From contig NZ_QGHD01000001.1 of assembly GCF_003148885.1 (NCBI RefSeq), positions 124,001 through 188,000 of the forward strand: a DNA stretch of 64,000 nt. The letters run 5' to 3'. Shown here piece after piece: positions 1 to 64,000 of the stretch. Position 1 is the stretch's first letter. Each line of letters begins with the position of its first letter. The notes below the pieces were generated by a model. The model saw nothing but the letters and a program-made list of their open reading frames with translations, had not been told where the DNA came from and ran no database searches. Position numbers and translations under genes: made by a program. The stretch is from Hallerella porci (GTDB lineage Bacteria; Fibrobacterota; Fibrobacteria; Fibrobacterales; Fibrobacteraceae).

Positions 1-524
1 CGTTGATTTGCGGAAAGCGTTTGCACGATTTTAACTGCGGCATTAAATTGTATCGCAGTTCTGTCGTTCGCTTCATCAATCTCTACGGCGATTTTCATCG
101 CTTTATTCCGGTGATGGCGAAGTGGCAGGGCGCGCGGATTACCGAAATGCCGGTTGCGCATCGCGCCCGCATTCACGGTTCTTCTAAATACGGCGTTTCG
201 CGTCTCGTCTCGGGATTTCTCGATCTCTTAACGCTTTTATTCTTAAATCGTTTTGCGACAAAACCGCTGCATTTCTTCGGACTTTTCGGACTCATTTTCC
301 TCTTGTTCGGCGGTGGCGTTTTCGGTTACTTCGGACTCGAATGGATTCAAACGGGAGCGTTGCATTTGCGTCCGCTCATCGTTGTCGGAGGCTTCTCGCT
401 TTTGATGGGCGTGCAACTTTTCTCGCTCGGATTTTTAGCGGAACTTTTTAATCGCAATAAAAAGCAACGTTATCCGATTGCAGAAACGGTCCGCGGCAAT
501 ATCGATGAGGAGGGATCGGTATGA
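1..524 (+). CDS. Polyprenyl-phosphate glycosyltransferase, GtrB/ArnC-like (5' truncated by window edge)
   Basis: Only the C-terminal part is in the window, because the frame is open through base 1. Visible are the end of a family-2 glycosyltransferase catalytic domain (the DFNCGIKLYR segment and the HRARIHGSSKYG segment typical of GtrB/DPM-type enzymes) and then two hydrophobic helices (about residues 90-112 and 122-147 of the visible part). Such enzymes load a sugar from a nucleotide donor onto undecaprenyl phosphate at the inner membrane. The stop overlaps the next glycosyltransferase by 4 bases, so the two are translationally coupled. The exact sugar cannot be read from the sequence. Confidence 0.85.
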   Translation, partial: LICGKRLHDFNCGIKLYRSSVVRFINLYGDFHRFIPVMAKWQGARITEMPVAHRARIHGSSKYGVSRLVSGFLDLLTLLFLNRFATKPLHFFGLFGLIFLLFGGGVFGYFGLEWIQTGALHLRPLIVVGGFSLLMGVQLFSLGFLAELFNRNKKQRYPIAETVRGNIDEEGSV

Positions 525-1234
525 GTTATCCCAAAAGTTTGGTGATTATTCCCACGTATAATGAAAAAGACAATATCTCGCTCATTATTCCAGCGGTGCT
601 TTCACAAGATCCGTGCTTAGAAGTTCTCGTCGTTGATGACGGATCCCCCGATGGAACGGGCGACATCGTCGAATCGATGATGAAAGAAAATGCCAAAGTG
701 CATTTGCTGCGTCGCCCCGGAAAAATGGGACTCGGTTCGGCTTACGTCACCGGATTTAAGTGGGCGCTAGAAAAAGACTTTGAACGCGTCTTCGAAATGG
801 ACGCCGACTTTAGTCACAATCCCGAAGATTTGCCGCGCTTTTTAGCCGCAGCCGAAGATGCCGATCTCGTTCTCGGCAGCCGTTACAACGAAAAGAAACT
901 CGGCGTTGTCAACTGGGATTGGAAACGTCTTTTGCTCAGTTACTTTGCGAACCTTTATACGCGAATCGTCACAGGGCTTCCCGTCAAAGATGCGACCGGC
1001 GGCTTCAAATGTTTCCGGCGTTCTGCGCTCGAAGCGCTTGATCTTTCGGGGATGAAAAGCGACGGTTATTGCTTTCAAATCGAAACGACTTTTAAAATTT
1101 GGAAAAAAGGTTTGCGGGTCAAAGAAATTCCGATTGTCTTTACGGATAGAATCCGCGGCGTGTCCAAGATGAGCGGGGGAATTATTTCCGAAGCGTTTTT
1201 CTTGGTTTTAAAACTGCGCTTTAAGCGTTCGTAA
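521..1234 (+). CDS. Dolichol/polyprenol-phosphate mannosyltransferase-like GT2
   Basis: A 237-aa soluble family-2 glycosyltransferase resembling DPM1 and bacterial polyprenol monophosphomannose synthases. The N-terminus has the GT-A nucleotide-sugar fold start (VIIPTYNEKDNI), VDDGSPDGTGD near residue 40, and a DADFSH metal-binding segment near residue 92. ATGGFKCFRR and the Arg-rich FTDRIRGVSKMS segment are also typical. There are no membrane helices, unlike its upstream neighbour. It lies in a glycosyltransferase operon, overlapping the gene before it by 4 bases and 9 bases before the next, so it probably supplies a lipid-linked sugar donor for surface glycan or protein glycosylation. Confidence 0.88.
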   Translation: MSYPKSLVIIPTYNEKDNISLIIPAVLSQDPCLEVLVVDDGSPDGTGDIVESMMKENAKVHLLRRPGKMGLGSAYVTGFKWALEKDFERVFEMDADFSHNPEDLPRFLAAAEDADLVLGSRYNEKKLGVVNWDWKRLLLSYFANLYTRIVTGLPVKDATGGFKCFRRSALEALDLSGMKSDGYCFQIETTFKIWKKGLRVKEIPIVFTDRIRGVSKMSGGIISEAFFLVLKLRFKRS

Positions 1235-1243
1235 AGGAGCCGA

Positions 1244-2782
1244 ATGACTGCGCCGTATTCTTGTTCTGTCATTATCGTCGCTTACAATTCCCGCGACTAT
1301 ATTCCGGCTTGTTTGGCTTCGGTTTCCGATGCACTCAAAAACATCGATTCCGAAATTATCGTTGTCGATAATGGTTCGCCGATTCCAATTCTTCCAGAAC
1401 AGAAAAATGCATTTCCGCATGTGAAATGGATTGACAGCGCAGAAAATTTAGGCTTCGGCAAAGGCTGCAATCTCGCGGCAAAAAGCGCAACCAAAGAAGT
1501 TCTCTTCTTTGTAAATCCCGACACTGTCGTTTCGCGCGGAACTTTTGAACGCACTCTTTCTTACATGGCGTCTAAGCCCGATGCCGGGGCAGTCGGCTGT
1601 AAAATTTTAAATGGCGATGGAACATTGCAGTGGGCGTGCCGCCGTTCTTTCCCGTCGCCGTTTGCTGCGATTTGCAAAACGATTGGACTTTCTGCTTTAT
1701 TTCCAAAAAGCAAAATTTTTGCGTCGTATAATATGACGTATTTGGATCCGGATGAAGAAACTGCGGTCGATGCGGTGAGCGGATCTTTTCTCGGCGTCAA
1801 GCGCGAAACCTTTGACAAGTTACACGGATTTGACGAAGACTTTTTCATGTACGGTGAAGACTTGGATATTTGCCTGCGGATAAAAAAGTTGGGCTTTAAC
1901 AATTATTATTATCCGGGCACGAGCATTCTCCATTTCAAAGGTCAAAGCAGTAAAACGCGGCGATTCCGCACTTTCGTCGAATTTTACATGGCGATGCTCA
2001 TCTTTGCAAAGAAGCATCACAATTACCATTTGCCGACATTTATCATCGCGATTGGAATTTTCTTTGCAGCGATCGTCGGCGTTTTTTCGAGACTCGTTCC
2101 GCAGTGGTGGAAAATGCTCGTCGATATTCTCGTCGCCGTTTTGTGCGGAGCGGTCTATTCTTGCTTTGCACCGATTTCTCTTCATCAAGTTGCAGCGCTT
2201 GCGCTCTTTACTTGGATGCCGATGGCGATAGCGGGCGATTACGTTTCCCCAAGACTCGAAGGCTTTCGATTATTCAAATTCTTATTGCCCGCAGCAGCGG
2301 TATCGCTCGTCGCAGAAATTTTTGCTTTGCGCGCCGATTGGACTTTAATTTATCCCGCGATTGCGATTGCTTTTGGCTGTGTATTTTGGCGAAGGCTTCT
2401 TTTTTGGCTCGGTTATTTTTACCAAATTTTTTCGGGCAAAGCAAAGCGTTCCATTTTACTCGGCGGGACGACGGATTCGATTGCGTGCTGGTTTGACCGC
2501 TATCATTTAAAACCGGGATTAAATATTTTAGGCTGCGTCACGAATCATCCCGAGTGTGTGACCGAAGAAAATCGCGAACATCTTCTCGGCGGAATGGAAC
2601 AGTTGGCGGCGATTTGCAAAAGGACTGGTTCTCGGGAATTGCTCGTGCTTTCGGATGCGAATGGATTCCGCGAACAATTCGATGCGGCGCAGATAAAATC
2701 TCTCGGACTTTGTCCGAAACTGCTCATCGGAGCAGATAATAATACAAATTACGCTGTAGTGGACTTGAATTATTTTTATTGA
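1244..2782 (+). CDS. GT2 glycosyltransferase with membrane segment and C-terminal nucleotide-binding-like domain
   Basis: 512 aa. Residues 5-250 are a rhamnosyltransferase-like GT2 domain (VIIVAYNSRDY, VVDNGSP, ENLGFGKGCN, VNPDT, then the acceptor-side GFDEDFFMYGEDLDICLR). Residues about 265-400 hold several hydrophobic helices. The last 110 residues start with KRSILLGGTTDSIACW and look like a Rossmann/CoA-binding-type domain such as the one at the N-terminus of polyprenyl-phosphate sugar transferases. The first domain is a confident family call; the C-terminal assignment is inference from pattern. The gene sits in the same operon as the two preceding glycosyltransferases. Substrates are unknown. 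Confidence 0.82.
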   Translation: MTAPYSCSVIIVAYNSRDYIPACLASVSDALKNIDSEIIVVDNGSPIPILPEQKNAFPHVKWIDSAENLGFGKGCNLAAKSATKEVLFFVNPDTVVSRGTFERTLSYMASKPDAGAVGCKILNGDGTLQWACRRSFPSPFAAICKTIGLSALFPKSKIFASYNMTYLDPDEETAVDAVSGSFLGVKRETFDKLHGFDEDFFMYGEDLDICLRIKKLGFNNYYYPGTSILHFKGQSSKTRRFRTFVEFYMAMLIFAKKHHNYHLPTFIIAIGIFFAAIVGVFSRLVPQWWKMLVDILVAVLCGAVYSCFAPISLHQVAALALFTWMPMAIAGDYVSPRLEGFRLFKFLLPAAAVSLVAEIFALRADWTLIYPAIAIAFGCVFWRRLLFWLGYFYQIFSGKAKRSILLGGTTDSIACWFDRYHLKPGLNILGCVTNHPECVTEENREHLLGGMEQLAAICKRTGSRELLVLSDANGFREQFDAAQIKSLGLCPKLLIGADNNTNYAVVDLNYFY

Positions 2783-2834
2783 CTCCACCGCGTAAGAAAA
2801 AAGGCTATTTTTATTCGGTAAAAAAAGGTGAATT

Positions 2835-3083
2835 ATGGATTCTGAAATGCTTTCGATTTTATGCACTCCCGATACCCGCAAGCCTCTTCGCGAAGCTTCG
2901 GAATCGGAGATTTCTCGTGTGAACGCAGAAATTTCTCAAGGAAAGCTGAAAACAGTTGGCGGAACCCTCCTTTCTGAACCGCTTGAAGATGCGCTTGTTT
3001 CCGAAGATGGAACAAAACTTTATCCGGTGAAAAACGGAATTCCTGTTCTTTTGACCGACGAAGCAATCGCCTTGTCGTTTTAG
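2835..3083 (+). CDS. Trm112-family small protein
   Basis: 82 aa. The layout MLSILCTPDTRKPL near the N-terminus and YPVKNGIPVLLTDEA at the C-terminus is that of the Trm112/YcaR (UPF0434) family. In eukaryotes and archaea members activate methyltransferases; bacterial single-domain forms are poorly defined. Only one Cys remains of the zinc-binding set seen in some relatives. A good ribosome-binding site (aaaaaaggtg) precedes the ATG. The gene is 52 bases after the glycosyltransferase and 9 bases before the repeat protein, so it is likely co-transcribed. Confidence 0.75.
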   Translation: MDSEMLSILCTPDTRKPLREASESEISRVNAEISQGKLKTVGGTLLSEPLEDALVSEDGTKLYPVKNGIPVLLTDEAIALSF

Positions 3084-3092
3084 GGGTAAGAT

Positions 3093-5768
3093 ATGGCAGC
3101 AACGGTAGAATCACTCCGCAAGGCAATCGGCAAAAAGAAACAATCGATGGCTTTCGCTTGGCTCGCAGACCTTTTGTGCGACCGCGGCGAATTGGACGAA
3201 GCAAAAGAATGCGTTACATCGGGACTTGAAGCTTTCCCCGATAGCGTGGAAGGTCATTTGGTTCTTTCTAAAATTCTCGTCGCAAAAGAAGAATGGGATA
3301 GCGCCATTCAAGCTTGCGAATTTGTCCTGCTCCGCAATTCGTGTTGTCTGTCGGCTTTACGCCGAATGGGCGACGCTTATGCTGCAAAGGGCGACGCTCA
3401 GAATAGCAAACATTATTACTTGCTCCTCCGTAATTTGGATCCACTCGACCCGTTCTGGACGAGCGAAAATGCTCCGAACTTATTCGAAGAAACGCCGACG
3501 TCGGAATCTGCCGAACCGCTTTCTGCTGCAGAAGCGACCGCTGCCGATGTTTCTCTCGATGAATTGCTGAAAGATCAACCGCTCGATTTGCCGGATGAAC
3601 CGCTTATCGAAAAGAGCCCCGAAACGATTGCTCCGCAAGCGGCTGCGCCGGTAGAATCAGCTCCTGCTCCCGCAGAAACGACTCCTGCAGAAAAAACTGC
3701 ACCGCAAGCTTCGGAATCTTCGACGGATGAAGATGATCCGTTCGCCTCTTTCGCCACTCTCGCTTCGGCAGAGGATGAAAACGATGGCGAAGTTTCGTTC
3801 AACGATTTGGAAAGCAGCTTGAACAGTGCCATCGCGGGCTTTGCGCCGACGAATACGGACAAAGATGTTTTCCCTGCCGAAGAAATCGAAGGCAATGATA
3901 TTTCGACTGCGCTCTCTGGCATTTTTGGTTCGACAGAAGTAAGCGAACCCGAGCCTGTAGCGAAAGAAGAACCGGCAGAAACTTTGAACATTCCGCCTGC
4001 CGAAGATAAACCGCAAACCCTTTCGGATGCGTTTGACGATATCTTTGGCGAAGATGAATTGCCCGAAGAATTTGTTCCGTCGAAGGCTGCAGAAAAACCA
4101 GCGGAAACTTCGCTCGATCTCCCTACAGAAGATTTGAAGCTTGACGAAACTTCTGCGCCTGCAGAAAATGTCGCGCCAATTTCGGAAGAAAAATCCGAAG
4201 CAAAATCGAAAGCGGAAAATTCCGCAGACGATGTTTTGAATTTGGATGAACCGGCGAGTGCTCAAGAATTGGACAAGTCGGTGACGAATTCGTTTGATAG
4301 TTTATTTGGCAGCGATTTGGACGATCTCCCTACAGAAGATTTGAAGCTTGACGAGGCGTCCGCGCCCGCAGAAAATGCCGCGCCAATTTCGGAAGAAAAA
4401 TCCGAAGCAAAATCGAAAGCGGAAAATTCCGCAGACGATGTTTTGAATTTGGATGAACCGGCGAGTGCTCAAGAATTGGACAAGTCGGTGACGAATTCGT
4501 TTGATAGTTTATTTGGCAGCGATTTGGACGATCTCCCTACAGAAGATTTGAAGCTTGACGAGGCGTCCGCGCCCGCAGAAAATGCCGCGCCAATTTCGGA
4601 AGAAAAATCCGAAGCAAAATCGAAAGCGGAAAATTCCGCAGACGATGTTTTGAATTTGGATGAACCGGCGAGTGCTCAAGAATTGGACAAGTCGGTGACG
4701 AATTCATTTGACAGTTTATTCGGCAGCGATTCGGACGATTTCCCGACAGAAGATTTGAAGCTTGACGAGGCGTCCGCGCCCGCAGAAAATGCCGCGCCAA
4801 TTTCGGAAGAAAAACCGGAAGAAAAATCCGAAGCAAAATCGGAAGCGGAAAATTCCGCAGACGATGTTTTGAATTTGGATGAACCGGCGAGTGCTCAAGA
4901 ATTGGACAAGTCGGTGACGAATTCATTTGACAGTTTATTCGGCAGCGATTCGGACGATCTCCCGACGGAAGATTTGAAGCTTGACGAAACTTCTGCGCCC
5001 GCAGAAAATGTCGCGCCAATTTCGGAAGAAAAACCGGAAGAAAAATCGGAAGCGGAAAATTCCGCAGACGATGTTTTGAATTTGGATGAACCGGCGAGTG
5101 CTCAAGAATTGAACAAGTCGGTGACGAATTCGTTTGACAGTTTATTCGGCAGCGATTCGGACGATCTCCCGACGGAAGATTTGAAGCTTGACGAAACTTC
5201 TGCGCCCGCAGAAAATGTCGCGCCAATTTCGGAAGAAAAACCGGAAGAAAAATCGGAAGCGGAAAATTCCGCAGATGATGTTTTGAATTTGGATGAACCG
5301 GCGAGTGCTCAAGAATTGAACAAGTCGGTGACGAATTCGTTTGACAGTTTATTCGGCAGCGACTCGGACGATTTCCCGACAGAATATTTGAAGTTTAACG
5401 AAACTTCTGCGCCCGCGGAAAATGCCGTGCCAATTTCGAAAGAAAAACCGGAAGAAAAATCCGAAGCAAAAGCGGAACCAGAAAATTCCGCAGACGACGT
5501 TTTGAATTTGGATGAACCGGCTAGTGCTCAAGAATTAAACAAGTCGGTGACGAATTCGTTTGACAGTTTATTCGGCAGCGATTCGGACGATCTCCCGGAA
5601 GACCCGACGACGAGCACGCGGACTTTAGCCGAAATTTATTTTGAACAAGGCGTTTACGACGAAGCAGAAAAAATTTATCGGGATTTGATTCGCAAAGAAC
5701 CCGAAGATGAATCTCTGCGGAGTCGTCTTGCCGAAATTGAAAAAATTCGCAACGAAAAAAATCCATAA
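3093..5768 (+). CDS. Acidic repeat protein with TPR ends (possible scaffold linked to pilT)
   Basis: 891 aa in three parts. Residues 1-120 form tetratricopeptide-type helices. Residues about 130-830 are a long, very acidic, Pro/Ala/Glu-rich, probably disordered region. The last 50 residues return to a TPR (LAEIYFEQGVYDEAEKIYRDLI). The middle contains seven near-identical units of 69 or 73 aa, each ending in a TNSFDSLFGSD motif; looser versions (ALSGIFGS, AFDDIFGED) occur before the array. No signal peptide or membrane segment is seen, so it is likely cytoplasmic. It is 18 bases upstream of pilT, so a role in assembling or positioning the pilus motor is a reasonable inference. It has no recognised named family beyond the TPRs. 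Confidence 0.8.
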   Translation: MAATVESLRKAIGKKKQSMAFAWLADLLCDRGELDEAKECVTSGLEAFPDSVEGHLVLSKILVAKEEWDSAIQACEFVLLRNSCCLSALRRMGDAYAAKGDAQNSKHYYLLLRNLDPLDPFWTSENAPNLFEETPTSESAEPLSAAEATAADVSLDELLKDQPLDLPDEPLIEKSPETIAPQAAAPVESAPAPAETTPAEKTAPQASESSTDEDDPFASFATLASAEDENDGEVSFNDLESSLNSAIAGFAPTNTDKDVFPAEEIEGNDISTALSGIFGSTEVSEPEPVAKEEPAETLNIPPAEDKPQTLSDAFDDIFGEDELPEEFVPSKAAEKPAETSLDLPTEDLKLDETSAPAENVAPISEEKSEAKSKAENSADDVLNLDEPASAQELDKSVTNSFDSLFGSDLDDLPTEDLKLDEASAPAENAAPISEEKSEAKSKAENSADDVLNLDEPASAQELDKSVTNSFDSLFGSDLDDLPTEDLKLDEASAPAENAAPISEEKSEAKSKAENSADDVLNLDEPASAQELDKSVTNSFDSLFGSDSDDFPTEDLKLDEASAPAENAAPISEEKPEEKSEAKSEAENSADDVLNLDEPASAQELDKSVTNSFDSLFGSDSDDLPTEDLKLDETSAPAENVAPISEEKPEEKSEAENSADDVLNLDEPASAQELNKSVTNSFDSLFGSDSDDLPTEDLKLDETSAPAENVAPISEEKPEEKSEAENSADDVLNLDEPASAQELNKSVTNSFDSLFGSDSDDFPTEYLKFNETSAPAENAVPISKEKPEEKSEAKAEPENSADDVLNLDEPASAQELNKSVTNSFDSLFGSDSDDLPEDPTTSTRTLAEIYFEQGVYDEAEKIYRDLIRKEPEDESLRSRLAEIEKIRNEKNP
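4119..5591 (+). repeat. Seven tandem 207/219-bp in-frame coding repeats
   Basis: Unit starts at 4119, 4326, 4533, 4740, 4959, 5166 and 5373, with the array ending at 5591. Five units are 207 bp and two are 219 bp, the extra 12 bp adding four residues of a Lys-Pro-Glu-Glu type. All periods are multiples of three, so copy-number change keeps the frame. Units 2 and 3 are almost identical at DNA level, suggesting recent amplification; the last unit is the most diverged. Confidence 0.95.
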
Positions 5769-5786
5769 GCTGAAACGGAGATTTCG

Positions 5787-6887
5787 ATGGCCGCTATCAA
5801 AATTGAACAGCTTCTGCGTTTGATGGCGCAGAAGAAAGCTTCGGACTTGCATATTCGCGTAGGCGTTCCGCCGATTTATCGTATCAACGGAAAGTTGACG
5901 AAGGTCGTCGATGTGGCGATTGACGCGGCGACGATGGACGAATTTTTGATGGATATGATGAACCGCGATCAGATGAACCGGTTCGAAACCAATAAAGAAT
6001 GCGACTTTGCTGTCGGTGCCCGCGAAATGGGACGTTTCCGTGTGAACGTTTTTCGTCAGCGCGGATCTTCGGCAATGGTAATCCGCCATATTAAAGCGTC
6101 CATTCCGAAATTTGAAGAATTGAATTTGCCGCCGGTCATTTTGGAACTCGCCGAACGGAAACGCGGACTTGTTCTCGTTACCGGAACAACGGGCTCGGGA
6201 AAATCGACTTGCTTGGCTTCGATGATCGACCATTTGAACGATACCGTCGCCGATAATATTATCACCGTCGAAGACCCGATTGAATATTTGCACAAAGATC
6301 GCACTTCCATTGTTTCGCAGCGCGAAATCGGCGTGGACACGAATTCTTATGCAAATGCATTACGCTCTGCGCTTCGTCAAGACCCCGATGTTCTCTTGGT
6401 CGGTGAAATTCGTGATTTGGAAACGATGCAAATTGCATTAACCGCAGCCGATACCGGTCACATGGTTTTTGCAACGATTCACACAACGAATGCGACCGAA
6501 ACGATTGCCCGCGTTCTTTCGATGTATCCGCCGCATCAACACGATGAAGTGCGTCTTCTTCTCGGCGAATGTTTGGCGGGCATTGTAAGCCTTCGCCTTC
6601 TCCCGAAATCGGATGGCGCAGGACGCGTTCCCGCTTCGGAAATTATGATTAACACCGCAGCGATTCGCGAATACATTATCGATAAAAATAAAACGGGAAT
6701 GATCGAACAAGCAATCGCCGAAGGTCACATGCAATATCACAGCCAGACTTTTGACCAAGCTTTGTTGGATTTGTATTCCAAAAAATTGATTACTTATGAA
6801 GTCGCATTGGGTGCAGCAACGAATCCGGATGACTTTGATTTGAAAGTCCGCGGCATCTCGGGAACTTCGGAACGCGGCTGGATGTAA
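5787..6887 (+). CDS. pilT: Type IV pilus retraction ATPase PilT
   Basis: 366 aa, normal PilT length. The N-terminal PAS-like domain begins with LLRLMAQKKASDLHIRVG. Walker A GTTGSGKS lies at residues 133-140 (Lys139). The Asp box, Walker B (LLVGEIRDLETM) and His box (ATIHTTNATETI) follow. The C-terminus has AIREYIID in the place of the PilT AIRNLIRE motif, so the retraction-type motif is recognisable but varied. It hydrolyses ATP to depolymerise pili in twitching motility or related secretion. No pilin or assembly genes lie in this window. It is co-oriented with the repeat/TPR gene 18 bases upstream and with nadE 11 bases downstream. Confidence 0.95.
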   Translation: MAAIKIEQLLRLMAQKKASDLHIRVGVPPIYRINGKLTKVVDVAIDAATMDEFLMDMMNRDQMNRFETNKECDFAVGAREMGRFRVNVFRQRGSSAMVIRHIKASIPKFEELNLPPVILELAERKRGLVLVTGTTGSGKSTCLASMIDHLNDTVADNIITVEDPIEYLHKDRTSIVSQREIGVDTNSYANALRSALRQDPDVLLVGEIRDLETMQIALTAADTGHMVFATIHTTNATETIARVLSMYPPHQHDEVRLLLGECLAGIVSLRLLPKSDGAGRVPASEIMINTAAIREYIIDKNKTGMIEQAIAEGHMQYHSQTFDQALLDLYSKKLITYEVALGAATNPDDFDLKVRGISGTSERGWM

Positions 6888-6898
6888 GCAGAGAAATT

Positions 6899-8722
6899 AT
6901 GAAAATCTACATTGCTCAAATGGAAGTGATTCCGGGAAATCCGGAAAAGAATTTTTCCGCCATTCAAAAATTTGTCGAAGAGGGAATTGCTGCAGGCGCA
7001 AAGCTTGTCATTTTCCCGGAAATGGCAGTTCCCGGTTATCTTCTCTCGGATTTGTGGGAAGAAAATTCTTTTGTAGAACGTTGCTTGCGCATCAATGAAT
7101 CCATCTGCGAACTTTCCGAAAAAGTGGATATTCTTTTTGGCAGTGTCGCCAAGGAAAAAGAAAACGGTGAAAATGGCCGCGCTCTTTTGTATAACGCAGC
7201 CTTCTATGCGTCGCATGGAAATTTCAAAACGCTCATCGATTTCGGCGGCGTCAAGAAAAAATTCTTGCCCAAAACACTTTTGCCGAGTTACCGCGAATTT
7301 GAAGAACCGCGTTATTTTTCGGATTTACGAAAATTAGCGCAGACGATGAATGTGCCGGTTTCCGAAATTCTTTCGCCACTCGATTTGGGCGAATTTAAAT
7401 TGGGCATTACCATTTGCGAAGACGGTTGGGATTCGTTATATAAAATTAAACCGTTTGAAATTTTGCAAAAGAAAATGCAGGCGGGCGATTTGCTCGTGAA
7501 CATTTCGTGCTCGCCTTATACGCAAGGCAAAGACCGCGCACGCGACCGCGTTTTTGGAGCGCATGCGAAGAACGCAAAAATTCCGCTGCTCTATGTGAAT
7601 GCCGTCGGCACGCAAAATAACGGCAAAAATATTTACGCATTCGAAGGCGATTCGAGCGTTTACGATGCCAAGGGAAAAAGCATTTTCTCGTTGCCGATTT
7701 TTGAAGAACACGGAAGTTTGGTCAATTTTGAAAATGGAATTGTTTCTGTTTCGGAAACGGAAGCGCCGCGGAAAACGGGAATTGCCGAAGTGCATCAAGC
7801 ACTCGTTTATATGATTCGCAAAAATCTCGCACGCTTTGGCATTCGAAAAATTGTCATCGGCGCATCGGGCGGAATTGATAGCGCAGTGAGCGCAGTGCTC
7901 TATTCCGAAGCGATCGGACATGAAAATGTTTTCCTCGTAAATATGCCGACGCGTTTCAATTCGAATACGACGAAAAATGCGGCGAAAGATTTAGCGGAAA
8001 ATCTCGGTTGCCCGTATATGGTGGCGCCGATTGAAACCGTTGCAAAAACTCTCTGCGAAAGTTTGGCTGCAGATTCGTTTGTGCGTAATAATGTAAAGAT
8101 GGATGTCGTCGGCATTCATTACGAAAATTTGCAAGCGCGTTTGCGGAGTGCTGCGTTCCTTGCAACGATTGCGAGCGTCGTCGGCGCAGGCTTTACTTGC
8201 AACGGAAACAAGAGCGAAGTTTCTGTCGGTTACTGCACTTTATATGGCGATACTTCGGGAGTGATGTGCGCCCTCGGTGATTTGTGGAAAACGCAAGTTT
8301 ACGAACTTGCCCGCGAAATTAACGCAGAGCGTGAAGTAATTCCGCAAGCATCGATTGATATTCCGGCGAGCGCAGAACTTTCGGATGCACAAAATGTCGA
8401 CGAAGGAAAAGGCGACCCGATTATTTATCCGTATCACGATAAATTGTTCGCATTTTGGATGGAACGTTGGCAGCGTAACGGCATCGCTGATTCCGAAGAA
8501 TTGCTCAGCAAAGGTTTTGAATTTTACTGCGCACAACTCGGCGTCGATTTGGAATTTTTCAAAACGAAATTCCGCACAAACGAAGATGTGATGGACGATA
8601 TGCGCCGTTGGTGGCATCGTTACAAAGGAATCGCTTTGGCAAAACGCATTCAAATGCCGCCGATTCTTTCTGTTTCGCGTCGCGCGTTTGGATTTGATTA
8701 TCGCGAATCGCAATTAGGATAA
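6899..8722 (+). CDS. nadE: Glutamine-dependent NAD+ synthetase
   Basis: 607 aa, two domains. The N-terminal nitrilase-type glutaminase carries the Glu41 (FPEMAVPGY), Lys125 (KTLLPSY) and Cys173 (ITICEDGW) triad. The C-terminal ATP-pyrophosphatase synthetase has SGGIDSA at 323-329. It amidates deamido-NAD+ to NAD+ using glutamine-derived ammonia, the last step of NAD synthesis; nadB of the same pathway lies separately at 20.8-22.4 kb. It begins 11 bases after pilT, and its stop overlaps the ATG of the DUF5662 gene. Confidence 0.96.
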   Translation: MKIYIAQMEVIPGNPEKNFSAIQKFVEEGIAAGAKLVIFPEMAVPGYLLSDLWEENSFVERCLRINESICELSEKVDILFGSVAKEKENGENGRALLYNAAFYASHGNFKTLIDFGGVKKKFLPKTLLPSYREFEEPRYFSDLRKLAQTMNVPVSEILSPLDLGEFKLGITICEDGWDSLYKIKPFEILQKKMQAGDLLVNISCSPYTQGKDRARDRVFGAHAKNAKIPLLYVNAVGTQNNGKNIYAFEGDSSVYDAKGKSIFSLPIFEEHGSLVNFENGIVSVSETEAPRKTGIAEVHQALVYMIRKNLARFGIRKIVIGASGGIDSAVSAVLYSEAIGHENVFLVNMPTRFNSNTTKNAAKDLAENLGCPYMVAPIETVAKTLCESLAADSFVRNNVKMDVVGIHYENLQARLRSAAFLATIASVVGAGFTCNGNKSEVSVGYCTLYGDTSGVMCALGDLWKTQVYELAREINAEREVIPQASIDIPASAELSDAQNVDEGKGDPIIYPYHDKLFAFWMERWQRNGIADSEELLSKGFEFYCAQLGVDLEFFKTKFRTNEDVMDDMRRWWHRYKGIALAKRIQMPPILSVSRRAFGFDYRESQLG

Positions 8723-9255
8723 TGCTTCATTTCTTGGGACATTTTTTGACAATCACAAAACACCGCCACGAAGTCATTCGACTTTGCTTTCGCGCGGGAA
8801 TTGGATTTCAAGGATTGTTTCACGATTTGTCAAAGTATTCGCTGACGGAATTTTTACCGGGCGCAAAATTTTACACCGGAAAAGAATCGCCGAATAATGG
8901 CGAGCGTCGCAGTTACGGTTTTAGCCTTGCGTGGATGCATCACAAAGGCAGAAACAAACATCACTTTGAATATTGGTACGATTATGAAATGGCGACGAAA
9001 AAAATCGTTCCCGTTGATATGCCGGACCGTTATATCAAAGAAATGTTCTGCGATCGCATCGCAGCTTCGAAAACATACAACCGCGAAAATTATACACAAG
9101 ATTCTCCGTTGCGCTATTTGTTGAATAGCACCGCCCAAGAAAAAATGACGGATACGACTTACCGCAAACTTTTGTTTTTACTGAAAATGCTCGCAGAAAA
9201 AGGCGAAGAGAAAACCTTCGCCTATTTGAAATCGCACAAAAATTTGGAATTTTAA
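8722..9255 (+). CDS. DUF5662 family protein
   Basis: 177 aa. The arrangement of conserved His and Asp residues (TKHRHEV near residue 15, GLFHDLSKYS near 36, AWMHHKGRNKHH near 73, MPDRYIKEMFCDR near 100) matches DUF5662 proteins and suggests an HD-like metal site, but no reaction is established. The start codon overlaps the nadE stop (TAATG), so it is translationally coupled to nadE. The 3' end overlaps the stop of the opposing small gene by 4 bases. Confidence 0.75.
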   Translation: MLHFLGHFLTITKHRHEVIRLCFRAGIGFQGLFHDLSKYSLTEFLPGAKFYTGKESPNNGERRSYGFSLAWMHHKGRNKHHFEYWYDYEMATKKIVPVDMPDRYIKEMFCDRIAASKTYNRENYTQDSPLRYLLNSTAQEKMTDTTYRKLLFLLKMLAEKGEEKTFAYLKSHKNLEF

Positions 9256-9512
9256 TTTTCGCTTTCCGCAGAATTTTCTGCTGCATTTTGTGGGTGCGCT
9301 TCTCCAAAAATATCTGCGCGCTTATACGGCTTTTCTAAACCGAGTACCGCATTTAAAGCGTCGACCACTTTTTGCTGCATTCTTTTGGAAATCGCCCGCG
9401 TTCCCATCCGCGCTTTTTGCACGGTTTTATGCGAAAGTTCTCCAGGGAAAATTTCAACGAGTGCGGTATTGCGCAACACATACTTTGTCATGATGGCGTC
9501 TAAAGGTGTCAT
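9252..9512 (-). CDS. Small hypothetical protein
   Basis: 86 aa, not recognised. The first 60 residues are basic and probably helical (VQKARMGTRAISKRMQQKVVDAL), a layout compatible with a small DNA-binding or helix-turn-helix-like protein; the tail is Asn/Ala/Glu-rich. There is no clear ribosome-binding site, and a second Met at residue 8 could be the start. It is convergent with the DUF5662 gene, overlapping by 4 bases at the stops. It is called coding because the codon pattern and amino-acid composition look normal for this genome. Confidence 0.5.
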   Translation of the reverse strand: MTPLDAIMTKYVLRNTALVEIFPGELSHKTVQKARMGTRAISKRMQQKVVDALNAVLGLEKPYKRADIFGEAHPQNAAENSAESEN

Positions 9513-9544
9513 AGAAAAATTTTAGAAAAGTGTTTTTTGAAAAA

Positions 9545-9562
9545 GCACGGCGTGTGCCGTGC
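9545..9562 (-). terminator. Rho-independent terminator
   Basis: A perfect 7-bp stem (GCACGGC / GCCGTGC) with a 4-base loop. Read on the reverse strand it is followed by a run of five T. It lies directly after the stop of the lipoprotein gene at 9569. Confidence 0.8.
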
Positions 9563-9568
9563 CATGCT

Positions 9569-10228
9569 TTAATCTTCGTCGAGCGCTTCTTCGTTTACAA
9601 TCCAGAATAATTCTGAAATTCTTTCTGCTTTGCAAATTCCGTCGTCGCAAGAATATTTTTCGCTGTAAGCGAGTGAATTGACATTAAAGCCTTCAAAAAT
9701 TTCCCGCTGTTTTTCAACGGTGGAAAAAGTGTACTTCGGCGATGAATGAAAACGAAGTTCATTTGTGAGTAAAGTATTCTGCAGTGTATCAAGAATTTCT
9801 TTGCCATTTTTCGTATAAGGAAGAACCGCGTAGAGATCGACATGAATATTTAAATCTTCGTCGATTGCAGCAATTTCGGCGCTGTCTTTTAAGAGAACGC
9901 GGACTTGGGCGGCGTAGAGAATAGAGTCGGCATCCGAATTTAACGCAACCGTTTTCTTCCATTCGCCATCAAATTTTTCTTGGACAATTTTTCCGTTTTC
10001 ATCGACATAGCGAATTTGAACTTCGCCCAATTTTTCCAAGTTTTCCATATTTTTTGTCGAAGCTTGATAACGCACTTCGTTTGCAAAAATTTTTTCGGCG
10101 GCACTCGAACTGCTGGGGGCATCGGGAAAATTTGGTTCGCTGCTAGAACTATCATCGCAAGCGGTAAAACAAAATGCAGCAAAAATCGCTGCGGCAGAAA
10201 TTAAATTCTTTCTAGTCAAAAATTTCAT
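9569..10228 (-). CDS. Small hypothetical lipoprotein
   Basis: 219 aa from the ATG at 10228, preceded by GGAG at good spacing; the frame is open a little further upstream but that adds residues before the signal peptide. It has a lipoprotein signal (Lys-rich start, hydrophobic core, FCFTAC lipobox) and then a Ser-rich linker (DDSSSSE, PSSSSAAE) of the type common in Fibrobacter lipoproteins. The rest has no recognised domain. It is probably anchored in the outer membrane; function unknown. A terminator follows. Confidence 0.78.
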   Translation of the reverse strand: MKFLTRKNLISAAAIFAAFCFTACDDSSSSEPNFPDAPSSSSAAEKIFANEVRYQASTKNMENLEKLGEVQIRYVDENGKIVQEKFDGEWKKTVALNSDADSILYAAQVRVLLKDSAEIAAIDEDLNIHVDLYAVLPYTKNGKEILDTLQNTLLTNELRFHSSPKYTFSTVEKQREIFEGFNVNSLAYSEKYSCDDGICKAERISELFWIVNEEALDED

Positions 10229-10275
10229 AGTCATCTCCAACGAAAATTTTCTGCCGTAAATTTAGTTTTAAAAGA

Positions 10276-10298
10276 GAAGAGCGTTCTGCGCGCTCTTC
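10276..10298 (-). terminator. Probable Rho-independent terminator
   Basis: Perfect 8-bp stem GAAGAGCG / CGCTCTTC with a 7-base loop, 11 bases after the stop of the CMD-cupin gene. On the reverse strand it is followed by TCTTTT, a weak U-tract. Confidence 0.65.
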
Positions 10299-10308
10299 TT
10301 TTCTTGGG

Positions 10309-11457
10309 CTATTTCAATTTTAAGTATTCGGCATCCGAAACTTCTTCGAGCCATTCGTTTGTGTGATTTTCTCCCGGAAGCGAAAGGGCGAGATGCGCAA
10401 ACCAAGAATCTTTTGTGGCGCCATGCCAGTGCTTGACTTCGGGCGGAATATGGACGACGTCACCGGGGCGCAGTTTTTGCGCTGGCTTTCCCCATTCTTG
10501 ATACCAGCCCGTGCCGCCGACGACGATTAAAATTTGTCCGCTTTGATGATGAATGTGCCAGTTGTTGCGACATCCCGGTTCAAAGGTGACATTGGAAATA
10601 GAAACTTCGTCGCGGTTGAGCGAAGCCAAGTAACTTTTCCCGATGAAATATTGGGCGTAAGCATCGTTGGAATTGCCCACGGCGAATGCAGAAATTTGCG
10701 CTTCACGAGGAATTGCGGGCTTTTCTTCTTCCGCCGGAATTTTTGTTTCTTTCTGTTCTTTTAAAACTTGAGCGAGAACTGCTTCGGCATTTTTCGCTTC
10801 TTTTTTGCCGACTTTTTTTGCAAAGATTTGAATTAAACCGCGCAATTTTTCTTCGGAATTTCCGATGGTGAGCGCACCGTGAATGTGGGCTTTTAATTGC
10901 GGATTCACATTGAAAAGAGCGGCGAGCATCGAAACGGTGGCGAGTTCGCGTTCTTCGACTTTTAAATTATTTCGCTGAATAATATCCGAGAAAAGATGCT
11001 CTTTTAAGAAAACATCGGTCGTCGTCGCGTAACCCATTTCGGTCGGGCGATTTTGTTTTGCGTTGTAGCCGAAAATTTTGTTGATTTGTTCGCGGCCGAC
11101 AGCGTAGCGATTTTCGCTTGGAACTTTTTCGGGGGGAACGCCGAAAATCGTTTTCTTCTTTTTACTTTCGCGTTCTTGGACGACTGCGTTCAACACATTT
11201 TGCGCATTTAAACTTCGCGGAAATCCTGCGTAAGCGTAAAGCTGTAAAAAGACTTCGCCCGCTTCGTTTACGGTAAGTCCAGCGTCGAGCGATTCGTCGA
11301 CTGCGGTTTTTAATTTTTCCAAATTGCCGTTTGCTGCAAAGGCGGCGATTTGAACAATGCCTTGTTCGCGCTCCGTGAGAGCGTTTTCGGCGGAAATTTT
11401 TGCTGTGGCAAAAGTGGTCATCATCAAGCTTCCTAAGAAGAGAAGGGGAGATTTCAT
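10309..11457 (-). CDS. Secreted carboxymuconolactone decarboxylase-like / cupin protein
   Basis: 382 aa with an N-terminal signal peptide (FLGSLMMTTFATA). Two alpha-helical CMD/AhpD-like modules follow: residues about 25-95 (LQLYAYAGFPRSLNA) and 145-230 (MLAALFNVNPQLKAHIHGAL). A cupin barrel occupies about 285-370 with metal-type residues in NNWHIHHQSGQ and in KHWHGA. The CMD parts lack the Cys-X-X-Cys redox pair. This two-CMD plus cupin layout is known from gut bacteria, and its reaction is not established. It is probably periplasmic and stands alone. Confidence 0.82.
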   Translation of the reverse strand: MKSPLLFLGSLMMTTFATAKISAENALTEREQGIVQIAAFAANGNLEKLKTAVDESLDAGLTVNEAGEVFLQLYAYAGFPRSLNAQNVLNAVVQERESKKKKTIFGVPPEKVPSENRYAVGREQINKIFGYNAKQNRPTEMGYATTTDVFLKEHLFSDIIQRNNLKVEERELATVSMLAALFNVNPQLKAHIHGALTIGNSEEKLRGLIQIFAKKVGKKEAKNAEAVLAQVLKEQKETKIPAEEEKPAIPREAQISAFAVGNSNDAYAQYFIGKSYLASLNRDEVSISNVTFEPGCRNNWHIHHQSGQILIVVGGTGWYQEWGKPAQKLRPGDVVHIPPEVKHWHGATKDSWFAHLALSLPGENHTNEWLEEVSDAEYLKLK

Positions 11458-11574
11458 GTTTACCTCAAAAGGATAAACTGAAAATAGAAAAGAATTAAAA
11501 CTTGAAGTGAACTTTAAGAATTGTAAAATTTTGTAAACGTTTAGGCTCGGTGATAGGGAGCAGACACATTTCGC

Positions 11575-11805
11575 TTAAATTTCTTTTTGAATAATTTTTC
11601 CAAACTTCATTTCGTCGGCAAATAATTCATACAAATAATCAGAGCCTTCTAAATAGAGCCCGGTAGCATCATCTTGCAGTTTTTCAAAAAATTGAGAATT
11701 ATAAAACAGATTCATCGCTTCATCATATTCGACGTTTTGATTTTCGCAGATTTTTTCAATGATATCTTGAGAGATAAATTCTATCAGCTGCTCTTTTTTA
11801 CTCAT
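11575..11805 (-). CDS. Small protein of DUF3990 cassette
   Basis: 76 aa, acidic, with no signal peptide. The pattern of an N-terminal helix, NLFYNSQFFEKLQ and then GLYLEGSDYLYELFADE resembles small proteins encoded beside DUF3990 genes in gut bacteria. Its start overlaps the stop of the DUF3990 gene by 4 bases (ATGA), making it third in a coupled trio. The partner role (antitoxin or adaptor) is inference from position. Base composition is much more AT-rich than the flanking genes. Confidence 0.7.
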   Translation of the reverse strand: MSKKEQLIEFISQDIIEKICENQNVEYDEAMNLFYNSQFFEKLQDDATGLYLEGSDYLYELFADEMKFGKIIQKEI

Positions 11806-12311
11806 TTTGAAATCCCGATTTTATTTAAAAGTTCTGCAGCTCTTTGGGTGTGAAATGAATATTGCGAAGAAGTTTCTTTATAAATCATTCCATTTAACAA
11901 TGTTTGAAAGTCAATGAGTTCATTTTCAAATTGGCGAAATAAAAGAGCCATATTGTCATCGGCTACGGGACCAATAACAATATCGTATTTGCAGTCTTTA
12001 TTACAGAGCAAATTTTGAATATCTTGAAAATTTTTATTTCGATTATTCATCACGAATGTTGCCCATTCTGCTGTAGTCTTTTTTCCAAAATTTTTTATAG
12101 AAAGAAAATTTTTTAATTGAAAATCATTTTCTATTTCATAGATATTTACAATCGGTATTCCACCATAAATTTTGGCAACTCGATTAGCCATTTTGAATGC
12201 TTGCTCTTTGATATCTGTTAGATAAAATCCTTTTCCAAAATCTTTATAAGGCTTACATTTTGTGAGGTCAATATTGATTATATCAGTGTTGCTTCCATGA
12301 TATAAAATCAT
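11802..12311 (-). CDS. DUF3990 protein, putative ADP-ribosyltransferase-like toxin
   Basis: 169 aa. MILYHGSN at the very start and GKGFYLTDIKEQA near residue 28 are the His and Tyr positions expected of an ADP-ribosyltransferase-like fold, to which DUF3990 has been related. Residues NMALLFRQFENE fall in the later conserved block. It is coupled by 4-base overlaps to a DUF3791 gene upstream and a small acidic gene downstream. A toxin role is an inference from fold resemblance and the linked small genes, not demonstrated. The region is AT-rich compared with thrC and the spmAB-like gene, suggesting acquisition by transfer. Confidence 0.72.
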   Translation of the reverse strand: MILYHGSNTDIINIDLTKCKPYKDFGKGFYLTDIKEQAFKMANRVAKIYGGIPIVNIYEIENDFQLKNFLSIKNFGKKTTAEWATFVMNNRNKNFQDIQNLLCNKDCKYDIVIGPVADDNMALLFRQFENELIDFQTLLNGMIYKETSSQYSFHTQRAAELLNKIGISK

Positions 12312-12526
12312 AATTTCCCTCCATGACGACGACAGAAAATGGATAAATCTTCTACAACATTTTCAATGGATAAAGTGTGTTCAATTTCATAATTTTCTTT
12401 AAGAAATTTGATTCCTTTGAATTGAAATAAATATTGAAATGCTTCTTTTGTTTTTAATTGGAAAGTTTTTGCAAAATCATTAACACAGGCAATAGCAAAT
12501 GCAATTTCATTTTTTTGATTCATCAT
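12308..12526 (-). CDS. DUF3791 small protein (putative antitoxin)
   Basis: 72 aa, all-helical pattern. FAIACVNDFAKTFQLKTKEAFQYLFQFKGIKFL and the later LSIENVVEDLSIF match the DUF3791 layout seen upstream of DUF3990 genes (only short stretches are diagnostic). It is first in the three-gene cassette and overlaps the DUF3990 start by 4 bases. Two adjacent Met codons open the frame and no strong ribosome-binding site is visible. It lies only 22 bases after the stop of the next upstream gene on this strand, with no terminator seen between them. Confidence 0.68.
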   Translation of the reverse strand: MMNQKNEIAFAIACVNDFAKTFQLKTKEAFQYLFQFKGIKFLKENYEIEHTLSIENVVEDLSIFCRRHGGKL

Positions 12527-12548
12527 ATTACCATATTAAATTTCAACT

Positions 12549-13793
12549 TTAATTCGGGGGAAAGAAAATGTAGGCGATTGCGATTGCGGCGATAATGCCG
12601 ACGAAGTCTGCGATGAGGGCGCAAGTGACGGCGTGGCGAGTTTTGCGAACGCCGACGGAGCCAAAGTAAACGGCGATAATGTAGAAGGTTGTGTCGGCAG
12701 CACCTTGGAAAATGCTGCTTAAACGACCGGGGAAACTATCGGGACCGAAAGTTTTCATCGTATCGATCATCATGCCGCGGGCACCGCTTCCGCTGAGAGG
12801 TTTCATAATCGCAGTCGGGAGAGCGGGAACGATATCGTTTCCGATGCCGAAAAGTCCGAGAAGATGCGAAACTCCGCTCAATACTAAATCCATCGCACCG
12901 CTTGCGCGGAAAACGGCAACGCCGACGAGAATTGCGACCAAGTAGGGAATGACCATGACCGCGGTTTGAAATCCTTCTTTTGCGCCTTCGACGAATGCTT
13001 CATATGCGCGCACTTTTTTGTAAACGGCAAGTCCTAAAAAAGAAATAATCACGGCGAAGAGAATGAAACCGCTGATGAAAAGGCTCGTTGTGCCGAGAGC
13101 TTCGGCGGATAAATGGCTAAAGTAAGCGAGAGTTGCGATAACAACAGCAGAAAGTCCGCCGAGCCATAAAAGGGTTACGGGATCTTTGAGTTTAATTTTT
13201 TGAAAAAAGCTAATTGCGATAATGCCTGCGATGGTGCTGAAAAATGTGGCGAGTAAAAGCGGCAGAAAAACATCCGAAGGATTGGCGGCTCCCATTTGGG
13301 CGCGGTAAGTCATAATGCTTACAGGAATAAGGGTAAGACCGCTTGCGTTCAAAACGAGAAAGAGAATTTGCGAATCGCTTGCGACTTCTTTGTCGGCGTT
13401 AGGATTGAGCTCTTGCAGTTGCTTCATCGCTTTGAGCCCCATCGGCGTTGCAGCGTTATCGAGCCCGAGCATATTTGCGCTCAAGTTCATGAGCATTGTC
13501 CCGACGACGGGATGACCCTTTGGAATTTCGGGAAAGAGCCGAGAGAAAAGAGGCTGCACAATTTTTGCGAGAATTTGTACAGCGCCAGCTTTCTCTCCGA
13601 TTTTTAAAATCCCGAGCCACAAGCTTAAAACGCCTGTGAGCCCGAGAGCGATTTCGAACGCCGTCTTGGACATATCAAATGCAGCGAGAATTGTCGTGTT
13701 GAAAATTCCCGTATTTCCGAGCGCAAGCCATTGGACAACGCAGCCAATAAATGCACCGAAAAAGAAGAGTATCCAAATGACGTTCAAAACCAT
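12549..13793 (-). CDS. SpmA-SpmB fused nucleoside-recognition membrane protein
   Basis: 414 aa, about ten hydrophobic helices. The N-terminal half matches SpmA (KIGEKAGAVQILAKIVQPL, then NMLGLDNAATPMGLKAM). The C-terminal half matches SpmB (EGAKEGFQTAVMVIPYLVA, MKPLSGSGARGMM, AADTTFYIIAVYFGSVG). In spore formers these are two proteins; here they are one, as in many Gram-negatives where the role is thought to be transport but is undefined. The gene begins 3 bases after thrC stops and is probably in one operon with it. Confidence 0.88.
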   Translation of the reverse strand: MVLNVIWILFFFGAFIGCVVQWLALGNTGIFNTTILAAFDMSKTAFEIALGLTGVLSLWLGILKIGEKAGAVQILAKIVQPLFSRLFPEIPKGHPVVGTMLMNLSANMLGLDNAATPMGLKAMKQLQELNPNADKEVASDSQILFLVLNASGLTLIPVSIMTYRAQMGAANPSDVFLPLLLATFFSTIAGIIAISFFQKIKLKDPVTLLWLGGLSAVVIATLAYFSHLSAEALGTTSLFISGFILFAVIISFLGLAVYKKVRAYEAFVEGAKEGFQTAVMVIPYLVAILVGVAVFRASGAMDLVLSGVSHLLGLFGIGNDIVPALPTAIMKPLSGSGARGMMIDTMKTFGPDSFPGRLSSIFQGAADTTFYIIAVYFGSVGVRKTRHAVTCALIADFVGIIAAIAIAYIFFPPN

Positions 13794-13796
13794 TGT

Positions 13797-15134
13797 TTAG
13801 CGTCTCCGTGCTGCCATTTCTTTTTTCAAAATGTCCATCACAGGTCCGATTTCTGCGGGCGCTTCGAAAATCGGGTTCGCATATTGCGAAACGATGCCTT
13901 CGAGTTCTTTCTTGTGATAGGCGACTTTGAATTCGGTAAATTTCAAACCGTGCGCTGTGCTGATGACGACGACTTCTTCATCTTTGTCAATCGTTCCGTT
14001 TGCGCAGAGTTTTAAGAGAGCACCGAGAGCGACGCCGGTATGCGGGCAAGCGTAAAGACCGACTTTGTCGCCGCGTTCTGCTGCGTTTGCGAGTTCATCT
14101 TCGGAAACATCGACGACGACGCCGTTATAATTTTTGATGGCGCGTTCTGCTTTCGGATAGCTCACCGGATTGCCGATTTGAATAGCGCTTGCGAGAGTCT
14201 TCTTCGCTTGAACGGGAACGAGTTTATCAAATCCGCGTTTGTAAGCTTGGTAGAACGGGTTGGCGTTTTCGGCTTGAGCCAAAACGATGCGCGGCTTTTT
14301 GTCAATAAGTCCCATTGCGAGGCAATCGTCAAATCCTTTGGCGAGAGCGCTGACATTTCCCAAATTGCCGCCGGGGATGATAATGGTATCGGGCACGCGC
14401 CAGCCGAGTTCTTGGCAAATTTCTGGAGAAATTGTTTTTTGACCTTCGACGCGGAGGCTGTTCATCGAGTTCGCCAAATAAATGCGATTGTCGGCGGTGA
14501 CTTGTTGCACAATTTTCATGCAGCCGTCAAAGTCGGTATCGAGAGCGAGAACAATGCTGCCGTTAGAAATCGGCTGAATTAACTGGGCGACGCTCGTCTT
14601 TCCGCGGGGAAGAAATACGATGCTCGGAATGCCAGCTTTTGCGGTGAATGCCGAAAGCGCAGCCGATGTGTCGCCGGTACTTGCGCAAGCGACGGCGTCA
14701 ATTTGTTTGCCGCGTTTAATCATCGAATTTACTTGGCTTACGAGCACGGTCATGCCGAGATCTTTAAAGCTTCCGGTGTGCGAGTTTCCGCAGAGTTTTA
14801 CCCAAAGTTTTTTGAGTCCGATTTCTTTGGCGAGAGCGCTTGCGTCAAAAAGCGGACTAAAACCTTCGCGGAGGGTGACGATATCTTCTTCGGGAATTTC
14901 GGGAAGAACCATTTCGCGCTTGCTCCAAACGCCGCTCATATCGGCAGGCTTAAAGCTCATGCGGCGTTCTGCAAAAAGCTTTTTCCATTCTTCGGGAGAA
15001 CGTTCTGCGAGCGCTTCGCGGTCGTGGTGCACTTCCAAAAGGCTGCCATCGACTTTGCTGCGATAAATGACTTCGTCCAGCGGATACGTATCGTTTCCGT
15101 TAATGTTTTGAAAACAAGCGTGGAAAGGCTTCAT
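13797..15134 (-). CDS. thrC: Threonine synthase
   Basis: 445 aa from the ATG at 15134, chosen because GAGG sits at good spacing; a TTG four codons upstream is less likely. The PLP lysine is in GNSHTGSFKDLG near residue 100, and the phosphate-binding loop is IIPGGNLGNVSA. It converts O-phosphohomoserine to threonine. It is upstream of the spmAB-like gene with a 3-base gap. Aspartate-semialdehyde dehydrogenase of the same pathway is at 53.1 kb. Confidence 0.95.
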   Translation of the reverse strand: MKPFHACFQNINGNDTYPLDEVIYRSKVDGSLLEVHHDREALAERSPEEWKKLFAERRMSFKPADMSGVWSKREMVLPEIPEEDIVTLREGFSPLFDASALAKEIGLKKLWVKLCGNSHTGSFKDLGMTVLVSQVNSMIKRGKQIDAVACASTGDTSAALSAFTAKAGIPSIVFLPRGKTSVAQLIQPISNGSIVLALDTDFDGCMKIVQQVTADNRIYLANSMNSLRVEGQKTISPEICQELGWRVPDTIIIPGGNLGNVSALAKGFDDCLAMGLIDKKPRIVLAQAENANPFYQAYKRGFDKLVPVQAKKTLASAIQIGNPVSYPKAERAIKNYNGVVVDVSEDELANAAERGDKVGLYACPHTGVALGALLKLCANGTIDKDEEVVVISTAHGLKFTEFKVAYHKKELEGIVSQYANPIFEAPAEIGPVMDILKKEMAARRR

Positions 15135-15253
15135 AAATGACCTCAAAAATTTTTCCCCAAGTATAGTTATTTAGGCGAAAGCCGACAAAGGTCGCGGCGC
15201 GATTTATCCGTTTTTGTATATTTGCAGCGTTGTTTCCTTTTTTCGGAGTTTCC

Positions 15254-16702
15254 GTGAAGAAATTCATCTCGCTGATTTTTTTCGCCATCTTGCCGATGCT
15301 GCTTTTGGCATCTTGCATTTTTGATTCGGATGGCGACGCGTTGGTTTCTTGGCTCGATGACCAAGGTTTTCCGTCGAATTATTTGGTGCAAACGGTTGAA
15401 ATCGATGGCATTTCGCCAGAGTCCTACCAAGTGGGCTTTGACAGTACGCCGCGCATCAATTATTACCAAGGCGTTGCGGGCGAAGTCAACGGCATGACGC
15501 ATGAATGGGTGTTAGATTTCGGCTTCCGCGATAAAAGTTTCTTCGCTTCTTTCCGCGCGGACAGTGCGAAAAAATTCCGCTCCGCATTTCTTGCGCTTTA
15601 TCCCGATTCGGATTTTTATGCGCAAGCAAAATTCAAAAAAGATTCTCTCCCTCTCAAGGAATCGCTCAAAGTTCGCTTCTCGTGGATTTTAGAAACCGGC
15701 TACGGTTCTTCGTTCGTCGATAGCATTGGCGATACCAAAGATTCATTATGGCGAGTGGGACTTCGCAAAGCATTTGCCAAAGCCGATTCTGCGGACACGA
15801 CTTATTCGCTCAAAATGTCTTCTCTCAATACCGCTTTCCGCATCGACTTGCCTTCGGCATTTTATGAAAAACTCACGAAGGTCAAAGATGCAGCGCGTTT
15901 ACAACTCAAAATTTCTTTCCCCGGAGCGAAAAGGCTTTATCGCTTCTACGGTCCTGGCGCCGAAGTGGTCCCGTTCTTACGGGTGAAGTCGTATTCGCGG
16001 ACAACAATCGTGGGCGAAGATACGATTACTCGTGACACCTATAAAAATATTTGGGCGTTCCGTGCAGCGATTATCAGCACATCCAAAGAAGAATGTTCCG
16101 GTTGCGTCATCTTGCACGGCGGCGTTTTGGAATCGCTTTTAGTTGAACTTCCGAGCGAAAAAATTCTCGAAGCGTTGAGCGATTTCTACGGCGATAAATT
16201 CCCTTATACCGAAGGCGATAGCAATGATGTGCGTCAAGCGGTTGTGATGGCGCAGCTCACGATGCCGCGCAGTTCTTCGAAAGAAGGCTCTGAACTCGGA
16301 ATGCCTGTCCAAGTGGTCGCCGCAACATTCGTCGATTCCAATGGAACCGATATGGAAGCTTCTGAAGTTTATAAGCTCAACAAAGAATTGATTAAAAAGA
16401 ATGGTCATCCGAATTTGGTCTTTATGAAAGGCGATTCGTTAGGCCTTCAAATCACACAAGGAATGCGTTCTTTCATTAACCGAGCAGGAAAGGGCGCTAA
16501 GATGAAAGTTATCCTTCGTATGGGCTATTCGATGCTTGCTCCATATGATACGCTTTACTACGATCACATCACCGACAAGGGCGATTCCGTGTGCATTTTC
16601 ATGGATTATCCAACTTACTCGCGTTACGATTTCTCGGACTATATCAGCCAGCCGATGAATTTGAAAATTTGGCTTGCGACAAAGCGAGGAGATGACGAAT
16701 GA
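15254..16702 (+). CDS. Large hypothetical lipoprotein
   Basis: 482 aa. GTG at 15254 is preferred because CGGAG precedes it and it places a proper lipoprotein signal at the N-terminus (VKKF, hydrophobic core, LLLASC lipobox). The mature protein starts with an Asp-rich segment and is otherwise mostly beta in pattern, with no domain recognised. Its stop overlaps the start of a beta-barrel gene (ATGATG), so the two are probably translated together and may form one outer-membrane complex; that is inference from context. Confidence 0.8.
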   Translation: MKKFISLIFFAILPMLLLASCIFDSDGDALVSWLDDQGFPSNYLVQTVEIDGISPESYQVGFDSTPRINYYQGVAGEVNGMTHEWVLDFGFRDKSFFASFRADSAKKFRSAFLALYPDSDFYAQAKFKKDSLPLKESLKVRFSWILETGYGSSFVDSIGDTKDSLWRVGLRKAFAKADSADTTYSLKMSSLNTAFRIDLPSAFYEKLTKVKDAARLQLKISFPGAKRLYRFYGPGAEVVPFLRVKSYSRTTIVGEDTITRDTYKNIWAFRAAIISTSKEECSGCVILHGGVLESLLVELPSEKILEALSDFYGDKFPYTEGDSNDVRQAVVMAQLTMPRSSSKEGSELGMPVQVVAATFVDSNGTDMEASEVYKLNKELIKKNGHPNLVFMKGDSLGLQITQGMRSFINRAGKGAKMKVILRMGYSMLAPYDTLYYDHITDKGDSVCIFMDYPTYSRYDFSDYISQPMNLKIWLATKRGDDE

Positions 16703-17946
16703 TGCGCCGACTTTTCTTGCTGATTCTTTTGGGCTTCGCTGCTGTAAATGCAGCGTCGATGATCGGTTTGGAAGCGCTTGGAAAACCGACGGAAGGTGCT
16801 TCGGCGATTACGATGGGCCGCGGTTATTCGGGTGGTGCTAAAGCGGGAAGCGGCTACGTGGATTGGAACCCTGCGTCCATCGCCTTTGAAGATTACACTT
16901 CATTTAATGCGACGATTGCTTTTGAAGGAAATGTAGCGGCGAGTCACGGACAATCGTATGCGACGACCACTTTGGAAATTCCTTCGCTTTCGTTCTTGTT
17001 TGCGCTTCACAAATTCGGCGCACTTTCTCTTGCGCTTTCCGAAAAGTATTCGTCGAATTTAGACGAAAGCGTGAGCGATTCTTCGAATACGAAACTCGCA
17101 GACATTAAGTACAAAGGAAACGTCTACGAAATCATTCCCGCTTATGCTGTGCGTCTGCCATTCTTCCGCAAAATTTCTCTCGGTTTTGCGGCGCACTTTG
17201 TGATGGGCTCCGCCTCGCGTGAATTGACTTTGGGCGCAGACAATAGTCAAGTTTCCAAGAACGATTCTTGGGCAACGAATAATTCGGAACTCACGGAAAC
17301 CGCAGAAGGCTCGTGGAAAATCAAAGATCATCCGGCGTATTATACCGCAGCATTGCATTACAAAGGTCGATTCGTTTCGTATTACTTCTCTTATACGACG
17401 GGTTACACTTTGAAAAATTCGCTCGAATACAATTTGGAATTTAGTCAAATCGATACTCTCGCACCGACAAAACTCAAACGGCAAATCGATGTGCCCGCAG
17501 CGATGGCAACCGGTATCGCTTTCCGCTTGAAAAAACGTCATCATTTTATGCTCGACTTTAAACTCCGCGGTTGGGACTGCGACATTCGCAACATCGGCGG
17601 CAGCTGGAATCTTAAAGATTCGACCGATACGCAAAATGAATTTTTGGTGGGTCTCGGTTACGAACGCTCGGGCTCCACGGACTATTTTAAAAAATACTTG
17701 CAGAGAATGGATTTCCGTCTAGGCGGTTGGTTTAGAAATTATTACATTTCCGACGTGAGAGAATTCGGAGGTTCAATCGGTGCCGGATTCCCGCTGGGTC
17801 GTCGCAGCACGAAAGTGGATGTCGCGATTCAGGGCGGTTTACGTCAGTCCGATGCGGACGCCATTTGGGATGAAAAATTCTTTGGCGTGGCAATCGGTTT
17901 AACCGGCGTAGGCAACTGGGGTAACAAACCGAAGACGGTGCACTAA
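16699..17946 (+). CDS. Outer-membrane beta-barrel protein (PorV/FadL-like pattern)
   Basis: 415 aa with a signal peptide (LFLLILLGFAAVNA). The mature start has the ITMGRGYSGGAKAGSG and DWNPASIA segments that resemble PorV/FadL-type barrels. Alternating hydrophobic strands continue to the end, where strands near FGVAIGLTGVG close the barrel. It overlaps the lipoprotein gene upstream by 4 bases. Substrate unknown. Confidence 0.78.
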   Translation: MMRRLFLLILLGFAAVNAASMIGLEALGKPTEGASAITMGRGYSGGAKAGSGYVDWNPASIAFEDYTSFNATIAFEGNVAASHGQSYATTTLEIPSLSFLFALHKFGALSLALSEKYSSNLDESVSDSSNTKLADIKYKGNVYEIIPAYAVRLPFFRKISLGFAAHFVMGSASRELTLGADNSQVSKNDSWATNNSELTETAEGSWKIKDHPAYYTAALHYKGRFVSYYFSYTTGYTLKNSLEYNLEFSQIDTLAPTKLKRQIDVPAAMATGIAFRLKKRHHFMLDFKLRGWDCDIRNIGGSWNLKDSTDTQNEFLVGLGYERSGSTDYFKKYLQRMDFRLGGWFRNYYISDVREFGGSIGAGFPLGRRSTKVDVAIQGGLRQSDADAIWDEKFFGVAIGLTGVGNWGNKPKTVH

Positions 17947-17967
17947 GCGCACTAAAGGAGTGTAGAT

Positions 17968-19203
17968 ATGGACTCGAAAAAGAAAGCTTCTGCTAAGGCA
18001 AAGGTCGAAAAGCTGAAGGCGATTTCGCAGAAAGCGGAATCCAAAGTAGCGGAATTAAAAAACGCTTCGAGCAAAGCAAAGACCAAGGTAAAGACCAAGG
18101 TTGAAGAAATCAAGAAGACTGTGGCGAAGAATGCTGCAGTCAAGTCCAGCGCACTGAAGAAAACGGTCGCATCGAAGGTTTCATCGGCGGCAGAAAAAGT
18201 GGAAAAGTCTGTTTCGAAAGTCGCAGCGAAAGCAAAAGCCGCAGAAAAAGTCGTCGAAAAGGCTGCGGTGAAAGCGGAAAAATCTTCGGAAAAAGCCGTT
18301 GAAAAAGTCGTCGCAAAGGCACAGAAAGCAGCAAAGCCTGCAACGAAAACGGCGAAAGTTGTGAAAGCCGCGAAGGCAGAAAAATCGGCCGAAGAACTTT
18401 CTCCGGAATATCTCGCATTAATGCAGCGCGATCCGAACTTCCTCCACGCATTCTGGGATGTGAAAAAAGAACATCTCGAAAAGACGCTGGAAGATGGCGA
18501 CGTTTTAGTACTTCGTTTGTATGATGTTTCGTCGGACTTGACCGTCCGCAAAAACAAGAAGCGTAAATTCGAAGAAAAATTCCGCGAAATTGAAGTGCCC
18601 GCCGATGCAAAAAGTTGGTACGTGCAAAACCGCGAAGCGGTTTCTTTCCGCGCAACTCTCGGCGCAAAAACGCAAGCCGGTGAATTTAAGCCTCTCGTCG
18701 AAGCGCCTGCGATGCAGGTCTTCAGCTACGATGCGGTGAAAAATTCGGCGAAGAATTCCGATAGCGTTTTCTTCAAAGCATCTCTCGGCAGTGCCGGAAT
18801 CGGTGGCTTTGGAAGCTCGGGTCTTTCGAGTCAAACTGTAGCGTCTTGGCTTGAACATCTCGCGAGTTCTTCGGAATCTTTCTTCTCGGGTTCGATTTCG
18901 AGCGGTTCCATTCTTTCTTCGGGCGAACTTGCGAAGCAAGCGTTGCAACCGAGTCCGGATACCGTCAATTACGGAAAGGATTTCTTCCTCTGGGTCAAGA
19001 CTCGTTTAATCGTTTACGGTGGAACTCGTCCGGATGCGCATTTACAAGTCCGCGGCGAACCGTTCCCGCTCAACCCCGATGGAACATTCTCCTTCGAACA
19101 AGATTTGCCGGATTCGACGCAGATTATTCCTGTTTTCGCAACCGATAAAGACGGCGATTTCCCGACGACGATTGTACCTATCGTTGTGAAACGCACCGAG
19201 TAA
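17968..19203 (+). CDS. Lys/Ala-rich N-terminus plus DUF4912 domain
   Basis: 411 aa. Residues 1-135 are a low-complexity Lys/Ala/Val coiled region resembling histone H1-like tails. Residues about 140-250 match DUF4912 (LSPEYLALMQRDPNFLHAFWDV). The middle is Ser/Gly-rich, and the last 90 residues form an Ig-like DUF4912-associated region (VYGGTRPDAHLQVRGE). No signal peptide is visible. Lysine is written mostly as AAG, unlike many neighbours. DUF4912 proteins are often found beside GH57 genes, as here (9 bases upstream), pointing to a link with glucan metabolism; biochemical role unknown. Confidence 0.85.
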   Translation: MDSKKKASAKAKVEKLKAISQKAESKVAELKNASSKAKTKVKTKVEEIKKTVAKNAAVKSSALKKTVASKVSSAAEKVEKSVSKVAAKAKAAEKVVEKAAVKAEKSSEKAVEKVVAKAQKAAKPATKTAKVVKAAKAEKSAEELSPEYLALMQRDPNFLHAFWDVKKEHLEKTLEDGDVLVLRLYDVSSDLTVRKNKKRKFEEKFREIEVPADAKSWYVQNREAVSFRATLGAKTQAGEFKPLVEAPAMQVFSYDAVKNSAKNSDSVFFKASLGSAGIGGFGSSGLSSQTVASWLEHLASSSESFFSGSISSGSILSSGELAKQALQPSPDTVNYGKDFFLWVKTRLIVYGGTRPDAHLQVRGEPFPLNPDGTFSFEQDLPDSTQIIPVFATDKDGDFPTTIVPIVVKRTE

Positions 19204-19212
19204 AATTGATCG

Positions 19213-20778
19213 ATGTCCGCTGATTGTCATGGACAGTTGTATCTGCTATTGCACGCGCATTTGCCGTTTGTGCGTAGTCCAAGATATGACCGTTTTCTCG
19301 AAGAAAACTGGCTTTTTGAAGCGTTGACCGAAACGTATTTGCCGCTCGTGCAAACCCTTTCTCGCTTAGCGGAAAAGGGCGTGCCGGGGACTCTCAATTT
19401 GAGCGTTTCGCCACCGCTTCTCGCCATGCTTTCGGACGAACTTTTGCTTTCGCGTTATTCTCGGCATTTGCAAAAATTGCAGGAACTCGCAAGCAAAGAA
19501 CTCAATCGGCTGAAGGATGATTCGGCTCGGTTACCGATTGCAAAATTTTACGCAGCCCGCATCTTAGAACTTTCGGAGTTATGGGAAAATCGGCTGCATC
19601 GCGATATTTTATCCGAATTTGCTTCTCTAGAACGGCGCGGAAAATTGGCGCTTTTAACGTGTGTGGGAACGCATCCGTTTTTGCCGGCGTATCAAGCAGA
19701 ACCCGAAAGCATTCGGATGCAATTACGCTTAACCGTCGAAGCATTTGAACACGCTTTTGGAAAAGCGCCGCGGGGAGTTTGGCTCCCAGAATGCGGATTT
19801 TTTGATGGATTAGACAAATATCTTGCAGAGCAAAATTTTGAGTATTTCTTTATGGAAACTCACGGTGTTTTGCTCGCTGATCCCGCTCCGAAATATGGTG
19901 TCTTTGCGCCGATGAAAACGCCTTCGGGACTTTTGGTTTTAGGACGTGAACAAACGAGCTCTGTCGAAGTGTGGAGCCGTCAACGCGGTTACCCAGGACA
20001 TCCGGAATATCGCGAATTTTACAAAGACATTGCGAAAGAACTTCCGCGGGAGTATCTCGGCGAATACTTCTTTGCCGGCGAAACTCCTATCGATACGGGA
20101 TTTAAATATTACCGCATTACCGGTGGGGAAGAAAAGGAATTGTATCGTCCGTGGCAAGCGATGAATCTCGCCCGCGAACATGCGCGCCTTTTCATTGCGA
20201 ATCGAGAAGCGTTAATGGCAGAACTCGGCCCGCAGATGACTTCGCACCGTCCTTGCGTTCTTTGTCCCTACGACGCAGAACTTTTTGGCCATTGGTGGTT
20301 TGAAGGTCCGCAATTTATCGAATCGCTTTTTGAAAGCGCCGCTTCGTCGCAGATTTTGCAGCTCGCTTCGGTGAATGAAATGCAAGAAGATTCCGAAGAG
20401 TGTGAACCGCATCGCCCGATTTTCTCTTCTTGGGGCGAAAATGGATTTGCTTCGGTCTGGGTAAATCCGCAAGTGGAATTTGTCTATCCGAAATTCTTCA
20501 AAATGTTTGCGATTTTTAAGCAGTTCAAAAATTCCGCACAAACGGAAAAGCAGAAGAAAATTTTAGCGCAAATGGAACGCGAACTTGTGCTTTTCCAAGC
20601 TTCGGACTGGGCGTTTATGATTCACAATCATTCGGCGGATGGCTACGCTGAAAAGCGCCTTGCAGAGCATGAACGCGACTTTATGAAATTAGCCGCGATG
20701 TTCCGCGGAGAATTTGAAGACGATAAATTATTGCAAGAAATTATGTTCCGCGATAATATTTTCCCGTGGATTCAATAA
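19213..20778 (+). CDS. GH57 alpha-glucan branching enzyme-like protein
   Basis: 521 aa. GH57 conserved regions are present: HAHLPFVRSP (His14/His16), WLPECGF with nucleophile Glu193, and YDAELFGHWW with acid/base Asp354. The C-terminal helical region (SDWAFMIHNHSADGYAE) matches GH57/DUF1957 branching enzymes. Expected action is transfer of alpha-1,4-glucan segments to alpha-1,6 branches in glycogen; a 4-alpha-glucanotransferase activity is the main alternative. No signal peptide, so cytoplasmic. It directly follows the DUF4912 gene and is closed by a strong bidirectional terminator. Confidence 0.88.
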   Translation: MSADCHGQLYLLLHAHLPFVRSPRYDRFLEENWLFEALTETYLPLVQTLSRLAEKGVPGTLNLSVSPPLLAMLSDELLLSRYSRHLQKLQELASKELNRLKDDSARLPIAKFYAARILELSELWENRLHRDILSEFASLERRGKLALLTCVGTHPFLPAYQAEPESIRMQLRLTVEAFEHAFGKAPRGVWLPECGFFDGLDKYLAEQNFEYFFMETHGVLLADPAPKYGVFAPMKTPSGLLVLGREQTSSVEVWSRQRGYPGHPEYREFYKDIAKELPREYLGEYFFAGETPIDTGFKYYRITGGEEKELYRPWQAMNLAREHARLFIANREALMAELGPQMTSHRPCVLCPYDAELFGHWWFEGPQFIESLFESAASSQILQLASVNEMQEDSEECEPHRPIFSSWGENGFASVWVNPQVEFVYPKFFKMFAIFKQFKNSAQTEKQKKILAQMERELVLFQASDWAFMIHNHSADGYAEKRLAEHERDFMKLAAMFRGEFEDDKLLQEIMFRDNIFPWIQ

Positions 20779-20793
20779 CGCAAATTTTGAATG

Positions 20794-20835
20794 AATTAAG
20801 AAAACGCAGTGCTTTTGCACTGCGTTTTCTTAATT
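20794..20835. terminator. Strong bidirectional terminator
   Basis: A perfect 19-bp inverted repeat with a TTTT loop between the convergent GH57 and nadB genes. One arm runs over the nadB stop codon (20830-20832). The A/T-rich ends give a U-tract on both transcripts. Confidence 0.9.
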
Positions 20836-22419
20836 TTCTTCGAGAGGATATTTGAGGAAAATGCTGTGATGCACGATTTTCGGCGAAAGATTGGGGTAGT
20901 CGAGAATCGATTGCAAACCGCGGGATTCTTTGCGGGCGAGAGCGCTTTTCACAATTAAAATGCTGCTTTCGACGGCGTTGCGGAATTCCAAAAGGGCGAC
21001 GGTTTTTGGCGTCTTCTTTTTCATTTCGGTTTCGACTTCGGAGTTGAATTTGCGAAGCTCTTCGAGGCCTTCGTTTAATCCGGCGACCGAGCGGACGATG
21101 CCGCATTTTTCCCACATGAGCTTTTTCGCTTCGAGGGTGCGCTTTTTCCAATGATCGCCACCTTTCATCAAAATTTTTTCTGCCGGAATTTTCGGCGTGC
21201 GGAATGTCTTTTTGAGAATTCCTGTTTTCTCCATATTTTCGACAGCGCGAAGTGCAAAGACAACGCTTTCCAAAAGGGAATTGGAAGCGAGACGGTTTGC
21301 GCCGTGAACGCCTGTGGCGGCGACTTCACCCGAAGCGTAAAGCCCTTCGAGTTTTGTGCGCGACCAAGTATCGACGAGAACGCCTCCGCACATATAATGT
21401 GCTGCGGGCACGACTGGAATCCATTCCTTTGTCATGTCAACGCCAGCCGAAAGGCACTTCGCATAAATATGCGGGAAATGCGTCTTGGTATCTTTCGGAT
21501 TGTGTGCGGTGACATCGAGGAACATGCAAGGTTCGCCGGTGCGTTTCATCTCACGGTGAATGGCGCGGGCGACGATATCGCGCGGAGCCAAAGAACGCAG
21601 CGGGTGAACGCCGTTCATAAATTCTTTGCCGTCTTTGTTTTTGAGAATGCCGCCAAAACCGCGGACCGCTTCCGAGATGAGGAAAGATTTTTTGAGGCTC
21701 GGCGCATAAAGCGATGTCGGATGGAATTGCATAAATTCCACATCTTGAATCGCAGCACCGGCGCGGGCTGCAATCGCAATGCCATCGCCACAAGCATCGG
21801 CGGGATCGATGGTGTGCAGCCAAAGACGTCCAGCACCACCAGTAGCCATCAGCGTTACCTTGGCAAAAATCGCTTCGGTTTCACCCGTTTGCTGATGAAT
21901 GACTTTTGCCCCGAGAACGCGGTTGCGTTCTTTGTTCAAAATCAAATCTTCGATGAGCGCATTTTCGAGGAAAGTGATATTTTCAAATTCGTGCAATTTG
22001 GCGAGAAGCGCCCGCATAATTTCTTTGCCGGTCAAATCCGCTGCGTGTAAAATGCGACGATGACTATGCCCGCCTTCCAAATGCAAATCAAAACGGATGT
22101 TCGCATCGTTCGCTTCGGCGGGAGTAAATTTAACTCCCCATTTGACGAGCTGCGCAATCGTATCCGGTCCGTTTTCGACGAGAATTTTTACCGCATTTTT
22201 TTTGCAAAGGCCAGCGCCTGCTTCGCAGGTATCTTCTTCGTGAAGCTTAAAAGAATCCTTCGGATCGGTGACGGAACAAATGCCGCCTTGCGCGTAATTT
22301 GAAGAACCGTCCGGTTTTGCTCCCTTGGTCAAAATTAGAACAGAATGTCCGTGTTCTGCAGCTTTAATGGCTGCGCTTAAGCCGGAAATGCCGGCGCCGA
22401 GAATCAAAATATCGTACAC
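20830..22419 (-). CDS. nadB: L-aspartate oxidase
   Basis: 529 aa. FAD-binding start (ILGAGISGLSAAIKAAEHG), substrate-side EGGHSHRRI and HYMCGGVLVDTW with NRLASNSLLESVVF all match NadB. It oxidises aspartate to iminoaspartate for quinolinate synthesis, the first step of de novo NAD formation. nadA and nadC are not in the window; nadE is at 6.9 kb. The gene is single, with its end inside the strong terminator hairpin. Confidence 0.95.
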   Translation of the reverse strand: MYDILILGAGISGLSAAIKAAEHGHSVLILTKGAKPDGSSNYAQGGICSVTDPKDSFKLHEEDTCEAGAGLCKKNAVKILVENGPDTIAQLVKWGVKFTPAEANDANIRFDLHLEGGHSHRRILHAADLTGKEIMRALLAKLHEFENITFLENALIEDLILNKERNRVLGAKVIHQQTGETEAIFAKVTLMATGGAGRLWLHTIDPADACGDGIAIAARAGAAIQDVEFMQFHPTSLYAPSLKKSFLISEAVRGFGGILKNKDGKEFMNGVHPLRSLAPRDIVARAIHREMKRTGEPCMFLDVTAHNPKDTKTHFPHIYAKCLSAGVDMTKEWIPVVPAAHYMCGGVLVDTWSRTKLEGLYASGEVAATGVHGANRLASNSLLESVVFALRAVENMEKTGILKKTFRTPKIPAEKILMKGGDHWKKRTLEAKKLMWEKCGIVRSVAGLNEGLEELRKFNSEVETEMKKKTPKTVALLEFRNAVESSILIVKSALARKESRGLQSILDYPNLSPKIVHHSIFLKYPLEEN

Positions 22420-22554
22420 GATAGCCTCTGCGAAGAGTTGTTGAAGGCGAGTATATTATAGAAAATTTAACGGAATGCGGTGAAAAATTTTCTTTAGAAA
22501 CGCAGCTTTTTGTGCTGTATTTTCTACTTTAATCGCAAACGATGGAATGAAAAA

Positions 22555-23268
22555 ATGAAAAAATTTTTTGCTTGGATTTTTCTCTTTTCGGCGGTGGCAT
22601 TTGCCGATGACGTCATTCAATTTGCAACGGATCCGTATGAACTCGGCGAAATTCCGCAGGGCGAAACGCGCCACGTTAAACTCGGCGGCGCGAATGTTTC
22701 GAATCGTCCGATTCAAATCGAAACCGTTCTTTGTCAAGGCGTGGGCTGCTCCAATTTTCAATACACAAAAGAGGCAAAGCCCCGCGAACCCGTGAATGTT
22801 GAATTTGATTTTTCAACAGCGAATCTCGAAGGCAAAATGGCGAATATGGTTGTCATCGTCGATAGCGACGGCAAACCGCATCCGATTACATTGCAAGGAA
22901 CGGTCGTTGCGCCATTCATCTTTAGCGAAAAAATGTTTGACGCGGGCTATTATTCTTCGGGCGAAAAACGCGAATGGACATTTTATGTGTGGAGCGCAGA
23001 CCAAAAAACGCGCCCCGATTTGACTCTTCCGCAAGAATTTACGAAAGAATTTTCGGTGCAAATCAAAAATGTTTCGTTGAATGTGAAAAATTTTGATGCG
23101 ATTCAAGAAGGCGGGAAAATTCCGGGGCAAAAAATTACTTTGAAAACGGCAGGCCTTTTCCGCGACCCGAAAATGAAGCAGAAAAGCCTTTCGAAAATCG
23201 TTTCTTTTTCGAGCAAATTGCATCCGAAGGCGACTCCCGAAGTCTTAATCATCGGTTATTGGAAATGA
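22555..23268 (+). CDS. Exported DUF1573-like protein
   Basis: 237 aa from the ATG at 22555, which begins a clean signal peptide (KKFFAWIFLFSAVAFA); the frame is open 45 bases further up but that part is not signal-like. The mature part has beta-sandwich patterning with YELGEIPQGETRHVKLGGAN, as in DUF1573/ASPM-SPD-2-Hydin type domains. It is likely periplasmic. Function unknown. It is divergent from nadB and upstream of tRNA-Pro. Confidence 0.72.
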   Translation: MKKFFAWIFLFSAVAFADDVIQFATDPYELGEIPQGETRHVKLGGANVSNRPIQIETVLCQGVGCSNFQYTKEAKPREPVNVEFDFSTANLEGKMANMVVIVDSDGKPHPITLQGTVVAPFIFSEKMFDAGYYSSGEKREWTFYVWSADQKTRPDLTLPQEFTKEFSVQIKNVSLNVKNFDAIQEGGKIPGQKITLKTAGLFRDPKMKQKSLSKIVSFSSKLHPKATPEVLIIGYWK

Positions 23269-23352
23269 AATTGAACGATTTTTGCTTTCCCCTTGCAAAA
23301 ATGGAAACTTTAATGTAAATTTGGAGCGCCTGCAAATGGGCAAAAAAATTTG

Positions 23353-23426
23353 CGGGCTGTAGCTCAGTCTGGTAGAGCGCTTGAATGGGGTTCAAGAGGT
23401 CGTTGGTTCGAATCCAATCAGCCCGA
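23353..23426 (+). tRNA. tRNA-Pro (anticodon GGG)
   Basis: A full cloverleaf of 74 bases. Acceptor stem CGGGCTG / CAGCCCG, D arm GCTC...GAGC, anticodon stem CTTGA / TCAAG with loop ATGGGGT giving anticodon GGG, T arm with GTTCGAAT. The discriminator base is A; CCA is not encoded. A terminator follows 6 bases later. Confidence 0.96.
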
Positions 23427-23432
23427 GAAAAA

Positions 23433-23459
23433 AGCATCGCAAATCGCGGTGCTTTTTTT
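23433..23459 (+). terminator. Terminator of tRNA-Pro
   Basis: 8-bp stem AGCATCGC / GCGGTGCT (one G-T pair), 5-base loop, then seven T. Placed directly after the tRNA. Confidence 0.85.
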
Positions 23460-23514
23460 GTGGAAAAATTTTGCAAAGAAAGTGGGGAAGTAGAACGGAA
23501 AATTTTAAAAAGAA

Positions 23515-23541
23515 AAAAGCGAACGCGGCGCGTTCGCTTTT
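23515..23541 (-). terminator. Terminator of ilvBH operon
   Basis: 11-bp stem AAAAGCGAACG / CGTTCGCTTTT with a short GC-rich loop, just after the ilvH stop. On the reverse strand the stem end is U-rich. Confidence 0.8.
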
Positions 23542-23558
23542 CAAAACGGGGAAGAGTT

Positions 23559-24071
23559 TTAGGTAATGTCTTCGCCTTGCAGCATAATGACTTTACCCGT
23601 GCGGATGTATTCCAACACTTCGAAGTTATCGAGGAGACGTTTCATCGCATCGATTTTGTCCGAGTTTCCGGTGACTTGAATAATCATCGAAGTTTCGGTC
23701 ATATCGACGGTCGTCGCCTTGAAATGATCGCAGTATTGCAGAATTTCGGTCCGCTGTTCCGCTTGGCATTTTAGCTTGATCAACGCGAGTTCTTTTTCCA
23801 CGGTCTTGGAGCCGGTATGATCCTTCGCCTGAATCACATCGACGAGCTTTTCGAGCTGCTTAATGATTTGGACGAGAATTTCGGGATTACCGTGAGCCAC
23901 AATGTTCATGCGGCTGAAGTCGGGATTTAATGTCGGCGAAACGACGAGAGAATCCAAGTTGTATCCGCGACGCGAGAAGACGAGCGCAATGCGCACGAGG
24001 ACGCCGGGGCGGTTTGCCACGAGAAGGCTCAAGCAATGAGCGGTTTCTTTCTTTTCAGTAGCTGCTGTCAT
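23559..24071 (-). CDS. ilvH: Acetolactate synthase small (regulatory) subunit
   Basis: 170 aa. The N-terminal ACT domain (CLSLLVANRPGVLVRIALVF, with SRRGYNLDSL) and the C-terminal half (ELALIKLKC, then EVTGNSDKIDA-like IQVTGNSDKID) match IlvH/IlvN. It confers valine feedback control on the catalytic subunit. It starts 2 bases after the ilvB stop, forming an ilvBH operon. A terminator hairpin lies just downstream. Confidence 0.95.
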   Translation of the reverse strand: MTAATEKKETAHCLSLLVANRPGVLVRIALVFSRRGYNLDSLVVSPTLNPDFSRMNIVAHGNPEILVQIIKQLEKLVDVIQAKDHTGSKTVEKELALIKLKCQAEQRTEILQYCDHFKATTVDMTETSMIIQVTGNSDKIDAMKRLLDNFEVLEYIRTGKVIMLQGEDIT

Positions 24072-24073
24072 GA

Positions 24074-25798
24074 TTAGGTGCTCCCTGTCGGCTTTTCGAG
24101 CTGACCTTTGGGTTGTTCCGTTAACATTGCGGTAAGCGGTGCGCCTGCCGGAATCATCGGGAACACATTATCTTCTTCTTCGCATTCGCAGTGGATGAGC
24201 ACGGGGCCATCTTTATATTCGAGTGCTTTTTGAATGACGCGTTCTGCATCGGCGGAGCGTTTAATGCGGAATCCTTTAATTCCGTAAGCTTCGGCGAGTT
24301 TCACAAAGTCGGGATTGCCTTCCATGCTCACAGCAGAATAACGTTTGCCGTAGAACATATCTTGCCATTGACGCACCATACCGAGGTATTTGTTGTCCAT
24401 GACGAAAATTTTAATCGGCAATTTGTGAATCGCAGCAGTCGCAAGTTCAAATTCGGTCATTTGGAAACCGCCGTCGCCAGCAAAGCAGCAAACCGGCCAG
24501 CTTAAATCCGAACCGATGCCGATTGCTGCACCGATTGCCGACGGGAAGCCAAAGCCCATCGTGCCTGCGCCGCCGCTCGTAATGAACTGACGCGGATAAT
24601 CGGCTTTGTAGAATTGAGCGACCCACATTTGATGTTGTCCCACGTCGGTCGTAATAATCGCTTTACCCTTGGTGAGTTCGTAAACGGTCGAGATGATATG
24701 TTGCATCCGGAGACCGCCCTGCTTCGGGTAAGTCAGCGCATAACGCTTCTTATAAGTCTGCACCGTCTTCACCCATTCATCGGTATCCAAACGCGAAACG
24801 AGCGGGAGAAGTTGTTCCAAAATTAACTTGGCGTCGCCGCAGAGGAATGCATCGGGCTGAAGAATTTTTCCTTCTTCGGCAGGGTCGATGTCGACATGAA
24901 TAATCGTTGCGCCTTTGCAGAATTCGTCGAGCTTTCCGGTAATGCGGTCATCGAAACGCGATCCGATGCTCATGATGAGATCGCATTCGAGAAGTGCTTT
25001 GTTCGCATAAGCGGTGCCGTGCATCCCGAGCATGCCGAGAGAAAGCGGATGCGTTTCGGGGAAAGCGCCGAGGCCCAAAAGGGTTTCGACAACGGGCACA
25101 TTTAATTTTTCGGCGAGTTCTTTCACCTGGCGAGACGCATTCGAAATGATTGCGCCGTGACCCACGAGAAGAAGCGGCTTCGTCGATTTCTTGAGAAGAG
25201 CGGCAGCCTTTTCTACCGAAGCGGTATCAGCGTAAGTCGGGATTTTATAACCCGGCAAATTGACTTCGTCGGTAAATTGTGCAGAGCAATTTCCGGCGGT
25301 CACATCTTTCGGCAAATCGATGAGCACAGGACCCGGGCGACCCGAACGTGCGATGTGGAAAGCTTCTTTCATTACGTGCGGTAAATCGTTCGGATCTTTC
25401 ACGAGGAAGGAATGCTTCACCGCAGCAAATGTCATGCCGCTTGTATCGCATTCTTGGAACGCGTCTTTACCGAGGTTTGGCGTAGTGGTCTGCGCAGCGA
25501 GAACGACGAGGGGCGAAGAATCCATCAAAGCGGTGTAAATTCCGGTGAACGTATTGGTTGCACCCGGACCGCTCGTTACGAGGACGACGCCGACTTTTCC
25601 TGTGGCGCGCGCATAGCCGTCGGCCATATGAGTTGCGCCTTGTTCGTGGCGAGAAAGCACCATCTTGATATTCGAATCAAGGAGGGCATCGAAAAGAGGA
25701 ATCGCGGATCCGCCTGGATAACCAAAGATTGTGTCCACGCCTTCGCGCTTCAAACAATCCATAATTACCTGAGCACCGCTTAATGCATGATTTGTCAT
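24074..25798 (-). CDS. ilvB: Acetolactate synthase large subunit
   Basis: 574 aa from the ATG at 25798, chosen because the family normally begins with a segment like LSGAQVIMDCLKREGV; the open frame runs 44 codons further but that AT-rich part lacks similarity. The catalytic Glu is in YPGGSAIPLFDAL / RHEQGATHMADGYAR. The ThDP-binding motif is GDGGFQMTEFELATA to NKYLGMVRQWQ. It condenses pyruvate (or 2-oxobutyrate) for branched-chain amino acids. The leader region shows no obvious attenuator. Confidence 0.95.
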   Translation of the reverse strand: MTNHALSGAQVIMDCLKREGVDTIFGYPGGSAIPLFDALLDSNIKMVLSRHEQGATHMADGYARATGKVGVVLVTSGPGATNTFTGIYTALMDSSPLVVLAAQTTTPNLGKDAFQECDTSGMTFAAVKHSFLVKDPNDLPHVMKEAFHIARSGRPGPVLIDLPKDVTAGNCSAQFTDEVNLPGYKIPTYADTASVEKAAALLKKSTKPLLLVGHGAIISNASRQVKELAEKLNVPVVETLLGLGAFPETHPLSLGMLGMHGTAYANKALLECDLIMSIGSRFDDRITGKLDEFCKGATIIHVDIDPAEEGKILQPDAFLCGDAKLILEQLLPLVSRLDTDEWVKTVQTYKKRYALTYPKQGGLRMQHIISTVYELTKGKAIITTDVGQHQMWVAQFYKADYPRQFITSGGAGTMGFGFPSAIGAAIGIGSDLSWPVCCFAGDGGFQMTEFELATAAIHKLPIKIFVMDNKYLGMVRQWQDMFYGKRYSAVSMEGNPDFVKLAEAYGIKGFRIKRSADAERVIQKALEYKDGPVLIHCECEEEDNVFPMIPAGAPLTAMLTEQPKGQLEKPTGST

Positions 25799-26206
25799 AG
25801 GGTATCTCGGTGAATTAAATCCTAAAAGTTGCGGAAAATATAGAATATAATCGGGAAAAAGAGAAGATTTTATCTGGAAAAGTGAAGATTTTTCGAAAAC
25901 CTTGGATGAAAATTTTTGAAATTGATTCAAAAACGGATAAAATTGAGAGAAAAAATGAAAATTTTGAAAAATGAAAGTGAAAAAATGAATGTTTTAGAAT
26001 GAATTTTTGAAATGTTAAAATTTAGAAAAGGAAAAATGACGATAAAATGAAATGTTTTTTTCGAAAATTGACGCCGTTCAAGTGGATAAATCAAAATTTT
26101 TAATGAATTCTTCTGGTTTTAAAAGCGGGAAGGAATCTGCGGGGCTTCGTTTGAAGGAAAATGAAAATTTCTAAATTGCGCTTTAGTAACAACAAAAGGA
26201 GAACTT
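25799..26206. other. AT-rich divergent intergenic region, ilvB / pflB
   Basis: 408 bases without a gene. It is strongly A-rich, with many GAAAA(T)TTT-like words, and must carry the divergent promoters of ilvBH and pflBA. AAAGGAGAAC just before 26207 is the pflB ribosome-binding site. I see no clean hairpin, riboswitch core or perfect FNR box. Confidence 0.7.
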
Positions 26207-28459
26207 ATGATTCAGAACGAAGCATGGAACGGCTTTGAAGGACGCATTTGGAAAGAGGAAATCAACGTCCGAGATTTTATTCAGAAAAATTACAAGCCTT
26301 ATGACGGCGATGAAGAATTTTTGGCGGGGGCGACCTCGGCAACGGAAAAACTTTGGAGTGAACTTCAAAAATTGCAGAAAGAAGAACGCAGAAAAGGCGG
26401 CGTTCTCGATATGGATACAGAAATTGTTTCGTCGATTACATCGCACGCGCCCGGTTACATTTGCGAATCTTTAAAAGATTTGGAAAAAATCGTCGGCCTT
26501 CAAACCGATAAACCTTTAAAGCGCGCCTTTATGCCGTTTGGCGGAAGCCGCATGGCCGAAGAAGCTTGCACCACTTACGGTTACACGCCATCGCCGAAGC
26601 TCCACGAAATTTTTACGAAGTATCATAAAACGCATAACGATGGCGTCTTTGACGTTTACACTCCCGAGATGAAACTCGCGCGTCACAGCCACATTGTCAC
26701 CGGACTTCCGGATACATATGGCCGCGGACGCATCGTCGGTGATTACCGTCGCGTTGCCCTTTACGGCGTCGATTTTTTAATCGCGAAAAAGCAAGAAGAC
26801 AAAGAAAATTGCGGCGATGGCACGATGACGGATGACATTATCCGTTTGCGCGAAGAAATTTCGATGCAGATTAAAGCGCTCAAAGAATTGAAAATCATGG
26901 CAGCGTCTTACGGCTTTGATATTTCGGGTCCTGCGAAAAATGCGAAAGAAGCGGTGCAGTGGCTTTACTTCGGTTATCTCGGCGCAATTAAAACGCAGAA
27001 TGGCGCTGCGATGAGCGTCGGACGCGTTTCGACTTTCCTCGATATTTATGTGAATCGCGATTTGGAAAAAGGCATTTTAACAGAATCCGAAGCGCAAGAA
27101 CTCATCGACCATTTGGTGATGAAATTCCGCATGGTCAAATTTGCCCGCATTCCTTCTTACAATGCGCTCTTCTCGGGCGATCCGGTGTGGGCGACTCTCG
27201 AAGTCGGCGGCACAGGAATCGATGGCCGTCACATGGTGACAAAAAACGACTTCCGCTTTTTGCACACTCTCGAAAATATGGGACCGTCTCCGGAACCGAA
27301 TTTGACGGTTCTTTACACGAGTCGTCTTCCGGAAAATTTCAAAAAGTATGCGGCAAAAATTTCGGTCAAAACCAGCTCGGTGCAATACGAAAATGACGAT
27401 GTGATGAAACCGGTCTGGGGCGATGATTATTCGATTTGCTGCTGCGTTTCGGCAACGCAAACCGGAAAAGAAATGCAATTCTTCGGAGCCCGCGCGAATT
27501 TGGCGAAGGCTCTCCTCTATGCGATTAACGGCGGCGTCGATGAAAAAACGGGTGAACAAGTCGGCCCTGCGATGAAGCCGATTACCGCGGAATATCTCGA
27601 TTACGATGACGTGATGAAAAAGTATGACGCGATGCTCGAATGGCTTGCAAAACTTTATGTGAATACGCTGAATGCGATTCAGTACATGCACGATAAATAT
27701 TATTACGAAGCCGCAGAAATGGCGTTAATCGATACCGATGTCCGGAGAACTTTTGCAACGGGAATCGCAGGATTTTCGCATGTCATCGATTCACTTTCGG
27801 CGATTAAATATGCAAAGGTCAAAACGATTCGTAACGATGCGGGAATTGTCATCGATTACAAAACCGAAGGCGACTTCCCCAAATACGGAAATGACGATGA
27901 CCGCGCGGACAATATCGGCGTAGAACTTCTCCGCAATTTCATCACGAAAATTAAAAAGCATCACACCTATCGTAATTCCGAACCGACGACTTCGATTCTT
28001 ACAATTACATCGAATGTGGTTTACGGCAAAGCGACGGGCGCTATGCCCGACGGACGCAAAGCGGGTGAACCGCTTTCTCCGGGCGCAAATCCGAGTTACG
28101 GCGCCGAACAAAATGGACTTCTCGCATCCCTCAATTCTGTCGCCAAAGTGCCATATCATTTAGCGCTCGATGGAATCAGCAACACGCAGACAATCAACCC
28201 CGAAGCGCTCGGTCACAGCGAAAGCGAACGCGTGAACAATCTCGTGCAAGTTTTGGACGGTTACTTTGAACAAGGCTCGCATCACTTGAACGTAAACGTC
28301 TTCGGCAGGGAAAAACTTATTGATGCGATGGAACATCCCGAAAAAGAAGAATATCAAAACTTCACCATTCGCGTCTCGGGTTATGCGGTGAAATTCATCG
28401 ACTTAACAAAAGAACAGCAGATGGATGTCATCTCGAGAACGTGTCACGCGAGCATGTAA
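26207..28459 (+). CDS. pflB: Formate acetyltransferase (pyruvate formate-lyase)
   Basis: 750 aa. The catalytic cysteines lie in ICCCVSAT (Cys411-413, three in a row; the family pair is Cys-Cys). The glycyl-radical loop RVSGYAV has Gly725 near the C-terminus. It cleaves pyruvate with CoA to acetyl-CoA and formate anaerobically. A strong ribosome-binding site (AAAGGAG) precedes the ATG. The activase gene overlaps at TAATG. It fits a mixed-acid fermenter. Confidence 0.97.
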
Positions 28460-29190
28460 TGACGATGGGACGCATTCATAAACTGGAATCTTTCGGGCTT
28501 GTGGATGGTCCCGGTGTGCGGTTTGTCGTGTTTTTGCAGGGCTGCCGCATGCGTTGTCGTTATTGCCATAATCCAGAAACATGGAAAATTTCGGGCGGCG
28601 AAGAAATTTCGCCCGAAGCTCTTTTTTCCAAAGTTTACCGCTACAAATCTTACTGGAAAAACAACGGCGGCGTTACCGTAAGCGGTGGCGAACCGTTGCT
28701 CCAGTTGGATTTTTTAACCGAATTTTTTGAAATTTGCCGCGCTCATGCGGTGCATACCGCACTTGATACGAGTGGAAATCCGTTTCAATCTTTGCCGGAA
28801 TATTTAGAGAAACTTGACCGCCTTTTGCGAGTCACAAATCTCGTCCTTTTGGATTTAAAACAATTCGATGCCAAAGCGCATCAAAATCTCACCGGATTTT
28901 CTAACGAAAATATTTTGCAATTTGCGAAGTATCTTTCGGAAAAAGAAATCCCGCTTTGGATTCGCCGCGTTCTAGTTCCCGGCTTAACCGATCTCCCCGA
29001 AGATTTACAGAAAACCGGAGAATTTATTCGCACTCTCAAAACCGTCGAACGCATAGAAGTCCTTCCGTATCACGCCTTCGCCCTCCCGAAATACGAAGAA
29101 TTAGGCATTTCGTATTCGTTAAAAGATGCAAAAGCCCCGACGGAAGAAGAAGTGAAAAATGCGGAAGAAAAATTAGGAATGAAAAGTTAG
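28459..29190 (+). CDS. pflA: Pyruvate formate-lyase activating enzyme
   Basis: 243 aa from the ATG that overlaps the pflB stop (TAATG); an in-frame GTG 18 bases earlier is also possible. The radical-SAM motif CRMRCRYC has Cys29, Cys33 and Cys36. VSGGEPLLQ and TSGNPF follow as in PflA. It installs the glycyl radical on PflB using SAM and a 4Fe-4S cluster. Confidence 0.95.
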   Translation: MTMGRIHKLESFGLVDGPGVRFVVFLQGCRMRCRYCHNPETWKISGGEEISPEALFSKVYRYKSYWKNNGGVTVSGGEPLLQLDFLTEFFEICRAHAVHTALDTSGNPFQSLPEYLEKLDRLLRVTNLVLLDLKQFDAKAHQNLTGFSNENILQFAKYLSEKEIPLWIRRVLVPGLTDLPEDLQKTGEFIRTLKTVERIEVLPYHAFALPKYEELGISYSLKDAKAPTEEEVKNAEEKLGMKS

Positions 29191-29251
29191 GAGGGAGAAA
29201 TGTTGATGCGGTGCTCCGCCTGCGGCGAGTGAGGAATTGATGATAATGCAC

Positions 29252-29386
29252 AATTAACAATGCATAATTAACAATTGAGAATTAGGCGCGCCTTTGGCGC
29301 GCGGGGGAAAGCGCGAAGTTCTAATGCGGTAAATTTTTGATGTTTTCGCGCGAAGCGCCTAACTCTCTAATTATGCATTGTTAATT
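29252..29386. repeat. Palindromic intergenic element with 19-bp terminal inverted repeats
   Basis: A perfect 19-bp inverted repeat (29252-29270 and 29368-29386; left arm AATTAACAATGCATAATTA) encloses about 97 bp. Just inside the arms is a second, imperfect GC-rich pair (TTAGGCGCG near 29285 and GCGCCTAA near 29357). The pattern is MITE-like or a large cruciform. No transposase is encoded. Confidence 0.85.
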
Positions 29387-29446
29387 ATCAATTATGAATT
29401 GAATCCAAGCGGGCTTTCCCTTTTCTCATGCAGCGCTGCGGCAAGG

Positions 29447-29656
29447 CATTTTACTCACCAAATACGTCCATGCACTTTTGAATGATGTCATTTTACTCAC
29501 CAAATGGGGCATTGCACTTTTGAATGGTGCCGTTTTACTCACCAAATGTGTCATTGCACTTTTGAAAGATGCCATTTTGCCCGCCAAATGTGTCATTGCA
29601 CTTTTGAAAGATGCCATTTTACCCGCAAAATGCGTCCTTGCAATTCTGCGATTAAA
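29447..29656. repeat. Five tandem 42-bp repeats
   Basis: Units begin at 29447, 29489, 29531, 29573 and 29615. Each has CATTTTACTCACCAAATG followed by a CATTGCACTTTTGAA core. The final unit decays at its 3' end. The period is 14 codons and both strands stay open over most of the array, but no start or ribosome-binding site supports a gene. There are no unique spacers, so it is not CRISPR. Confidence 0.92.
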
Positions 29657-29660
29657 TGCC

Positions 29661-29716
29661 CTAACCACTAATCCCTGATCACTGACCACTGATCACTGGC
29701 CACTAATCCCTACTCC
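29661..29716. repeat. Eight tandem heptamers (CTRRYCM)
   Basis: Eight consecutive 7-bp units: CTAACCA, CTAATCC, CTGATCA, CTGACCA, CTGATCA, CTGGCCA, CTAATCC, CTACTCC. They lie between the 42-bp array and the xseA end. Confidence 0.88.
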
Positions 29717-29741
29717 CTTCTTTCGCGGGAATGTCAAATAA

Positions 29742-31031
29742 TCATTTCACCGTGCAATTTACGTTCCCATCTGCAAAGTGTATCGTGAATTCGTCGCCGG
29801 ATTGAACGTCTGTAGCTTTCTTGATGAGTCCGTTTTTGGCGGTGGCGTAGGTGTAGCCGCGGGCGAGAATGCGCTTGGGATCGTTTGCTTTTACTTTGGC
29901 TTCGACGATTTCGAAATTGGCCTTTTGGAGAGCGATGATTTTTTGCGAACCGAAACGCAGACCATCTAAATTGCGATTCCACTTTTCGCGTTCGCGGGAA
30001 AATATCCGTTCGGGAACGCGCGCAATGTTGTGGGCGAGCGCAAACAATTTCTGCTTTTCGCTTGCGATGCGCTTTTCAAAGAAGACCGATAAATTGGTTT
30101 CGGTGCGGAAAAGTTTCGATTTCGAGGTTGAAAGTTTTTGCTGCGTCGCATTTGCGATTTGTAAAATTTTTTCGCGGAGATGACGTGCGGAATCTTCGAC
30201 GCGAGCGATTAAAAATTTCGCACAATCCGTCGGCGTAATGCAACTGCGGAAGGCGACTTTATCGACTAAACTTTCATCGATTTGGTGACCGATTCCCGTT
30301 AAAATCGGAACGGGAGAAATCGCAATCGCGCGGCAGAGCGCTTCGCTATCAAAGTAATTCAAATCGGTTTTGGAACCGCCGCCGCGGACGATACAAATCA
30401 CATCCAAATCGGGAATTTGCCGCAATTTGCCGAGGGCTTCTAAAACCGTTCTTTCGGTTTCGTTGCCTTGCATTTTGGCGTAAGCGGGAATCACTTCGAA
30501 CGCAAAACCCGAATGCGCAAGAGTCGTCGTAAAATCTTTTAAAGCTGCGGTCGTTTCGCCGGTGATGAGTCCGACTTTGAGCGGAATCGCTGCGAACGGT
30601 TGCATTTTATTCCGCGTTAAAAGTCCTTCTTTTTCAAGTCTTTCTAAAATCGCTTGCCGCGTTAATGCGAGTTCGCCGAGGGTAAAATTCGGATCGATAT
30701 TTGTCACGTGGCATTGAAATTTTCCGCTGCCAATGTAAAAGTCTGCTTCAATTAAAAAGTTGACTTTTAATTGTTCCTTGATGGTAAAAGGAATCGGAAG
30801 TTCTGCGATGCGGGCTTGCATTTGCGCAAATTCGCCGGCGAATAGATAGAGGTCAATTTTTGCAATCGGCTTCACATCGCCTTCGGCAAATTCGGCGATG
30901 CTCAAATAAACCATGCGCCCGCGTTCTGTGATTTGCGTAATCACTCCGTTCACCCAAACCGGTGGGATTTGAGTGGTGAGGAGTTTTTTGACTGCAGTGA
31001 GGTATTTGCTAACGGGAAAAGTTTTTTCCAT
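29742..31031 (-). CDS. xseA: Exodeoxyribonuclease VII large subunit
   Basis: 429 aa from the ATG at 31031 (AGGT ribosome-binding site; the longer frame would overlap the upstream gene). The OB-type N-terminus (VWVNGVITQI), the catalytic core (GLITGETTAALKDF, IVRGGGSKTDLNYFDSE, TGIGHQIDESLVD) and a long coiled-coil region then the C-terminal RGYTYATAKNGLI match XseA. It degrades single-stranded DNA together with XseB, which is not seen here. Confidence 0.93.
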   Translation of the reverse strand: MEKTFPVSKYLTAVKKLLTTQIPPVWVNGVITQITERGRMVYLSIAEFAEGDVKPIAKIDLYLFAGEFAQMQARIAELPIPFTIKEQLKVNFLIEADFYIGSGKFQCHVTNIDPNFTLGELALTRQAILERLEKEGLLTRNKMQPFAAIPLKVGLITGETTAALKDFTTTLAHSGFAFEVIPAYAKMQGNETERTVLEALGKLRQIPDLDVICIVRGGGSKTDLNYFDSEALCRAIAISPVPILTGIGHQIDESLVDKVAFRSCITPTDCAKFLIARVEDSARHLREKILQIANATQQKLSTSKSKLFRTETNLSVFFEKRIASEKQKLFALAHNIARVPERIFSREREKWNRNLDGLRFGSQKIIALQKANFEIVEAKVKANDPKRILARGYTYATAKNGLIKKATDVQSGDEFTIHFADGNVNCTVK

Positions 31032-31036
31032 TTTTT

Positions 31037-31702
31037 TTACCTGCGCCAAATGCCGATTAAGCTTCGGTTCGGGCGGAGGGTGAGCCAGAATGTAGGCCCG
31101 ATAAGAATCAAGTCGCGGATGAGAGCTGTCCACGCTTCGCTTTTACTCTGCGCACCTTCGAGTTCAAAGCATCCGCAAGTAATGCCCAAATCCAAAGCGA
31201 GCGCCCAAATGAGAGCGATAATAAACGAAACAAACATCCAAAAAATCGCAAGCGCTGATTCTTTGACAAAGGGAGTAAAAATCATCGCTAAGCCAAACCA
31301 GAATTCAAATTGCGGATAAACTAAACTGAAAAAGTTGTTGATGAAATCGGGCAAGAATTGATATTGCGCAACGAGAGTCGCAAATTGTTTGGGGTCTTGA
31401 ATTTTGAAAATGCTTGCGAAGATGAACATCCCGCCGATGCCAATGCGGAAAAGAGTTTCGAGTCCTTGAATTGTAAAATCGCGGTCTTTTTTGTAAGCGG
31501 GGATGACGAGCAAAATGCCGAGGGCAAGTGCCGAAAGCCCGACGTGAATATTATACTTCCAAATTTTCGGAAATTTTTCGATGAGCGATTCGTAATCGGT
31601 AAAGGTGAGAAATGATTCGGGGAAGGCTACTTCGGCAACGGAAACCGCGACGAGGAAAGTCGCTATCAAGAGAAGAATCGCAGATAAAATATGTTTCTTC
31701 AT
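31037..31702 (-). CDS. MauE/DoxX-family membrane protein
   Basis: 221 aa with about five hydrophobic helices. The mid-region GIGGMFIFASIFKIQDP and the GITCGCFEL segment are typical of MauE/DoxX redox-associated membrane proteins, which pass electrons or support disulfide and periplasmic enzyme maturation. Its start overlaps the stop of the 56-aa gene upstream (TAATG), and xseA starts 5 bases downstream. Confidence 0.82.
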   Translation of the reverse strand: MKKHILSAILLLIATFLVAVSVAEVAFPESFLTFTDYESLIEKFPKIWKYNIHVGLSALALGILLVIPAYKKDRDFTIQGLETLFRIGIGGMFIFASIFKIQDPKQFATLVAQYQFLPDFINNFFSLVYPQFEFWFGLAMIFTPFVKESALAIFWMFVSFIIALIWALALDLGITCGCFELEGAQSKSEAWTALIRDLILIGPTFWLTLRPNRSLIGIWRR

Positions 31703-31872
31703 TAGAATCCCTCAGGCTTTTCCATGACTTTTTGCGTGCCGATCCATTCGACCGATTTATCATCGCTCACGCGGAGATTGTTGAGAAGTGCAAGCAAAAT
31801 GCAGGCGGCGGCAAAGATAAAGAGGAATTTCCAGTGGAAACTTTTAATGTAGCGTAAGATTTTTTCTTTCAT
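31702..31872 (-). CDS. 56-aa single-pass membrane protein
   Basis: Starts at the ATG at 31872 and ends in TAA at 31704-31702, where the stop overlaps the ATG of the MauE-like gene. A basic N-terminus (MKEKILRYIKSF) is followed by one hydrophobic helix (FLFIFAAACILLALL) and a short outer tail (RVSDDKSVEWIGTQ). There is no known family. The tight stop-start overlap is the main evidence that it is real; a partner or anchor role for the MauE-like protein is inference. Confidence 0.72.
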   Translation of the reverse strand: MKEKILRYIKSFHWKFLFIFAAACILLALLNNLRVSDDKSVEWIGTQKVMEKPEGF

Positions 31873-32005
31873 GGTGATAAATTATAAAAAACGCTCTGAA
31901 GAAAAGAAGAACAAATGAAATTATTATCGACTATGAAATTGCTGAGTTGAAAAATTTGACTTTGAAAATAATTTATATTAAAAATTCAGTGAGAGTTTTG
32001 GTCTT

Positions 32006-33238
32006 ATGCAAGAAAAAATAATGGATGAAAAAGTGGATTATTCGCGTTGGAATCGAATTATCACGCGGACGCAGCAAATCATAATTGCCTTTATATTTGT
32101 TGTCGAAGCAGCGAATAATGCGATGCTCTATTGGACGCGTTCTCAAGGTTATGCGCCCGATACAATTGTGGATAAATTGTTTCGCTATTTTATTTCGACG
32201 ACGCTTTTTAATGTCGGCGTTTTTTTGGCGGGGCAGTGGATTATCCGCAAAACAGAAAATCGGATGGTGCAAAAAATTATTCTCATTTTAGTCGTCGAAT
32301 TGATTTGTACGAATGTCGCTTTTTCGCATTATCAATTTTCCATTGTCTTTGCGATGTTTTTAATTCCGATTGTTCTAAGCATCCTCTACGAAGATTTGAA
32401 ATTATTGGGAGTCGCGATGGTCGCAAGTATTTTGGGGTTAGCGTTTTCGTCAACGGCGCGGGGGTTGGATCCGTTTTACTCGCGCGATATTGGGCCCGAA
32501 GTCGCGATTGGATTTGCCATTATTCTCGCCACATTTTTGGCTTCGCGTTTTGTGTTAATCACTTTGAAAAATCACGGAAAGAAAATTAGCGAAGCGCTTG
32601 TGCAAAAAGAAAAAGAGAAACGCAAAGAAGAATTAGAAGCGGTGACAATTCGTTTAATCGATTCGCTTGCGCAGACGATTGAAGCCAAAGATTCTTATAC
32701 CGATGGACATTCTTTTCGCGTGTCGGTTTATTCGGCAAAACTTGCGACGGCTTTGAAATTTAGCGCAGAAGATATTGAAACGCTTCGCTGCGATGCACTT
32801 CTCCACGACATTGGAAAAATCAGCGTTCCGGATGCTGTCTTAAATAAACCGGGAAAATTGACGAACTCCGAATTTGAAATGATTAAAGCGCATTCTCAAG
32901 TCGGCTCGAATATTTTGAAAGATTTATTTATTTTGCCTTATGCTTCCGAAGTCGCGGGCGCGCATCACGAACGCTTTGACGGTAAAGGTTACCCGAAAGG
33001 ATTAAAGGGAAAAGAAATTCCGCCGTTTGCGCGGATCGTCGCCATCGCGGACGCTTACGATGCGATGAGTTCGAACCGCATTTATCGCCGCGCGTTAAGT
33101 CATGAAGAAATTCTCCGAGAATTGGTAAATGGACGCGGCACGCAATTTGACCCCGAATATTTAGACGCCTTTTTGGAATTATTCGATTCGGGAAAATTAG
33201 AAGATTTCACTTTAGAATCTCCCGAAAAATCAGCGTAA
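32006..33238 (+). CDS. Membrane HD-GYP domain protein (putative c-di-GMP phosphodiesterase)
   Basis: 410 aa. Residues about 20-195 hold six or so hydrophobic helices. A short coiled linker is followed by the HD-GYP domain: LLHDIGKISVP (HD pair), HHERFDGKGYPKGL (GYP motif) and ARIVAIADAYDAM. Members hydrolyse cyclic di-GMP. There is no receiver domain, so the signal is probably sensed by the membrane part. The gene is single, convergent with gatA. Confidence 0.9.
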   Translation: MQEKIMDEKVDYSRWNRIITRTQQIIIAFIFVVEAANNAMLYWTRSQGYAPDTIVDKLFRYFISTTLFNVGVFLAGQWIIRKTENRMVQKIILILVVELICTNVAFSHYQFSIVFAMFLIPIVLSILYEDLKLLGVAMVASILGLAFSSTARGLDPFYSRDIGPEVAIGFAIILATFLASRFVLITLKNHGKKISEALVQKEKEKRKEELEAVTIRLIDSLAQTIEAKDSYTDGHSFRVSVYSAKLATALKFSAEDIETLRCDALLHDIGKISVPDAVLNKPGKLTNSEFEMIKAHSQVGSNILKDLFILPYASEVAGAHHERFDGKGYPKGLKGKEIPPFARIVAIADAYDAMSSNRIYRRALSHEEILRELVNGRGTQFDPEYLDAFLELFDSGKLEDFTLESPEKSA

Positions 33239-33280
33239 AAAATTTTGAAAATTGATTTTTGAAATTGATTTTTTAACGAA

Positions 33281-33309
33281 AAAAATCTCCGCCGGCGGCG
33301 GAGATTTTT
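33281..33309. terminator. Bidirectional terminator
   Basis: 13-bp perfect stem AAAAATCTCCGCC / GGCGGAGATTTTT with a 3-base loop between the convergent HD-GYP and gatA genes. Confidence 0.9.
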
Positions 33310-33325
33310 GTGTTTGCGAAAAGTT

Positions 33326-34741
33326 TTAGTGAAGCTTTTCAGCGGCTGCAGCAATCGAAAGCAAATCGGTTTCTGCGTAAGGTTTGCCAATCCATTGAAT
33401 ATTCACCGGAAGCCCTTCGGATTTTCCGCACGGAACGGAAATGCCCGGAAGACCGGCGAGGTTCAAGCTCACCGTGTAAATATCCGAAAGATACATCGCC
33501 ATCGGATCGCTTTCGTTGACGCCGCGCTTTAACGGAAGACCCGGCATTACCGGAGAAGCAATCACATCGCACGATTCAAATGCTTTGGTGAAATCGTTCG
33601 AAATCAAACGGCGTACTTTTTGTGCTTGCACATAATATGCGTCAAAGAATCCCGAGCTCAAAACGTAAGAACCGAGCATAATGCGACGTTGCACTTCTTT
33701 TCCGAAGGCTTCGCTGCGCGACATTGCGTAAAGATCGTAGAGATTCTTCGCTTCTTTGCTGCGGTAAGTGTAACGGACACCGTCAAAGCGAGAAAGGTTG
33801 CTCGACGCTTCGGCGGTAGCGATAATGTAATAGCTCGCGACCGCATAACGAATATTCGGCATCGAAATTTCTTGGAGAGTTGCGCCTTCGGCTTCGGCTT
33901 TCTTGAGGACGTTTTCAATCGCCGCTTTGCAGCCTGCGTCAAGTCCTTCGGCGAAGTATTCTTTCGGAACGCCGATGACTTTGCCTTTTAAGCTTTCGCC
34001 GATTTTACTGCCGAAGTCTTCGGTTTTGCGCTGACTCGTTGTGTTATCGTGTAAATCTTGTCCGCAAATTGCCGAGAGCACGATTGCAGCATCCTGAACA
34101 TTCGAAGCGAGAGGTCCGATTTGATCCAAGCTCGATGCGTATGCGATTAAGCCGTAACGCGAAACGCGACCATAAGTCGGCTTGAGACCGACGATGCCGG
34201 TGCAAGCTGCGGGTTGACGAATCGATCCACCGGTATCGCTACCGAGTGCGACAGGAACTGTTCCCGTTGCGACTGCAACTGCAGAACCGCCCGAAGAACC
34301 GCCCGGCACGCGGGATTTGTCCACCGGATTTTCGACAGCGCCAAAGTACGAAGATTCGCTCGAAGAGCCCATCGCAAATTCGTCCATATTGGTTTTGCCA
34401 ACGATCACAGCACCTTGTGCTTCAATTTTTCCGACAGCGGTTGCGGTGTAAGGCGAAACGAATTTTTCGAGAATTTTCGAAGCGGCAGTTGTGCGGGTGC
34501 CTTCGAGGCAAAGGTTGTCTTTAATGGCAATAGGAATGCCGTCCAAAGCGCCGAGAGTTTTGCCTTCTTTCCGACGGGCATCGCTCGCTTTTGCTTTTTC
34601 GAGCGCACGGTCGGCGAGGACAGAAATGTAGGCGTTCAATTCTTTTGTTTGCTCAATCGAAGCGAGGGATTCTTCGGTAAGCTTTACCGCAGTCGTTTCA
34701 CCGTTTTCGAGTGCGGATTTCAATTCTTGGATGGATTTCAT
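33326..34741 (-). CDS. gatA: Asp/Glu-tRNA(Asn/Gln) amidotransferase subunit A
   Basis: 471 aa from the ATG at 34741 (GGAGAACGCTAATG). Amidase-signature residues are present: catalytic Lys74 (IAIKDN), the SerSer segment GGSSGGSAVAV, and GSDTGGSIRQPA. It releases ammonia from glutamine to transamidate mischarged Glu-tRNA(Gln) or Asp-tRNA(Asn). gatB and gatC are not nearby. The start overlaps the stop of the DUF4321 gene. Confidence 0.95.
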   Translation of the reverse strand: MKSIQELKSALENGETTAVKLTEESLASIEQTKELNAYISVLADRALEKAKASDARRKEGKTLGALDGIPIAIKDNLCLEGTRTTAASKILEKFVSPYTATAVGKIEAQGAVIVGKTNMDEFAMGSSSESSYFGAVENPVDKSRVPGGSSGGSAVAVATGTVPVALGSDTGGSIRQPAACTGIVGLKPTYGRVSRYGLIAYASSLDQIGPLASNVQDAAIVLSAICGQDLHDNTTSQRKTEDFGSKIGESLKGKVIGVPKEYFAEGLDAGCKAAIENVLKKAEAEGATLQEISMPNIRYAVASYYIIATAEASSNLSRFDGVRYTYRSKEAKNLYDLYAMSRSEAFGKEVQRRIMLGSYVLSSGFFDAYYVQAQKVRRLISNDFTKAFESCDVIASPVMPGLPLKRGVNESDPMAMYLSDIYTVSLNLAGLPGISVPCGKSEGLPVNIQWIGKPYAETDLLSIAAAAEKLH

Positions 34742-35067
34742 TAGCGTTCTCCGGACCATTTCATAATGTAAAGACCTGCAGCGAGGCCGACAAGACTCAT
34801 TACGTTCAATTTGAGCGCAAGGCCAAAGGAAATTTTAATCATATACAAATCGAGCACAAACGGTTGCATCTCGCTACCGGAACCTGTATTCAAAGCCCAG
34901 AACGGTTTTACAAAGAAATTGTGCACGATATTGTTGTAACCGCCCGCATTCATCAATTCGCCGAGTTTTCCAAAGAGAAAGCCGAAGCATTCGCCGAGGA
35001 CACCACCGATGATGAGTCCGAGGACAACAAAAAGAATAAGTCTTCCAAAGCTATTGTTGCGCGACAT
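34741..35067 (-). CDS. DUF4321 small membrane protein
   Basis: 108 aa from the ATG at 35067. Two hydrophobic helices (residues about 9-30 and 80-103) flank a loop with FVKPFWALNTG, the DUF4321 pattern. It is coupled to gatA by a stop-start overlap. Function unknown. Confidence 0.78.
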   Translation of the reverse strand: MSRNNSFGRLILFVVLGLIIGGVLGECFGFLFGKLGELMNAGGYNNIVHNFFVKPFWALNTGSGSEMQPFVLDLYMIKISFGLALKLNVMSLVGLAAGLYIMKWSGER

Positions 35068-35231
35068 AATCAGTCCAATTTTTTTTGGGGAAAAATAGAA
35101 AAAACATTCTGAATTTTGAAATTTTAAGGGAAGAATTCTCGCGTAGAGATTTCTTAGGCAAAGTTCTGCGTTTTCGTCCAAGAAAAAATGCGCCGTTTCG
35201 GTGAGAAATGCTAACTTTACAGCCCAGTTAA

Positions 35232-36833
<1,602 letters not shown>

Positions 36834-36848
36834 TAAAGGAATCTGCGG

Positions 36849-37361
36849 ATGTTTGCACTTTTTACAAGCGAAGAAAATTTTGTCGATGAAATCGATTTAA
36901 TCGAAAAAATTTCGGACGCAGGATTAGACTTCCTTTATGTGCAAAAGCCGCGGATGCACGATTTAGAACTCGAACGTTTTCTGCTCGCTTTGCCCGAACG
37001 GATTCGGCAAAAAACATTTCTTTGCGGTTCGCCCAATGCAGCGCAAGAATTTGGGCTTCTCGGATTTCATCAAACTTTTGATTGGATGAAACAAAATGAA
37101 GCGGCGGTGCTGCGGACGAATTTGCAAGTGAGCGTCTTTCTCGAAAAGGCGAGCGATTTGCAGAAACTTTCGATTCCGCTGCGAAAAAAAATTTCGCAGA
37201 TTTTACTTCCCGGAAACGAAAACGCAGAAAATTTAAATGGCGCATTTTTCTGTTGCGATGCGACGGAAAAGCCCGCGGGAATTGAAAACGCTGCATTCAT
37301 TTCGGGAATTTGGGAATTTGCCGATTCCGTTGCCGCATGGAAAAGGTTCTCGACAAAATGA
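36849..37361 (+). CDS. Short ThiE/TenI-like protein
   Basis: 170 aa, about 40 residues shorter than usual ThiE. LDFLYVQKPRMHDLELERFL and AAQEFGLLGFH match the first strands of the TIM barrel in ThiE/TenI proteins; later strands are hard to place and the phosphate-binding loops are poorly conserved. Its stop overlaps thiD by 4 bases (ATGA). It could be a divergent thiamine-phosphate synthase or a TenI-like accessory; position favours a thiamine role. Confidence 0.65.
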   Translation: MFALFTSEENFVDEIDLIEKISDAGLDFLYVQKPRMHDLELERFLLALPERIRQKTFLCGSPNAAQEFGLLGFHQTFDWMKQNEAAVLRTNLQVSVFLEKASDLQKLSIPLRKKISQILLPGNENAENLNGAFFCCDATEKPAGIENAAFISGIWEFADSVAAWKRFSTK

Positions 37362-38083
37362 ATTATGCGATGACGATTGCTGGCTTTGACGGCAGCGCGG
37401 GCGCAGGCATTTTAACCGACATCAAAACGATGCAATTTTTTGATGTTTACGGAACGGCAGTTTGCACAGCGCTCACGGTGCAAAATGAATATTCCTTTGC
37501 GCGAGCGGGATTTCTTCCTTGGAAACAAATCGAAGAACAGCTCGAAAAATTAGCGGAAGTTCGTCGCTATTCTTATTTTAAAATCGGACTCATTGAAAAC
37601 GCCGAAATGCTTTGGCACATCATCACATGGATTCGCAAGCATAATCCGAACGCTTTCATTTTGTGGGATCCGATTATGGGTTCAAGCACCGGCATTCGTT
37701 TTTTCGTGGACCGTGATGTCGAAGAATTTTTTCCCATCTTTTCCAAAATCAATCTTTTAACACCGAATCGTTTGGAATATGAATTTTTAAAACTGAAAAA
37801 TTGCGAACTTAAAAAAACGGCAATTCTTTTAAAAGGCGGTCACGCAGACGGCGACGAATCCGAAGATATTTTATACGAAAACGGCAAAGAATATCGCTAT
37901 TCGTCTAAGCGTTTACCAGGAGTCGATAAGCACGGCTCCGGCTGCACTCTTTCCGCAGCGATTCTCGCAAATGTCGCCTTGGGAAAATCGCTTCCCGAAG
38001 CTTGTGCCGAAGCAAAAAAATATATCGCCAAATGGTTCATCGGCGGCGAAAATAAAATCGGATTTGTTCCGCGTCTTGGATAA
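37358..38083 (+). CDS. thiD: HMP / HMP-phosphate kinase
   Basis: 241 aa from the ATG overlapping the previous stop. The ribokinase-like fold shows TIAGFDGSAGAGILTDIKTM at the start, WDPIMGSSTG, ILLKGGH, and the anion hole GVDKHGSGCTLSAAI. Slightly shorter than typical ThiD (about 265). It phosphorylates hydroxymethylpyrimidine for thiamine synthesis. Confidence 0.92.
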   Translation: MNYAMTIAGFDGSAGAGILTDIKTMQFFDVYGTAVCTALTVQNEYSFARAGFLPWKQIEEQLEKLAEVRRYSYFKIGLIENAEMLWHIITWIRKHNPNAFILWDPIMGSSTGIRFFVDRDVEEFFPIFSKINLLTPNRLEYEFLKLKNCELKKTAILLKGGHADGDESEDILYENGKEYRYSSKRLPGVDKHGSGCTLSAAILANVALGKSLPEACAEAKKYIAKWFIGGENKIGFVPRLG

Positions 38084-38167
38084 ATTGTCCACGAAGAATT
38101 TTTAATTCCCCAAAAATTCAGCAAAAAGAAAATTATTTCTAAGAAAACTCTTTTTGTTGAGGTTGGT

Positions 38168-39613
38168 ATGAATCTTTTTCGTTTGGCTTTTCCCGCCATT
38201 TTCTCGGCTGCGTTTGCGTCGAATGCATTTTCGTTTACATTAGAAGGCGATGTAAAAAATAAAGAAGGCGCAAAAATCGCCGAAGCCTCTGTGGAACTTT
38301 TGCAAAAAGGATTGCAGACAAAAACGGATGTGAGCGGACATTTTAAACTTTCCGATGAAAAAGAAACCGCGTTAATTTCGCAGAAAATTTCGGCAAATCA
38401 ATGGCAAGTGCAAAACCGCATGCTTTTTGTCGAAGCGCCATTTTCGAACTCTTTGCAAATTCGCATTTTTGATTTGAATGGCATTGAACTTTTATCGCAG
38501 CGTGGAACTGGCGCGATGACGGTGGATTTGCAAAAGTTAACGCCGCAAGCGATGTATGTCGCTAAAATTTCAAATGGCAATTCTCATGAAATTTTCCGTT
38601 TTTCGCCCGCGGTCAATTCCCATGGAAAATCCAAAAGTGTGGAAAATTCTTCGGGGAAAATTTTCAAAAAAGAAGCGGTCTTCGGTGACACTCTTCGCAT
38701 TATCGCAGAAAATTTTGACACATTGCAAATTCCTCTCGCCAATTTAGATACGACTCTCGAATTGACTCTTTCTGAAAAAGCGCCCGCCGAAGAAAAATTT
38801 GCATTTGGTTGGGCAAAGAAAAATGCACCCGTGCCGACTCGCGGCTGCGGCAAATCGTGGAACCGCGTCAAATCGGGCAGTTACGATTTTTATTGGAGTC
38901 AAGGAAAGCGTACCATTCGAATTGACATTCCCGAAAATTACGACAATCAAAAACCGTATCGTTTAGTTTTTGGAATGCATTGCATGGGCGGTTGGGCAGG
39001 CGGCGTCCGCGATGAAGGTTATTACGGATTAAAGCCTCTCGATTCCGAGATGACGACGATTTTTGTCGCCCCCGAAGGAAACGGAAATCAAGCTCCGTGG
39101 GCGCAGCCGGATTACACTCTCTTCGATGAACTTTTAGCGGACTTAGAAAGCAATCTTTGCATCGATTCGTCGCGTGTCTTTATCGCAGGATTCAGTTACG
39201 GTTCCATGTTTACCAATGGACTTTCTCGCAATCATCAAGATGTTGTCCGCGCTGTCGCCGTTTATGAAACTGCCGACGTTAACATTTGGCTTCCGGAACA
39301 TTCGGGAAAGCCTATCGCTTGGATGGGAGTTCTCGGTTTACAAGATGATTTGTGCAAGCCGGAAATGGGACGCTCCGCGCGAAATACGGCGCTTAAATAT
39401 GCAAGCGCTGCGGGCAAAGATGCGACCAAAGAACAAGCCGAAGAATATCCGGGCTACGGCAATCATATCTGCTACAATTACAAAGATGTGGACGTTCGTT
39501 TCCCGGTGCGTTGGTGCACGCAAAATGGCGGTCACATTTGGAATCACAAAGATCCGGGCGCGCAGACAACATGGGTTCCCGTAGCAACTTGGGATTTCTT
39601 TACGCAGTTTTAA
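38168..39613 (+). CDS. Secreted CE1/PHB-depolymerase-like esterase with regulatory-like N-terminus
   Basis: 481 aa. Signal peptide at 1-22. Residues about 23-75 are a carboxypeptidase-regulatory-like fold (EGDVKNKEGAKIAEASVELL). Residues about 85-150 resemble a secretion-sorting-type beta module (IRIFDLNGIELLSQ, then DLQKLTPQAMYVAKI). The esterase follows from about 225, with GFSYG giving nucleophile Ser343. The family is feruloyl/acetyl-xylan or polyhydroxybutyrate depolymerase-like; the substrate is likely plant cell wall, inferred from the neighbouring CE6 gene. Confidence 0.82.
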   Translation: MNLFRLAFPAIFSAAFASNAFSFTLEGDVKNKEGAKIAEASVELLQKGLQTKTDVSGHFKLSDEKETALISQKISANQWQVQNRMLFVEAPFSNSLQIRIFDLNGIELLSQRGTGAMTVDLQKLTPQAMYVAKISNGNSHEIFRFSPAVNSHGKSKSVENSSGKIFKKEAVFGDTLRIIAENFDTLQIPLANLDTTLELTLSEKAPAEEKFAFGWAKKNAPVPTRGCGKSWNRVKSGSYDFYWSQGKRTIRIDIPENYDNQKPYRLVFGMHCMGGWAGGVRDEGYYGLKPLDSEMTTIFVAPEGNGNQAPWAQPDYTLFDELLADLESNLCIDSSRVFIAGFSYGSMFTNGLSRNHQDVVRAVAVYETADVNIWLPEHSGKPIAWMGVLGLQDDLCKPEMGRSARNTALKYASAAGKDATKEQAEEYPGYGNHICYNYKDVDVRFPVRWCTQNGGHIWNHKDPGAQTTWVPVATWDFFTQF

Positions 39614-39702
39614 TTCTTTACAACACTTTCTTTTCGAAAAATTGTTGAGCAAAAGAAAAGGAGTGTAATTTCTGAAGAAGCGCTTTTGCGGTGAAATTTA
39701 TT

Positions 39703-39746
39703 TGCCGAAAATTTCGGCAGATTTCATGCAGCGAAAGCGTGAAATC
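39703..39746. promoter_or_regulatory. Palindrome plus hairpin upstream of CE6 gene
   Basis: 39703-39719 is TGCCGAAA-A-TTTCGGCA, an operator-like palindrome. Directly after it, 39720-39746 folds into a 10-bp stem (GATTTCATGC / GCGTGAAATC, one G-T pair) with loop AGCGAAA. They lie 25-68 bases before the esterase ATG. Role as a regulator site is inference. Confidence 0.5.
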
Positions 39747-39770
39747 ATTTTTAAGGGATGAGATTTGAAT

Positions 39771-41318
39771 ATGAAAATTTTGAAGAAATCGTGCGCGATG
39801 GCAGTTAGCCTCTGCGGAATTTATCTTTCGTTAGCATCTTCAGTTTGGGCGGCTCCCGATCCGAATTTTCACATTTACATTGCGTACGGTCAAAGCAATA
39901 TGGCAGGCGCTGGCGACATTCGAAAAGGCGTCGATGATGTGGAACATCCGCGCTATAAAATGTTTGCAACGACAGCGTGCGCACAGTTGAATCGTCCAAC
40001 GGTCGGTGAAATTTATTCGGCGATTCCTCCGATGTTTCATTGTGGCGAAGGCTTGTCGATTGCGGATTGGTTTGGCCGCTACATGGCGGATAGTTTGCCC
40101 GATGTCACCGTGGGCGTGATTCCTGTCGCAGTTGGCGGCACAAAAATTGAACTTTTCGACAAAGACAAATACGCCAATTATTTATCAGGCGAACAATCTT
40201 GGCTTGTCAATTGGGCAAAAGATTATGGCGCCGATGGAAACGCTTACGCGCGCATTGTTGAAATTGGAAAAAAAGCGCAAGAAGTCGGCGTTATTAAAGG
40301 CGTGATTTTTCACCAAGGCGAATCGGGCGCGATGAACGGAAACGATTGGAAAACCGAAGTGAAAAAAACGCGCGACGATATTTTTAAAGCGCTCAATTTG
40401 AGTGCCGATACGGTGCCGTTTCTAGCGGGCGAAATGGAAGATTCCGATGCGGGCGGCTGCTGTTATACTTTTGCATTAAATCAAGTTGGCGCTCTCCCAA
40501 ATATCATGGAAAATACTTATGTGGTCAAATCGACCGGCTTAAAAGGCAACGGAAAAGATTCATATCATTTTAGCAGCGAATCGTATCAAGAATTTGGGCG
40601 TCGCTATGCCGAAAAAATGTTGCAAGTGATGAACAAGGCGCCGGTGGAACCTGTTCCGCAAGAACCATTCAAAGGCGTTGCCACAAAAGCTCCGGGGAAA
40701 TTAGAAGTCGAAGATTTCGATAAACCGGGAATTGGAAAAGGAAACGATTCGTATTACGATAAAGATTCCGAAAATCAAGGAAAGTCCACTTACCGCGAAG
40801 GCGGCGTCGATTTATATGACGAAGGCACAGGCGTTGTTCTTGGCATGACGCAAAAAGAGGAATGGCTTGAATACACGATGGATTTTGAAGCGGGCGATTA
40901 CACAATCGATATTAGCGTTGCATCGGGTGCAGAAAATTCCAGCTTTCAATTACTTCTCGACGAGAAAAATTTAGGCGACGAAGTGAAAGTCAAACAAACC
41001 GCCGATAACAAGTGGGATGTTTACGAAACGGTCAGCGTGGATGCCGGAAATATTTCTGCGGGCAAACACATTTTCAAACTTTTAATCACGGGCGATTATG
41101 TGAATATTGACTTCTTTGAATTTAAGTTAAAGTCATCGGCGGGGGATACGACGACAAGCATTCGCCAAAGTTTAAAACAAAAAAAATTTGATGAATCGAA
41201 CACTAAATATTTTGATTTACACGGAAATGAAATTCCAAAATCCAAAGCGCAAAAATTAGGAATTTACGTTGTAAAAATTCCGGGCGTAAAAGCTTACTTG
41301 AAAAAAATGAAGAATTAG
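39771..41318 (+). CDS. CE6 acetyl-esterase with CBM6-like module
   Basis: 515 aa from the ATG at 39771; a TTG two codons earlier is less likely. The signal peptide ends near SSVWA-AP. The SGNH/sialate-esterase-like CE6 domain has YGQSNMAG (Ser42) and VIFHQGESG. Residues about 310-460 form a CBM6-like beta-sandwich (KLEVEDFDKPG, KEEWLEYTMDF, IDFFEFKL). The last 50 residues are basic and resemble Fibrobacter C-terminal domains (KYFDLHGNEIPKS). It probably removes acetyl groups from xylan outside the cell. Confidence 0.9.
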   Translation: MKILKKSCAMAVSLCGIYLSLASSVWAAPDPNFHIYIAYGQSNMAGAGDIRKGVDDVEHPRYKMFATTACAQLNRPTVGEIYSAIPPMFHCGEGLSIADWFGRYMADSLPDVTVGVIPVAVGGTKIELFDKDKYANYLSGEQSWLVNWAKDYGADGNAYARIVEIGKKAQEVGVIKGVIFHQGESGAMNGNDWKTEVKKTRDDIFKALNLSADTVPFLAGEMEDSDAGGCCYTFALNQVGALPNIMENTYVVKSTGLKGNGKDSYHFSSESYQEFGRRYAEKMLQVMNKAPVEPVPQEPFKGVATKAPGKLEVEDFDKPGIGKGNDSYYDKDSENQGKSTYREGGVDLYDEGTGVVLGMTQKEEWLEYTMDFEAGDYTIDISVASGAENSSFQLLLDEKNLGDEVKVKQTADNKWDVYETVSVDAGNISAGKHIFKLLITGDYVNIDFFEFKLKSSAGDTTTSIRQSLKQKKFDESNTKYFDLHGNEIPKSKAQKLGIYVVKIPGVKAYLKKMKN

Positions 41319-41360
41319 AAAAATTGAATTTTTCTCAGTTCAAAATTTTCAATTCTAAAT

Positions 41361-41387
41361 AAAAAACACGGCAAAGCCGTGTTTTTT
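41361..41387. terminator. Bidirectional terminator
   Basis: 12-bp perfect stem AAAAAACACGGC / GCCGTGTTTTTT with loop AAA between convergent genes; its right arm reaches the stop of the flavodoxin gene. Confidence 0.9.
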
Positions 41388-42258
41388 AATTTTTCATCAT
41401 TTCAATAAATTGCGGCTCGCCTTGATTCGGAAGCGGGGCGAAAATTTTAACGCTTACCAAAGTTTCGGGAGCGCCAAAAGCTTGCATCGTGCATTTGAAT
41501 AAATAATTGGTGCCCGCAACAACTTGCGAAGAAACGGCAAGTGGTTTTAAATTTAAGTAAGCGTAATCTTTTGTTGCAGCGATAAATGCTGCGGAATCAT
41601 CTTGCGTTAACGCGCGTTCTTCGGAATAAGCGCCGACTAAAATTTCTTCTTTTGCGCCAGCTCTGACTTTATCAATAAAATTTTTGATTTCGTCTGCGAC
41701 ATTGACCGCAGAATTATTTGCCCGCTTATGGGAAATGCCGAATGCAATTAAAACATTTGCATTCGTTTCAATTTCTTGAATTTCATGGGCGCTGGCTAAG
41801 CGTCCGCCGCTTCCGTAAGTGCAAAACGGAACAATTGCTTTTCCACTCAAATTATTGGAATCTAAGAATGTATAAATCGGCGGCGCAAATGTTCCAAACA
41901 TAATCGGATAGCCGATGTACAAAGTATCAAAAGATGTCAAATTCAATTTTGCATTTTGTAAAGTCGGATGCGTTTTCGATTCGCGTTCGCGTTTAACGGC
42001 TGCAATCGTGCTATCGTAAGTCGAAGGGTAAGGCGTTACCATTTTCAGTTCAAAAATTTTTGCACTTAATTGCTTTGAAAATTCTTCGGCGACTTTTTTC
42101 GTCGTGCCTGTTTGCGAATAATAAATTACCGCATTTTTTGAAGTCTCATTTTGCGAAATTTCTGCAGGTGAATTTTTTGCAGCATTTTCTTTTGCATTTT
42201 GTTCGTTGCATGCACAAAGTAAAATTGCAGAAAGAGCAAATCCTAAAAAACGTTTCAT
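41386..42258 (-). CDS. Flavodoxin-cystatin-like fusion lipoprotein
   Basis: 290 aa. Lipoprotein signal with lipobox LLCAC. Residues about 42-195 are a flavodoxin (VIYYSQTGTTKKVAEEF, then IGYPIMFGTFAPPIYTFL). Residues about 200-290 resemble a cystatin-like domain: a GAYSEERALTQDDSAAF start, the QVVAG signature in SSQVVAGTNYLFKC, and a beta-strand tail. Both parts exist alone in gut bacteria; the fusion is unusual. It would place an FMN-type electron carrier outside the inner membrane. Confidence 0.82.
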   Translation of the reverse strand: MKRFLGFALSAILLCACNEQNAKENAAKNSPAEISQNETSKNAVIYYSQTGTTKKVAEEFSKQLSAKIFELKMVTPYPSTYDSTIAAVKRERESKTHPTLQNAKLNLTSFDTLYIGYPIMFGTFAPPIYTFLDSNNLSGKAIVPFCTYGSGGRLASAHEIQEIETNANVLIAFGISHKRANNSAVNVADEIKNFIDKVRAGAKEEILVGAYSEERALTQDDSAAFIAATKDYAYLNLKPLAVSSQVVAGTNYLFKCTMQAFGAPETLVSVKIFAPLPNQGEPQFIEMMKN

Positions 42259-42403
42259 AAAAACCTCGAAAAGTTTTTGGAATGATAGAAAAAATTTGGG
42301 GTGGGGAATTTCTTATTGACTTAAAATAGAATCTAAGATTAATTATTTTGAAAATGAATTTTTGAACTTTGTTTTTATCTATATTCATAGAAAGAGGTAT
42401 AAA

Positions 42404-42637
42404 ATGCAAAATGAATTGACTTTAGAGAAAATTACTCCTGCACAAATGCTTGTGCTAAAATCTTTTGCAGGAACAAATAGTGAAGAAGAACTTCACGACT
42501 TGATGAAGGTCTTAAAAAAATTTTATGCAGAACGTCTTGAAAAAGAACTTGAAAAAATGTGGAATGAGAAAACGCTTGACCAAAAGTGTTTGGATAAATT
42601 AAACGACCAACATTTAAGAACTCCATATCATGGCTAA
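42404..42637 (+). CDS. Putative antitoxin of PIN toxin
   Basis: 77 aa from the ATG at 42404 (AAGAGG). All helical and charged (DLMKVLKKFYAERLEKELEKMW). It overlaps the PIN gene by 8 bases. The antitoxin role is inferred from this standard arrangement. Confidence 0.72.
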   Translation: MQNELTLEKITPAQMLVLKSFAGTNSEEELHDLMKVLKKFYAERLEKELEKMWNEKTLDQKCLDKLNDQHLRTPYHG

Positions 42638-43052
42638 GCAGTTGAAAATCGTAATTGATACAAATGTTTTAATTCAAATGCTAGGCCGATTTAGCAAGTA
42701 TCATTTTTTGTGGAAAAAATTTATTGCAGGTGAATATATTCTTTGTATTTCAAATGAAATTTTGCATGAATATGAAGAAATTTTAAATCAACATACCTCC
42801 CCAATTGTTTTGAATTTTTTCATGAAAATTATTGAGTTCTCAGATAACATCATTCAAAAAGATCCTTTTTTCAAAATGAATTTGATAAAAAAAGATCCAG
42901 ACGATAATAAATTTGTGGATGGCGCTTTTGCATCTCAAGCAGATTTTATCGTTACGAATGATAATCATTTTGCAGAACTTAAACAAATTGATTTTCCGAA
43001 AATAGAAATTAAAACAATCGATGAATTTGCAGAATTACTCGCTTCTAAATAA
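42630..43052 (+). CDS. PIN-domain toxin (COG1569-like)
   Basis: 140 aa. The acidic PIN residues are visible: VIDTNVLI (Asp10), ISNEILHEYEEIL, and KDPDDNKFVDGAFASQADFIVTNDNHF. PIN toxins are Mg-dependent RNases. It overlaps its partner upstream by 8 bases and opens the accessory islet; the recombinase starts 59 bases downstream. Confidence 0.85.
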   Translation: MAKQLKIVIDTNVLIQMLGRFSKYHFLWKKFIAGEYILCISNEILHEYEEILNQHTSPIVLNFFMKIIEFSDNIIQKDPFFKMNLIKKDPDDNKFVDGAFASQADFIVTNDNHFAELKQIDFPKIEIKTIDEFAELLASK

Positions 43053-43087
43053 ACTTTGAAATTGCGCGATTTTTCTAACTTCTAGTT

Positions 43088-43107
43088 CCTCACTATCAGC
43101 GGTGAGG
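43088..43107 (+). promoter_or_regulatory. Hairpin covering recombinase ribosome-binding site
   Basis: CCTCAC (43088-43093) pairs with GTGAGG (43102-43107), an 8-base loop between. The second arm contains the GAGG that serves the ATG at 43112, so folding would hide it. Translational control is inference. Confidence 0.5.
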
Positions 43108-43111
43108 TTTT

Positions 43112-43657
43112 ATGAATTTTGTGGATCCGATTAAGTCCAAAGAAAATGTTTCAAAAATTGAAAATTATTTAAAAGAAAAAAGCAAACGCAATCGTTTGAT
43201 TTTTGCGATGGGCGTTAATGTGGGGCTTCGCATTAGCGATATTTTAGCGCTCAATATTTGCGATGTTTATCAAAAAAATTTTCTTGAAATTCGCGAAAAA
43301 AAGACGAGCAAATTTAAACGGATTTTTCTGAATGAAAAATTGCGGAAACTCATTCGAGAATTTTTGAAAAATAAACCGAATTCTAACAAGCCTTTATTTG
43401 TGGGCAAAAAAGGCAAACGCTTAAATCGTTCGCAAGTGTATCGCTTTTTGAATGAAGCGTGCGATGCATTAAACATTTACGGAAATTTTGGCACGCACAC
43501 TCTCCGAAAAACTTTTGGTTATCATCACTATAAAAAATTCAAAAATATTGTGCTGCTGCAAAAAATTTTCAATCATTCCAGTCCTGCAATTTCGCTTTTA
43601 TACATCGGAATTGATCAAGAAGAAATCGATAATTCGTATAAAAATTTTGTGCTGTAA
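43112..43657 (+). CDS. Short tyrosine recombinase (catalytic domain only)
   Basis: 181 aa, lacking the usual N-terminal SAM-like DNA-binding domain. The full catalytic set is present: Arg40 (VGLRISD), a beta-hairpin Lys near 64-67, His129 and Arg132 (THTLRKTF), His155 (FNHSSP) and Tyr164 (SLLYIGID). Low GC, unlike the backbone. It ends 33 bases before a pair of inverted recombinase-type sites and is followed by the restriction-modification genes, so inversion of that segment is its most likely job. Island integration is the alternative. Confidence 0.88.
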   Translation: MNFVDPIKSKENVSKIENYLKEKSKRNRLIFAMGVNVGLRISDILALNICDVYQKNFLEIREKKTSKFKRIFLNEKLRKLIREFLKNKPNSNKPLFVGKKGKRLNRSQVYRFLNEACDALNIYGNFGTHTLRKTFGYHHYKKFKNIVLLQKIFNHSSPAISLLYIGIDQEEIDNSYKNFVL

Positions 43658-43690
43658 AAATTTTTAAGGTGAAAATTGGGGCATCTGTGA

Positions 43691-43715
43691 TGCATCATTT
43701 TCAAATTGTGGTGCA
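43691..43715 (+). other. Putative recombination site, left
   Basis: A 25-bp site: arms TGCATCATT and TGTGGTGCA around the 7-bp spacer TTCAAAT. The right arm and spacer (43701-43715, TCAAATTGTGGTGCA) recur as a perfect inverted copy in the right site. Confidence 0.72.
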
Positions 43716-43732
43716 CAAACTCTTGTAATACA

Positions 43733-43761
43733 ATTATAAAACTTTTTCATCAAAAAAACAA
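43733..43761 (-). promoter_or_regulatory. Promoter-like sequence inside putative invertible segment
   Basis: On the reverse strand TTGTTT and TATAAT are separated by 17 bases. As sequenced it points away from the methyltransferase, toward the recombinase 3' end. A weaker forward match (TTGTGG, 17 bases, TACAAT at 43706-43734) overlaps it. In AT-rich DNA such matches are common, so this is tentative. Confidence 0.4.
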
Positions 43762-43806
43762 CTGAAAAAATCAAAAATGATGCTTTGGGGAAGCCTTTCT
43801 GCAAAA

Positions 43807-43873
43807 GGATGAAGCGCCGTATGCACCACAATTTGATTGTGGTGCATGGGGATTCTTGGAAAGGGATGAAGCG
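43807..43873 (+). repeat. Direct repeat GGATGAAGCG
   Basis: The 10-bp word GGATGAAGCG occurs at 43807-43816 (inside the segment) and 43864-43873 (outside, upstream of the methyltransferase), 57 bases apart, in related contexts (AAAAGGATGAAGCG and AAAGGGATGAAGCG). Confidence 0.7.
43822..43846 (+). other. Putative recombination site, right
   Basis: A near-perfect palindromic 25-bp site: arms TGCACCACA and TGTGGTGCA around spacer ATTTGAT. In reverse orientation the spacer reads ATCAAAT, matching the left spacer (TTCAAAT) at 6 of 7 bases, so the two sites face each other. Confidence 0.75.
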
Positions 43874-43904
43874 GAATGCAAAATGAACTTTTTAGGAAAA
43901 TCTA

Positions 43905-45305
43905 ATGAATAAAGTAAAGAAACAAGGTCAAGTTTATACACCATTGTCTATTGTAAAACTAATGCTTGATAGTGTTGGTTATGAAGGTTGTAAAATTTTA
44001 AAGAAACATATAATTGATAATAGTTGCGGTGATGGAGCTTTTTTGACTGAGAGTGTATTCAGGTATTGTAATGAATATTTTCAATCAAAGAATTCTGATT
44101 TAAAGAAATTAAAAAAAGATTTGGAGTCTTATATCCATGGAATAGAAATTGATGAGATTGAATATAAAAAGTGTTTGGAAAACTTGAATGCCGTTGGTTT
44201 AAAATTTGGATTATCAAATGTAAAATGGAACGTGTTAAATAGAAGCGCATTAGAGGTTAATGTATTTAATCATCAAATGGATTATGTTGTCGGAAATCCT
44301 CCTTATGTGAGGGTTCACAATCTTGAACAAATGTATGAGTCTGTAAAAAAGTTTCAGTTCGCACAAGAGGGAATGACAGACCTTTATATTGTATTTTTTG
44401 AGATTTGTTTTGAACTGATGAATGATAGTGGGGTGATGTGCGTGATTACACCAAGTTCTTGGCTAAATAGCTTAGCAGGGACTAAATTAAGGCATTATAT
44501 TCTTGAAAATAAAAATTTAAAGAAGCTTATAGATTTAGAGCATTATCAAGCATTTAATGCAACTACATATACAATCATATCACAGTTTAATAAAAAAGAA
44601 AATGATTCAATTTTTTATTACACCTATGATGGAAAATTACATAAGAAAGAAAATTTGTCTTATGCAAATTTTGTAATTGATGGAAAATTTTATTTGGCTT
44701 CAAAAAAAGATTTAGACTTATTGCATAAAATAAGAAATTCAAATTTACCATGCCGTGTTCAAGTTAAAAATGGATTTGCCACTCTAGCTGATAAAATTTT
44801 TATTGGAAATTTTGAATTTGAAGATTGTGTAATTGATGTGATTAAAGCCTCATCTGGAAAATGGACTAAGTGCGTCTATCCTTATAATGCTAAAGGAAAA
44901 CCTTTTTCGGAGTTAGAATTTCAAAAATTTAAAAAGGCGTATTCATATTTATTATTGCATAAAGAGAACATTTCTTCTCACGGAGATGGAAGTGCTTGGT
45001 TTTTATTTGGGCGTTCTCAAGGAGTTCTTGATGTGAAGAAAAATAAAATCGCCATAAATAGTCTTATTAAAGATATTGATACAATTAAATTGAATGAAGT
45101 TCCTGCGGGAAAAGGCGTGTATAGCGGCTTATATATTTTAACAGAATTTTCTTTTGAAAAAATAAAGTCAATTTTACAAACAGAAGACTTTGTTGAATAC
45201 ATCTCTCTTTTAAAAAATTATAAATCAGGAGGATATTATACATATTCATCCAAAGATCTTGAAATGTATTTGAATTATAAACTAAGTGGGGAAAAGTATG
45301 AATAA
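43905..45305 (+). CDS. Adenine-N6 DNA methyltransferase (TaqI/Eco57I-like)
   Basis: 466 aa. Motif I is IIDNSCGDGAFL (near residues 37-48) and catalytic motif IV is VGNPPYVRV with Asn131-Tyr134. The C-terminal half is a TaqI-like specificity region. It methylates adenine in a recognition site that cannot be read from sequence. AGGAAAA serves as ribosome-binding site. It is AT-rich and overlaps the next gene by 8 bases, forming a restriction-modification pair. Confidence 0.9.
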   Translation: MNKVKKQGQVYTPLSIVKLMLDSVGYEGCKILKKHIIDNSCGDGAFLTESVFRYCNEYFQSKNSDLKKLKKDLESYIHGIEIDEIEYKKCLENLNAVGLKFGLSNVKWNVLNRSALEVNVFNHQMDYVVGNPPYVRVHNLEQMYESVKKFQFAQEGMTDLYIVFFEICFELMNDSGVMCVITPSSWLNSLAGTKLRHYILENKNLKKLIDLEHYQAFNATTYTIISQFNKKENDSIFYYTYDGKLHKKENLSYANFVIDGKFYLASKKDLDLLHKIRNSNLPCRVQVKNGFATLADKIFIGNFEFEDCVIDVIKASSGKWTKCVYPYNAKGKPFSELEFQKFKKAYSYLLLHKENISSHGDGSAWFLFGRSQGVLDVKKNKIAINSLIKDIDTIKLNEVPAGKGVYSGLYILTEFSFEKIKSILQTEDFVEYISLLKNYKSGGYYTYSSKDLEMYLNYKLSGEKYE

Positions 45306-46005
45306 TCAAGAATTCTTAGATATCGTTGCTCAATCTTTTGTGGTGTTTTTGGAAACAGGGTCTCGCAGCAATCAGAAATTAAAAATATTGCATGGAGCTA
45401 TTTCAAATGATTTTCAAAAAAGACTGGGTGTTTTATATAAAATAAAATCTCTTGGAATTGGGGATGGAAAAGAACAATTATTGAAAGGAAGATATTTTGA
45501 TAAAAAAGTAGATATTACCATTTATAAAAAAGATTTGCCGATTGCTGGAATTGGTGTTAAATTTGTGATGCAAAATTATTGCCAAAATGCAAATAATTAT
45601 TTTGAAAATATGCTTGGAGAAACGGCGAATATTAGGGCGAATAAGATACCGTATTTTCAAATCATTATCATCCCAGAAGAACTTCCTTATTTTAAAAAGG
45701 GTGGAGAATTTTCGAAATGGGAAAATGTTAATTCTCATCATATAGAAAAATATCTGCATTTATCGTCCGACAATATTGAATCTTTTTTTCATACTCCAAC
45801 AAAAACACTTTTATATTTGGTGGATTTTCCTAAAATGAAAAATAATCCGCATAATAGTAAGGAATACAATAATTTCTATTTGAATGAAAAAGATTTAAAT
45901 GTAAAAGAGGCTACAATTCAATATAGTCCGTTTGAATCAACTGTCATATATAATGATTATGAGCAATTTGTAGAAAAGGTAACCTATTATATTTTATCCA
46001 TTTAG
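45298..46005 (+). CDS. Putative type II restriction endonuclease
   Basis: 235 aa from the ATG at 45298, inside the methyltransferase end. YFDKKVDITIYK (Asp72) followed by GIGVKFV (Lys88) suggests a PD-(D/E)XK nuclease core, but the acidic residue expected before Lys is Gly86. NANNYFENMLGETANIR follows, with Glu103 or Glu108 as possible substitutes. Identification relies mainly on the coupled methyltransferase. Confidence 0.68.
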   Translation: MNNQEFLDIVAQSFVVFLETGSRSNQKLKILHGAISNDFQKRLGVLYKIKSLGIGDGKEQLLKGRYFDKKVDITIYKKDLPIAGIGVKFVMQNYCQNANNYFENMLGETANIRANKIPYFQIIIIPEELPYFKKGGEFSKWENVNSHHIEKYLHLSSDNIESFFHTPTKTLLYLVDFPKMKNNPHNSKEYNNFYLNEKDLNVKEATIQYSPFESTVIYNDYEQFVEKVTYYILSI

Positions 46006-46036
46006 GAAGATATTCCCCTCTACACCACCCCAACTT

Positions 46037-46185
46037 TCACCGGATTCCCGTGCGCAGACCATGCGATTTGCGAAACGCTTTTAAGTTCAGTTTTTTGGCT
46101 CCTTTAACGGTGATCAAATAAAAATGTTCTTTTCAAACTCGATTTTTTCCCCTTCTAAAAAATGATAAATTTCTTGTTTTGTCAT
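46037..46185 (-). pseudogene. Remnant of YbaK/ProX-type prolyl-tRNA deacylase
   Basis: From an ATG at 46185 the frame reads MTKQEIYHFLEGEKIEFEK, typical of the family start. After a frame change it continues EHFYLITVKGAKKLNLKAF and RKSHGL, a later conserved block. The segment between is missing, and the C-terminal half is gone. It is a deleted, frameshifted gene. Confidence 0.65.
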
Positions 46186-46204
46186 AGGGATTTTGCTTTG
46201 AAGT

Positions 46205-46452
46205 TTATTGAATATCGGCCTTCACATAAAATGTGCTTTTGCCAATTCCTTGCTTCATCATGAATCCTTCTGCCGTTAATTTTTTAGCGACGAAAGAATT
46301 GAGGAACGCCCAAGGCGCGGACAATTTTCGATGACATCGTTGCTTGTGAAGTTTCCAATTTTTTGTTGGACAAAATTTTTGACTAGATCATAGGCGCTCA
46401 TTTCTTTTTCATTTAGGAAGCCGACTTTTTCTTTGAATTCTACATTTCTCAC
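46205..46452 (-). pseudogene. Remnant of winged-helix protein (Fic-family C-terminus-like)
   Basis: VRNVEFKEKVGFLNEKEMS, then NFTSNDVIENCPRLGRSSI and SSLK, continue in another frame as KLTAEGFMMKQGIGKSTFYV up to TAA at 46205. The shift lies in an A run near 46287 and looks like a one-base loss. The pattern is the winged helix often found at the end of Fic proteins; no Fic core remains. Confidence 0.6.
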
Positions 46453-46476
46453 TCCTAATTTTTTACATTTTTTGCT

Positions 46477-47835
46477 ATGAACGGAATGATTGATTTTCTT
46501 TTGAAGTATAACACCAATGCTCCGCGTTATACTAGTTATCCGCCAGCGAATCTTTTCCGCCCTGCTCAAGACAAAGCGCAAATCGAACGTGTTTGGCGGG
46601 AATCGAATGCGTTAAAACCGCAAAATGTGAGCTTCTATTTTCATATTCCGTATTGCGTGAAGCACTGCCTTTTCTGCGGATGCACTTCGGAACTTTTGCC
46701 ATCGGATATGGCAAATTGCGAACGTTATTTCCAAGCGCTCTTTTCGGAAATGGACGAAAAATTGCCGTGGATCGATTCTTCTCGCCCGGTGACGCAAGTG
46801 CATTTTGGCGGGGGAACGCCGACGAGTGTTCCGTATTCTTATCTCGAAAAAATTTTGAATAAATTGCGGGAACGTTTCCACTTTGCTCCGCATGCAGAAA
46901 TCGCTATCGAATGCAATCCGTCAATCGTCGATGAAAAACGTCTGCGCGAACTTGCGCGCATCGGATTTAATCGGGTGAGTTATGGCATTCAAGATTTTGA
47001 TTTGCAAGTGCTGAAAAATATCGGACGCGAGCCGTCGCTTTTACCGGTGAAAGATTTAATTGCGCTTTCGCGCGAACTCGGATTTACCGGAATCAATTTG
47101 GATTTGATTTATGGACTCCCTTCGCAGACCGAAGCGGGATTTTACAAAAGCATTGAAACCGCAGCGGATGCGCATCCCGATCGCATTGCGCTTTACAGTT
47201 ATGCGCATGTTCCTTGGGTAAAAAAAGCGCAGAAAACTTTGGAACGTTTCCCGATGCCTACTCCGCGAGAAAAACTCGGATTATTCCTCGGCGCTCGCGA
47301 ATATTTTAAGAAAGCGGGATTTATCGATGTCGGGATGGATCATTTTGTCGATCCGAAGGATTCTCTTGCTGAGGCACTTTCTGCGGGACTTTTGCATCGG
47401 AATTTCCAAGGCTATTGCACGCGGGCAACGACCGGCGAAGTTTACGCTTTCGGTTCGAGCGGGATTTCGCAACTCGATAATGCTTACACGCAAAATGTTC
47501 ACGAAAGTCAGAAATACGTGGAATTGCAAGAAGCGCACAAACTCACCGAAATCCGCTGCGAAGAACTTTCGAACGAAGAACGGATTATCCGCGATGTGAT
47601 TGAACGCCTTATGTGCAATCGCCGACTGAAGGTCTCGGACGAAGAAAAACGCGTCATCGGGGAAGGCTTTGAACGCTTGCTTTCTTTGGAAAAAGAAGGC
47701 CTCTTAGAAAAGAAATCCGACGACGAAATCGTCACCACGGAACGCGGAACTCTTGTCATTCGCTATTTGGCGATGCAGCTTGATCCGCTCATGCAAAAGG
47801 TGCAGCGTGAAGGCGTCTTTTCAAAGACGATTTAG
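46477..47835 (+). CDS. hemN: Oxygen-independent coproporphyrinogen III oxidase (HemN)
   Basis: 452 aa. The start PRYTSYPPANLF and the radical-SAM motif CVKHCLFC (Cys60, Cys64, Cys67) match true HemN rather than the shorter HemW; the YGIQDFD and GFTGINLDLIYGLP segments agree. It decarboxylates coproporphyrinogen III to protoporphyrinogen IX anaerobically. No clear ribosome-binding site is seen; Met4 is an alternative start. It marks the return to backbone composition. Confidence 0.92.
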   Translation: MNGMIDFLLKYNTNAPRYTSYPPANLFRPAQDKAQIERVWRESNALKPQNVSFYFHIPYCVKHCLFCGCTSELLPSDMANCERYFQALFSEMDEKLPWIDSSRPVTQVHFGGGTPTSVPYSYLEKILNKLRERFHFAPHAEIAIECNPSIVDEKRLRELARIGFNRVSYGIQDFDLQVLKNIGREPSLLPVKDLIALSRELGFTGINLDLIYGLPSQTEAGFYKSIETAADAHPDRIALYSYAHVPWVKKAQKTLERFPMPTPREKLGLFLGAREYFKKAGFIDVGMDHFVDPKDSLAEALSAGLLHRNFQGYCTRATTGEVYAFGSSGISQLDNAYTQNVHESQKYVELQEAHKLTEIRCEELSNEERIIRDVIERLMCNRRLKVSDEEKRVIGEGFERLLSLEKEGLLEKKSDDEIVTTERGTLVIRYLAMQLDPLMQKVQREGVFSKTI

Positions 47836-47894
47836 CGGAAAACTTTTGAAAAAAATCTATAATTGGACAACAAAAATTTGATTGAGGATTTGCT

Positions 47895-48743
47895 ATGAAG
47901 AAAATTTTGCTCCCCACTCTTGCTGCTGCGATTGCTCTTTCGCTTTCGGGCTGCCAGAAGACTGGAACCATTTCGGGTCAAGTTGTCGATGCTTTCACCG
48001 GCAAGCCCGTGGAAATGCCGACCGTTTGGATGGATTCGACCATTTACGGCACGCACGCTCAGAAGTATGCTTACAAAGACATGCTGAAAGACGGCAAGTT
48101 CAAATTTGAAAATGTTCCGGCTGGCAAGTATTTGATCAAGGCTCGTCGCAACAAGTATATCTTGGGTCAGCAGACTTTTACGACCACCGATAAGGAACCG
48201 AACAAGGAAATTACCTTGTACGAATATTCGGACACCGTTTCTCCGGGTCTTTATATTCCGGGCGAAACTCCGGTGAAGATTGCCAATGAATGGGCGATTT
48301 TCTCGACGACTTGTAAAGAATCTCTCGCAGGTCTTCGCATTAGCTTTGAACAAGACATGAAGGCTTCGGCTCCGAGCCAGAAGAAAGACAAGAAAGCGAA
48401 GAAGAACAAGAAAGATATCAAGGTGAACAAACTTCCGGATGCGAAAGTCGTGGAATCGGCTGTTGACTTCCTCTACTGCAATCCGGGTTCTGTGACGACC
48501 GCTGTAGAAGTTGCTGCTTATCCGGCTGCGACCGCTCTCGTTTCGGCTCACGCAGACTGCCAAGGCTTTGAAACCGACAAGAACGGTATCTTCCCCGATG
48601 CTTCAAAGAAGACTGAACTCGCTGTAGAATACAAGGCCGAAGGTCTCTTCTCGGTGAAGGGAAATCTTCCGAAGGGCAAGCAGCTCATCGTGATTTCTTC
48701 GAACGGCAAGACTCTTCAATCTTACTATCTCGAAGTGAAGTAA
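47895..48743 (+). CDS. Lipoprotein with carboxypeptidase-regulatory-like domain
   Basis: 282 aa. Lipoprotein signal with lipobox SLSGC. Residues about 23-110 form a CarboxypepD-regulatory-like beta-sandwich (GTISGQVVDAFTGKPV, ENVPAGKYLIKARR). A Lys-rich stretch lies near 160-180 and the rest is beta. Lysine is mostly AAG and other codons are biased, unlike neighbours using AAA, suggesting high expression. Probably outer-membrane anchored; function unknown. Confidence 0.82.
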   Translation: MKKILLPTLAAAIALSLSGCQKTGTISGQVVDAFTGKPVEMPTVWMDSTIYGTHAQKYAYKDMLKDGKFKFENVPAGKYLIKARRNKYILGQQTFTTTDKEPNKEITLYEYSDTVSPGLYIPGETPVKIANEWAIFSTTCKESLAGLRISFEQDMKASAPSQKKDKKAKKNKKDIKVNKLPDAKVVESAVDFLYCNPGSVTTAVEVAAYPAATALVSAHADCQGFETDKNGIFPDASKKTELAVEYKAEGLFSVKGNLPKGKQLIVISSNGKTLQSYYLEVK

Positions 48744-48765
48744 TTTTTCCTTTTTCAAAAAGAAT

Positions 48766-48800
48766 GTCCGCAGAAGTTTTTTGCTTTTGCGGATTTTTTT
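48766..48800 (+). terminator. Rho-independent terminator
   Basis: Stem GTCCGCAGAAG / CTTTTGCGGAT (with wobble), 7-base loop, then six or more T; 23 bases after the lipoprotein stop. Confidence 0.85.
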
Positions 48801-48828
48801 ATTGTGGTTAATTTCTAACTTTGCAATT

Positions 48829-51312
48829 ATGAACGATAAAATTTCCTTTTCAATTTCTCTGAAGGATGCGCGGATTATTTTTTTGACCTTGTTGGTTCTT
48901 GTCGGCGCTTTTTTAATTTTTAATAATCTCTCGGTTCCTTTTGCGCGGACGTGGGATATTCGCTACGGCTATTATGCGTCCTTGATAACATTTATCGTTT
49001 TTATCGTCGGGCTTATCGTCAACGCCAAAGAAATTGTGCTGCGGACACGGGCGCATTTACCGTCTTCAAAAAGTCTTCTCGCCCTTTTCTGTCTTCTCGG
49101 ATTTTTTACCGTTTTCTCGTGGAATCACATCGAAAATTCTCACCGCGTTCTTTCGGACGAAACGAGTTGGGAATCGATGGGTCTTCAAATGTATTTCGAT
49201 CATACCGGAGGCATTTGCAACGAAGGCATTTGGAAAGATGGCGTTCTCGATTGCCATACCGAAGTGAATAATTTCAAAGGGAAAACACTCGGCTTCGTTT
49301 ATTCTCTCGTTTTCCATTTCGCGGAACCGAATCGCGATACCGCATTGCTCGTCAATTATCCGTTTTATCTTTTGAGTTTAATCGCCTTTTTCTTAGCGCT
49401 TTCAATTTGGTTTAAAAGCGATTGGCGTGCGCTTGCGGCGACGGTTTTCCTCGGAGGGATGCCGATATATTTAATGCAATCGCGCTCGGCTTCTACCGAA
49501 GTCTTGTACATTTGCATTTTCTCGCTTTTGCTCGCTTGGTATGCGCTTGTCCCGCCGAAAGAAGTGAAGTGGAAACATTTTCTGTTGACGGTTCCGCTTC
49601 TCGGATTTTTCTCGGGAACGCGACAAGAAACCGTTTTTGCATTCATTCCGTTTGGCTTATATTATGTCCGTTATTTCCGCGGCGAATTTTATCGCTTACC
49701 GCTTTTTGTGCTTTCGGTTATCGCGGTGAGTTGGCCTGCGGTCAACACGATGGCGGCTTATCGCGGATTTGATTTCCAAGGCGGAACGCATGCGGCGCAT
49801 TCTTTCTCAAATTTCTGGTTTAATCTCAAAACCGATATTCAGCATATGCTGAGTTTAGAAAGCGATTTGTCGCACGGCGGCATTATGAATGATCCGTTCT
49901 ATACGACGTTTACGATTCTGCTTTTGCTTGCAACGGCTTGGCTTCTTTATCGGATGATTTTTAAGAAGCGTTATCGTCGCGGATTTATTCTCGGCATTCT
50001 TTTCTGCTTGCAAATTTTTGTGATTCTTTTTAATGTCTCGGGAACATTTGAAATTGACATTAACCAGCGTTATGTGTTGGTGGCGCTTCCGATGTTTGCG
50101 CTCATTATGGCGCTCGGATTAAGCGATTGCTTGGAAACCTGCGGTTTGAATTTCAAAAAATCTTCGTCGGTAGCCGCTGCGGTTGCGATTTTCCTTTCGG
50201 TGGGGCTTGCGATTTGGCATACTTCGAGCTTTGATGCGAATATGCTTTATTACAAAAATAAACTTCTCGGCGAAGAAAATTATTTGAATTCGTATCTGAA
50301 AACTTTCCCGAAAAATTCCATTTACATTTATGCGCGTCCGTGGCAAATGCTCGCTTCGGGATATTCGAGTTTTAGCGAGCGCACATTTATGGGTTGGACT
50401 GCCGACGAATTTGCGAAATATCAAAATGAAACGAACGGCAACATTTATTTGGTCCGCGGGCAAGATGGCTACGGCCAAGTGAATCGCGAATCACGCGTCG
50501 TCGGATTCAAAACGACGGATCAAATTACATCGATTTTGGACGGTTATAAAGTCGAAAAAATTCTCGCGGAAAATCGCCTTTTCGGTTATCCGTTGACTCT
50601 GCACAAAATTGTTTCGAAACACGGACTTTCCCTTTATGCGCAAGGAATTTCGGTGAGCGATATGCAAATTGAAAATGCGGCGGGCTCGTTTGCGCTCACG
50701 AAGAATTTCCCCGAATCGGTTGCGTATCGCATTTGGCTCGGCGATTCGGTAGCGTCAGAAGGCACTCTCGATTCCACCGTTTCAACGGTTTCATTAGCAA
50801 ATGTTTCTTCGGGGCTTTCGCGTTATCGTTTTGATTTTTATGTGCCCGATGATACAGTGCGCATTACGCGCGATGTCTTTGTCGAAGCGCCGGGAGTAAA
50901 ATTGCTTTCGTCCATTCCGATTGTGAGTTATACGCAGGATTGGGGCGAACCGCAGACGAATGAATCGGTGGAACATCACACCATGCAATTAAATGGTGAA
51001 ACTTACCGCTTTGGAATCGGTTCGCATGCGACTTCCAAAATGTCTTTTAATTTGCCCGAAGCATACGAAACTTTCCACGCTGTCGTCGGGCTCGATGATG
51101 AAAGCGCTTGCGGCGATGGCGCAGAATTTATCGTCATCGCAGACGGGAAAAAAGTTTGGCAATCAAAGCGTTTGTATGTCGGCGAATCGTATCCGGTGCA
51201 AGTAAAAATTGCGGGCGCTCGTCAATTCGAATTGCAAATCGATCAAGGCGGTGACCGAAACTGTGATCACGGCGACTGGGCAAATGCTTGGTTCTCGAGT
51301 GAAGTCAAATGA
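48829..51312 (+). CDS. GT-C-type membrane glycosyltransferase with C-terminal NPCBM-like domain
   Basis: 827 aa from the ATG at 48829. About ten to twelve hydrophobic helices fill residues 15-470. The first outer loop has SDETSWES, the acidic position typical of polyprenyl-phosphate-dependent GT-C enzymes. The C-terminal 130 residues (LNGETYRFGIGSHATSKMSFNL, VVGLDDESACGDGAEFIVIADG) match NPCBM/NEW2 carbohydrate-binding domains. It is probably a lipid-linked sugar transferase with a periplasmic sugar-binding head. It overlaps the next gene by 4 bases. Confidence 0.82.
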   Translation: MNDKISFSISLKDARIIFLTLLVLVGAFLIFNNLSVPFARTWDIRYGYYASLITFIVFIVGLIVNAKEIVLRTRAHLPSSKSLLALFCLLGFFTVFSWNHIENSHRVLSDETSWESMGLQMYFDHTGGICNEGIWKDGVLDCHTEVNNFKGKTLGFVYSLVFHFAEPNRDTALLVNYPFYLLSLIAFFLALSIWFKSDWRALAATVFLGGMPIYLMQSRSASTEVLYICIFSLLLAWYALVPPKEVKWKHFLLTVPLLGFFSGTRQETVFAFIPFGLYYVRYFRGEFYRLPLFVLSVIAVSWPAVNTMAAYRGFDFQGGTHAAHSFSNFWFNLKTDIQHMLSLESDLSHGGIMNDPFYTTFTILLLLATAWLLYRMIFKKRYRRGFILGILFCLQIFVILFNVSGTFEIDINQRYVLVALPMFALIMALGLSDCLETCGLNFKKSSSVAAAVAIFLSVGLAIWHTSSFDANMLYYKNKLLGEENYLNSYLKTFPKNSIYIYARPWQMLASGYSSFSERTFMGWTADEFAKYQNETNGNIYLVRGQDGYGQVNRESRVVGFKTTDQITSILDGYKVEKILAENRLFGYPLTLHKIVSKHGLSLYAQGISVSDMQIENAAGSFALTKNFPESVAYRIWLGDSVASEGTLDSTVSTVSLANVSSGLSRYRFDFYVPDDTVRITRDVFVEAPGVKLLSSIPIVSYTQDWGEPQTNESVEHHTMQLNGETYRFGIGSHATSKMSFNLPEAYETFHAVVGLDDESACGDGAEFIVIADGKKVWQSKRLYVGESYPVQVKIAGARQFELQIDQGGDRNCDHGDWANAWFSSEVK

Positions 51313-52358
51313 AAATTCTCGTGGCACCGCTCGATTGGGGGCTTGGACATGCGACGCGGACAATTCCCGTGATTCGCAATTTCTTGCGTCAAGGTGCGAC
51401 TGTTGACTTGGCGGTTTCCGGGCGCGAAGCGGCTCTCTATCAATCGGAATTTCCCGAGTTAGAACAAATTAACATTTCGGGTTACAACATCCGTTATCCG
51501 GAACGCGGATTTGAAATGCCGTTTTGGTTGTTCAAAAATTATCGTCACATTCGGCGGGTCATCCGCGCAGAACATCAAATCGCCGAAAATTTAAAACGCG
51601 AACGCGGTTACGACATTCTTTTTTCGGATAATCGTTTTGGATTTTGGGCGGCGGGCGCGAAGAATATTTATATGACGCATCAACTGCGCATTGCGTTTCC
51701 GCAGGCATTTTCCGCATTTGAAAAAATTGGCGTGGAATGGCATCAAAGTCAAATGAAAAAATTTGATGAAATTTGGGTGCCCGATTACGCAGAATTTCCG
51801 GGGCTTGCGGGAAAGCTTTCGCACGTTGAATATGCCGACGAAAATTTTGCAAAAAAAATTCGCTACATTGGTCCGCAATCGCGTTTTTCAAAAGAGAATG
51901 CGGATAAATTCACTTCGGAAAATGCACAAAAAAAATTTCGCTTTCTCGCACTTCTTTCGGGCCCAGAACCGATGCGCACTGCGTTTGAAAATGCACTTCT
52001 CCGTGCGTTCTCCAAAATTGCGGGGCAGCATGCGATAATTCGCGGACTTCCCGGTGAAAAAAATCTTCCGCAGACGTCATCCCATATTACTCTTTTCAAT
52101 CATTTAGAAACTGCAGATTTTGCGAATGCTGTGAAAAATGCAAAGTGGGTGATTTCTCGGCCGGGATATAGCACGGTGATGGATATGGTGAATTTATCTG
52201 CAAAATGTATTTTCGTTCCGACTCCCGGTCAAACAGAACAAGTGTATTTGGGAAATTCTTTGCAGCAAGCGGGCTTTGCAAAGCTTCTCACGCAGCACGA
52301 AATTTCGGCAGTTTCTCTTTTAAACACCGCCCGCAAACTTGAAACGAGGAAAAAATGA
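51309..52358 (+). CDS. Glycosyltransferase, MGT/MurG-like GT-B
   Basis: 349 aa. The start MKILVAPLDWGLGHATRTIPV has the Gly-rich loop of GT-B enzymes, and the C-terminal donor site lies around VISRPGYSTVMDMVNLSAK. No membrane helices. Coupled by 4-base overlaps to genes on both sides. Substrates unknown. Confidence 0.85.
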   Translation: MKILVAPLDWGLGHATRTIPVIRNFLRQGATVDLAVSGREAALYQSEFPELEQINISGYNIRYPERGFEMPFWLFKNYRHIRRVIRAEHQIAENLKRERGYDILFSDNRFGFWAAGAKNIYMTHQLRIAFPQAFSAFEKIGVEWHQSQMKKFDEIWVPDYAEFPGLAGKLSHVEYADENFAKKIRYIGPQSRFSKENADKFTSENAQKKFRFLALLSGPEPMRTAFENALLRAFSKIAGQHAIIRGLPGEKNLPQTSSHITLFNHLETADFANAVKNAKWVISRPGYSTVMDMVNLSAKCIFVPTPGQTEQVYLGNSLQQAGFAKLLTQHEISAVSLLNTARKLETRKK

Positions 52359-53062
52359 AATCTTTCGTCATCGCATTTCCGCTTCCGTTCTCTTTACAAG
52401 AAGCGCCTGAATTTTTGCAAAGTAAATTGAATTTGGATACGTCCAAAGAGCGCGTAATGGTTGCGGGCTCTTCCATTTTTTATAAACCGATTTTGCAAAA
52501 TGCGGTCGCCGATTTGGCGGCAATTTTTGCAGAACATTCGCCGCTTTCTTCCGAAGAATCGGCAGAGATTGCTGCGCACAAATCGCTTCTCTTTTTGGAA
52601 TTTTCGGTGCAAAGTGCAGAAGAATTTGAATCGTTTTTGACTTTCGCCAAAAAAATTTTAGAAGCCGGCGCACTCGGCGTTTACAGTGAAAATTCGGGCG
52701 CGGCATGGTCTGCGAAAACATTTACAGAAATTGTAAATGGCGATGTTCCTCTCGAAGCTTTTGTGAATTTTGTAGAAACCGCAGACTCGATGTTTACTCT
52801 TGGATTAGAACCGTTTGCGGCTCCCGATTTTTGCATTTCGTTGAAAGATGAAAAATTGGATCATCGTGCGATTCTTATTTCGGCAGCCGATGCCGTTGTC
52901 TTCGACGGTCAAGATGCTGCTTCGGGCGCAAAATGGAAAAATGAAAACAATCAAATTTTTGAATTCAAAAATGAATTGACTCCGCCATTTAAAAAAGGTT
53001 CCGCGGAATGGAACGCCGAAGGTTATCGTCGTTTGATTGCAAAAAAATCTGCGGCAAAATAA
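52355..53062 (+). CDS. DUF4261-like protein
   Basis: 235 aa. The pattern resembles DUF4261: a hydrophobic start SFVIAFPLP, the HKSLLFLEFSV strand, and an ALGVYSENSGAAWSAKTF segment. No signal peptide. Third gene in the overlapping operon, ended by a GC-rich terminator. Function unknown. Confidence 0.68.
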   Translation: MKSFVIAFPLPFSLQEAPEFLQSKLNLDTSKERVMVAGSSIFYKPILQNAVADLAAIFAEHSPLSSEESAEIAAHKSLLFLEFSVQSAEEFESFLTFAKKILEAGALGVYSENSGAAWSAKTFTEIVNGDVPLEAFVNFVETADSMFTLGLEPFAAPDFCISLKDEKLDHRAILISAADAVVFDGQDAASGAKWKNENNQIFEFKNELTPPFKKGSAEWNAEGYRRLIAKKSAAK

Positions 53063-53097
53063 AAAAGTCTCTGCGAAAAATCGCAAAGACTCCATTC

Positions 53098-53120
53098 AAA
53101 ACGCCCCTTCGGGGCGTTTT
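53098..53120. terminator. Bidirectional terminator
   Basis: 10-bp perfect stem AAAACGCCCC-type (53098-53107) with loop TTC and GGGGCGTTTT (53111-53120), between the convergent DUF4261-like and asd genes. Confidence 0.9.
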
Positions 53121-53125
53121 TCGAT

Positions 53126-54136
53126 TTAAAGCAATTCGCCGATTTGGATAGCGTTTAATGCAGCGCCCTTTCGAATTTGGTCGCCGGTGAGCCAGAGCGT
53201 GTTGCTGTTATCGTCTGCGAGATCCTTGCGGATACGGCCGACGTAAACATTGTCGTGGCCAGCGCTTTCGAGCGGCATCGGGTAAACGTAATTCTGCGGG
53301 TCATCTTTGAGGGTGACGCCCGGAGCATTTTTCAACGCAGCGCGAATTTCTTCGACAGAAACCGGACGTTCTGTTTCGAACCAAACCGATTCGGAATGCG
53401 AACGAAGCGAGCTAACGCGGACGCAAGTGGCGCTCGTGCGCACATCGCTGTGCATAATTTTGCGTGTTTCGTTGAACATCTTCATTTCTTCTTTCGTGTA
53501 ATCGTTTTCCGTCATTTTGTCGATTTGCGGAATCACATTATACGCCAGCTGATGCGGGAATTTCGAAATGTGAGTGGTTGAACCGGTTTCCAAAATGTCT
53601 TTGTATTGTTGCTTCAATTCTTCCATTGCAACGGCGCCAGCACCGCTTGCGCTCTGATACGAAGAAATGTGAATTTTCTTAATGTGCGAAATTTTGTTAA
53701 TCGGATTTAACACCACAACCATCATAATGGTTGTGCAGTTCGGGTTCGCGATAATGCCTTTGCCGCCGAATTCTGGCTTGTAAAGTTTAATGTCTTCGGG
53801 GTTGACTTCGGGAACGACAAGAGGAACTGTCGGATCCATGCGGTAGAAGCTTGTGTTGTCGATGCAAACTGCGCCCGCTTTGACTGCCGACGGGAGAAAT
53901 TCTTGCGAAATAGCAGCACCAGCCGAAGAAAAGACGATGTCAATTCCTTTGAAAGAATCGTGGGTGAGTTCTTCGATGGTGAGTTCTTCGCCGCGGAATT
54001 TCATTTTGCGGCCAGCGCTACGCTTGGAGGCGAGAAGCTTCAGCGAATCCAGCTTAAAATTGCGCTCTTCCAAAATGGAAATCAGTTCTTGTCCTACTGC
54101 GCCTGTGGCGCCGACGATGGCAACATTGCGACTCAT
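53126..54136 (-). CDS. asd: Aspartate-semialdehyde dehydrogenase
   Basis: 336 aa. NADP-binding VGATGAVGQELISILEERNF at the start, and ANPNCTTIMMVV with the active-site Cys. The later SYQSASGAG block agrees. It makes aspartate semialdehyde for lysine, threonine, methionine and diaminopimelate. Terminator shared with the opposing operon. Confidence 0.95.
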   Translation of the reverse strand: MSRNVAIVGATGAVGQELISILEERNFKLDSLKLLASKRSAGRKMKFRGEELTIEELTHDSFKGIDIVFSSAGAAISQEFLPSAVKAGAVCIDNTSFYRMDPTVPLVVPEVNPEDIKLYKPEFGGKGIIANPNCTTIMMVVVLNPINKISHIKKIHISSYQSASGAGAVAMEELKQQYKDILETGSTTHISKFPHQLAYNVIPQIDKMTENDYTKEEMKMFNETRKIMHSDVRTSATCVRVSSLRSHSESVWFETERPVSVEEIRAALKNAPGVTLKDDPQNYVYPMPLESAGHDNVYVGRIRKDLADDNSNTLWLTGDQIRKGAALNAIQIGELL

Positions 54137-54161
54137 AATTGGCCTTTGTTGTGGTGATTGG

Positions 54162-54887
54162 TTAATTCTTTAAAAGTTTCCCGAGTTCGGATTTGTATGC
54201 CGAAATACTTTCTGCGGCGGCAGCGGCTTGCCGCTTACTTTGCTCAAATTGCGCCTGCTTATCGGCTGCATTTTCGAGGGTTGTGTAAGCGTGGAGCGCG
54301 TAGCCGGCAAGGCGAAGTCCTTCGGTTGCGCTTACGAGTTTGCTGTGAAGTTCACTCACGCTCTTCGGATGAAAAAGAGCCGCCGCTTTGCTGTTGACTT
54401 TGGCGGTGGCGTTGCGGAGAGCGAGCGCTTTGGATTCGGCGGTTTCGCGACTCGGTTCGTCAATATCATTAGGAAGCGCTTTGAATTTTTCGATTTCTTT
54501 TACAAGAGAAAGGGCTTCGTCTGCGATTTTTTCTGCAGAAGAAATGTAGCGCTCCGGAGAATTGAGAGCATTTTTGCTCATTCCGACATCGTTTGAAATA
54601 CTTGACATCGGATTTTGTGTGCTGTCGCTGGTTCGCTTGTTAAATTCGGCTTCGTTGGCTGAAATATTTGCCGCGATAATTGAAGTCGGAGAAAGCATCG
54701 GCGAAACAAAAGATCCGTAACCTTCGAACTTGAGGTAGCTGAAAAAGCACGCCATCAAAAGCAGAATAACGGTGATGATTCCGGAAATTGCTGTTCGGAT
54801 GGCGCCACGGGAATTGATTGTCTGGATCACGGCCAAAAGCCCAATGCTCCAGAGAATCGCTAAACCGATAAGTTCAAAAGCTGGCAT
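54162..54887 (-). CDS. Hypothetical protein with two N-terminal membrane helices
   Basis: 241 aa. Hydrophobic helices at residues about 5-22 and 32-52, then a long Ala/Ser/Glu-rich helical region, probably coiled coil, to the end. No family recognised. AGAAGGT precedes the ATG. It lies between ssb (20 bases upstream) and asd on the same strand. Confidence 0.75.
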   Translation of the reverse strand: MPAFELIGLAILWSIGLLAVIQTINSRGAIRTAISGIITVILLLMACFFSYLKFEGYGSFVSPMLSPTSIIAANISANEAEFNKRTSDSTQNPMSSISNDVGMSKNALNSPERYISSAEKIADEALSLVKEIEKFKALPNDIDEPSRETAESKALALRNATAKVNSKAAALFHPKSVSELHSKLVSATEGLRLAGYALHAYTTLENAADKQAQFEQSKRQAAAAAESISAYKSELGKLLKN

Positions 54888-54907
54888 GACCTTCTGTCGC
54901 TAAAAAA

Positions 54908-55405
54908 TTAGAACGGCAGATCTTCTTCGACGTCGGGACCTGCACCCATCGGCGGAAGAGAAGGCTGAGCGTTCATCGTCGGAGAACGACCATAGCTCGG
55001 AGTCTGAGCTGGCGCCGGCGTTGCTTGCGGTTGACGGTTGTAATTGTTCTGGTAGTTTCCGTTGCTCTGGCTGCGCGGAGTCAAAAGCTGGAAAGTGTCC
55101 ATGTTCACATCGGTCGCGTAGCGCTTCTGACCATTCTGGTCATCCCAAGAACGATAGGTCAAAGTGCCTTCGACGTAGAGAGTCATTCCCTTGTGAACAC
55201 CGAGTTGTTCGATAATGTCTGCGATTTTTCCCCAACCGACGATATTGTGCCAGTCTGTCTGCTCGCGGGTTTCACCGTTCGCATCGCGGTAGCGGCGAGA
55301 AGTTGCAAGTGAAAAAGAAACGCGTTTGCGTCCACTCGGAGTGACTTTCGTTTCAGGGTCCTTGCCGATGTTTCCGATGAGCATAACTTTGTTCAAATAA
55401 GGCAT
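54908..55405 (-). CDS. ssb: Single-stranded DNA-binding protein
   Basis: 165 aa. OB fold at residues 1-110 (NKVMLIGNIGKDPETK, TDWHNIVGWGKIAD, LYVEGTLTYRSWDD). A flexible Gln/Asn/Pro-rich linker follows, and the acidic tail ends in EEDLPF, the partner-binding tip. It covers single-stranded DNA in replication and repair. Confidence 0.96.
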   Translation of the reverse strand: MPYLNKVMLIGNIGKDPETKVTPSGRKRVSFSLATSRRYRDANGETREQTDWHNIVGWGKIADIIEQLGVHKGMTLYVEGTLTYRSWDDQNGQKRYATDVNMDTFQLLTPRSQSNGNYQNNYNRQPQATPAPAQTPSYGRSPTMNAQPSLPPMGAGPDVEEDLPF

Positions 55406-55485
55406 TTGTATTTTCCTAATGTGTTTTACGATTTATGAGATATAACTACTTATATTTGATATCGTACCTTAAAATATAGAAAATT

Positions 55486-56586
55486 ATGACTGTTCAAATC
55501 GCTCTTTCTCATTTTGAAGAATCTTATCCGCAGCATTTACGCGGAAAACGTTTAGGCGCCCTCTTGCACCCAGCGTCAGTGGATTCTCATTATCATCATA
55601 CCCTCGAAACCCTTCGCCGTTATGATGGCAAACTTTTCAAACTTTCGGCTCTTTTTGGCCCGCAACACGGGATCAAAGGGCACACCCAAGACAATATGAT
55701 CGAATGGGAAGGTTCTGTCGATCCAGAACTGGGAATTCCGGTTTATAGTCTTTACGGGAAAACCCGCGAGCCTTCGCCCGAGATGCTTTCGCATATCGAC
55801 GTTCTTTTTGTGGATATGCAAGATGTCGGAGCGCGTTATTACACATTCATTTGGACGCTTTTCCTTTGCATGAAAGCGTGTGAAAAAGCGGGCATTCCAG
55901 TCATCGTCCTCGACCGTCCGAATCCGCTTGGAAATACCGTGGAAGGACCGACTTTGGATTTGAATTATACGAGCTTCGTCGGGCTTTGGAAACTTCCAAT
56001 CCGCCACGGGAAGACGATTGGTGAAATCGCAAAACAATTCCAAGACGAATGTTATCCGAAGTGTGAACTTTATGTGATGGAAATGGACGGTTACAAACCC
56101 GAAATGTGGTTTGACGAAACCGGACTGCCGTGGGTCATGCCTTCGCCGAATATGCCGACTCTCGATACGGCAATCGTTTATCCGGGCATGTGCCTTTTCG
56201 AAGCGACGAATGTGAGCGAAGGCCGCGGAACGACGCGTCCGTTTGAACTTTTTGGTGCGCCGTTTATCGATGCGCCGAAACTTTGCCGTTATTTGAATGG
56301 ACTCAAATTGCCGGGAGTTTATTTCCGTGAAAATTATTTCCAGCCGACATTTCATAAAGGCGCAGGTCAAATTTGCGGCGGTGCACAAATTCATGTTTTA
56401 GATAGAAATGTGTTTCGCTCTTTTGAGATGGCAATTCGAATTCTGCGTTATTTGGTGCACGAATATCCGAAAGATTTTGCGTGGAAAAATCCGCCTTACG
56501 AATACGAATATGAAAAACTTCCCATCGATATTCTTTTGGGTTCGGGAACGTATCGTCACGATTTTATTGAAAACGGAGAATTGTAA
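55486..56586 (+). CDS. DUF1343 / NamZ-like protein (putative exo-N-acetylmuramidase)
   Basis: 366 aa. FGPQHGIKG, LFVDMQDVGARYYTFIWTL, VLDRPNPLG and NVSEGRGTTRPFE match DUF1343, which includes NamZ exo-beta-N-acetylmuramidase. No signal peptide is visible, so it may act in the cytoplasm on recycled wall fragments. It ends immediately before a MurU-like gene (no gap), suggesting a MurNAc salvage pair; that is inference. Confidence 0.82.
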   Translation: MTVQIALSHFEESYPQHLRGKRLGALLHPASVDSHYHHTLETLRRYDGKLFKLSALFGPQHGIKGHTQDNMIEWEGSVDPELGIPVYSLYGKTREPSPEMLSHIDVLFVDMQDVGARYYTFIWTLFLCMKACEKAGIPVIVLDRPNPLGNTVEGPTLDLNYTSFVGLWKLPIRHGKTIGEIAKQFQDECYPKCELYVMEMDGYKPEMWFDETGLPWVMPSPNMPTLDTAIVYPGMCLFEATNVSEGRGTTRPFELFGAPFIDAPKLCRYLNGLKLPGVYFRENYFQPTFHKGAGQICGGAQIHVLDRNVFRSFEMAIRILRYLVHEYPKDFAWKNPPYEYEYEKLPIDILLGSGTYRHDFIENGEL

Positions 56587-57459
56587 GTGCGCATTTTAAT
56601 TCTCGCTGCAGGCCTCGGCACAAGACTGCGTCCGTTAACTCTTCAAATGCCGAAGCCACTTGTGCGCGTTGTCGATAAGACGATTCTCGAATTGCAAATG
56701 GAACTCGCGAATACAATTCCCGAAGCGCATTTGCATGTGAATGCACATTATTTTGCAGATAAATTAACCGAAGCCGCGACAGCGCTTGGATTTGAAAAAG
56801 TGTGGACGGAAGAGCCCGAAATTTTGGGCACAGGCGGTCCGCTTTTTCGGATGAATGCCGAAGATCCTTGCGACGATTTGCTCGTGATGAATTCGGATTG
56901 TTATTGCAAATTTGATTTGAAATCTTTTTTGCGTTTGGCGCGTTCATCGGGGGCGCCGTGCGCCCTTTTAGCGGTGGATAATCCAGCGGTCAATTCGATT
57001 TCGGTCAAGGGCGGTTATATGGCGGGAATTCAAAATCGTTTTGGATTACGCACAAAAGAACGTGTGACATTTTCTGGCATTTCTTGGTATTCCAAACGGG
57101 CGCTGCAAATGATCCGCGAATCGGAACGCGATGTCCGCGAATTTTGGAAACGACTTTGTGAAATGGGAATGCCGCCGTTTATCGATGACAGTCAAAAGCA
57201 TGCGCTTTGGATTGACATGGGAACTCCCGAAGGTTTAATGCGGGCGAGCGATTTTCGGAGAAAGGAACTCGGCGTCGGAAATTTCGGTGTTTCTTTAGAA
57301 AATGTGGCGAATGCCAAAGCGACAGTTTTAATGCCGGGCGCAGAAATTTCTGCGGGCGTTTCTCTCGATCATGTGATTCTTTTTCCGGGCGCAAAAACCG
57401 AAGAAAATGAATGCGTGAAAAACGAAATCCGCGGACAAGATTTTGCGTGGAAATTGTAA
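56587..57459 (+). CDS. Sugar-1-phosphate nucleotidyltransferase, MurU-like
   Basis: 290 aa, GTG start directly after the DUF1343 stop. N-terminal nucleotidyltransferase (ILAAGLGTRLRPLT, MPKPLV, ILGTGGPLF, VMNSDCY). The C-terminus resembles a short left-handed beta-helix. MurU makes UDP-MurNAc; other NDP-sugar products are possible. Pairing with the NamZ-like gene favours MurNAc. Confidence 0.8.
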   Translation: MRILILAAGLGTRLRPLTLQMPKPLVRVVDKTILELQMELANTIPEAHLHVNAHYFADKLTEAATALGFEKVWTEEPEILGTGGPLFRMNAEDPCDDLLVMNSDCYCKFDLKSFLRLARSSGAPCALLAVDNPAVNSISVKGGYMAGIQNRFGLRTKERVTFSGISWYSKRALQMIRESERDVREFWKRLCEMGMPPFIDDSQKHALWIDMGTPEGLMRASDFRRKELGVGNFGVSLENVANAKATVLMPGAEISAGVSLDHVILFPGAKTEENECVKNEIRGQDFAWKL

Positions 57460-57499
57460 AAATTTTTTGTATAAATTAACTTTTCAAAAGTGAAGATTT

Positions 57500-58234
57500 A
57501 TGCTTTCATTTCGAATTGTTCTTGTAGAACCTGAACATCCGCATAATGTGGGATTTGTCGCACGGGCGATGCATTGCAACGCGATTCCCGAACTTTATAT
57601 TGTGTATCCAAATCGCGATACGGTCAATCCAGAATCGTATCGGACGGCGCACAATTCTGCAGAAATTTTAGATGCGGCAAAAGTCGTGCATACATTAGAC
57701 GAAGCGCTTGCGACTGCGCATTATGCCATCGCATTTTCTCGTCGTCGATTTGATACGGTGATTCCGCATACGCCGCTTCCGCAGGTTACAGAAATTCTTC
57801 CGAAAGAGGGAACTGTTGCGCTCGTTTTTGGCCGCGAATCTTGCGGGCTTGCGCTCGATGAAATTGAACGCTGCGCGATGATTTGTGAAATTCCGGTTCC
57901 GGGTCAAATGAGTTTGAATTTAGCGCAAGCGGTAACGACTGCGTGCTACGAACTTTGTCGCAATGGTCTTTTGGACAATCGCGGACTTCGCACGGATCGC
58001 GTGCCTTTAAAACGCGGACGCGTTGAACAAGCGAATATCGGACAAATTGAAAATTTTCTTCAGTATCTGCGGGCGCATTTAACGGATCGTTATCAAAATA
58101 ACACGTGGACCGAATCCGCGGTTCGCGAATTTTTGCAGCGCTTAGCGCCAACGCGATTTGAAATGAGCGCGCTTCTCGGACTTGTCAAAAGTTTAGTGAT
58201 GCAGAGTTCGTTAAAGTCGCAGGATAAAAAATAA
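57500..58234 (+). CDS. trmJ: tRNA (cytidine/uridine-2'-O-)-methyltransferase TrmJ-like
   Basis: 244 aa. SPOUT fold: VLVEPEHPHNVGFVARAM at the start, LVFGRESCGL, and the knot end MSLNLAQAVTTACYEL. TrmJ methylates position 32 of tRNA. A short C-terminal extension follows, as in TrmJ. Confidence 0.85.
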   Translation: MLSFRIVLVEPEHPHNVGFVARAMHCNAIPELYIVYPNRDTVNPESYRTAHNSAEILDAAKVVHTLDEALATAHYAIAFSRRRFDTVIPHTPLPQVTEILPKEGTVALVFGRESCGLALDEIERCAMICEIPVPGQMSLNLAQAVTTACYELCRNGLLDNRGLRTDRVPLKRGRVEQANIGQIENFLQYLRAHLTDRYQNNTWTESAVREFLQRLAPTRFEMSALLGLVKSLVMQSSLKSQDKK

Positions 58235-58243
58235 TCGAAAAAT

Positions 58244-59443
58244 TTATCCGTTTTTGATGAAGAAAACTTTGACGTCAATGCCGCCGTTTGACGTTTTGAT
58301 AAAATGATTCGGGGTGAGCGCAAACGCTTTTTCGGCCGCTAATCCCGGAATCATGATGGCGATATCCGCTTGCGTAAAATCGCTGCGGATTTTTTTTCCG
58401 ATTTCGCGATAAAGAGTTGTGATGTCCGCGGAAATGCGTTTTCCATACGGCGGATTTAAAACGAGAAGAGTTCCCGCTTTGGCTTGGGGCAAATCAAAAA
58501 AATTCGCGCGAGAAATTTGCAAAGTTTCTGCAGGAAGATTTTTTAAAAACGGCGCTGCGCCCGCAGAAATTAAATTGAATTGCAAAGTGGAAAATGCTTT
58601 TTCGGAAAAATCGCTGGCCGCAATTTTTGAAAGAGAAGAGGCGTCAATTCCTTGAAAATGCGAGGTGAGAAAATTCCACGCAGCGGGGCGGAAAAAGGGC
58701 AACGATTCTGTTGCGAAATGGCGCGTTTTATTGAGATGCGCTTGCGCTTTGAAAAGAGCGGCTTCAAGAGAAAATGTGCCGCTTCCCGCCATTGGATCGA
58801 GGAGAATTTTTTTCGAATAAAATTCCGCTTCGAAGAGAATGGACGCGGCAAGAGTATCGCGGACCGGAGCGCTTTCAACATGACGATTGAATCCGCGTTT
58901 ATAAAGCGGTTCGCCGGCGAGATCCAAACTGATTTTACAAATGTCATTTTCCAAGCGCACAAAAATGGTTTGCGTTGGAGAATTCCAAGCGGGCGAAAAT
59001 CCATCGTCTAAATCTGCAGGCAAAATGCCGCGTTCATTTAATGCATTTTGAATGATTGCAGAAACGCGTTCTGAAATGGCATCGCTGTGATACAATCGCG
59101 ATTTTTTGCAAAAGGAATGTACCGCGGGAATGGACGATTTGAAAAAATAAAGTTCCCAAGGAATTTCTGCGGACTTCTTTTCTAAACGCCCGAAATTTTC
59201 TGCGCGAAATTCTGCAATTTGCATTTCGATGCGCGTCGCCGTTCGCGAGAAAGCGAGGAAACGCCAAGCGTCTTCGATTTTTGCTTCTAAGAAAATTGCG
59301 CCGTCGCTAATCGTGCACGGAGAAACGAGCCCGAGTTGCTGCAATTCTTTGGCACAAGTTTTTTCAAAACCGAGATGACAAATCACTCGAAAAAGATGCG
59401 GAGTTGCGGACACGTGCCGCTTGATGCGTTTGGATAAAGACAC
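58244..59443 (-). CDS. THUMP-domain rRNA N2-guanine methyltransferase, RlmL-like
   Basis: 399 aa with GTG start. The N-terminal CLGFEKTCAKELQQLG-type THUMP region is followed by the Rossmann methyltransferase: LLDPMAGSGTFSLEAAL (SAM loop) and LVLNPPYGKRIS (catalytic NPPY). It corresponds to the N-terminal half of RlmL (23S m2G2445), with no RlmK part. It is convergent with trmJ. Confidence 0.88.
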   Translation of the reverse strand: MSLSKRIKRHVSATPHLFRVICHLGFEKTCAKELQQLGLVSPCTISDGAIFLEAKIEDAWRFLAFSRTATRIEMQIAEFRAENFGRLEKKSAEIPWELYFFKSSIPAVHSFCKKSRLYHSDAISERVSAIIQNALNERGILPADLDDGFSPAWNSPTQTIFVRLENDICKISLDLAGEPLYKRGFNRHVESAPVRDTLAASILFEAEFYSKKILLDPMAGSGTFSLEAALFKAQAHLNKTRHFATESLPFFRPAAWNFLTSHFQGIDASSLSKIAASDFSEKAFSTLQFNLISAGAAPFLKNLPAETLQISRANFFDLPQAKAGTLLVLNPPYGKRISADITTLYREIGKKIRSDFTQADIAIMIPGLAAEKAFALTPNHFIKTSNGGIDVKVFFIKNG

Positions 59444-59603
59444 GGTTAAAGTTAATTATTTTCGTCGAATTTTTTTTGCAGATTTTTGAAAAGCGCAGAA
59501 AGAATTCCCAAAATTTTTTAGGCGAGAAAAAGTTTCAAATCGAAAAAAACGAAAAAAGAAAATCGAAAAAGATTTACATTTTAAAAACGTTTTGGAGGCG
59601 TTG

Positions 59604-60233
59604 ATGAAAAAAATTTTGCTTCTTGTGATTCTTGCTTGCGCAATGGTTTCTGCAGAGCCTTATGTGCACGATGGATTTTATATGAGTTTTCAATATGGTC
59701 CCGGTGGCGCGATGGTGCAATCGGATCATTTTGATGGCGGCCAGGTGAAATCGGACTTTGGTTTTTCACACGAATTTTTATTCAAAGTGGGCGGTGTTAT
59801 TGAACAGACTGTTGCATTGCACGGAACATTTTTTATGACGACGTGTCAAAGTGATTTTAATTATTACGGAGATGCAAAAGAATATCAGAGAGATTTTGAG
59901 TATAAAGATGGCTTTTTTTCGATATTCTTGGGACCAGGAATCACCATTTATCCGAAAGAGCAAGGTTGGATGCGAGACGTCTTTTTTAGCGGATCGATGG
60001 GCGTGGCTAGTTTATGGTCTTATCGTGACGGCTATAATGATCCGGGAGATTTTAGCGCAGGCGGTTATGGGTTTGATTTTGCAGTGGGAAAGGAATGGTG
60101 GACTGGAAAAAGTTGGACGTTTGGGCTTTCGCTTGCTTATACTTTCATCGTTGCGGATGATAGCGATTTTAAAAATACGATTTCTTGGTATGCGAATTCG
60201 TTCCGTCTGCGCCTCTCTTTGACGCGTAGTTAA
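59604..60233 (+). CDS. Outer-membrane beta-barrel protein, paralogue 1
   Basis: 209 aa from the ATG at 59604 with GGAGG. Signal peptide (LLLVILACAMVSA). Small barrel: ILGPGITIYP-like FLGPGITIYPKEQG, GFDFAVGKEWWTGKSWTFGL and the C-terminal Arg-Ser end. The next gene is a clear paralogue, so this is a tandem duplication. Function unknown. Confidence 0.82.
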   Translation: MKKILLLVILACAMVSAEPYVHDGFYMSFQYGPGGAMVQSDHFDGGQVKSDFGFSHEFLFKVGGVIEQTVALHGTFFMTTCQSDFNYYGDAKEYQRDFEYKDGFFSIFLGPGITIYPKEQGWMRDVFFSGSMGVASLWSYRDGYNDPGDFSAGGYGFDFAVGKEWWTGKSWTFGLSLAYTFIVADDSDFKNTISWYANSFRLRLSLTRS

Positions 60234-60322
60234 ATGAAAATTTTTAATGATTCCAATCCGAAATGATTGCGAAAATGAAATTTTTTTTTACATTTTAGTG
60301 CAGAATTTTTGGGAGGTATCCG

Positions 60323-60955
60323 ATGAAAAAATTTTTGGCTTTAATTCTTTCCGTCGCAGCGTTCGCTTTTGCAGAACCGTATACTCACGATGGATTTTTC
60401 ATCAATCTTCAATACGGTGCGGGGTTGTCAAAGCAAGAAACCAATCGCTTTGATGGAAATAAAATTGAATCGGATAATGATTTTTCGCAAGAATTGGTTG
60501 TCAAAGTGGGCGGTGCTTTAAACCAAACGGTTGTGCTTCATGGAGCATTTTGGTTTTCGGTCGGACGAAATGATTTCAATGTTTACACTGATAATGGAGA
60601 TTGGAACTCGACGGCTCGAATCACTGTACTTTCGTGTATTTTAGGCCCGGGCGTTACGATTTATCCGTTTCATTACGGTGTGATGAGCAATTTATTTTTC
60701 AGCGGAACGGTTGGATTTGCCGTCTTCACTTCGGATGACGATGATGATGATTGGCTGCGTTATAATTATGAAAGTTTTTCGGCGACAGGAGTTGGAATCG
60801 ATCTTGAAGTGGGAAAAGAATGGTGGGTCGGTGAAAATTGGAGCTTAGGTATTGCGCTAAGTTATAATTTAATCGTCGCTGATGACGATGATTATAGCAA
60901 TGTGAAATGGACTTCGAATTCTTTCCACGTGCGTTTTACGGCTAGCAGAAGCTAA
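60323..60955 (+). CDS. Outer-membrane beta-barrel protein, paralogue 2
   Basis: 210 aa. Signal peptide (LALILSVAAFAFA). Same plan as the gene before: PYTHDGFFINLQYGAGL, LGPGVTIYPFHYG, GIDLEVGKEWWVGENWSLG. An Asp-rich loop (DDDDDD near residue 137) is special to this copy. GGGAGG precedes the start. It is convergent with the UvrA-like gene, overlapping by 4 bases. Confidence 0.82.
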   Translation: MKKFLALILSVAAFAFAEPYTHDGFFINLQYGAGLSKQETNRFDGNKIESDNDFSQELVVKVGGALNQTVVLHGAFWFSVGRNDFNVYTDNGDWNSTARITVLSCILGPGVTIYPFHYGVMSNLFFSGTVGFAVFTSDDDDDDWLRYNYESFSATGVGIDLEVGKEWWVGENWSLGIALSYNLIVADDDDYSNVKWTSNSFHVRFTASRS

Positions 60956-63288
60956 TGATTTTTTCTTTTTAATTCGATTTTATAATCGGCGTTTCTTAAA
61001 AAATCTTCTTGATGTTCGATGGCGATGACGGTGTGACCGTTTTCTACGAGTTCGCGGATTAAAGCAATCATTTTATCGATGTCATTTTTGTGCAGTCCGC
61101 GGGCGGGTTCATCGAAGAGGAAAAGTGTATTCGGAAATTTCGCGCGGGAAAGGGCGAGAGAAAGTTTAATGCGAGCGGCTTCGCCACCAGAAAGATTTGC
61201 AGTCGATTGGCCGAGTCGTAAATAGCCGAGACCTGTGCGCACAAGCGGCAAAAGTTTTTCGGTAAATTTAGAAGCGAAGTTGAAAATCGTCGCTGCTTTT
61301 TCGACGGTTAAATCCAACACATCGGCGTAGGAAAGAGTTTTAAAGCGGACTTCTAAAATTTCATCGCGGAAACGTTTTCCGAGACAAACGGGACATTCGC
61401 TTTCTTCAAAGCCCGATGGATCGCGGAGAATGCCTTCGCCTTTGCAGGTTTCGCAACGTCCGCCGGGAACTGCGGTGCTGAATTTTGATGCGGAAAATCC
61501 TTTGATTTTACTTTCGGGAAGTTTTGAAAACAAATCGCGGAAAAGCGGCGCAATGCCGATGGCACTTGCAACTGTGCTGCGACGATTTCTGAAAAATCCG
61601 CGGGAACTTAAAAGCGAAATATTTTGAATGCCGAGTTTTTTGAAATCGCCTTTGTAAAAACGCGGCAAAATATGTTGGAATAAAAGAGTGCTTTTGCCGC
61701 TTCCGCTTTCTCCCGAAATCACGCTGAATTTTTGCAGTGGAAATTCTGCAGAAACGGGCGCCATATCGTAGAGGTGAAATTTTTTCACGTGAATGCAAGA
61801 GTCTGATTTTTCGTCGGATTTTTGTGGCGGATTTTTGGCGAGTTCGCGGAGCCATTTTCCGGTGGGAGAATTTTCGTTTGCTTGGAGTTCGGCGGGAGTT
61901 CCGCTGAAGAGAATTTCGCCGCCGAGTTCGCCTGCGCCTGGGCCCATTTCAATGACTTTATCCGCGCGCTCAATTAAAAACGGATTGTGCTCAATTAAAA
62001 CGAGAGTGTTTCCGCGGTCGCGAATTTCTTCAAAAATTTTCCAAAGTTTTTCGACATCGGTTTTAAAAAGTCCGCTGGCGGGTTCGTCGAGGCAAATGCA
62101 CATGCCGTCTAAATGTCCCGTTGCTAAAGGCGAAAGCCGAAGTCTTCCGAGTTCTCCGCCCGAAAGGGAACTGCCGATGCGCCCGGCGCCCAAGTAGCCG
62201 AGTCCGATTTTGTTCACCGCGTGAATGCGTGCGAAAAGCATTTCGGCGGTGCTTTTCAAATGTTCGGGAAGAATCCCGTTAAAAATTTCCGGCAAAATTT
62301 TTTCTAATTCAGCAAAAGAAGAGCTTAAAATTTTTCGCCAAGAAATTCCTTGCACGCTCGATTCCAAGATGAAATTTTGCAGACGAAAACCGCCGCAGTC
62401 CGGACAAATTTCTGCATCTTTGTCTTCGGTTTTGCTTTCGATTTCTCCGTTGCCGCCACAAGTTTTGCATTGAAAATGCAGAGAATGCGGAGACAAGTCC
62501 GCAGGATTTAACGCTGCCGCTGTCGTATCGTGTTCGGCGCAAAATGGAATTGTGCTAAAAATTTTTCGTTCGCTACCCAAATCCAAGATGACTTTTGTAT
62601 GCGAAAAACGGAGAGTCGCGTCGACGGCTTCGGCGATGCGTGTGCGGACGCCTTCGCGGATAATGACGCGGTCGAGGACGACGAAAATTTCTTGGGGAAC
62701 GAGAAGCTTTTCTTCTGCGCGAAGCGCATCGAGAGAATAACTTTTTCCGTCGGCGATAACGCGGGAATATCCTTGCGAAAGAAGAGTTGCCGAAATGGCA
62801 TCGAGCGATAAATTTTTGACTTCAACGGCAGCGAGAAATTGGAGACGACTGCCGAGGGGAAGTTCGCAAATTTTCACGATGATATTTTCACGCGTGTCAC
62901 ACGTCATCGGTTTTCCGCAGATGGGACATGCAGGATTTGCAAGTGCAGCCCATAAAATGCGCAGCGGAAATTCGCATTCCGAAATCGAAAGCGGCGAAGA
63001 TTTTGCGGGAGCGTCTCCGCGGGAAGCTGAAATCGCAATGCTTGGGCGCAGACCGTCCGCGCTATCGAGCGGAATATTGGTGCGGCCTCCCAAAATTTTG
63101 AGTGCAAAAGGACTCAGCGTTTCCAAGTAACGGCGGCGACTTTCTCCGTGCAAAACATCCATAACGAGAGAAGATTTTCCGCAGCCCGAAGGCCCGCAGA
63201 CCACGGTAATTTTTCCGACGGGAAAGTCGGCGTTTAATTTTTTCAGATTGCGGAGATGCGCTCCGCGAAGAGAAATTTCGCTATCCAC
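60952..63288 (-). CDS. Short UvrA-like ABC ATPase
   Basis: 778 aa with GTG start (GAGG before it), about 160 shorter than canonical UvrA. Two ABC halves: Walker A GPSGCGKSS (32-40) and SGESGSGKST; signatures SLSGGELGRL and NLSGGEAARI. Zinc-type Cys pairs are present (CPICGKPMTC, CKTCGGNG, CPDCGG, CETCKGEG, CPVCLGKR). It could be a UvrA paralogue for drug or DNA-damage tolerance rather than the main repair protein. It starts 8 bases after a barrel gene. Confidence 0.85.
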   Translation of the reverse strand: MDSEISLRGAHLRNLKKLNADFPVGKITVVCGPSGCGKSSLVMDVLHGESRRRYLETLSPFALKILGGRTNIPLDSADGLRPSIAISASRGDAPAKSSPLSISECEFPLRILWAALANPACPICGKPMTCDTRENIIVKICELPLGSRLQFLAAVEVKNLSLDAISATLLSQGYSRVIADGKSYSLDALRAEEKLLVPQEIFVVLDRVIIREGVRTRIAEAVDATLRFSHTKVILDLGSERKIFSTIPFCAEHDTTAAALNPADLSPHSLHFQCKTCGGNGEIESKTEDKDAEICPDCGGFRLQNFILESSVQGISWRKILSSSFAELEKILPEIFNGILPEHLKSTAEMLFARIHAVNKIGLGYLGAGRIGSSLSGGELGRLRLSPLATGHLDGMCICLDEPASGLFKTDVEKLWKIFEEIRDRGNTLVLIEHNPFLIERADKVIEMGPGAGELGGEILFSGTPAELQANENSPTGKWLRELAKNPPQKSDEKSDSCIHVKKFHLYDMAPVSAEFPLQKFSVISGESGSGKSTLLFQHILPRFYKGDFKKLGIQNISLLSSRGFFRNRRSTVASAIGIAPLFRDLFSKLPESKIKGFSASKFSTAVPGGRCETCKGEGILRDPSGFEESECPVCLGKRFRDEILEVRFKTLSYADVLDLTVEKAATIFNFASKFTEKLLPLVRTGLGYLRLGQSTANLSGGEAARIKLSLALSRAKFPNTLFLFDEPARGLHKNDIDKMIALIRELVENGHTVIAIEHQEDFLRNADYKIELKRKNH

Positions 63289-63296
63289 GGGAAGCC

Positions 63297-63884
63297 TCAG
63301 CGTTCGCCCCAGTTGATGAAGAACGCACCAAAGGGCGTGTTGAAATCGCTATTTTCAAAGTCATCTTCGGAGATGCCGAGGAATACTCGGTAACCGCCAC
63401 CGATGCCGATTTCAATTGACGGATTGATTTGATAATTGAAATGGAGCGCCGCATCGGCGACAAAGTAACCGTCTTTTGCTTTGGAATGTTCTTCGCCTTT
63501 TGTGTTGATGCTTGTAAATCCTGCGCCTGCTGTCACGGGAATCGAAAGCGAAAAATTGCCGATTTGAAGCGGTTTATATTCGGCGAGAATTCCGAGAGAA
63601 TTATAATCGATGGAAATTTTTTTGCCGTGCTCTTTGGTGTTTACATCGTTTGCGACGGTTGCCGCATACATTCCCAAACGGAATTGCGGATGAATTTTAA
63701 CGCCGCCGTGAAAAGAAAAATAGAGAGAACCGTCTTCGAGAAGTAAAATATTATTCGCTTCAAAGCCGAGAAAAATTTTATTCTCGTCCGAAACAATTGC
63801 ATTTTCCGAATCGTTTAAACTCGAAATTTCTGCGAATGCGGGAGCGAAAAAAAGAAAAACGAAAAGGGTGAAAAATTTTTTCAC
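63297..63884 (-). CDS. Outer-membrane beta-barrel protein
   Basis: 195 aa from the GTG at 63884, where a signal peptide begins (KKFFTLFVFLFFAPAFA). GFEANNILLLEDGSLYFSFHGG and IEIGIGGGYRVFLGI give barrel-type strands. The start overlaps the stop of the upstream gene (GTGA). Co-transcribed with the UvrA-like gene. Function unknown. Confidence 0.75.
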   Translation of the reverse strand: MKKFFTLFVFLFFAPAFAEISSLNDSENAIVSDENKIFLGFEANNILLLEDGSLYFSFHGGVKIHPQFRLGMYAATVANDVNTKEHGKKISIDYNSLGILAEYKPLQIGNFSLSIPVTAGAGFTSINTKGEEHSKAKDGYFVADAALHFNYQINPSIEIGIGGGYRVFLGISEDDFENSDFNTPFGAFFINWGER

Positions 63885-64000
63885 AGCGAGCCTTCGGGTT
63901 GCACCCAATTCCATTTTTTAATTCCAGAACGCGGCCAAGAATAAATCGTCCAAACCAAACAATTTCCGTAGAGCATAATCGCCCAAAATCCAAAAGCAAA
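63881..64000 (-). CDS. C-terminus of an unidentified protein (truncated by window edge)
   Basis: The last 39 codons of a gene entering from the right. It reads FAFGFWAIMLYGNCLVWTIY, a likely membrane helix, then SWPRSGIKKWNWVQPEGSL and stop. The stop overlaps the next start (GTGA), which supports it as coding. Family not identifiable from this fragment. Confidence 0.65.
   Translation of the reverse strand, partial: FAFGFWAIMLYGNCLVWTIYSWPRSGIKKWNWVQPEGSL

Follow-up and report, generated by a model that had tools for sequence, protein, structure and literature searches.

The window, i.e., the whole stretch of 64,000 nt of Hallerella porci DNA analysed here, carries near its beginning a row of genes on one strand in the order glycosyltransferase, glycosyltransferase, Trm112-like, scaffold, pilT, which is the gene order of the family (Table 1). 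The fourth gene encodes a repetitive protein that we have termed SCAF. The earlier note on this DNA had placed the gene beside pilT, and 18 nt indeed separate the SCAF stop codon from the pilT start.

Table 1. Features of the SCAF locus (positions in the window)
Feature	Position	Strand	Basis or remark
Two glycosyltransferase-2 genes	521..2782	+	Conserved upstream neighbours in the family
Trm112-like small protein	2835..3083	+	Conserved upstream neighbour; Pfam match just below cut-off
Scaffold ORF (SCAF)	3093..5768	+	ATG 3093, TAA 5766-5768; 891 aa
N-terminal TPR domain (3 TPRs)	3150..3467	+	Residues 20-125; Pfam TPR, AlphaFold2, Foldseek, profile A2
Linker, acidic and largely disordered (nine motif copies)	3468..5600	+	About 710 residues; composition, pLDDT
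Motif copy 1, ISTALSGIFG (degenerate)	3900..3929	+	
Motif copy 2, LSDAFDDIFGEDELPEE	4020..4070	+	Close to the form found in most Fibrobacter
Tandem array, seven 207/219-nt units, each ending TNSFDSLFGSD	4115..5597	+	Tandem Repeats Finder, motif positions
Motif VTNSFDSLFGSD, array unit 1	4281..4316	+	
Motif starts, array units 2-7	4488, 4695, 4914, 5121, 5328, 5547	+	
C-terminal single TPR and capping helix	5604..5759	+	Residues 838-889; Pfam TPR_14, AlphaFold2
pilT-family retraction ATPase gene, second PilT copy of the genome	5787..6887	+	TIGR01420, 454.6 bits (cut-off 319.1)

The adjoining pilT is one of two genes in the genome that score above the TIGR01420 cut-off; the other copy, on another contig, scores higher and lies beside a gene which we take, by eye, to resemble pilC. 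Among solved structures, the neighbour ATPase is related to PilT (5fl3; E 1.4e-104) and PilU (9n32; E 2.7e-87). Two further, weaker relatives of pilus ATPases lie side by side on contig C3 of the same genome (L153, 8429-11019). Fibrobacteres genomes are described as having two or three PilTs among their pilus genes (PMC4704652), whereas the S85 genome paper speaks of a pilus gene set that is not complete (PMC3079729).

The anatomy of SCAF is that of a disordered acidic chain held between TPR ends, as the earlier note had it, and composition, Pfam and AlphaFold2 bear this out. Over its full length, the protein scores 46.4 bits with the TPR_14 model (cut-off 23.5), with the best stretch at residues 843-882, and a score above this curated cut-off places SCAF amongst the TPR proteins, which also make up the Foldseek list of PDB matches to the predicted model. 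In the linker (residues 126-831), 189 Asp and Glu stand against 42 Lys and Arg, for a net charge of -147. The AlphaFold2 model of the full-length protein, built on an alignment of 10 rows, has a pTM of 0.28 with the linker at low confidence: pLDDT falls below 50 for 563 of the 891 residues, the 10-residue blocks of the N-terminal TPR domain from residue 21 are predicted at 85-96, and those of the C-terminal TPR near 90. The highest Kyte-Doolittle mean over 19 residues is 1.21 in the window protein, and none of 58 orthologues reaches 1.6. Since no segment is hydrophobic enough to span a membrane, SCAF is most likely cytoplasmic, here and in these 58 sequences. A match to DUF6673 (Pfam, 47.7 bits for the whole protein), in which no single stretch passed alone, was read as a chance match to the repeats. 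Phage records yielded no match to the SCAF protein.

Tandem Repeats Finder reports a unit of 207 nt in 7.0 copies with 93% matches. The seven units of 69 or 73 aa that the earlier note had counted are all found, with the last residue of TNSFDSLFGSD at 408, 477, 546, 619, 688, 757 and 830 (spacing of 69, 69, 73, 69, 69 and 73 aa), and the degenerate copies that it had seen upstream number two, ISTALSGIFGS and LSDAFDDIFGED, both older than the array units. The core pattern [FL]xx[LI]F occurs nine times in SCAF; in 300 composition-preserving shuffles it averaged 0.48 occurrences and never exceeded 3. At each motif, AlphaFold2 predicts a short helix with low to moderate confidence (residues 269-278 and 310-318 for upstream copies 1 and 2; 393-404, 458-473, 528-542, 604-615, 669-685, 738-753 and 813-827 in the array). 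Amongst the seven units, the last 14 codons hold four synonymous and no amino-acid variable sites and the first 25 codons six and eight, respectively, a contrast that is not significant alone (Fisher P 0.09). The case for function rests on the relatives, because the copies in the window by themselves might have arisen by recent duplication. Scans for promoters and terminators picked up matches within the repeats and nothing decisive. Elsewhere in the window (29447-29642), a 42-nt tandem repeat of 4.7 copies lies between two genes; it is translatable on both strands and looks non-coding.

In relatives, the motif takes the form V/I-x-x-x-F/L-D-x-L/I/M-F-G, usually followed by acidic residues within the family, and occurs in 2-14 copies per chain. 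With a strict pattern, [VILMF]x3[FL]x2[LIM]F, and the expectation taken from shuffled linkers, we counted 394 copies in 58 family proteins where 4.5 were expected; none of the 58 is without it, and 56 exceed all of 200 shuffles. The family consensus by position reads V-D-S-A-F-D-S-L/I-F-G-E-D-D-D; outside the family it reads S-G-x-D-V-E-D-R/Q-L-D-x-L/M-F-G. There, the strict pattern occurs 76 times in 20 proteins (1.3 expected), 13 of which exceed all shuffles and five of which have no copy. A relaxed pattern that allows LL endings, picked after inspection of those sequences, is present twice or more in 19 of the 20, with 17 above all of 100 shuffles; given how this pattern was picked, patterns slid by one residue are the fairer control, and these find at most three copies each. 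In 14 diverged proteins of the same family, the strict pattern occurs 11 times (eight proteins without any) and the relaxed pattern at least three times in each of 12, mostly in the LL form (LTGDMDSLL); the remaining two are cut by contig ends. The earlier note had proposed conservation in relatives as a check on its reading, and the motif is conserved both in the 58 family proteins and in the 20 from outside, where its spacing is likewise retained in other classes.

The sequences of the units vary between species with the motif retained, and since the units differ while the motif is kept, this suggests that the arrays expanded separately in different species. In six genomes searched with a motif profile (A1), the SCAF gene was the only match at E < 0.05; other matches were weak (E 0.08 and worse), and inspection of four such regions turned up no convincing further motif protein. 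A second short repeat, (L)FEKS, occurs three times or more in 33 of the 58 family proteins (e.g., L108 and L061) and is absent from the window SCAF. Moreover, several orthologues outside the genus of the window (e.g., L074 and L112) have a DFLMSGDSDDE-like block before the C-terminal TPR, which is missing from the window SCAF.

In a set of one genome per species, a whole-protein search found a match in 100 of 101 genomes of the family. Profile A2, built on the N-terminal TPR domain, matched 98 of 101 genomes of the order (E 1e-5) and, at 1e-8, 154 of 167 genomes of the phylum Fibrobacterota, in 36 of 40 genera. Because A2 can also pick up distant TPR proteins, orthology is judged by the motif, the neighbouring genes and the C-terminal TPR, as seen in the loci fetched rather than in all 154 genomes. 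Of the 13 genomes negative for A2, 11 encode the protein in a form that is diverged (G101, G102, G133, G134, G164 and G165, with both TPR ends and with PilT immediately downstream), partial (G110, the C-terminal end of a diverged protein at a contig edge, PilT downstream) or reduced (G160-G163). The other two, G150 and G022, are both 71% complete; in G150, the contig with PilT stops where the gene would be.

The link to pilT extends well beyond the window. At the 52 of 60 family loci where the gap could be measured at both ends, it ranges from -14 to +22 nt, and the overlap of the two genes implies that they are expressed together. pilT is adjacent downstream in 11 of 15 diverged loci of the same family; in the remaining four, a contig end interrupts the locus. 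Among 20 loci from outside the family, a same-strand pilT follows downstream in 13 and contig ends cut four; two (L182 and L186) have the motif, with no pilT found within about 5 kb downstream, and the last (L175) belongs to G166, a genome with no PilT match. A gene that sometimes stands between the two is presumably, from its resemblance by eye, an Xaa-Pro peptidase or a biotin carboxyl carrier. Linkage elsewhere, the other check that the earlier note had named, is thus found with few exceptions, pilT remaining nearby in most other classes; by itself it does not single out PilT, because the glycosyltransferase and Trm112 genes are conserved neighbours as well. A long PilT reading frame in L187 and L188 proved to be an upstream reading-frame artefact and not a motif tail. 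In one genome of the genus (G004, L054 6799-7923; same locus as L043), PilT is only 81% identical to that of the window (four other members of the genus reach 91-94%) and is more like the PilTs of other genera; exchange or mis-assembly of the MAG is possible.

The loss of the motif coincides with the loss of pilus motors. Four genomes of genus g15 contain no T2SSE ATPase over the Pfam cut-off, neither PilB nor PilT, and no PilT match. At their locus (L236-L239), the Trm112 gene stands beside a gene for a protein with both TPR ends and a linker of 55-68 aa, in which none of three patterns finds a motif; in genus g14 of the same family (L189-L191), the linkers measure 751-797 aa and hold 5-6 motifs, with PilT downstream. 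In another class, G166 (L175) has five T2SSE ATPases over the cut-off and no PilT match at 1e-40, and its linker of 556 aa is devoid of the motif save for one loose match to the widest pattern. Motif and motor are absent together in these two lineages only. The co-occurrence supports a role of the scaffold with the pilus, which the earlier note had suggested, and G166 suggests that the motor linked to the motif is PilT rather than PilB; in g15, any pilus protein could be the partner, because all pilus ATPases are gone there. There are two counter-cases: the gene beside PilT in G133 lacks any motif that we could recognise, and the only form in G134 is a variant, VDDEIKKLL, with unchanged spacing and in three copies. 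The TPR ends probably have another attachment or use of their own, because they outlive the pilus in g15.

The multivalent scaffold proposed in the earlier note is, as anatomy, well supported, and we propose, with a probability of about 0.5, that it docks the retraction motor PilT of the type IV pilus and thereby controls retraction. Two small TPR domains would cap a long acidic disordered chain presenting 2-14 short amphipathic helices, each of which may serve as a low-affinity docking site for one common surface. PilT encoded by the next gene is the best candidate for the partner because of the linkage, the implied shared expression and the joint loss. PilT works as a hexamer, so the several motifs of one chain could retain a single hexamer or bring a number of them together; one chain would then hold or cluster several PilT subunits or hexamers. 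The TPR ends could tether the chain elsewhere, to other pilus parts, the envelope or itself, and tethering and clustering together would set when and where pili retract. We tentatively extend the proposal to a dedicated docking strip throughout the phylum, whose FxxLF-type helices might bind the PilT hexamer as a reservoir or cluster of motors and which would be discarded once the motor is lost. A docking model, predicted from a read-through that joins the scaffold end (last motif plus C-terminal TPR) to PilT, on an alignment with PilT rows only, gave a motif pLDDT of about 32 and a whole-model pTM of 0.38, a quality too low to judge docking.

The motifs might instead dock another pilus component or a pole factor (PilB, PilM or an unknown protein), in which case the link to pilT would reflect shared regulation only. 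The loss of the motif in g15, where all T2SSE-family ATPases are gone, fits the loss of any pilus protein, and in Myxococcus xanthus it is PilB, not PilT, whose polar localisation requires the TPR protein SgmX (PMC7519303). We consider this alternative unlikely: G166 keeps T2SSE-family ATPases yet has neither PilT nor the motif, and the SCAF gene adjoins pilT, often overlapping it, and does not lie beside the PilB-type ATPase gene of the window genome. Rather improbable is self-assembly, in which the motifs would bind the TPR ends of their own chain or each other and form a network or droplet with pilus proteins as clients. SCAF, with TPRs at both ends and many sticker-like helices between acidic spacers, is laid out as one would expect of such an assembler; however, g15 retains both TPR ends without any motif, so that the ends have a separate use.

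A recent and neutral origin of the repeats, with the linker as a mere flexible spacer, would agree with the close similarity of the seven units in the window (93% matches) and with the variation of the unit sequence between species, but we regard it as very improbable, as the residues and the spacing of the motif persist throughout the phylum while the linkers differ; the amino-acid variable sites in the window units (none in the last 14 codons against eight in the first 25) point the same way, at a P of 0.09 that is not significant alone. Descent of SCAF from a polar landmark of the HubP/FimV type, with which HubP's acidic repeats and C-terminal TPR (PMC12918733) would agree, is hardly credible: none of the 58 sequences has a transmembrane segment, no LysM or FimV model in Pfam or NCBIfam matches up to E = 1, and an N-terminal TPR domain stands in place of the LysM and transmembrane part. 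A search for FimV_core had no match in the whole window genome, nor did the same search match any control genome.

The recruitment of pilus retraction motors is known for few bacteria. Fibrobacter is a main cellulose degrader of herbivore guts; it is reported to hold cellulose by pili (PMC4704652, PMC4668043). The loss of a motif-bearing linker together with the motor, the folded ends being kept, makes the function of a disordered region readable from comparative genomics, and a motif both conserved and defined, for which a partner is predicted, is directly testable by peptide binding. The conserved, repeated helix has the appearance of a hitherto undescribed docking strip for the pilus machinery; in the literature within our search, outside which most subscription papers lay, we found no description of the SCAF protein.

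Parts of this arrangement recall known systems. The neighbour of the scaffold belongs to the PilT/PilU family of retraction ATPases (TIGR01420 over the cut-off), but as a second copy. The FxxLF and LxxLL docking helices of eukaryotic coactivators and nuclear receptors are likewise short, amphipathic and present in multiple copies in disordered chains. Their pattern, hydrophobic-x-x-hydrophobic-hydrophobic, is that of the SCAF motif, a resemblance across kingdoms and partners without implied homology. SgmX of M. xanthus is a TPR protein that positions the pilus motor ATPase PilB (PMC7519303); it acts via MglA and PilB, and its likeness to SCAF is one of description.

HubP of Vibrio and Shewanella and FimV of Pseudomonas are described as having a long, acidic, unstructured cytoplasmic region with a C-terminal TPR, with imperfect acidic repeats in HubP whose number and sequence differ from one species to another, and a role of FimV in type IV pili (PMC12918733). 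SCAF shares the acidic unstructured region, the repeats (as in HubP) and the C-terminal TPR, the latter recognised by Pfam and AlphaFold2 and with no FimV model of NCBIfam matching. SCAF differs in having no LysM match and no transmembrane segment, with an N-terminal TPR domain instead, and in its short helical motif of fixed spacing, conserved over the phylum. We do not count SCAF as a member of the HubP/FimV group; it perhaps works like the cytoplasmic half of HubP.

Follow-up and report, generated by a model that had tools for sequence, protein, structure and literature searches.

The question raised by this locus is whether the short intergenic stretch between a small tyrosine recombinase gene and a DNA methyltransferase gene in Hallerella porci is a genetic switch, that is, a promoter that the recombinase can turn around. 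The window, the whole stretch of 64,000 nucleotides that was analysed, contains the features collected in Table 1, and they are read here, with a probability of about 0.8, as a recombinase-driven invertible promoter of the phase-variation type.

Table 1. Features of the proposed switch and its neighbouring genes, in window coordinates.
Feature	Position	Strand	Remarks
Tyrosine recombinase, 181 aa, small, single-domain	43112..43657	+	PF00589 E=7.7e-25, residues 10-167
Left recombination site (IRL)	43690..43715	+	outer arm GCATCATTTT degenerate, inner arm TTGTGGTGCA
Predicted invertible segment, ~130 bp	43704..43834	.	exchange predicted within the central 5-7 bp of each site, by analogy with L073/L074
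TATAAT, probable -10 of the invertible promoter	43733..43738	-	18 bp inside the inner end of IRL, facing the recombinase
TTGTTT, weak -35-like hexamer	43756..43761	-	17 bp from TATAAT; just 3 of 6 consensus bases
Third half-site AAAATGATGC, in segment	43774..43783	+	exact inverted copy of the IRL outer arm
Right recombination site (IRR)	43821..43847	-	perfect palindrome ATGCACCACAATTTGATTGTGGTGCAT, 12-bp arms
Adenine-specific DNA methyltransferase, 466 aa	43905..45305	+	PF07669 Eco57I 1.7e-26; NPPY motif
Companion gene, 234-239 aa	45301..46005	+	overlaps the methyltransferase stop

An earlier note on this DNA had described two 25-bp sites with 9-bp arms and a 7-bp spacer, and both lie where it placed them, at 43691-43715 (TGCATCATT TTCAAAT TGTGGTGCA) and 43822-43846 (TGCACCACA ATTTGAT TGTGGTGCA). 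The perfect 15-bp inverted repeat said to be shared by them (43701-43715 / 43822-43836) is likewise present, with 106 bp between the arms, and the spacers match at 6 of 7 bases when one is reversed, as claimed, versus 3 of 7 in direct comparison. According to the open reading frame coordinates, the recombinase stops 33 bases to the left of IRL and the methyltransferase begins 58 bases to the right of IRR, again in agreement with the note. The two sites can also be read as 27 bp long, with arms of 11 bp around a 5-bp centre, and the centres are then identical. The locus has the layout of an inverton, with a short segment between inverted repeats in the intergenic region that precedes a gene.

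Such a pair is not readily produced by the base composition of the region: its inverted-repeat score is 15, while shuffles of the same region (n = 20) reach at most 10, and the palindrome with no more than 3 mismatches has 1 copy in the window and 0 in 100 shuffles. In the whole 2.85-Mb genome the site pattern at 0-1 mismatches returns just IRL and IRR; at 3 mismatches three more places appear genome-wide, all of them unpaired, with a count of 0 for the backward control. An exact ATTGTGGTGCA at C11:53099 was considered as a third site and rejected, as it has no palindrome partner. The arms themselves recur at homologous loci: those of IRL in L063 (ATGCATCATTTTGTATATTATGGTGCAT), and IRR-like arms both at the sites of L063 (ATGCACCA...TGGTGCAT) and next to the recombinase gene of the B. 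badius plasmid L035 (ATGCAACATAAT...ATTATGTTGCAT). A separate 17-bp direct repeat, 88% identical (43800-43816, TGCAAAAGGATGAAGCG; 43857-43873, TGGAAAGGGATGAAGCG), brackets the right site, one copy being within the predicted invertible segment and the other outside it.

As for the enzyme, the complete tyrosine recombinase catalytic domain proposed earlier is borne out by the PF00589 match and by R40, K64, H129, R132, H155, and Y164, which are invariant in an alignment of relatives (A1). The protein also matches the phrog_216 integrase family (E=2.2e-60), and it is probably the dedicated invertase of the switch. The NCBIfam models for the FimB/FimE-type subfamily (PRK09870 and PRK09871, tyrosine-type DNA invertase) match it weakly, with E about 1e-6 and scores of 26.9 and 25.9 bits, far under their cut-offs of 222 and 221, and the window recombinase thus falls outside that subfamily. 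Its nearest relatives, ~50-64% identical, come mostly from metagenome-assembled genomes of Gastranaerophilales, where they are multi-copy (1-10 per genome in the 22 genomes searched). Some near relatives are labelled Clostridium, Fusobacterium, or Bacteroidales, and these may be misbinned or mislabelled metagenome-assembled genomes. Bacillota plasmids and phages have many small relatives with 43-48% identity, and in some of the plasmids a single palindrome lies beside the recombinase gene, with arms resembling those of the window. Small recombinases of the family also lie a few genes before, or near, terminase genes in Streptococcus and Clostridioides phages (L037 and L038) and in plasmid L032.

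An inverted-repeat pair just after the recombinase gene (score of at least 13 within 420 bp after the stop) was found in 33 of 89 family members, compared with 2 of 103 control regions from the same loci; the independent count is slightly under 33, since this number includes the window itself, repeat entries of one locus (e.g., L107 and L152), and a tRNA-like repeat (L134r). About two thirds of the family have no clear downstream pair. The genes that follow include glycosyltransferases, UDP-glucose dehydrogenase, a Chlamydia-PMP-repeat protein, radical-SAM genes, and large adhesin-like proteins without a Pfam match. The nearest switch homologues precede other genes than the switch of the window does, and no second locus of the family was found in which such a pair accompanies a methyltransferase like that of the window. 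In five loci (L058, L098, L111, L117, and L120) a second recombinase, 29-34% identical to the window's, lies ~0.5 kb or less downstream of the first, and some switches may have paired recombinases.

Inversion itself can be seen by comparing homologous loci. In L073 and L074, which belong to separate assemblies, the recombinase genes agree at 539 of 543 bases and a downstream stretch at 974 of 1000, and a 189-bp segment is reversed between two of three sites, being 97% identical once turned. The exchange point lies inside TTAGTAT, the 7-bp centre that the sites share, and the inner arms have traded places, which is the outcome that strand exchange by a tyrosine recombinase should leave. L136 and L045 have a common downstream flank and a reversed segment (z of 43 for the opposite orientation versus 10 for the same one), and the segment of L044 is also opposite to that of L045. 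L136, whose recombinase is 61-63% identical to the window's, is absent from the recombinase tree and was assigned to the window's clade through this identity and its match to L045. Because the compared loci come from species-level genomes, the L073/L074 and L045/L136 pairs show that inversion has occurred, not its rate. Downstream of the recombinase, L073 and L074 each have three sites, two direct and one inverted, and due to the direct pair deletion as well as inversion would be possible there.

In the ML tree, whose support values are rough since the bootstrap had not fully settled, the window recombinase falls within a 19-row clade (99/94) together with the switch loci L043, L045, L049, L050, and L063, while the plasmid and phage homologues form a separate clade (99/90), with which it does not group, and the loci with defence genes form another (100/95), also without it. 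Along with the same gene-site-segment-site-gene layout in many relatives and the natural pairs with opposite segments, this position in a clade that holds switches supports the invertible switch suggested by the earlier note. The defence-gene sister clade (L059, L061, L071, L072, L075, L077, L079, L080, L081, L092-L096, L100, L101, L103, and L105) mostly shows one upstream palindrome (ACAACAWAATGAAGTTGTGTTGTA or similar), and the recombinase is followed directly by varied genes, often of a restriction-modification or another defence-like kind, with a divergent gene of similar size (367-368 aa) on the left in many loci. These loci look like a defence-gene hot spot or a mobile defence cassette in Gastranaerophilales.

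Two readings based on mobility compete with the invertible promoter. If the enzyme belonged to an element derived from a plasmid or phage and acted in its resolution or mobility, the sites would represent a resolution or attachment site consisting of a core and an accessory part. Relatives of the recombinase do occur in 2058 plasmid records, some of which carry a single similar-armed palindrome beside the gene, and others lie near phage terminase genes. However, the plasmid and phage homologues occupy their own clade, inversion is seen at loci of the window recombinase's clade, and the window has two full inverted sites with near-identical centres, an arrangement that leads to inversion and not to excision; this origin is considered very unlikely. 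Even more improbable is a mobile defence cassette, in which the recombinase would insert a changing set of defence genes at one fixed location, the restriction-modification genes being no more than cargo. The sister-clade loci listed above other than L072, L077, and L080, mostly with one upstream palindrome and a varied set of following genes in which methyltransferase and defence-like ones are numerous, give this idea its appeal, as do the methyltransferases of L061 and L072 (29% identical to the window's) and the AT-rich composition of the window module, which is missing from relatives. The window recombinase, however, is outside that clade, its sites are a downstream pair, as in the switch loci, and the genome site search revealed no second flanking copy of the site for the operon.

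A further alternative is a former switch that is now locked by a decayed arm and a shortened centre, with the operon probably off or transcribed from a weak constitutive promoter. The outer arm of IRL is degenerate, both sites are 27 bp long versus mostly 28 bp in the clade, and a weak rightward promoter-like pair, TTGTGG-17-TACAAT, is present. In contrast, the recombinase and operon frames are intact, the two sites have equal length and identical inner arms, and unequal outer arms are also found in L063 and in the inverted L073/L074 pair. A locked state is judged unlikely, though less so than either form of mobility.

According to the earlier note, the segment also contains promoter-like sequence. 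A TATAAT stands at a position conserved in the clade, but sigma-70 motif scans perform no better than chance in the window segment and across the inverted-repeat loci. Among the clade loci listed, 7 of 8, the window included, have a -10 element facing the left site from 13-20 bp inside it, a pattern noticed after inspection; the test of -10 position over all inverted-repeat loci is at chance, and the signal is confined to the window's clade. Of 10 segments from the clade, 5 have an extended -10 element versus 0.18 expected; the TATAAT of the window is without the TG extension. In L136, flipped relative to L045, the corresponding -10 element faces the gene. The assembly contains the segment in a single orientation and, given the clade-conserved position of a TATAAT that faces the recombinase, this pattern, noticed after inspection, makes it likely that the methyltransferase is OFF in the orientation assembled.

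Half-sites and hairpins complete the anatomy of the segment. Of the 10 loci compared, 9 have within the segment a half-site similar to the third one of the window, versus 0.6 expected, although the pattern was chosen after inspection, and most loci of the set have another half-site just outside the left core site. Strong hairpins, which are probable terminators, are located inside the segments of L043, L045, L049, L054, and L057; RNA folding detected no unusual hairpin in the window segment.

The two genes to the right would be the targets of the switch. The claim of an adenine methyltransferase holds according to both the Eco57I family and the PADLOC type II methyltransferase model (MTase_II PDLC03315, 1.8e-140, residues 4-462), so that a DNA methyltransferase gene lies downstream of the switch, as in phase-variable restriction-modification systems. 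The companion gene probably encodes the restriction endonuclease, to judge from one stretch of its product (VDITIYKKDLPIAGIGVK, D...GVK), which has the D...xxK spacing of PD-(D/E)XK nucleases. Searches of Pfam, PADLOC, NCBIfam, PDB, plasmids, and viral contigs returned no relatives of the companion gene; it weakly matches phrog_21547 (E=2.8e-4), and a single-sequence AlphaFold model of the protein has a pLDDT of 31.

The G+C content is near 30% across ~42000-46000, compared with ~46% to the right, and a search of 60 other genomes of the phylum gave no close relative of the recombinase or of the methyltransferase. For these two reasons the recombinase-switch-methyltransferase module was probably acquired horizontally. 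Synteny with five same-genus genomes begins only at a hemN-like gene (46480), and nothing to the left of 46480 aligned. Directly left of the recombinase, at 42362-43052, a 91-aa gene is followed by a gene for a PIN-domain protein (TIGR00305, putative toxin-antitoxin toxin), and the two are probably a toxin-antitoxin pair within the same AT-rich island.

Put together, the 181-aa recombinase would bind the two inverted sites, exchange strands in their centres, and flip the segment of ~130 bp between them. The segment would hold one promoter near one end, which in the assembled form is predicted to point left to the recombinase, so that little or no expression of the methyltransferase and its companion gene is expected. 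Once the segment is inverted, the same promoter would face rightward, and transcription would run past the right site into the restriction-modification operon. As a result, DNA methylation and restriction would vary among the cells of a single clone. We infer that the switch is active in this strain and acts on the operon in this manner.

Comparable systems are known from other bacteria. Invertons that have a tyrosine or serine invertase close by have been surveyed in gut bacteria (PMC11892184), and that survey cites Mpi of Bacteroides. The locus resembles them in that an invertase gene adjoins inverted repeats enclosing a segment of promoter size, and surface genes are prominent among those controlled in its relatives. 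It differs in its sites, in an unstudied recombinase family, in the restriction-modification operon downstream, and in the phyla involved (a Fibrobacter-like host and Gastranaerophilales relatives). FimB/FimE and RecV of Clostridioides difficile (PMC5903667) are likewise tyrosine recombinases that invert a short promoter segment; by description rather than by sequence, RecV acts on several loci, whereas the window recombinase has one adjacent pair of sites in its genome. The small tyrosine recombinases of Bacillota plasmids and phages (phrog_216) belong to the same family and share similar-armed palindromes in some plasmids, but there is a single palindrome in the plasmids examined, and the family members of plasmids and phages have a separate place in the tree.

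Recombinase-driven inversion also varies restriction-modification within clonal populations, as the window switch is proposed to do, in the hsd inversions of Mycoplasma pulmonis (Dybvig and Yu 1994, cited in PMC11892184) and the hsdS inversions of S. pneumoniae (PMC4948785); phasevarions are reviewed in PMC11868660. In S. pneumoniae it is coding segments of type I specificity genes that invert, whereas in the window the inverting piece would be a short promoter segment, and its effect would be to turn a probable type II operon on or off. In the open-access literature, no paper was found that links Gastranaerophilales with phase variation or Fibrobacter with invertons, or that describes an invertible promoter in the phylum. 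Invertible promoters and phase-variable restriction-modification are known, and what is new is the host lineage and the unstudied recombinase family.

A broader picture can be offered tentatively, with the odds slightly against it. A distinct family of single-domain tyrosine invertases may be a main means of phase variation in Gastranaerophilales, each genome having several such switches, which would serve surface sugars, adhesin-like proteins, and other systems. The switches would share a fixed order of parts: an outer half-site, the left core site, the promoter, an inner half-site, in many cases a hairpin, and the right core site. The half-sites would be accessory elements that set direction or rate. 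One such switch would have moved into Fibrobacterota and would there control restriction-modification.

Gastranaerophilales are gut relatives of cyanobacteria, represented here mostly by metagenome-assembled genomes, and the locus points to a large, uncharacterised family of switches among them. The exact coordinates of the sites allow switching to be tested in existing read sets. If the segment flips, some cells in a population of this strain would have an active restriction-modification system and others would not, which would amount to bet-hedging phage defence and, possibly, an epigenetic switch.
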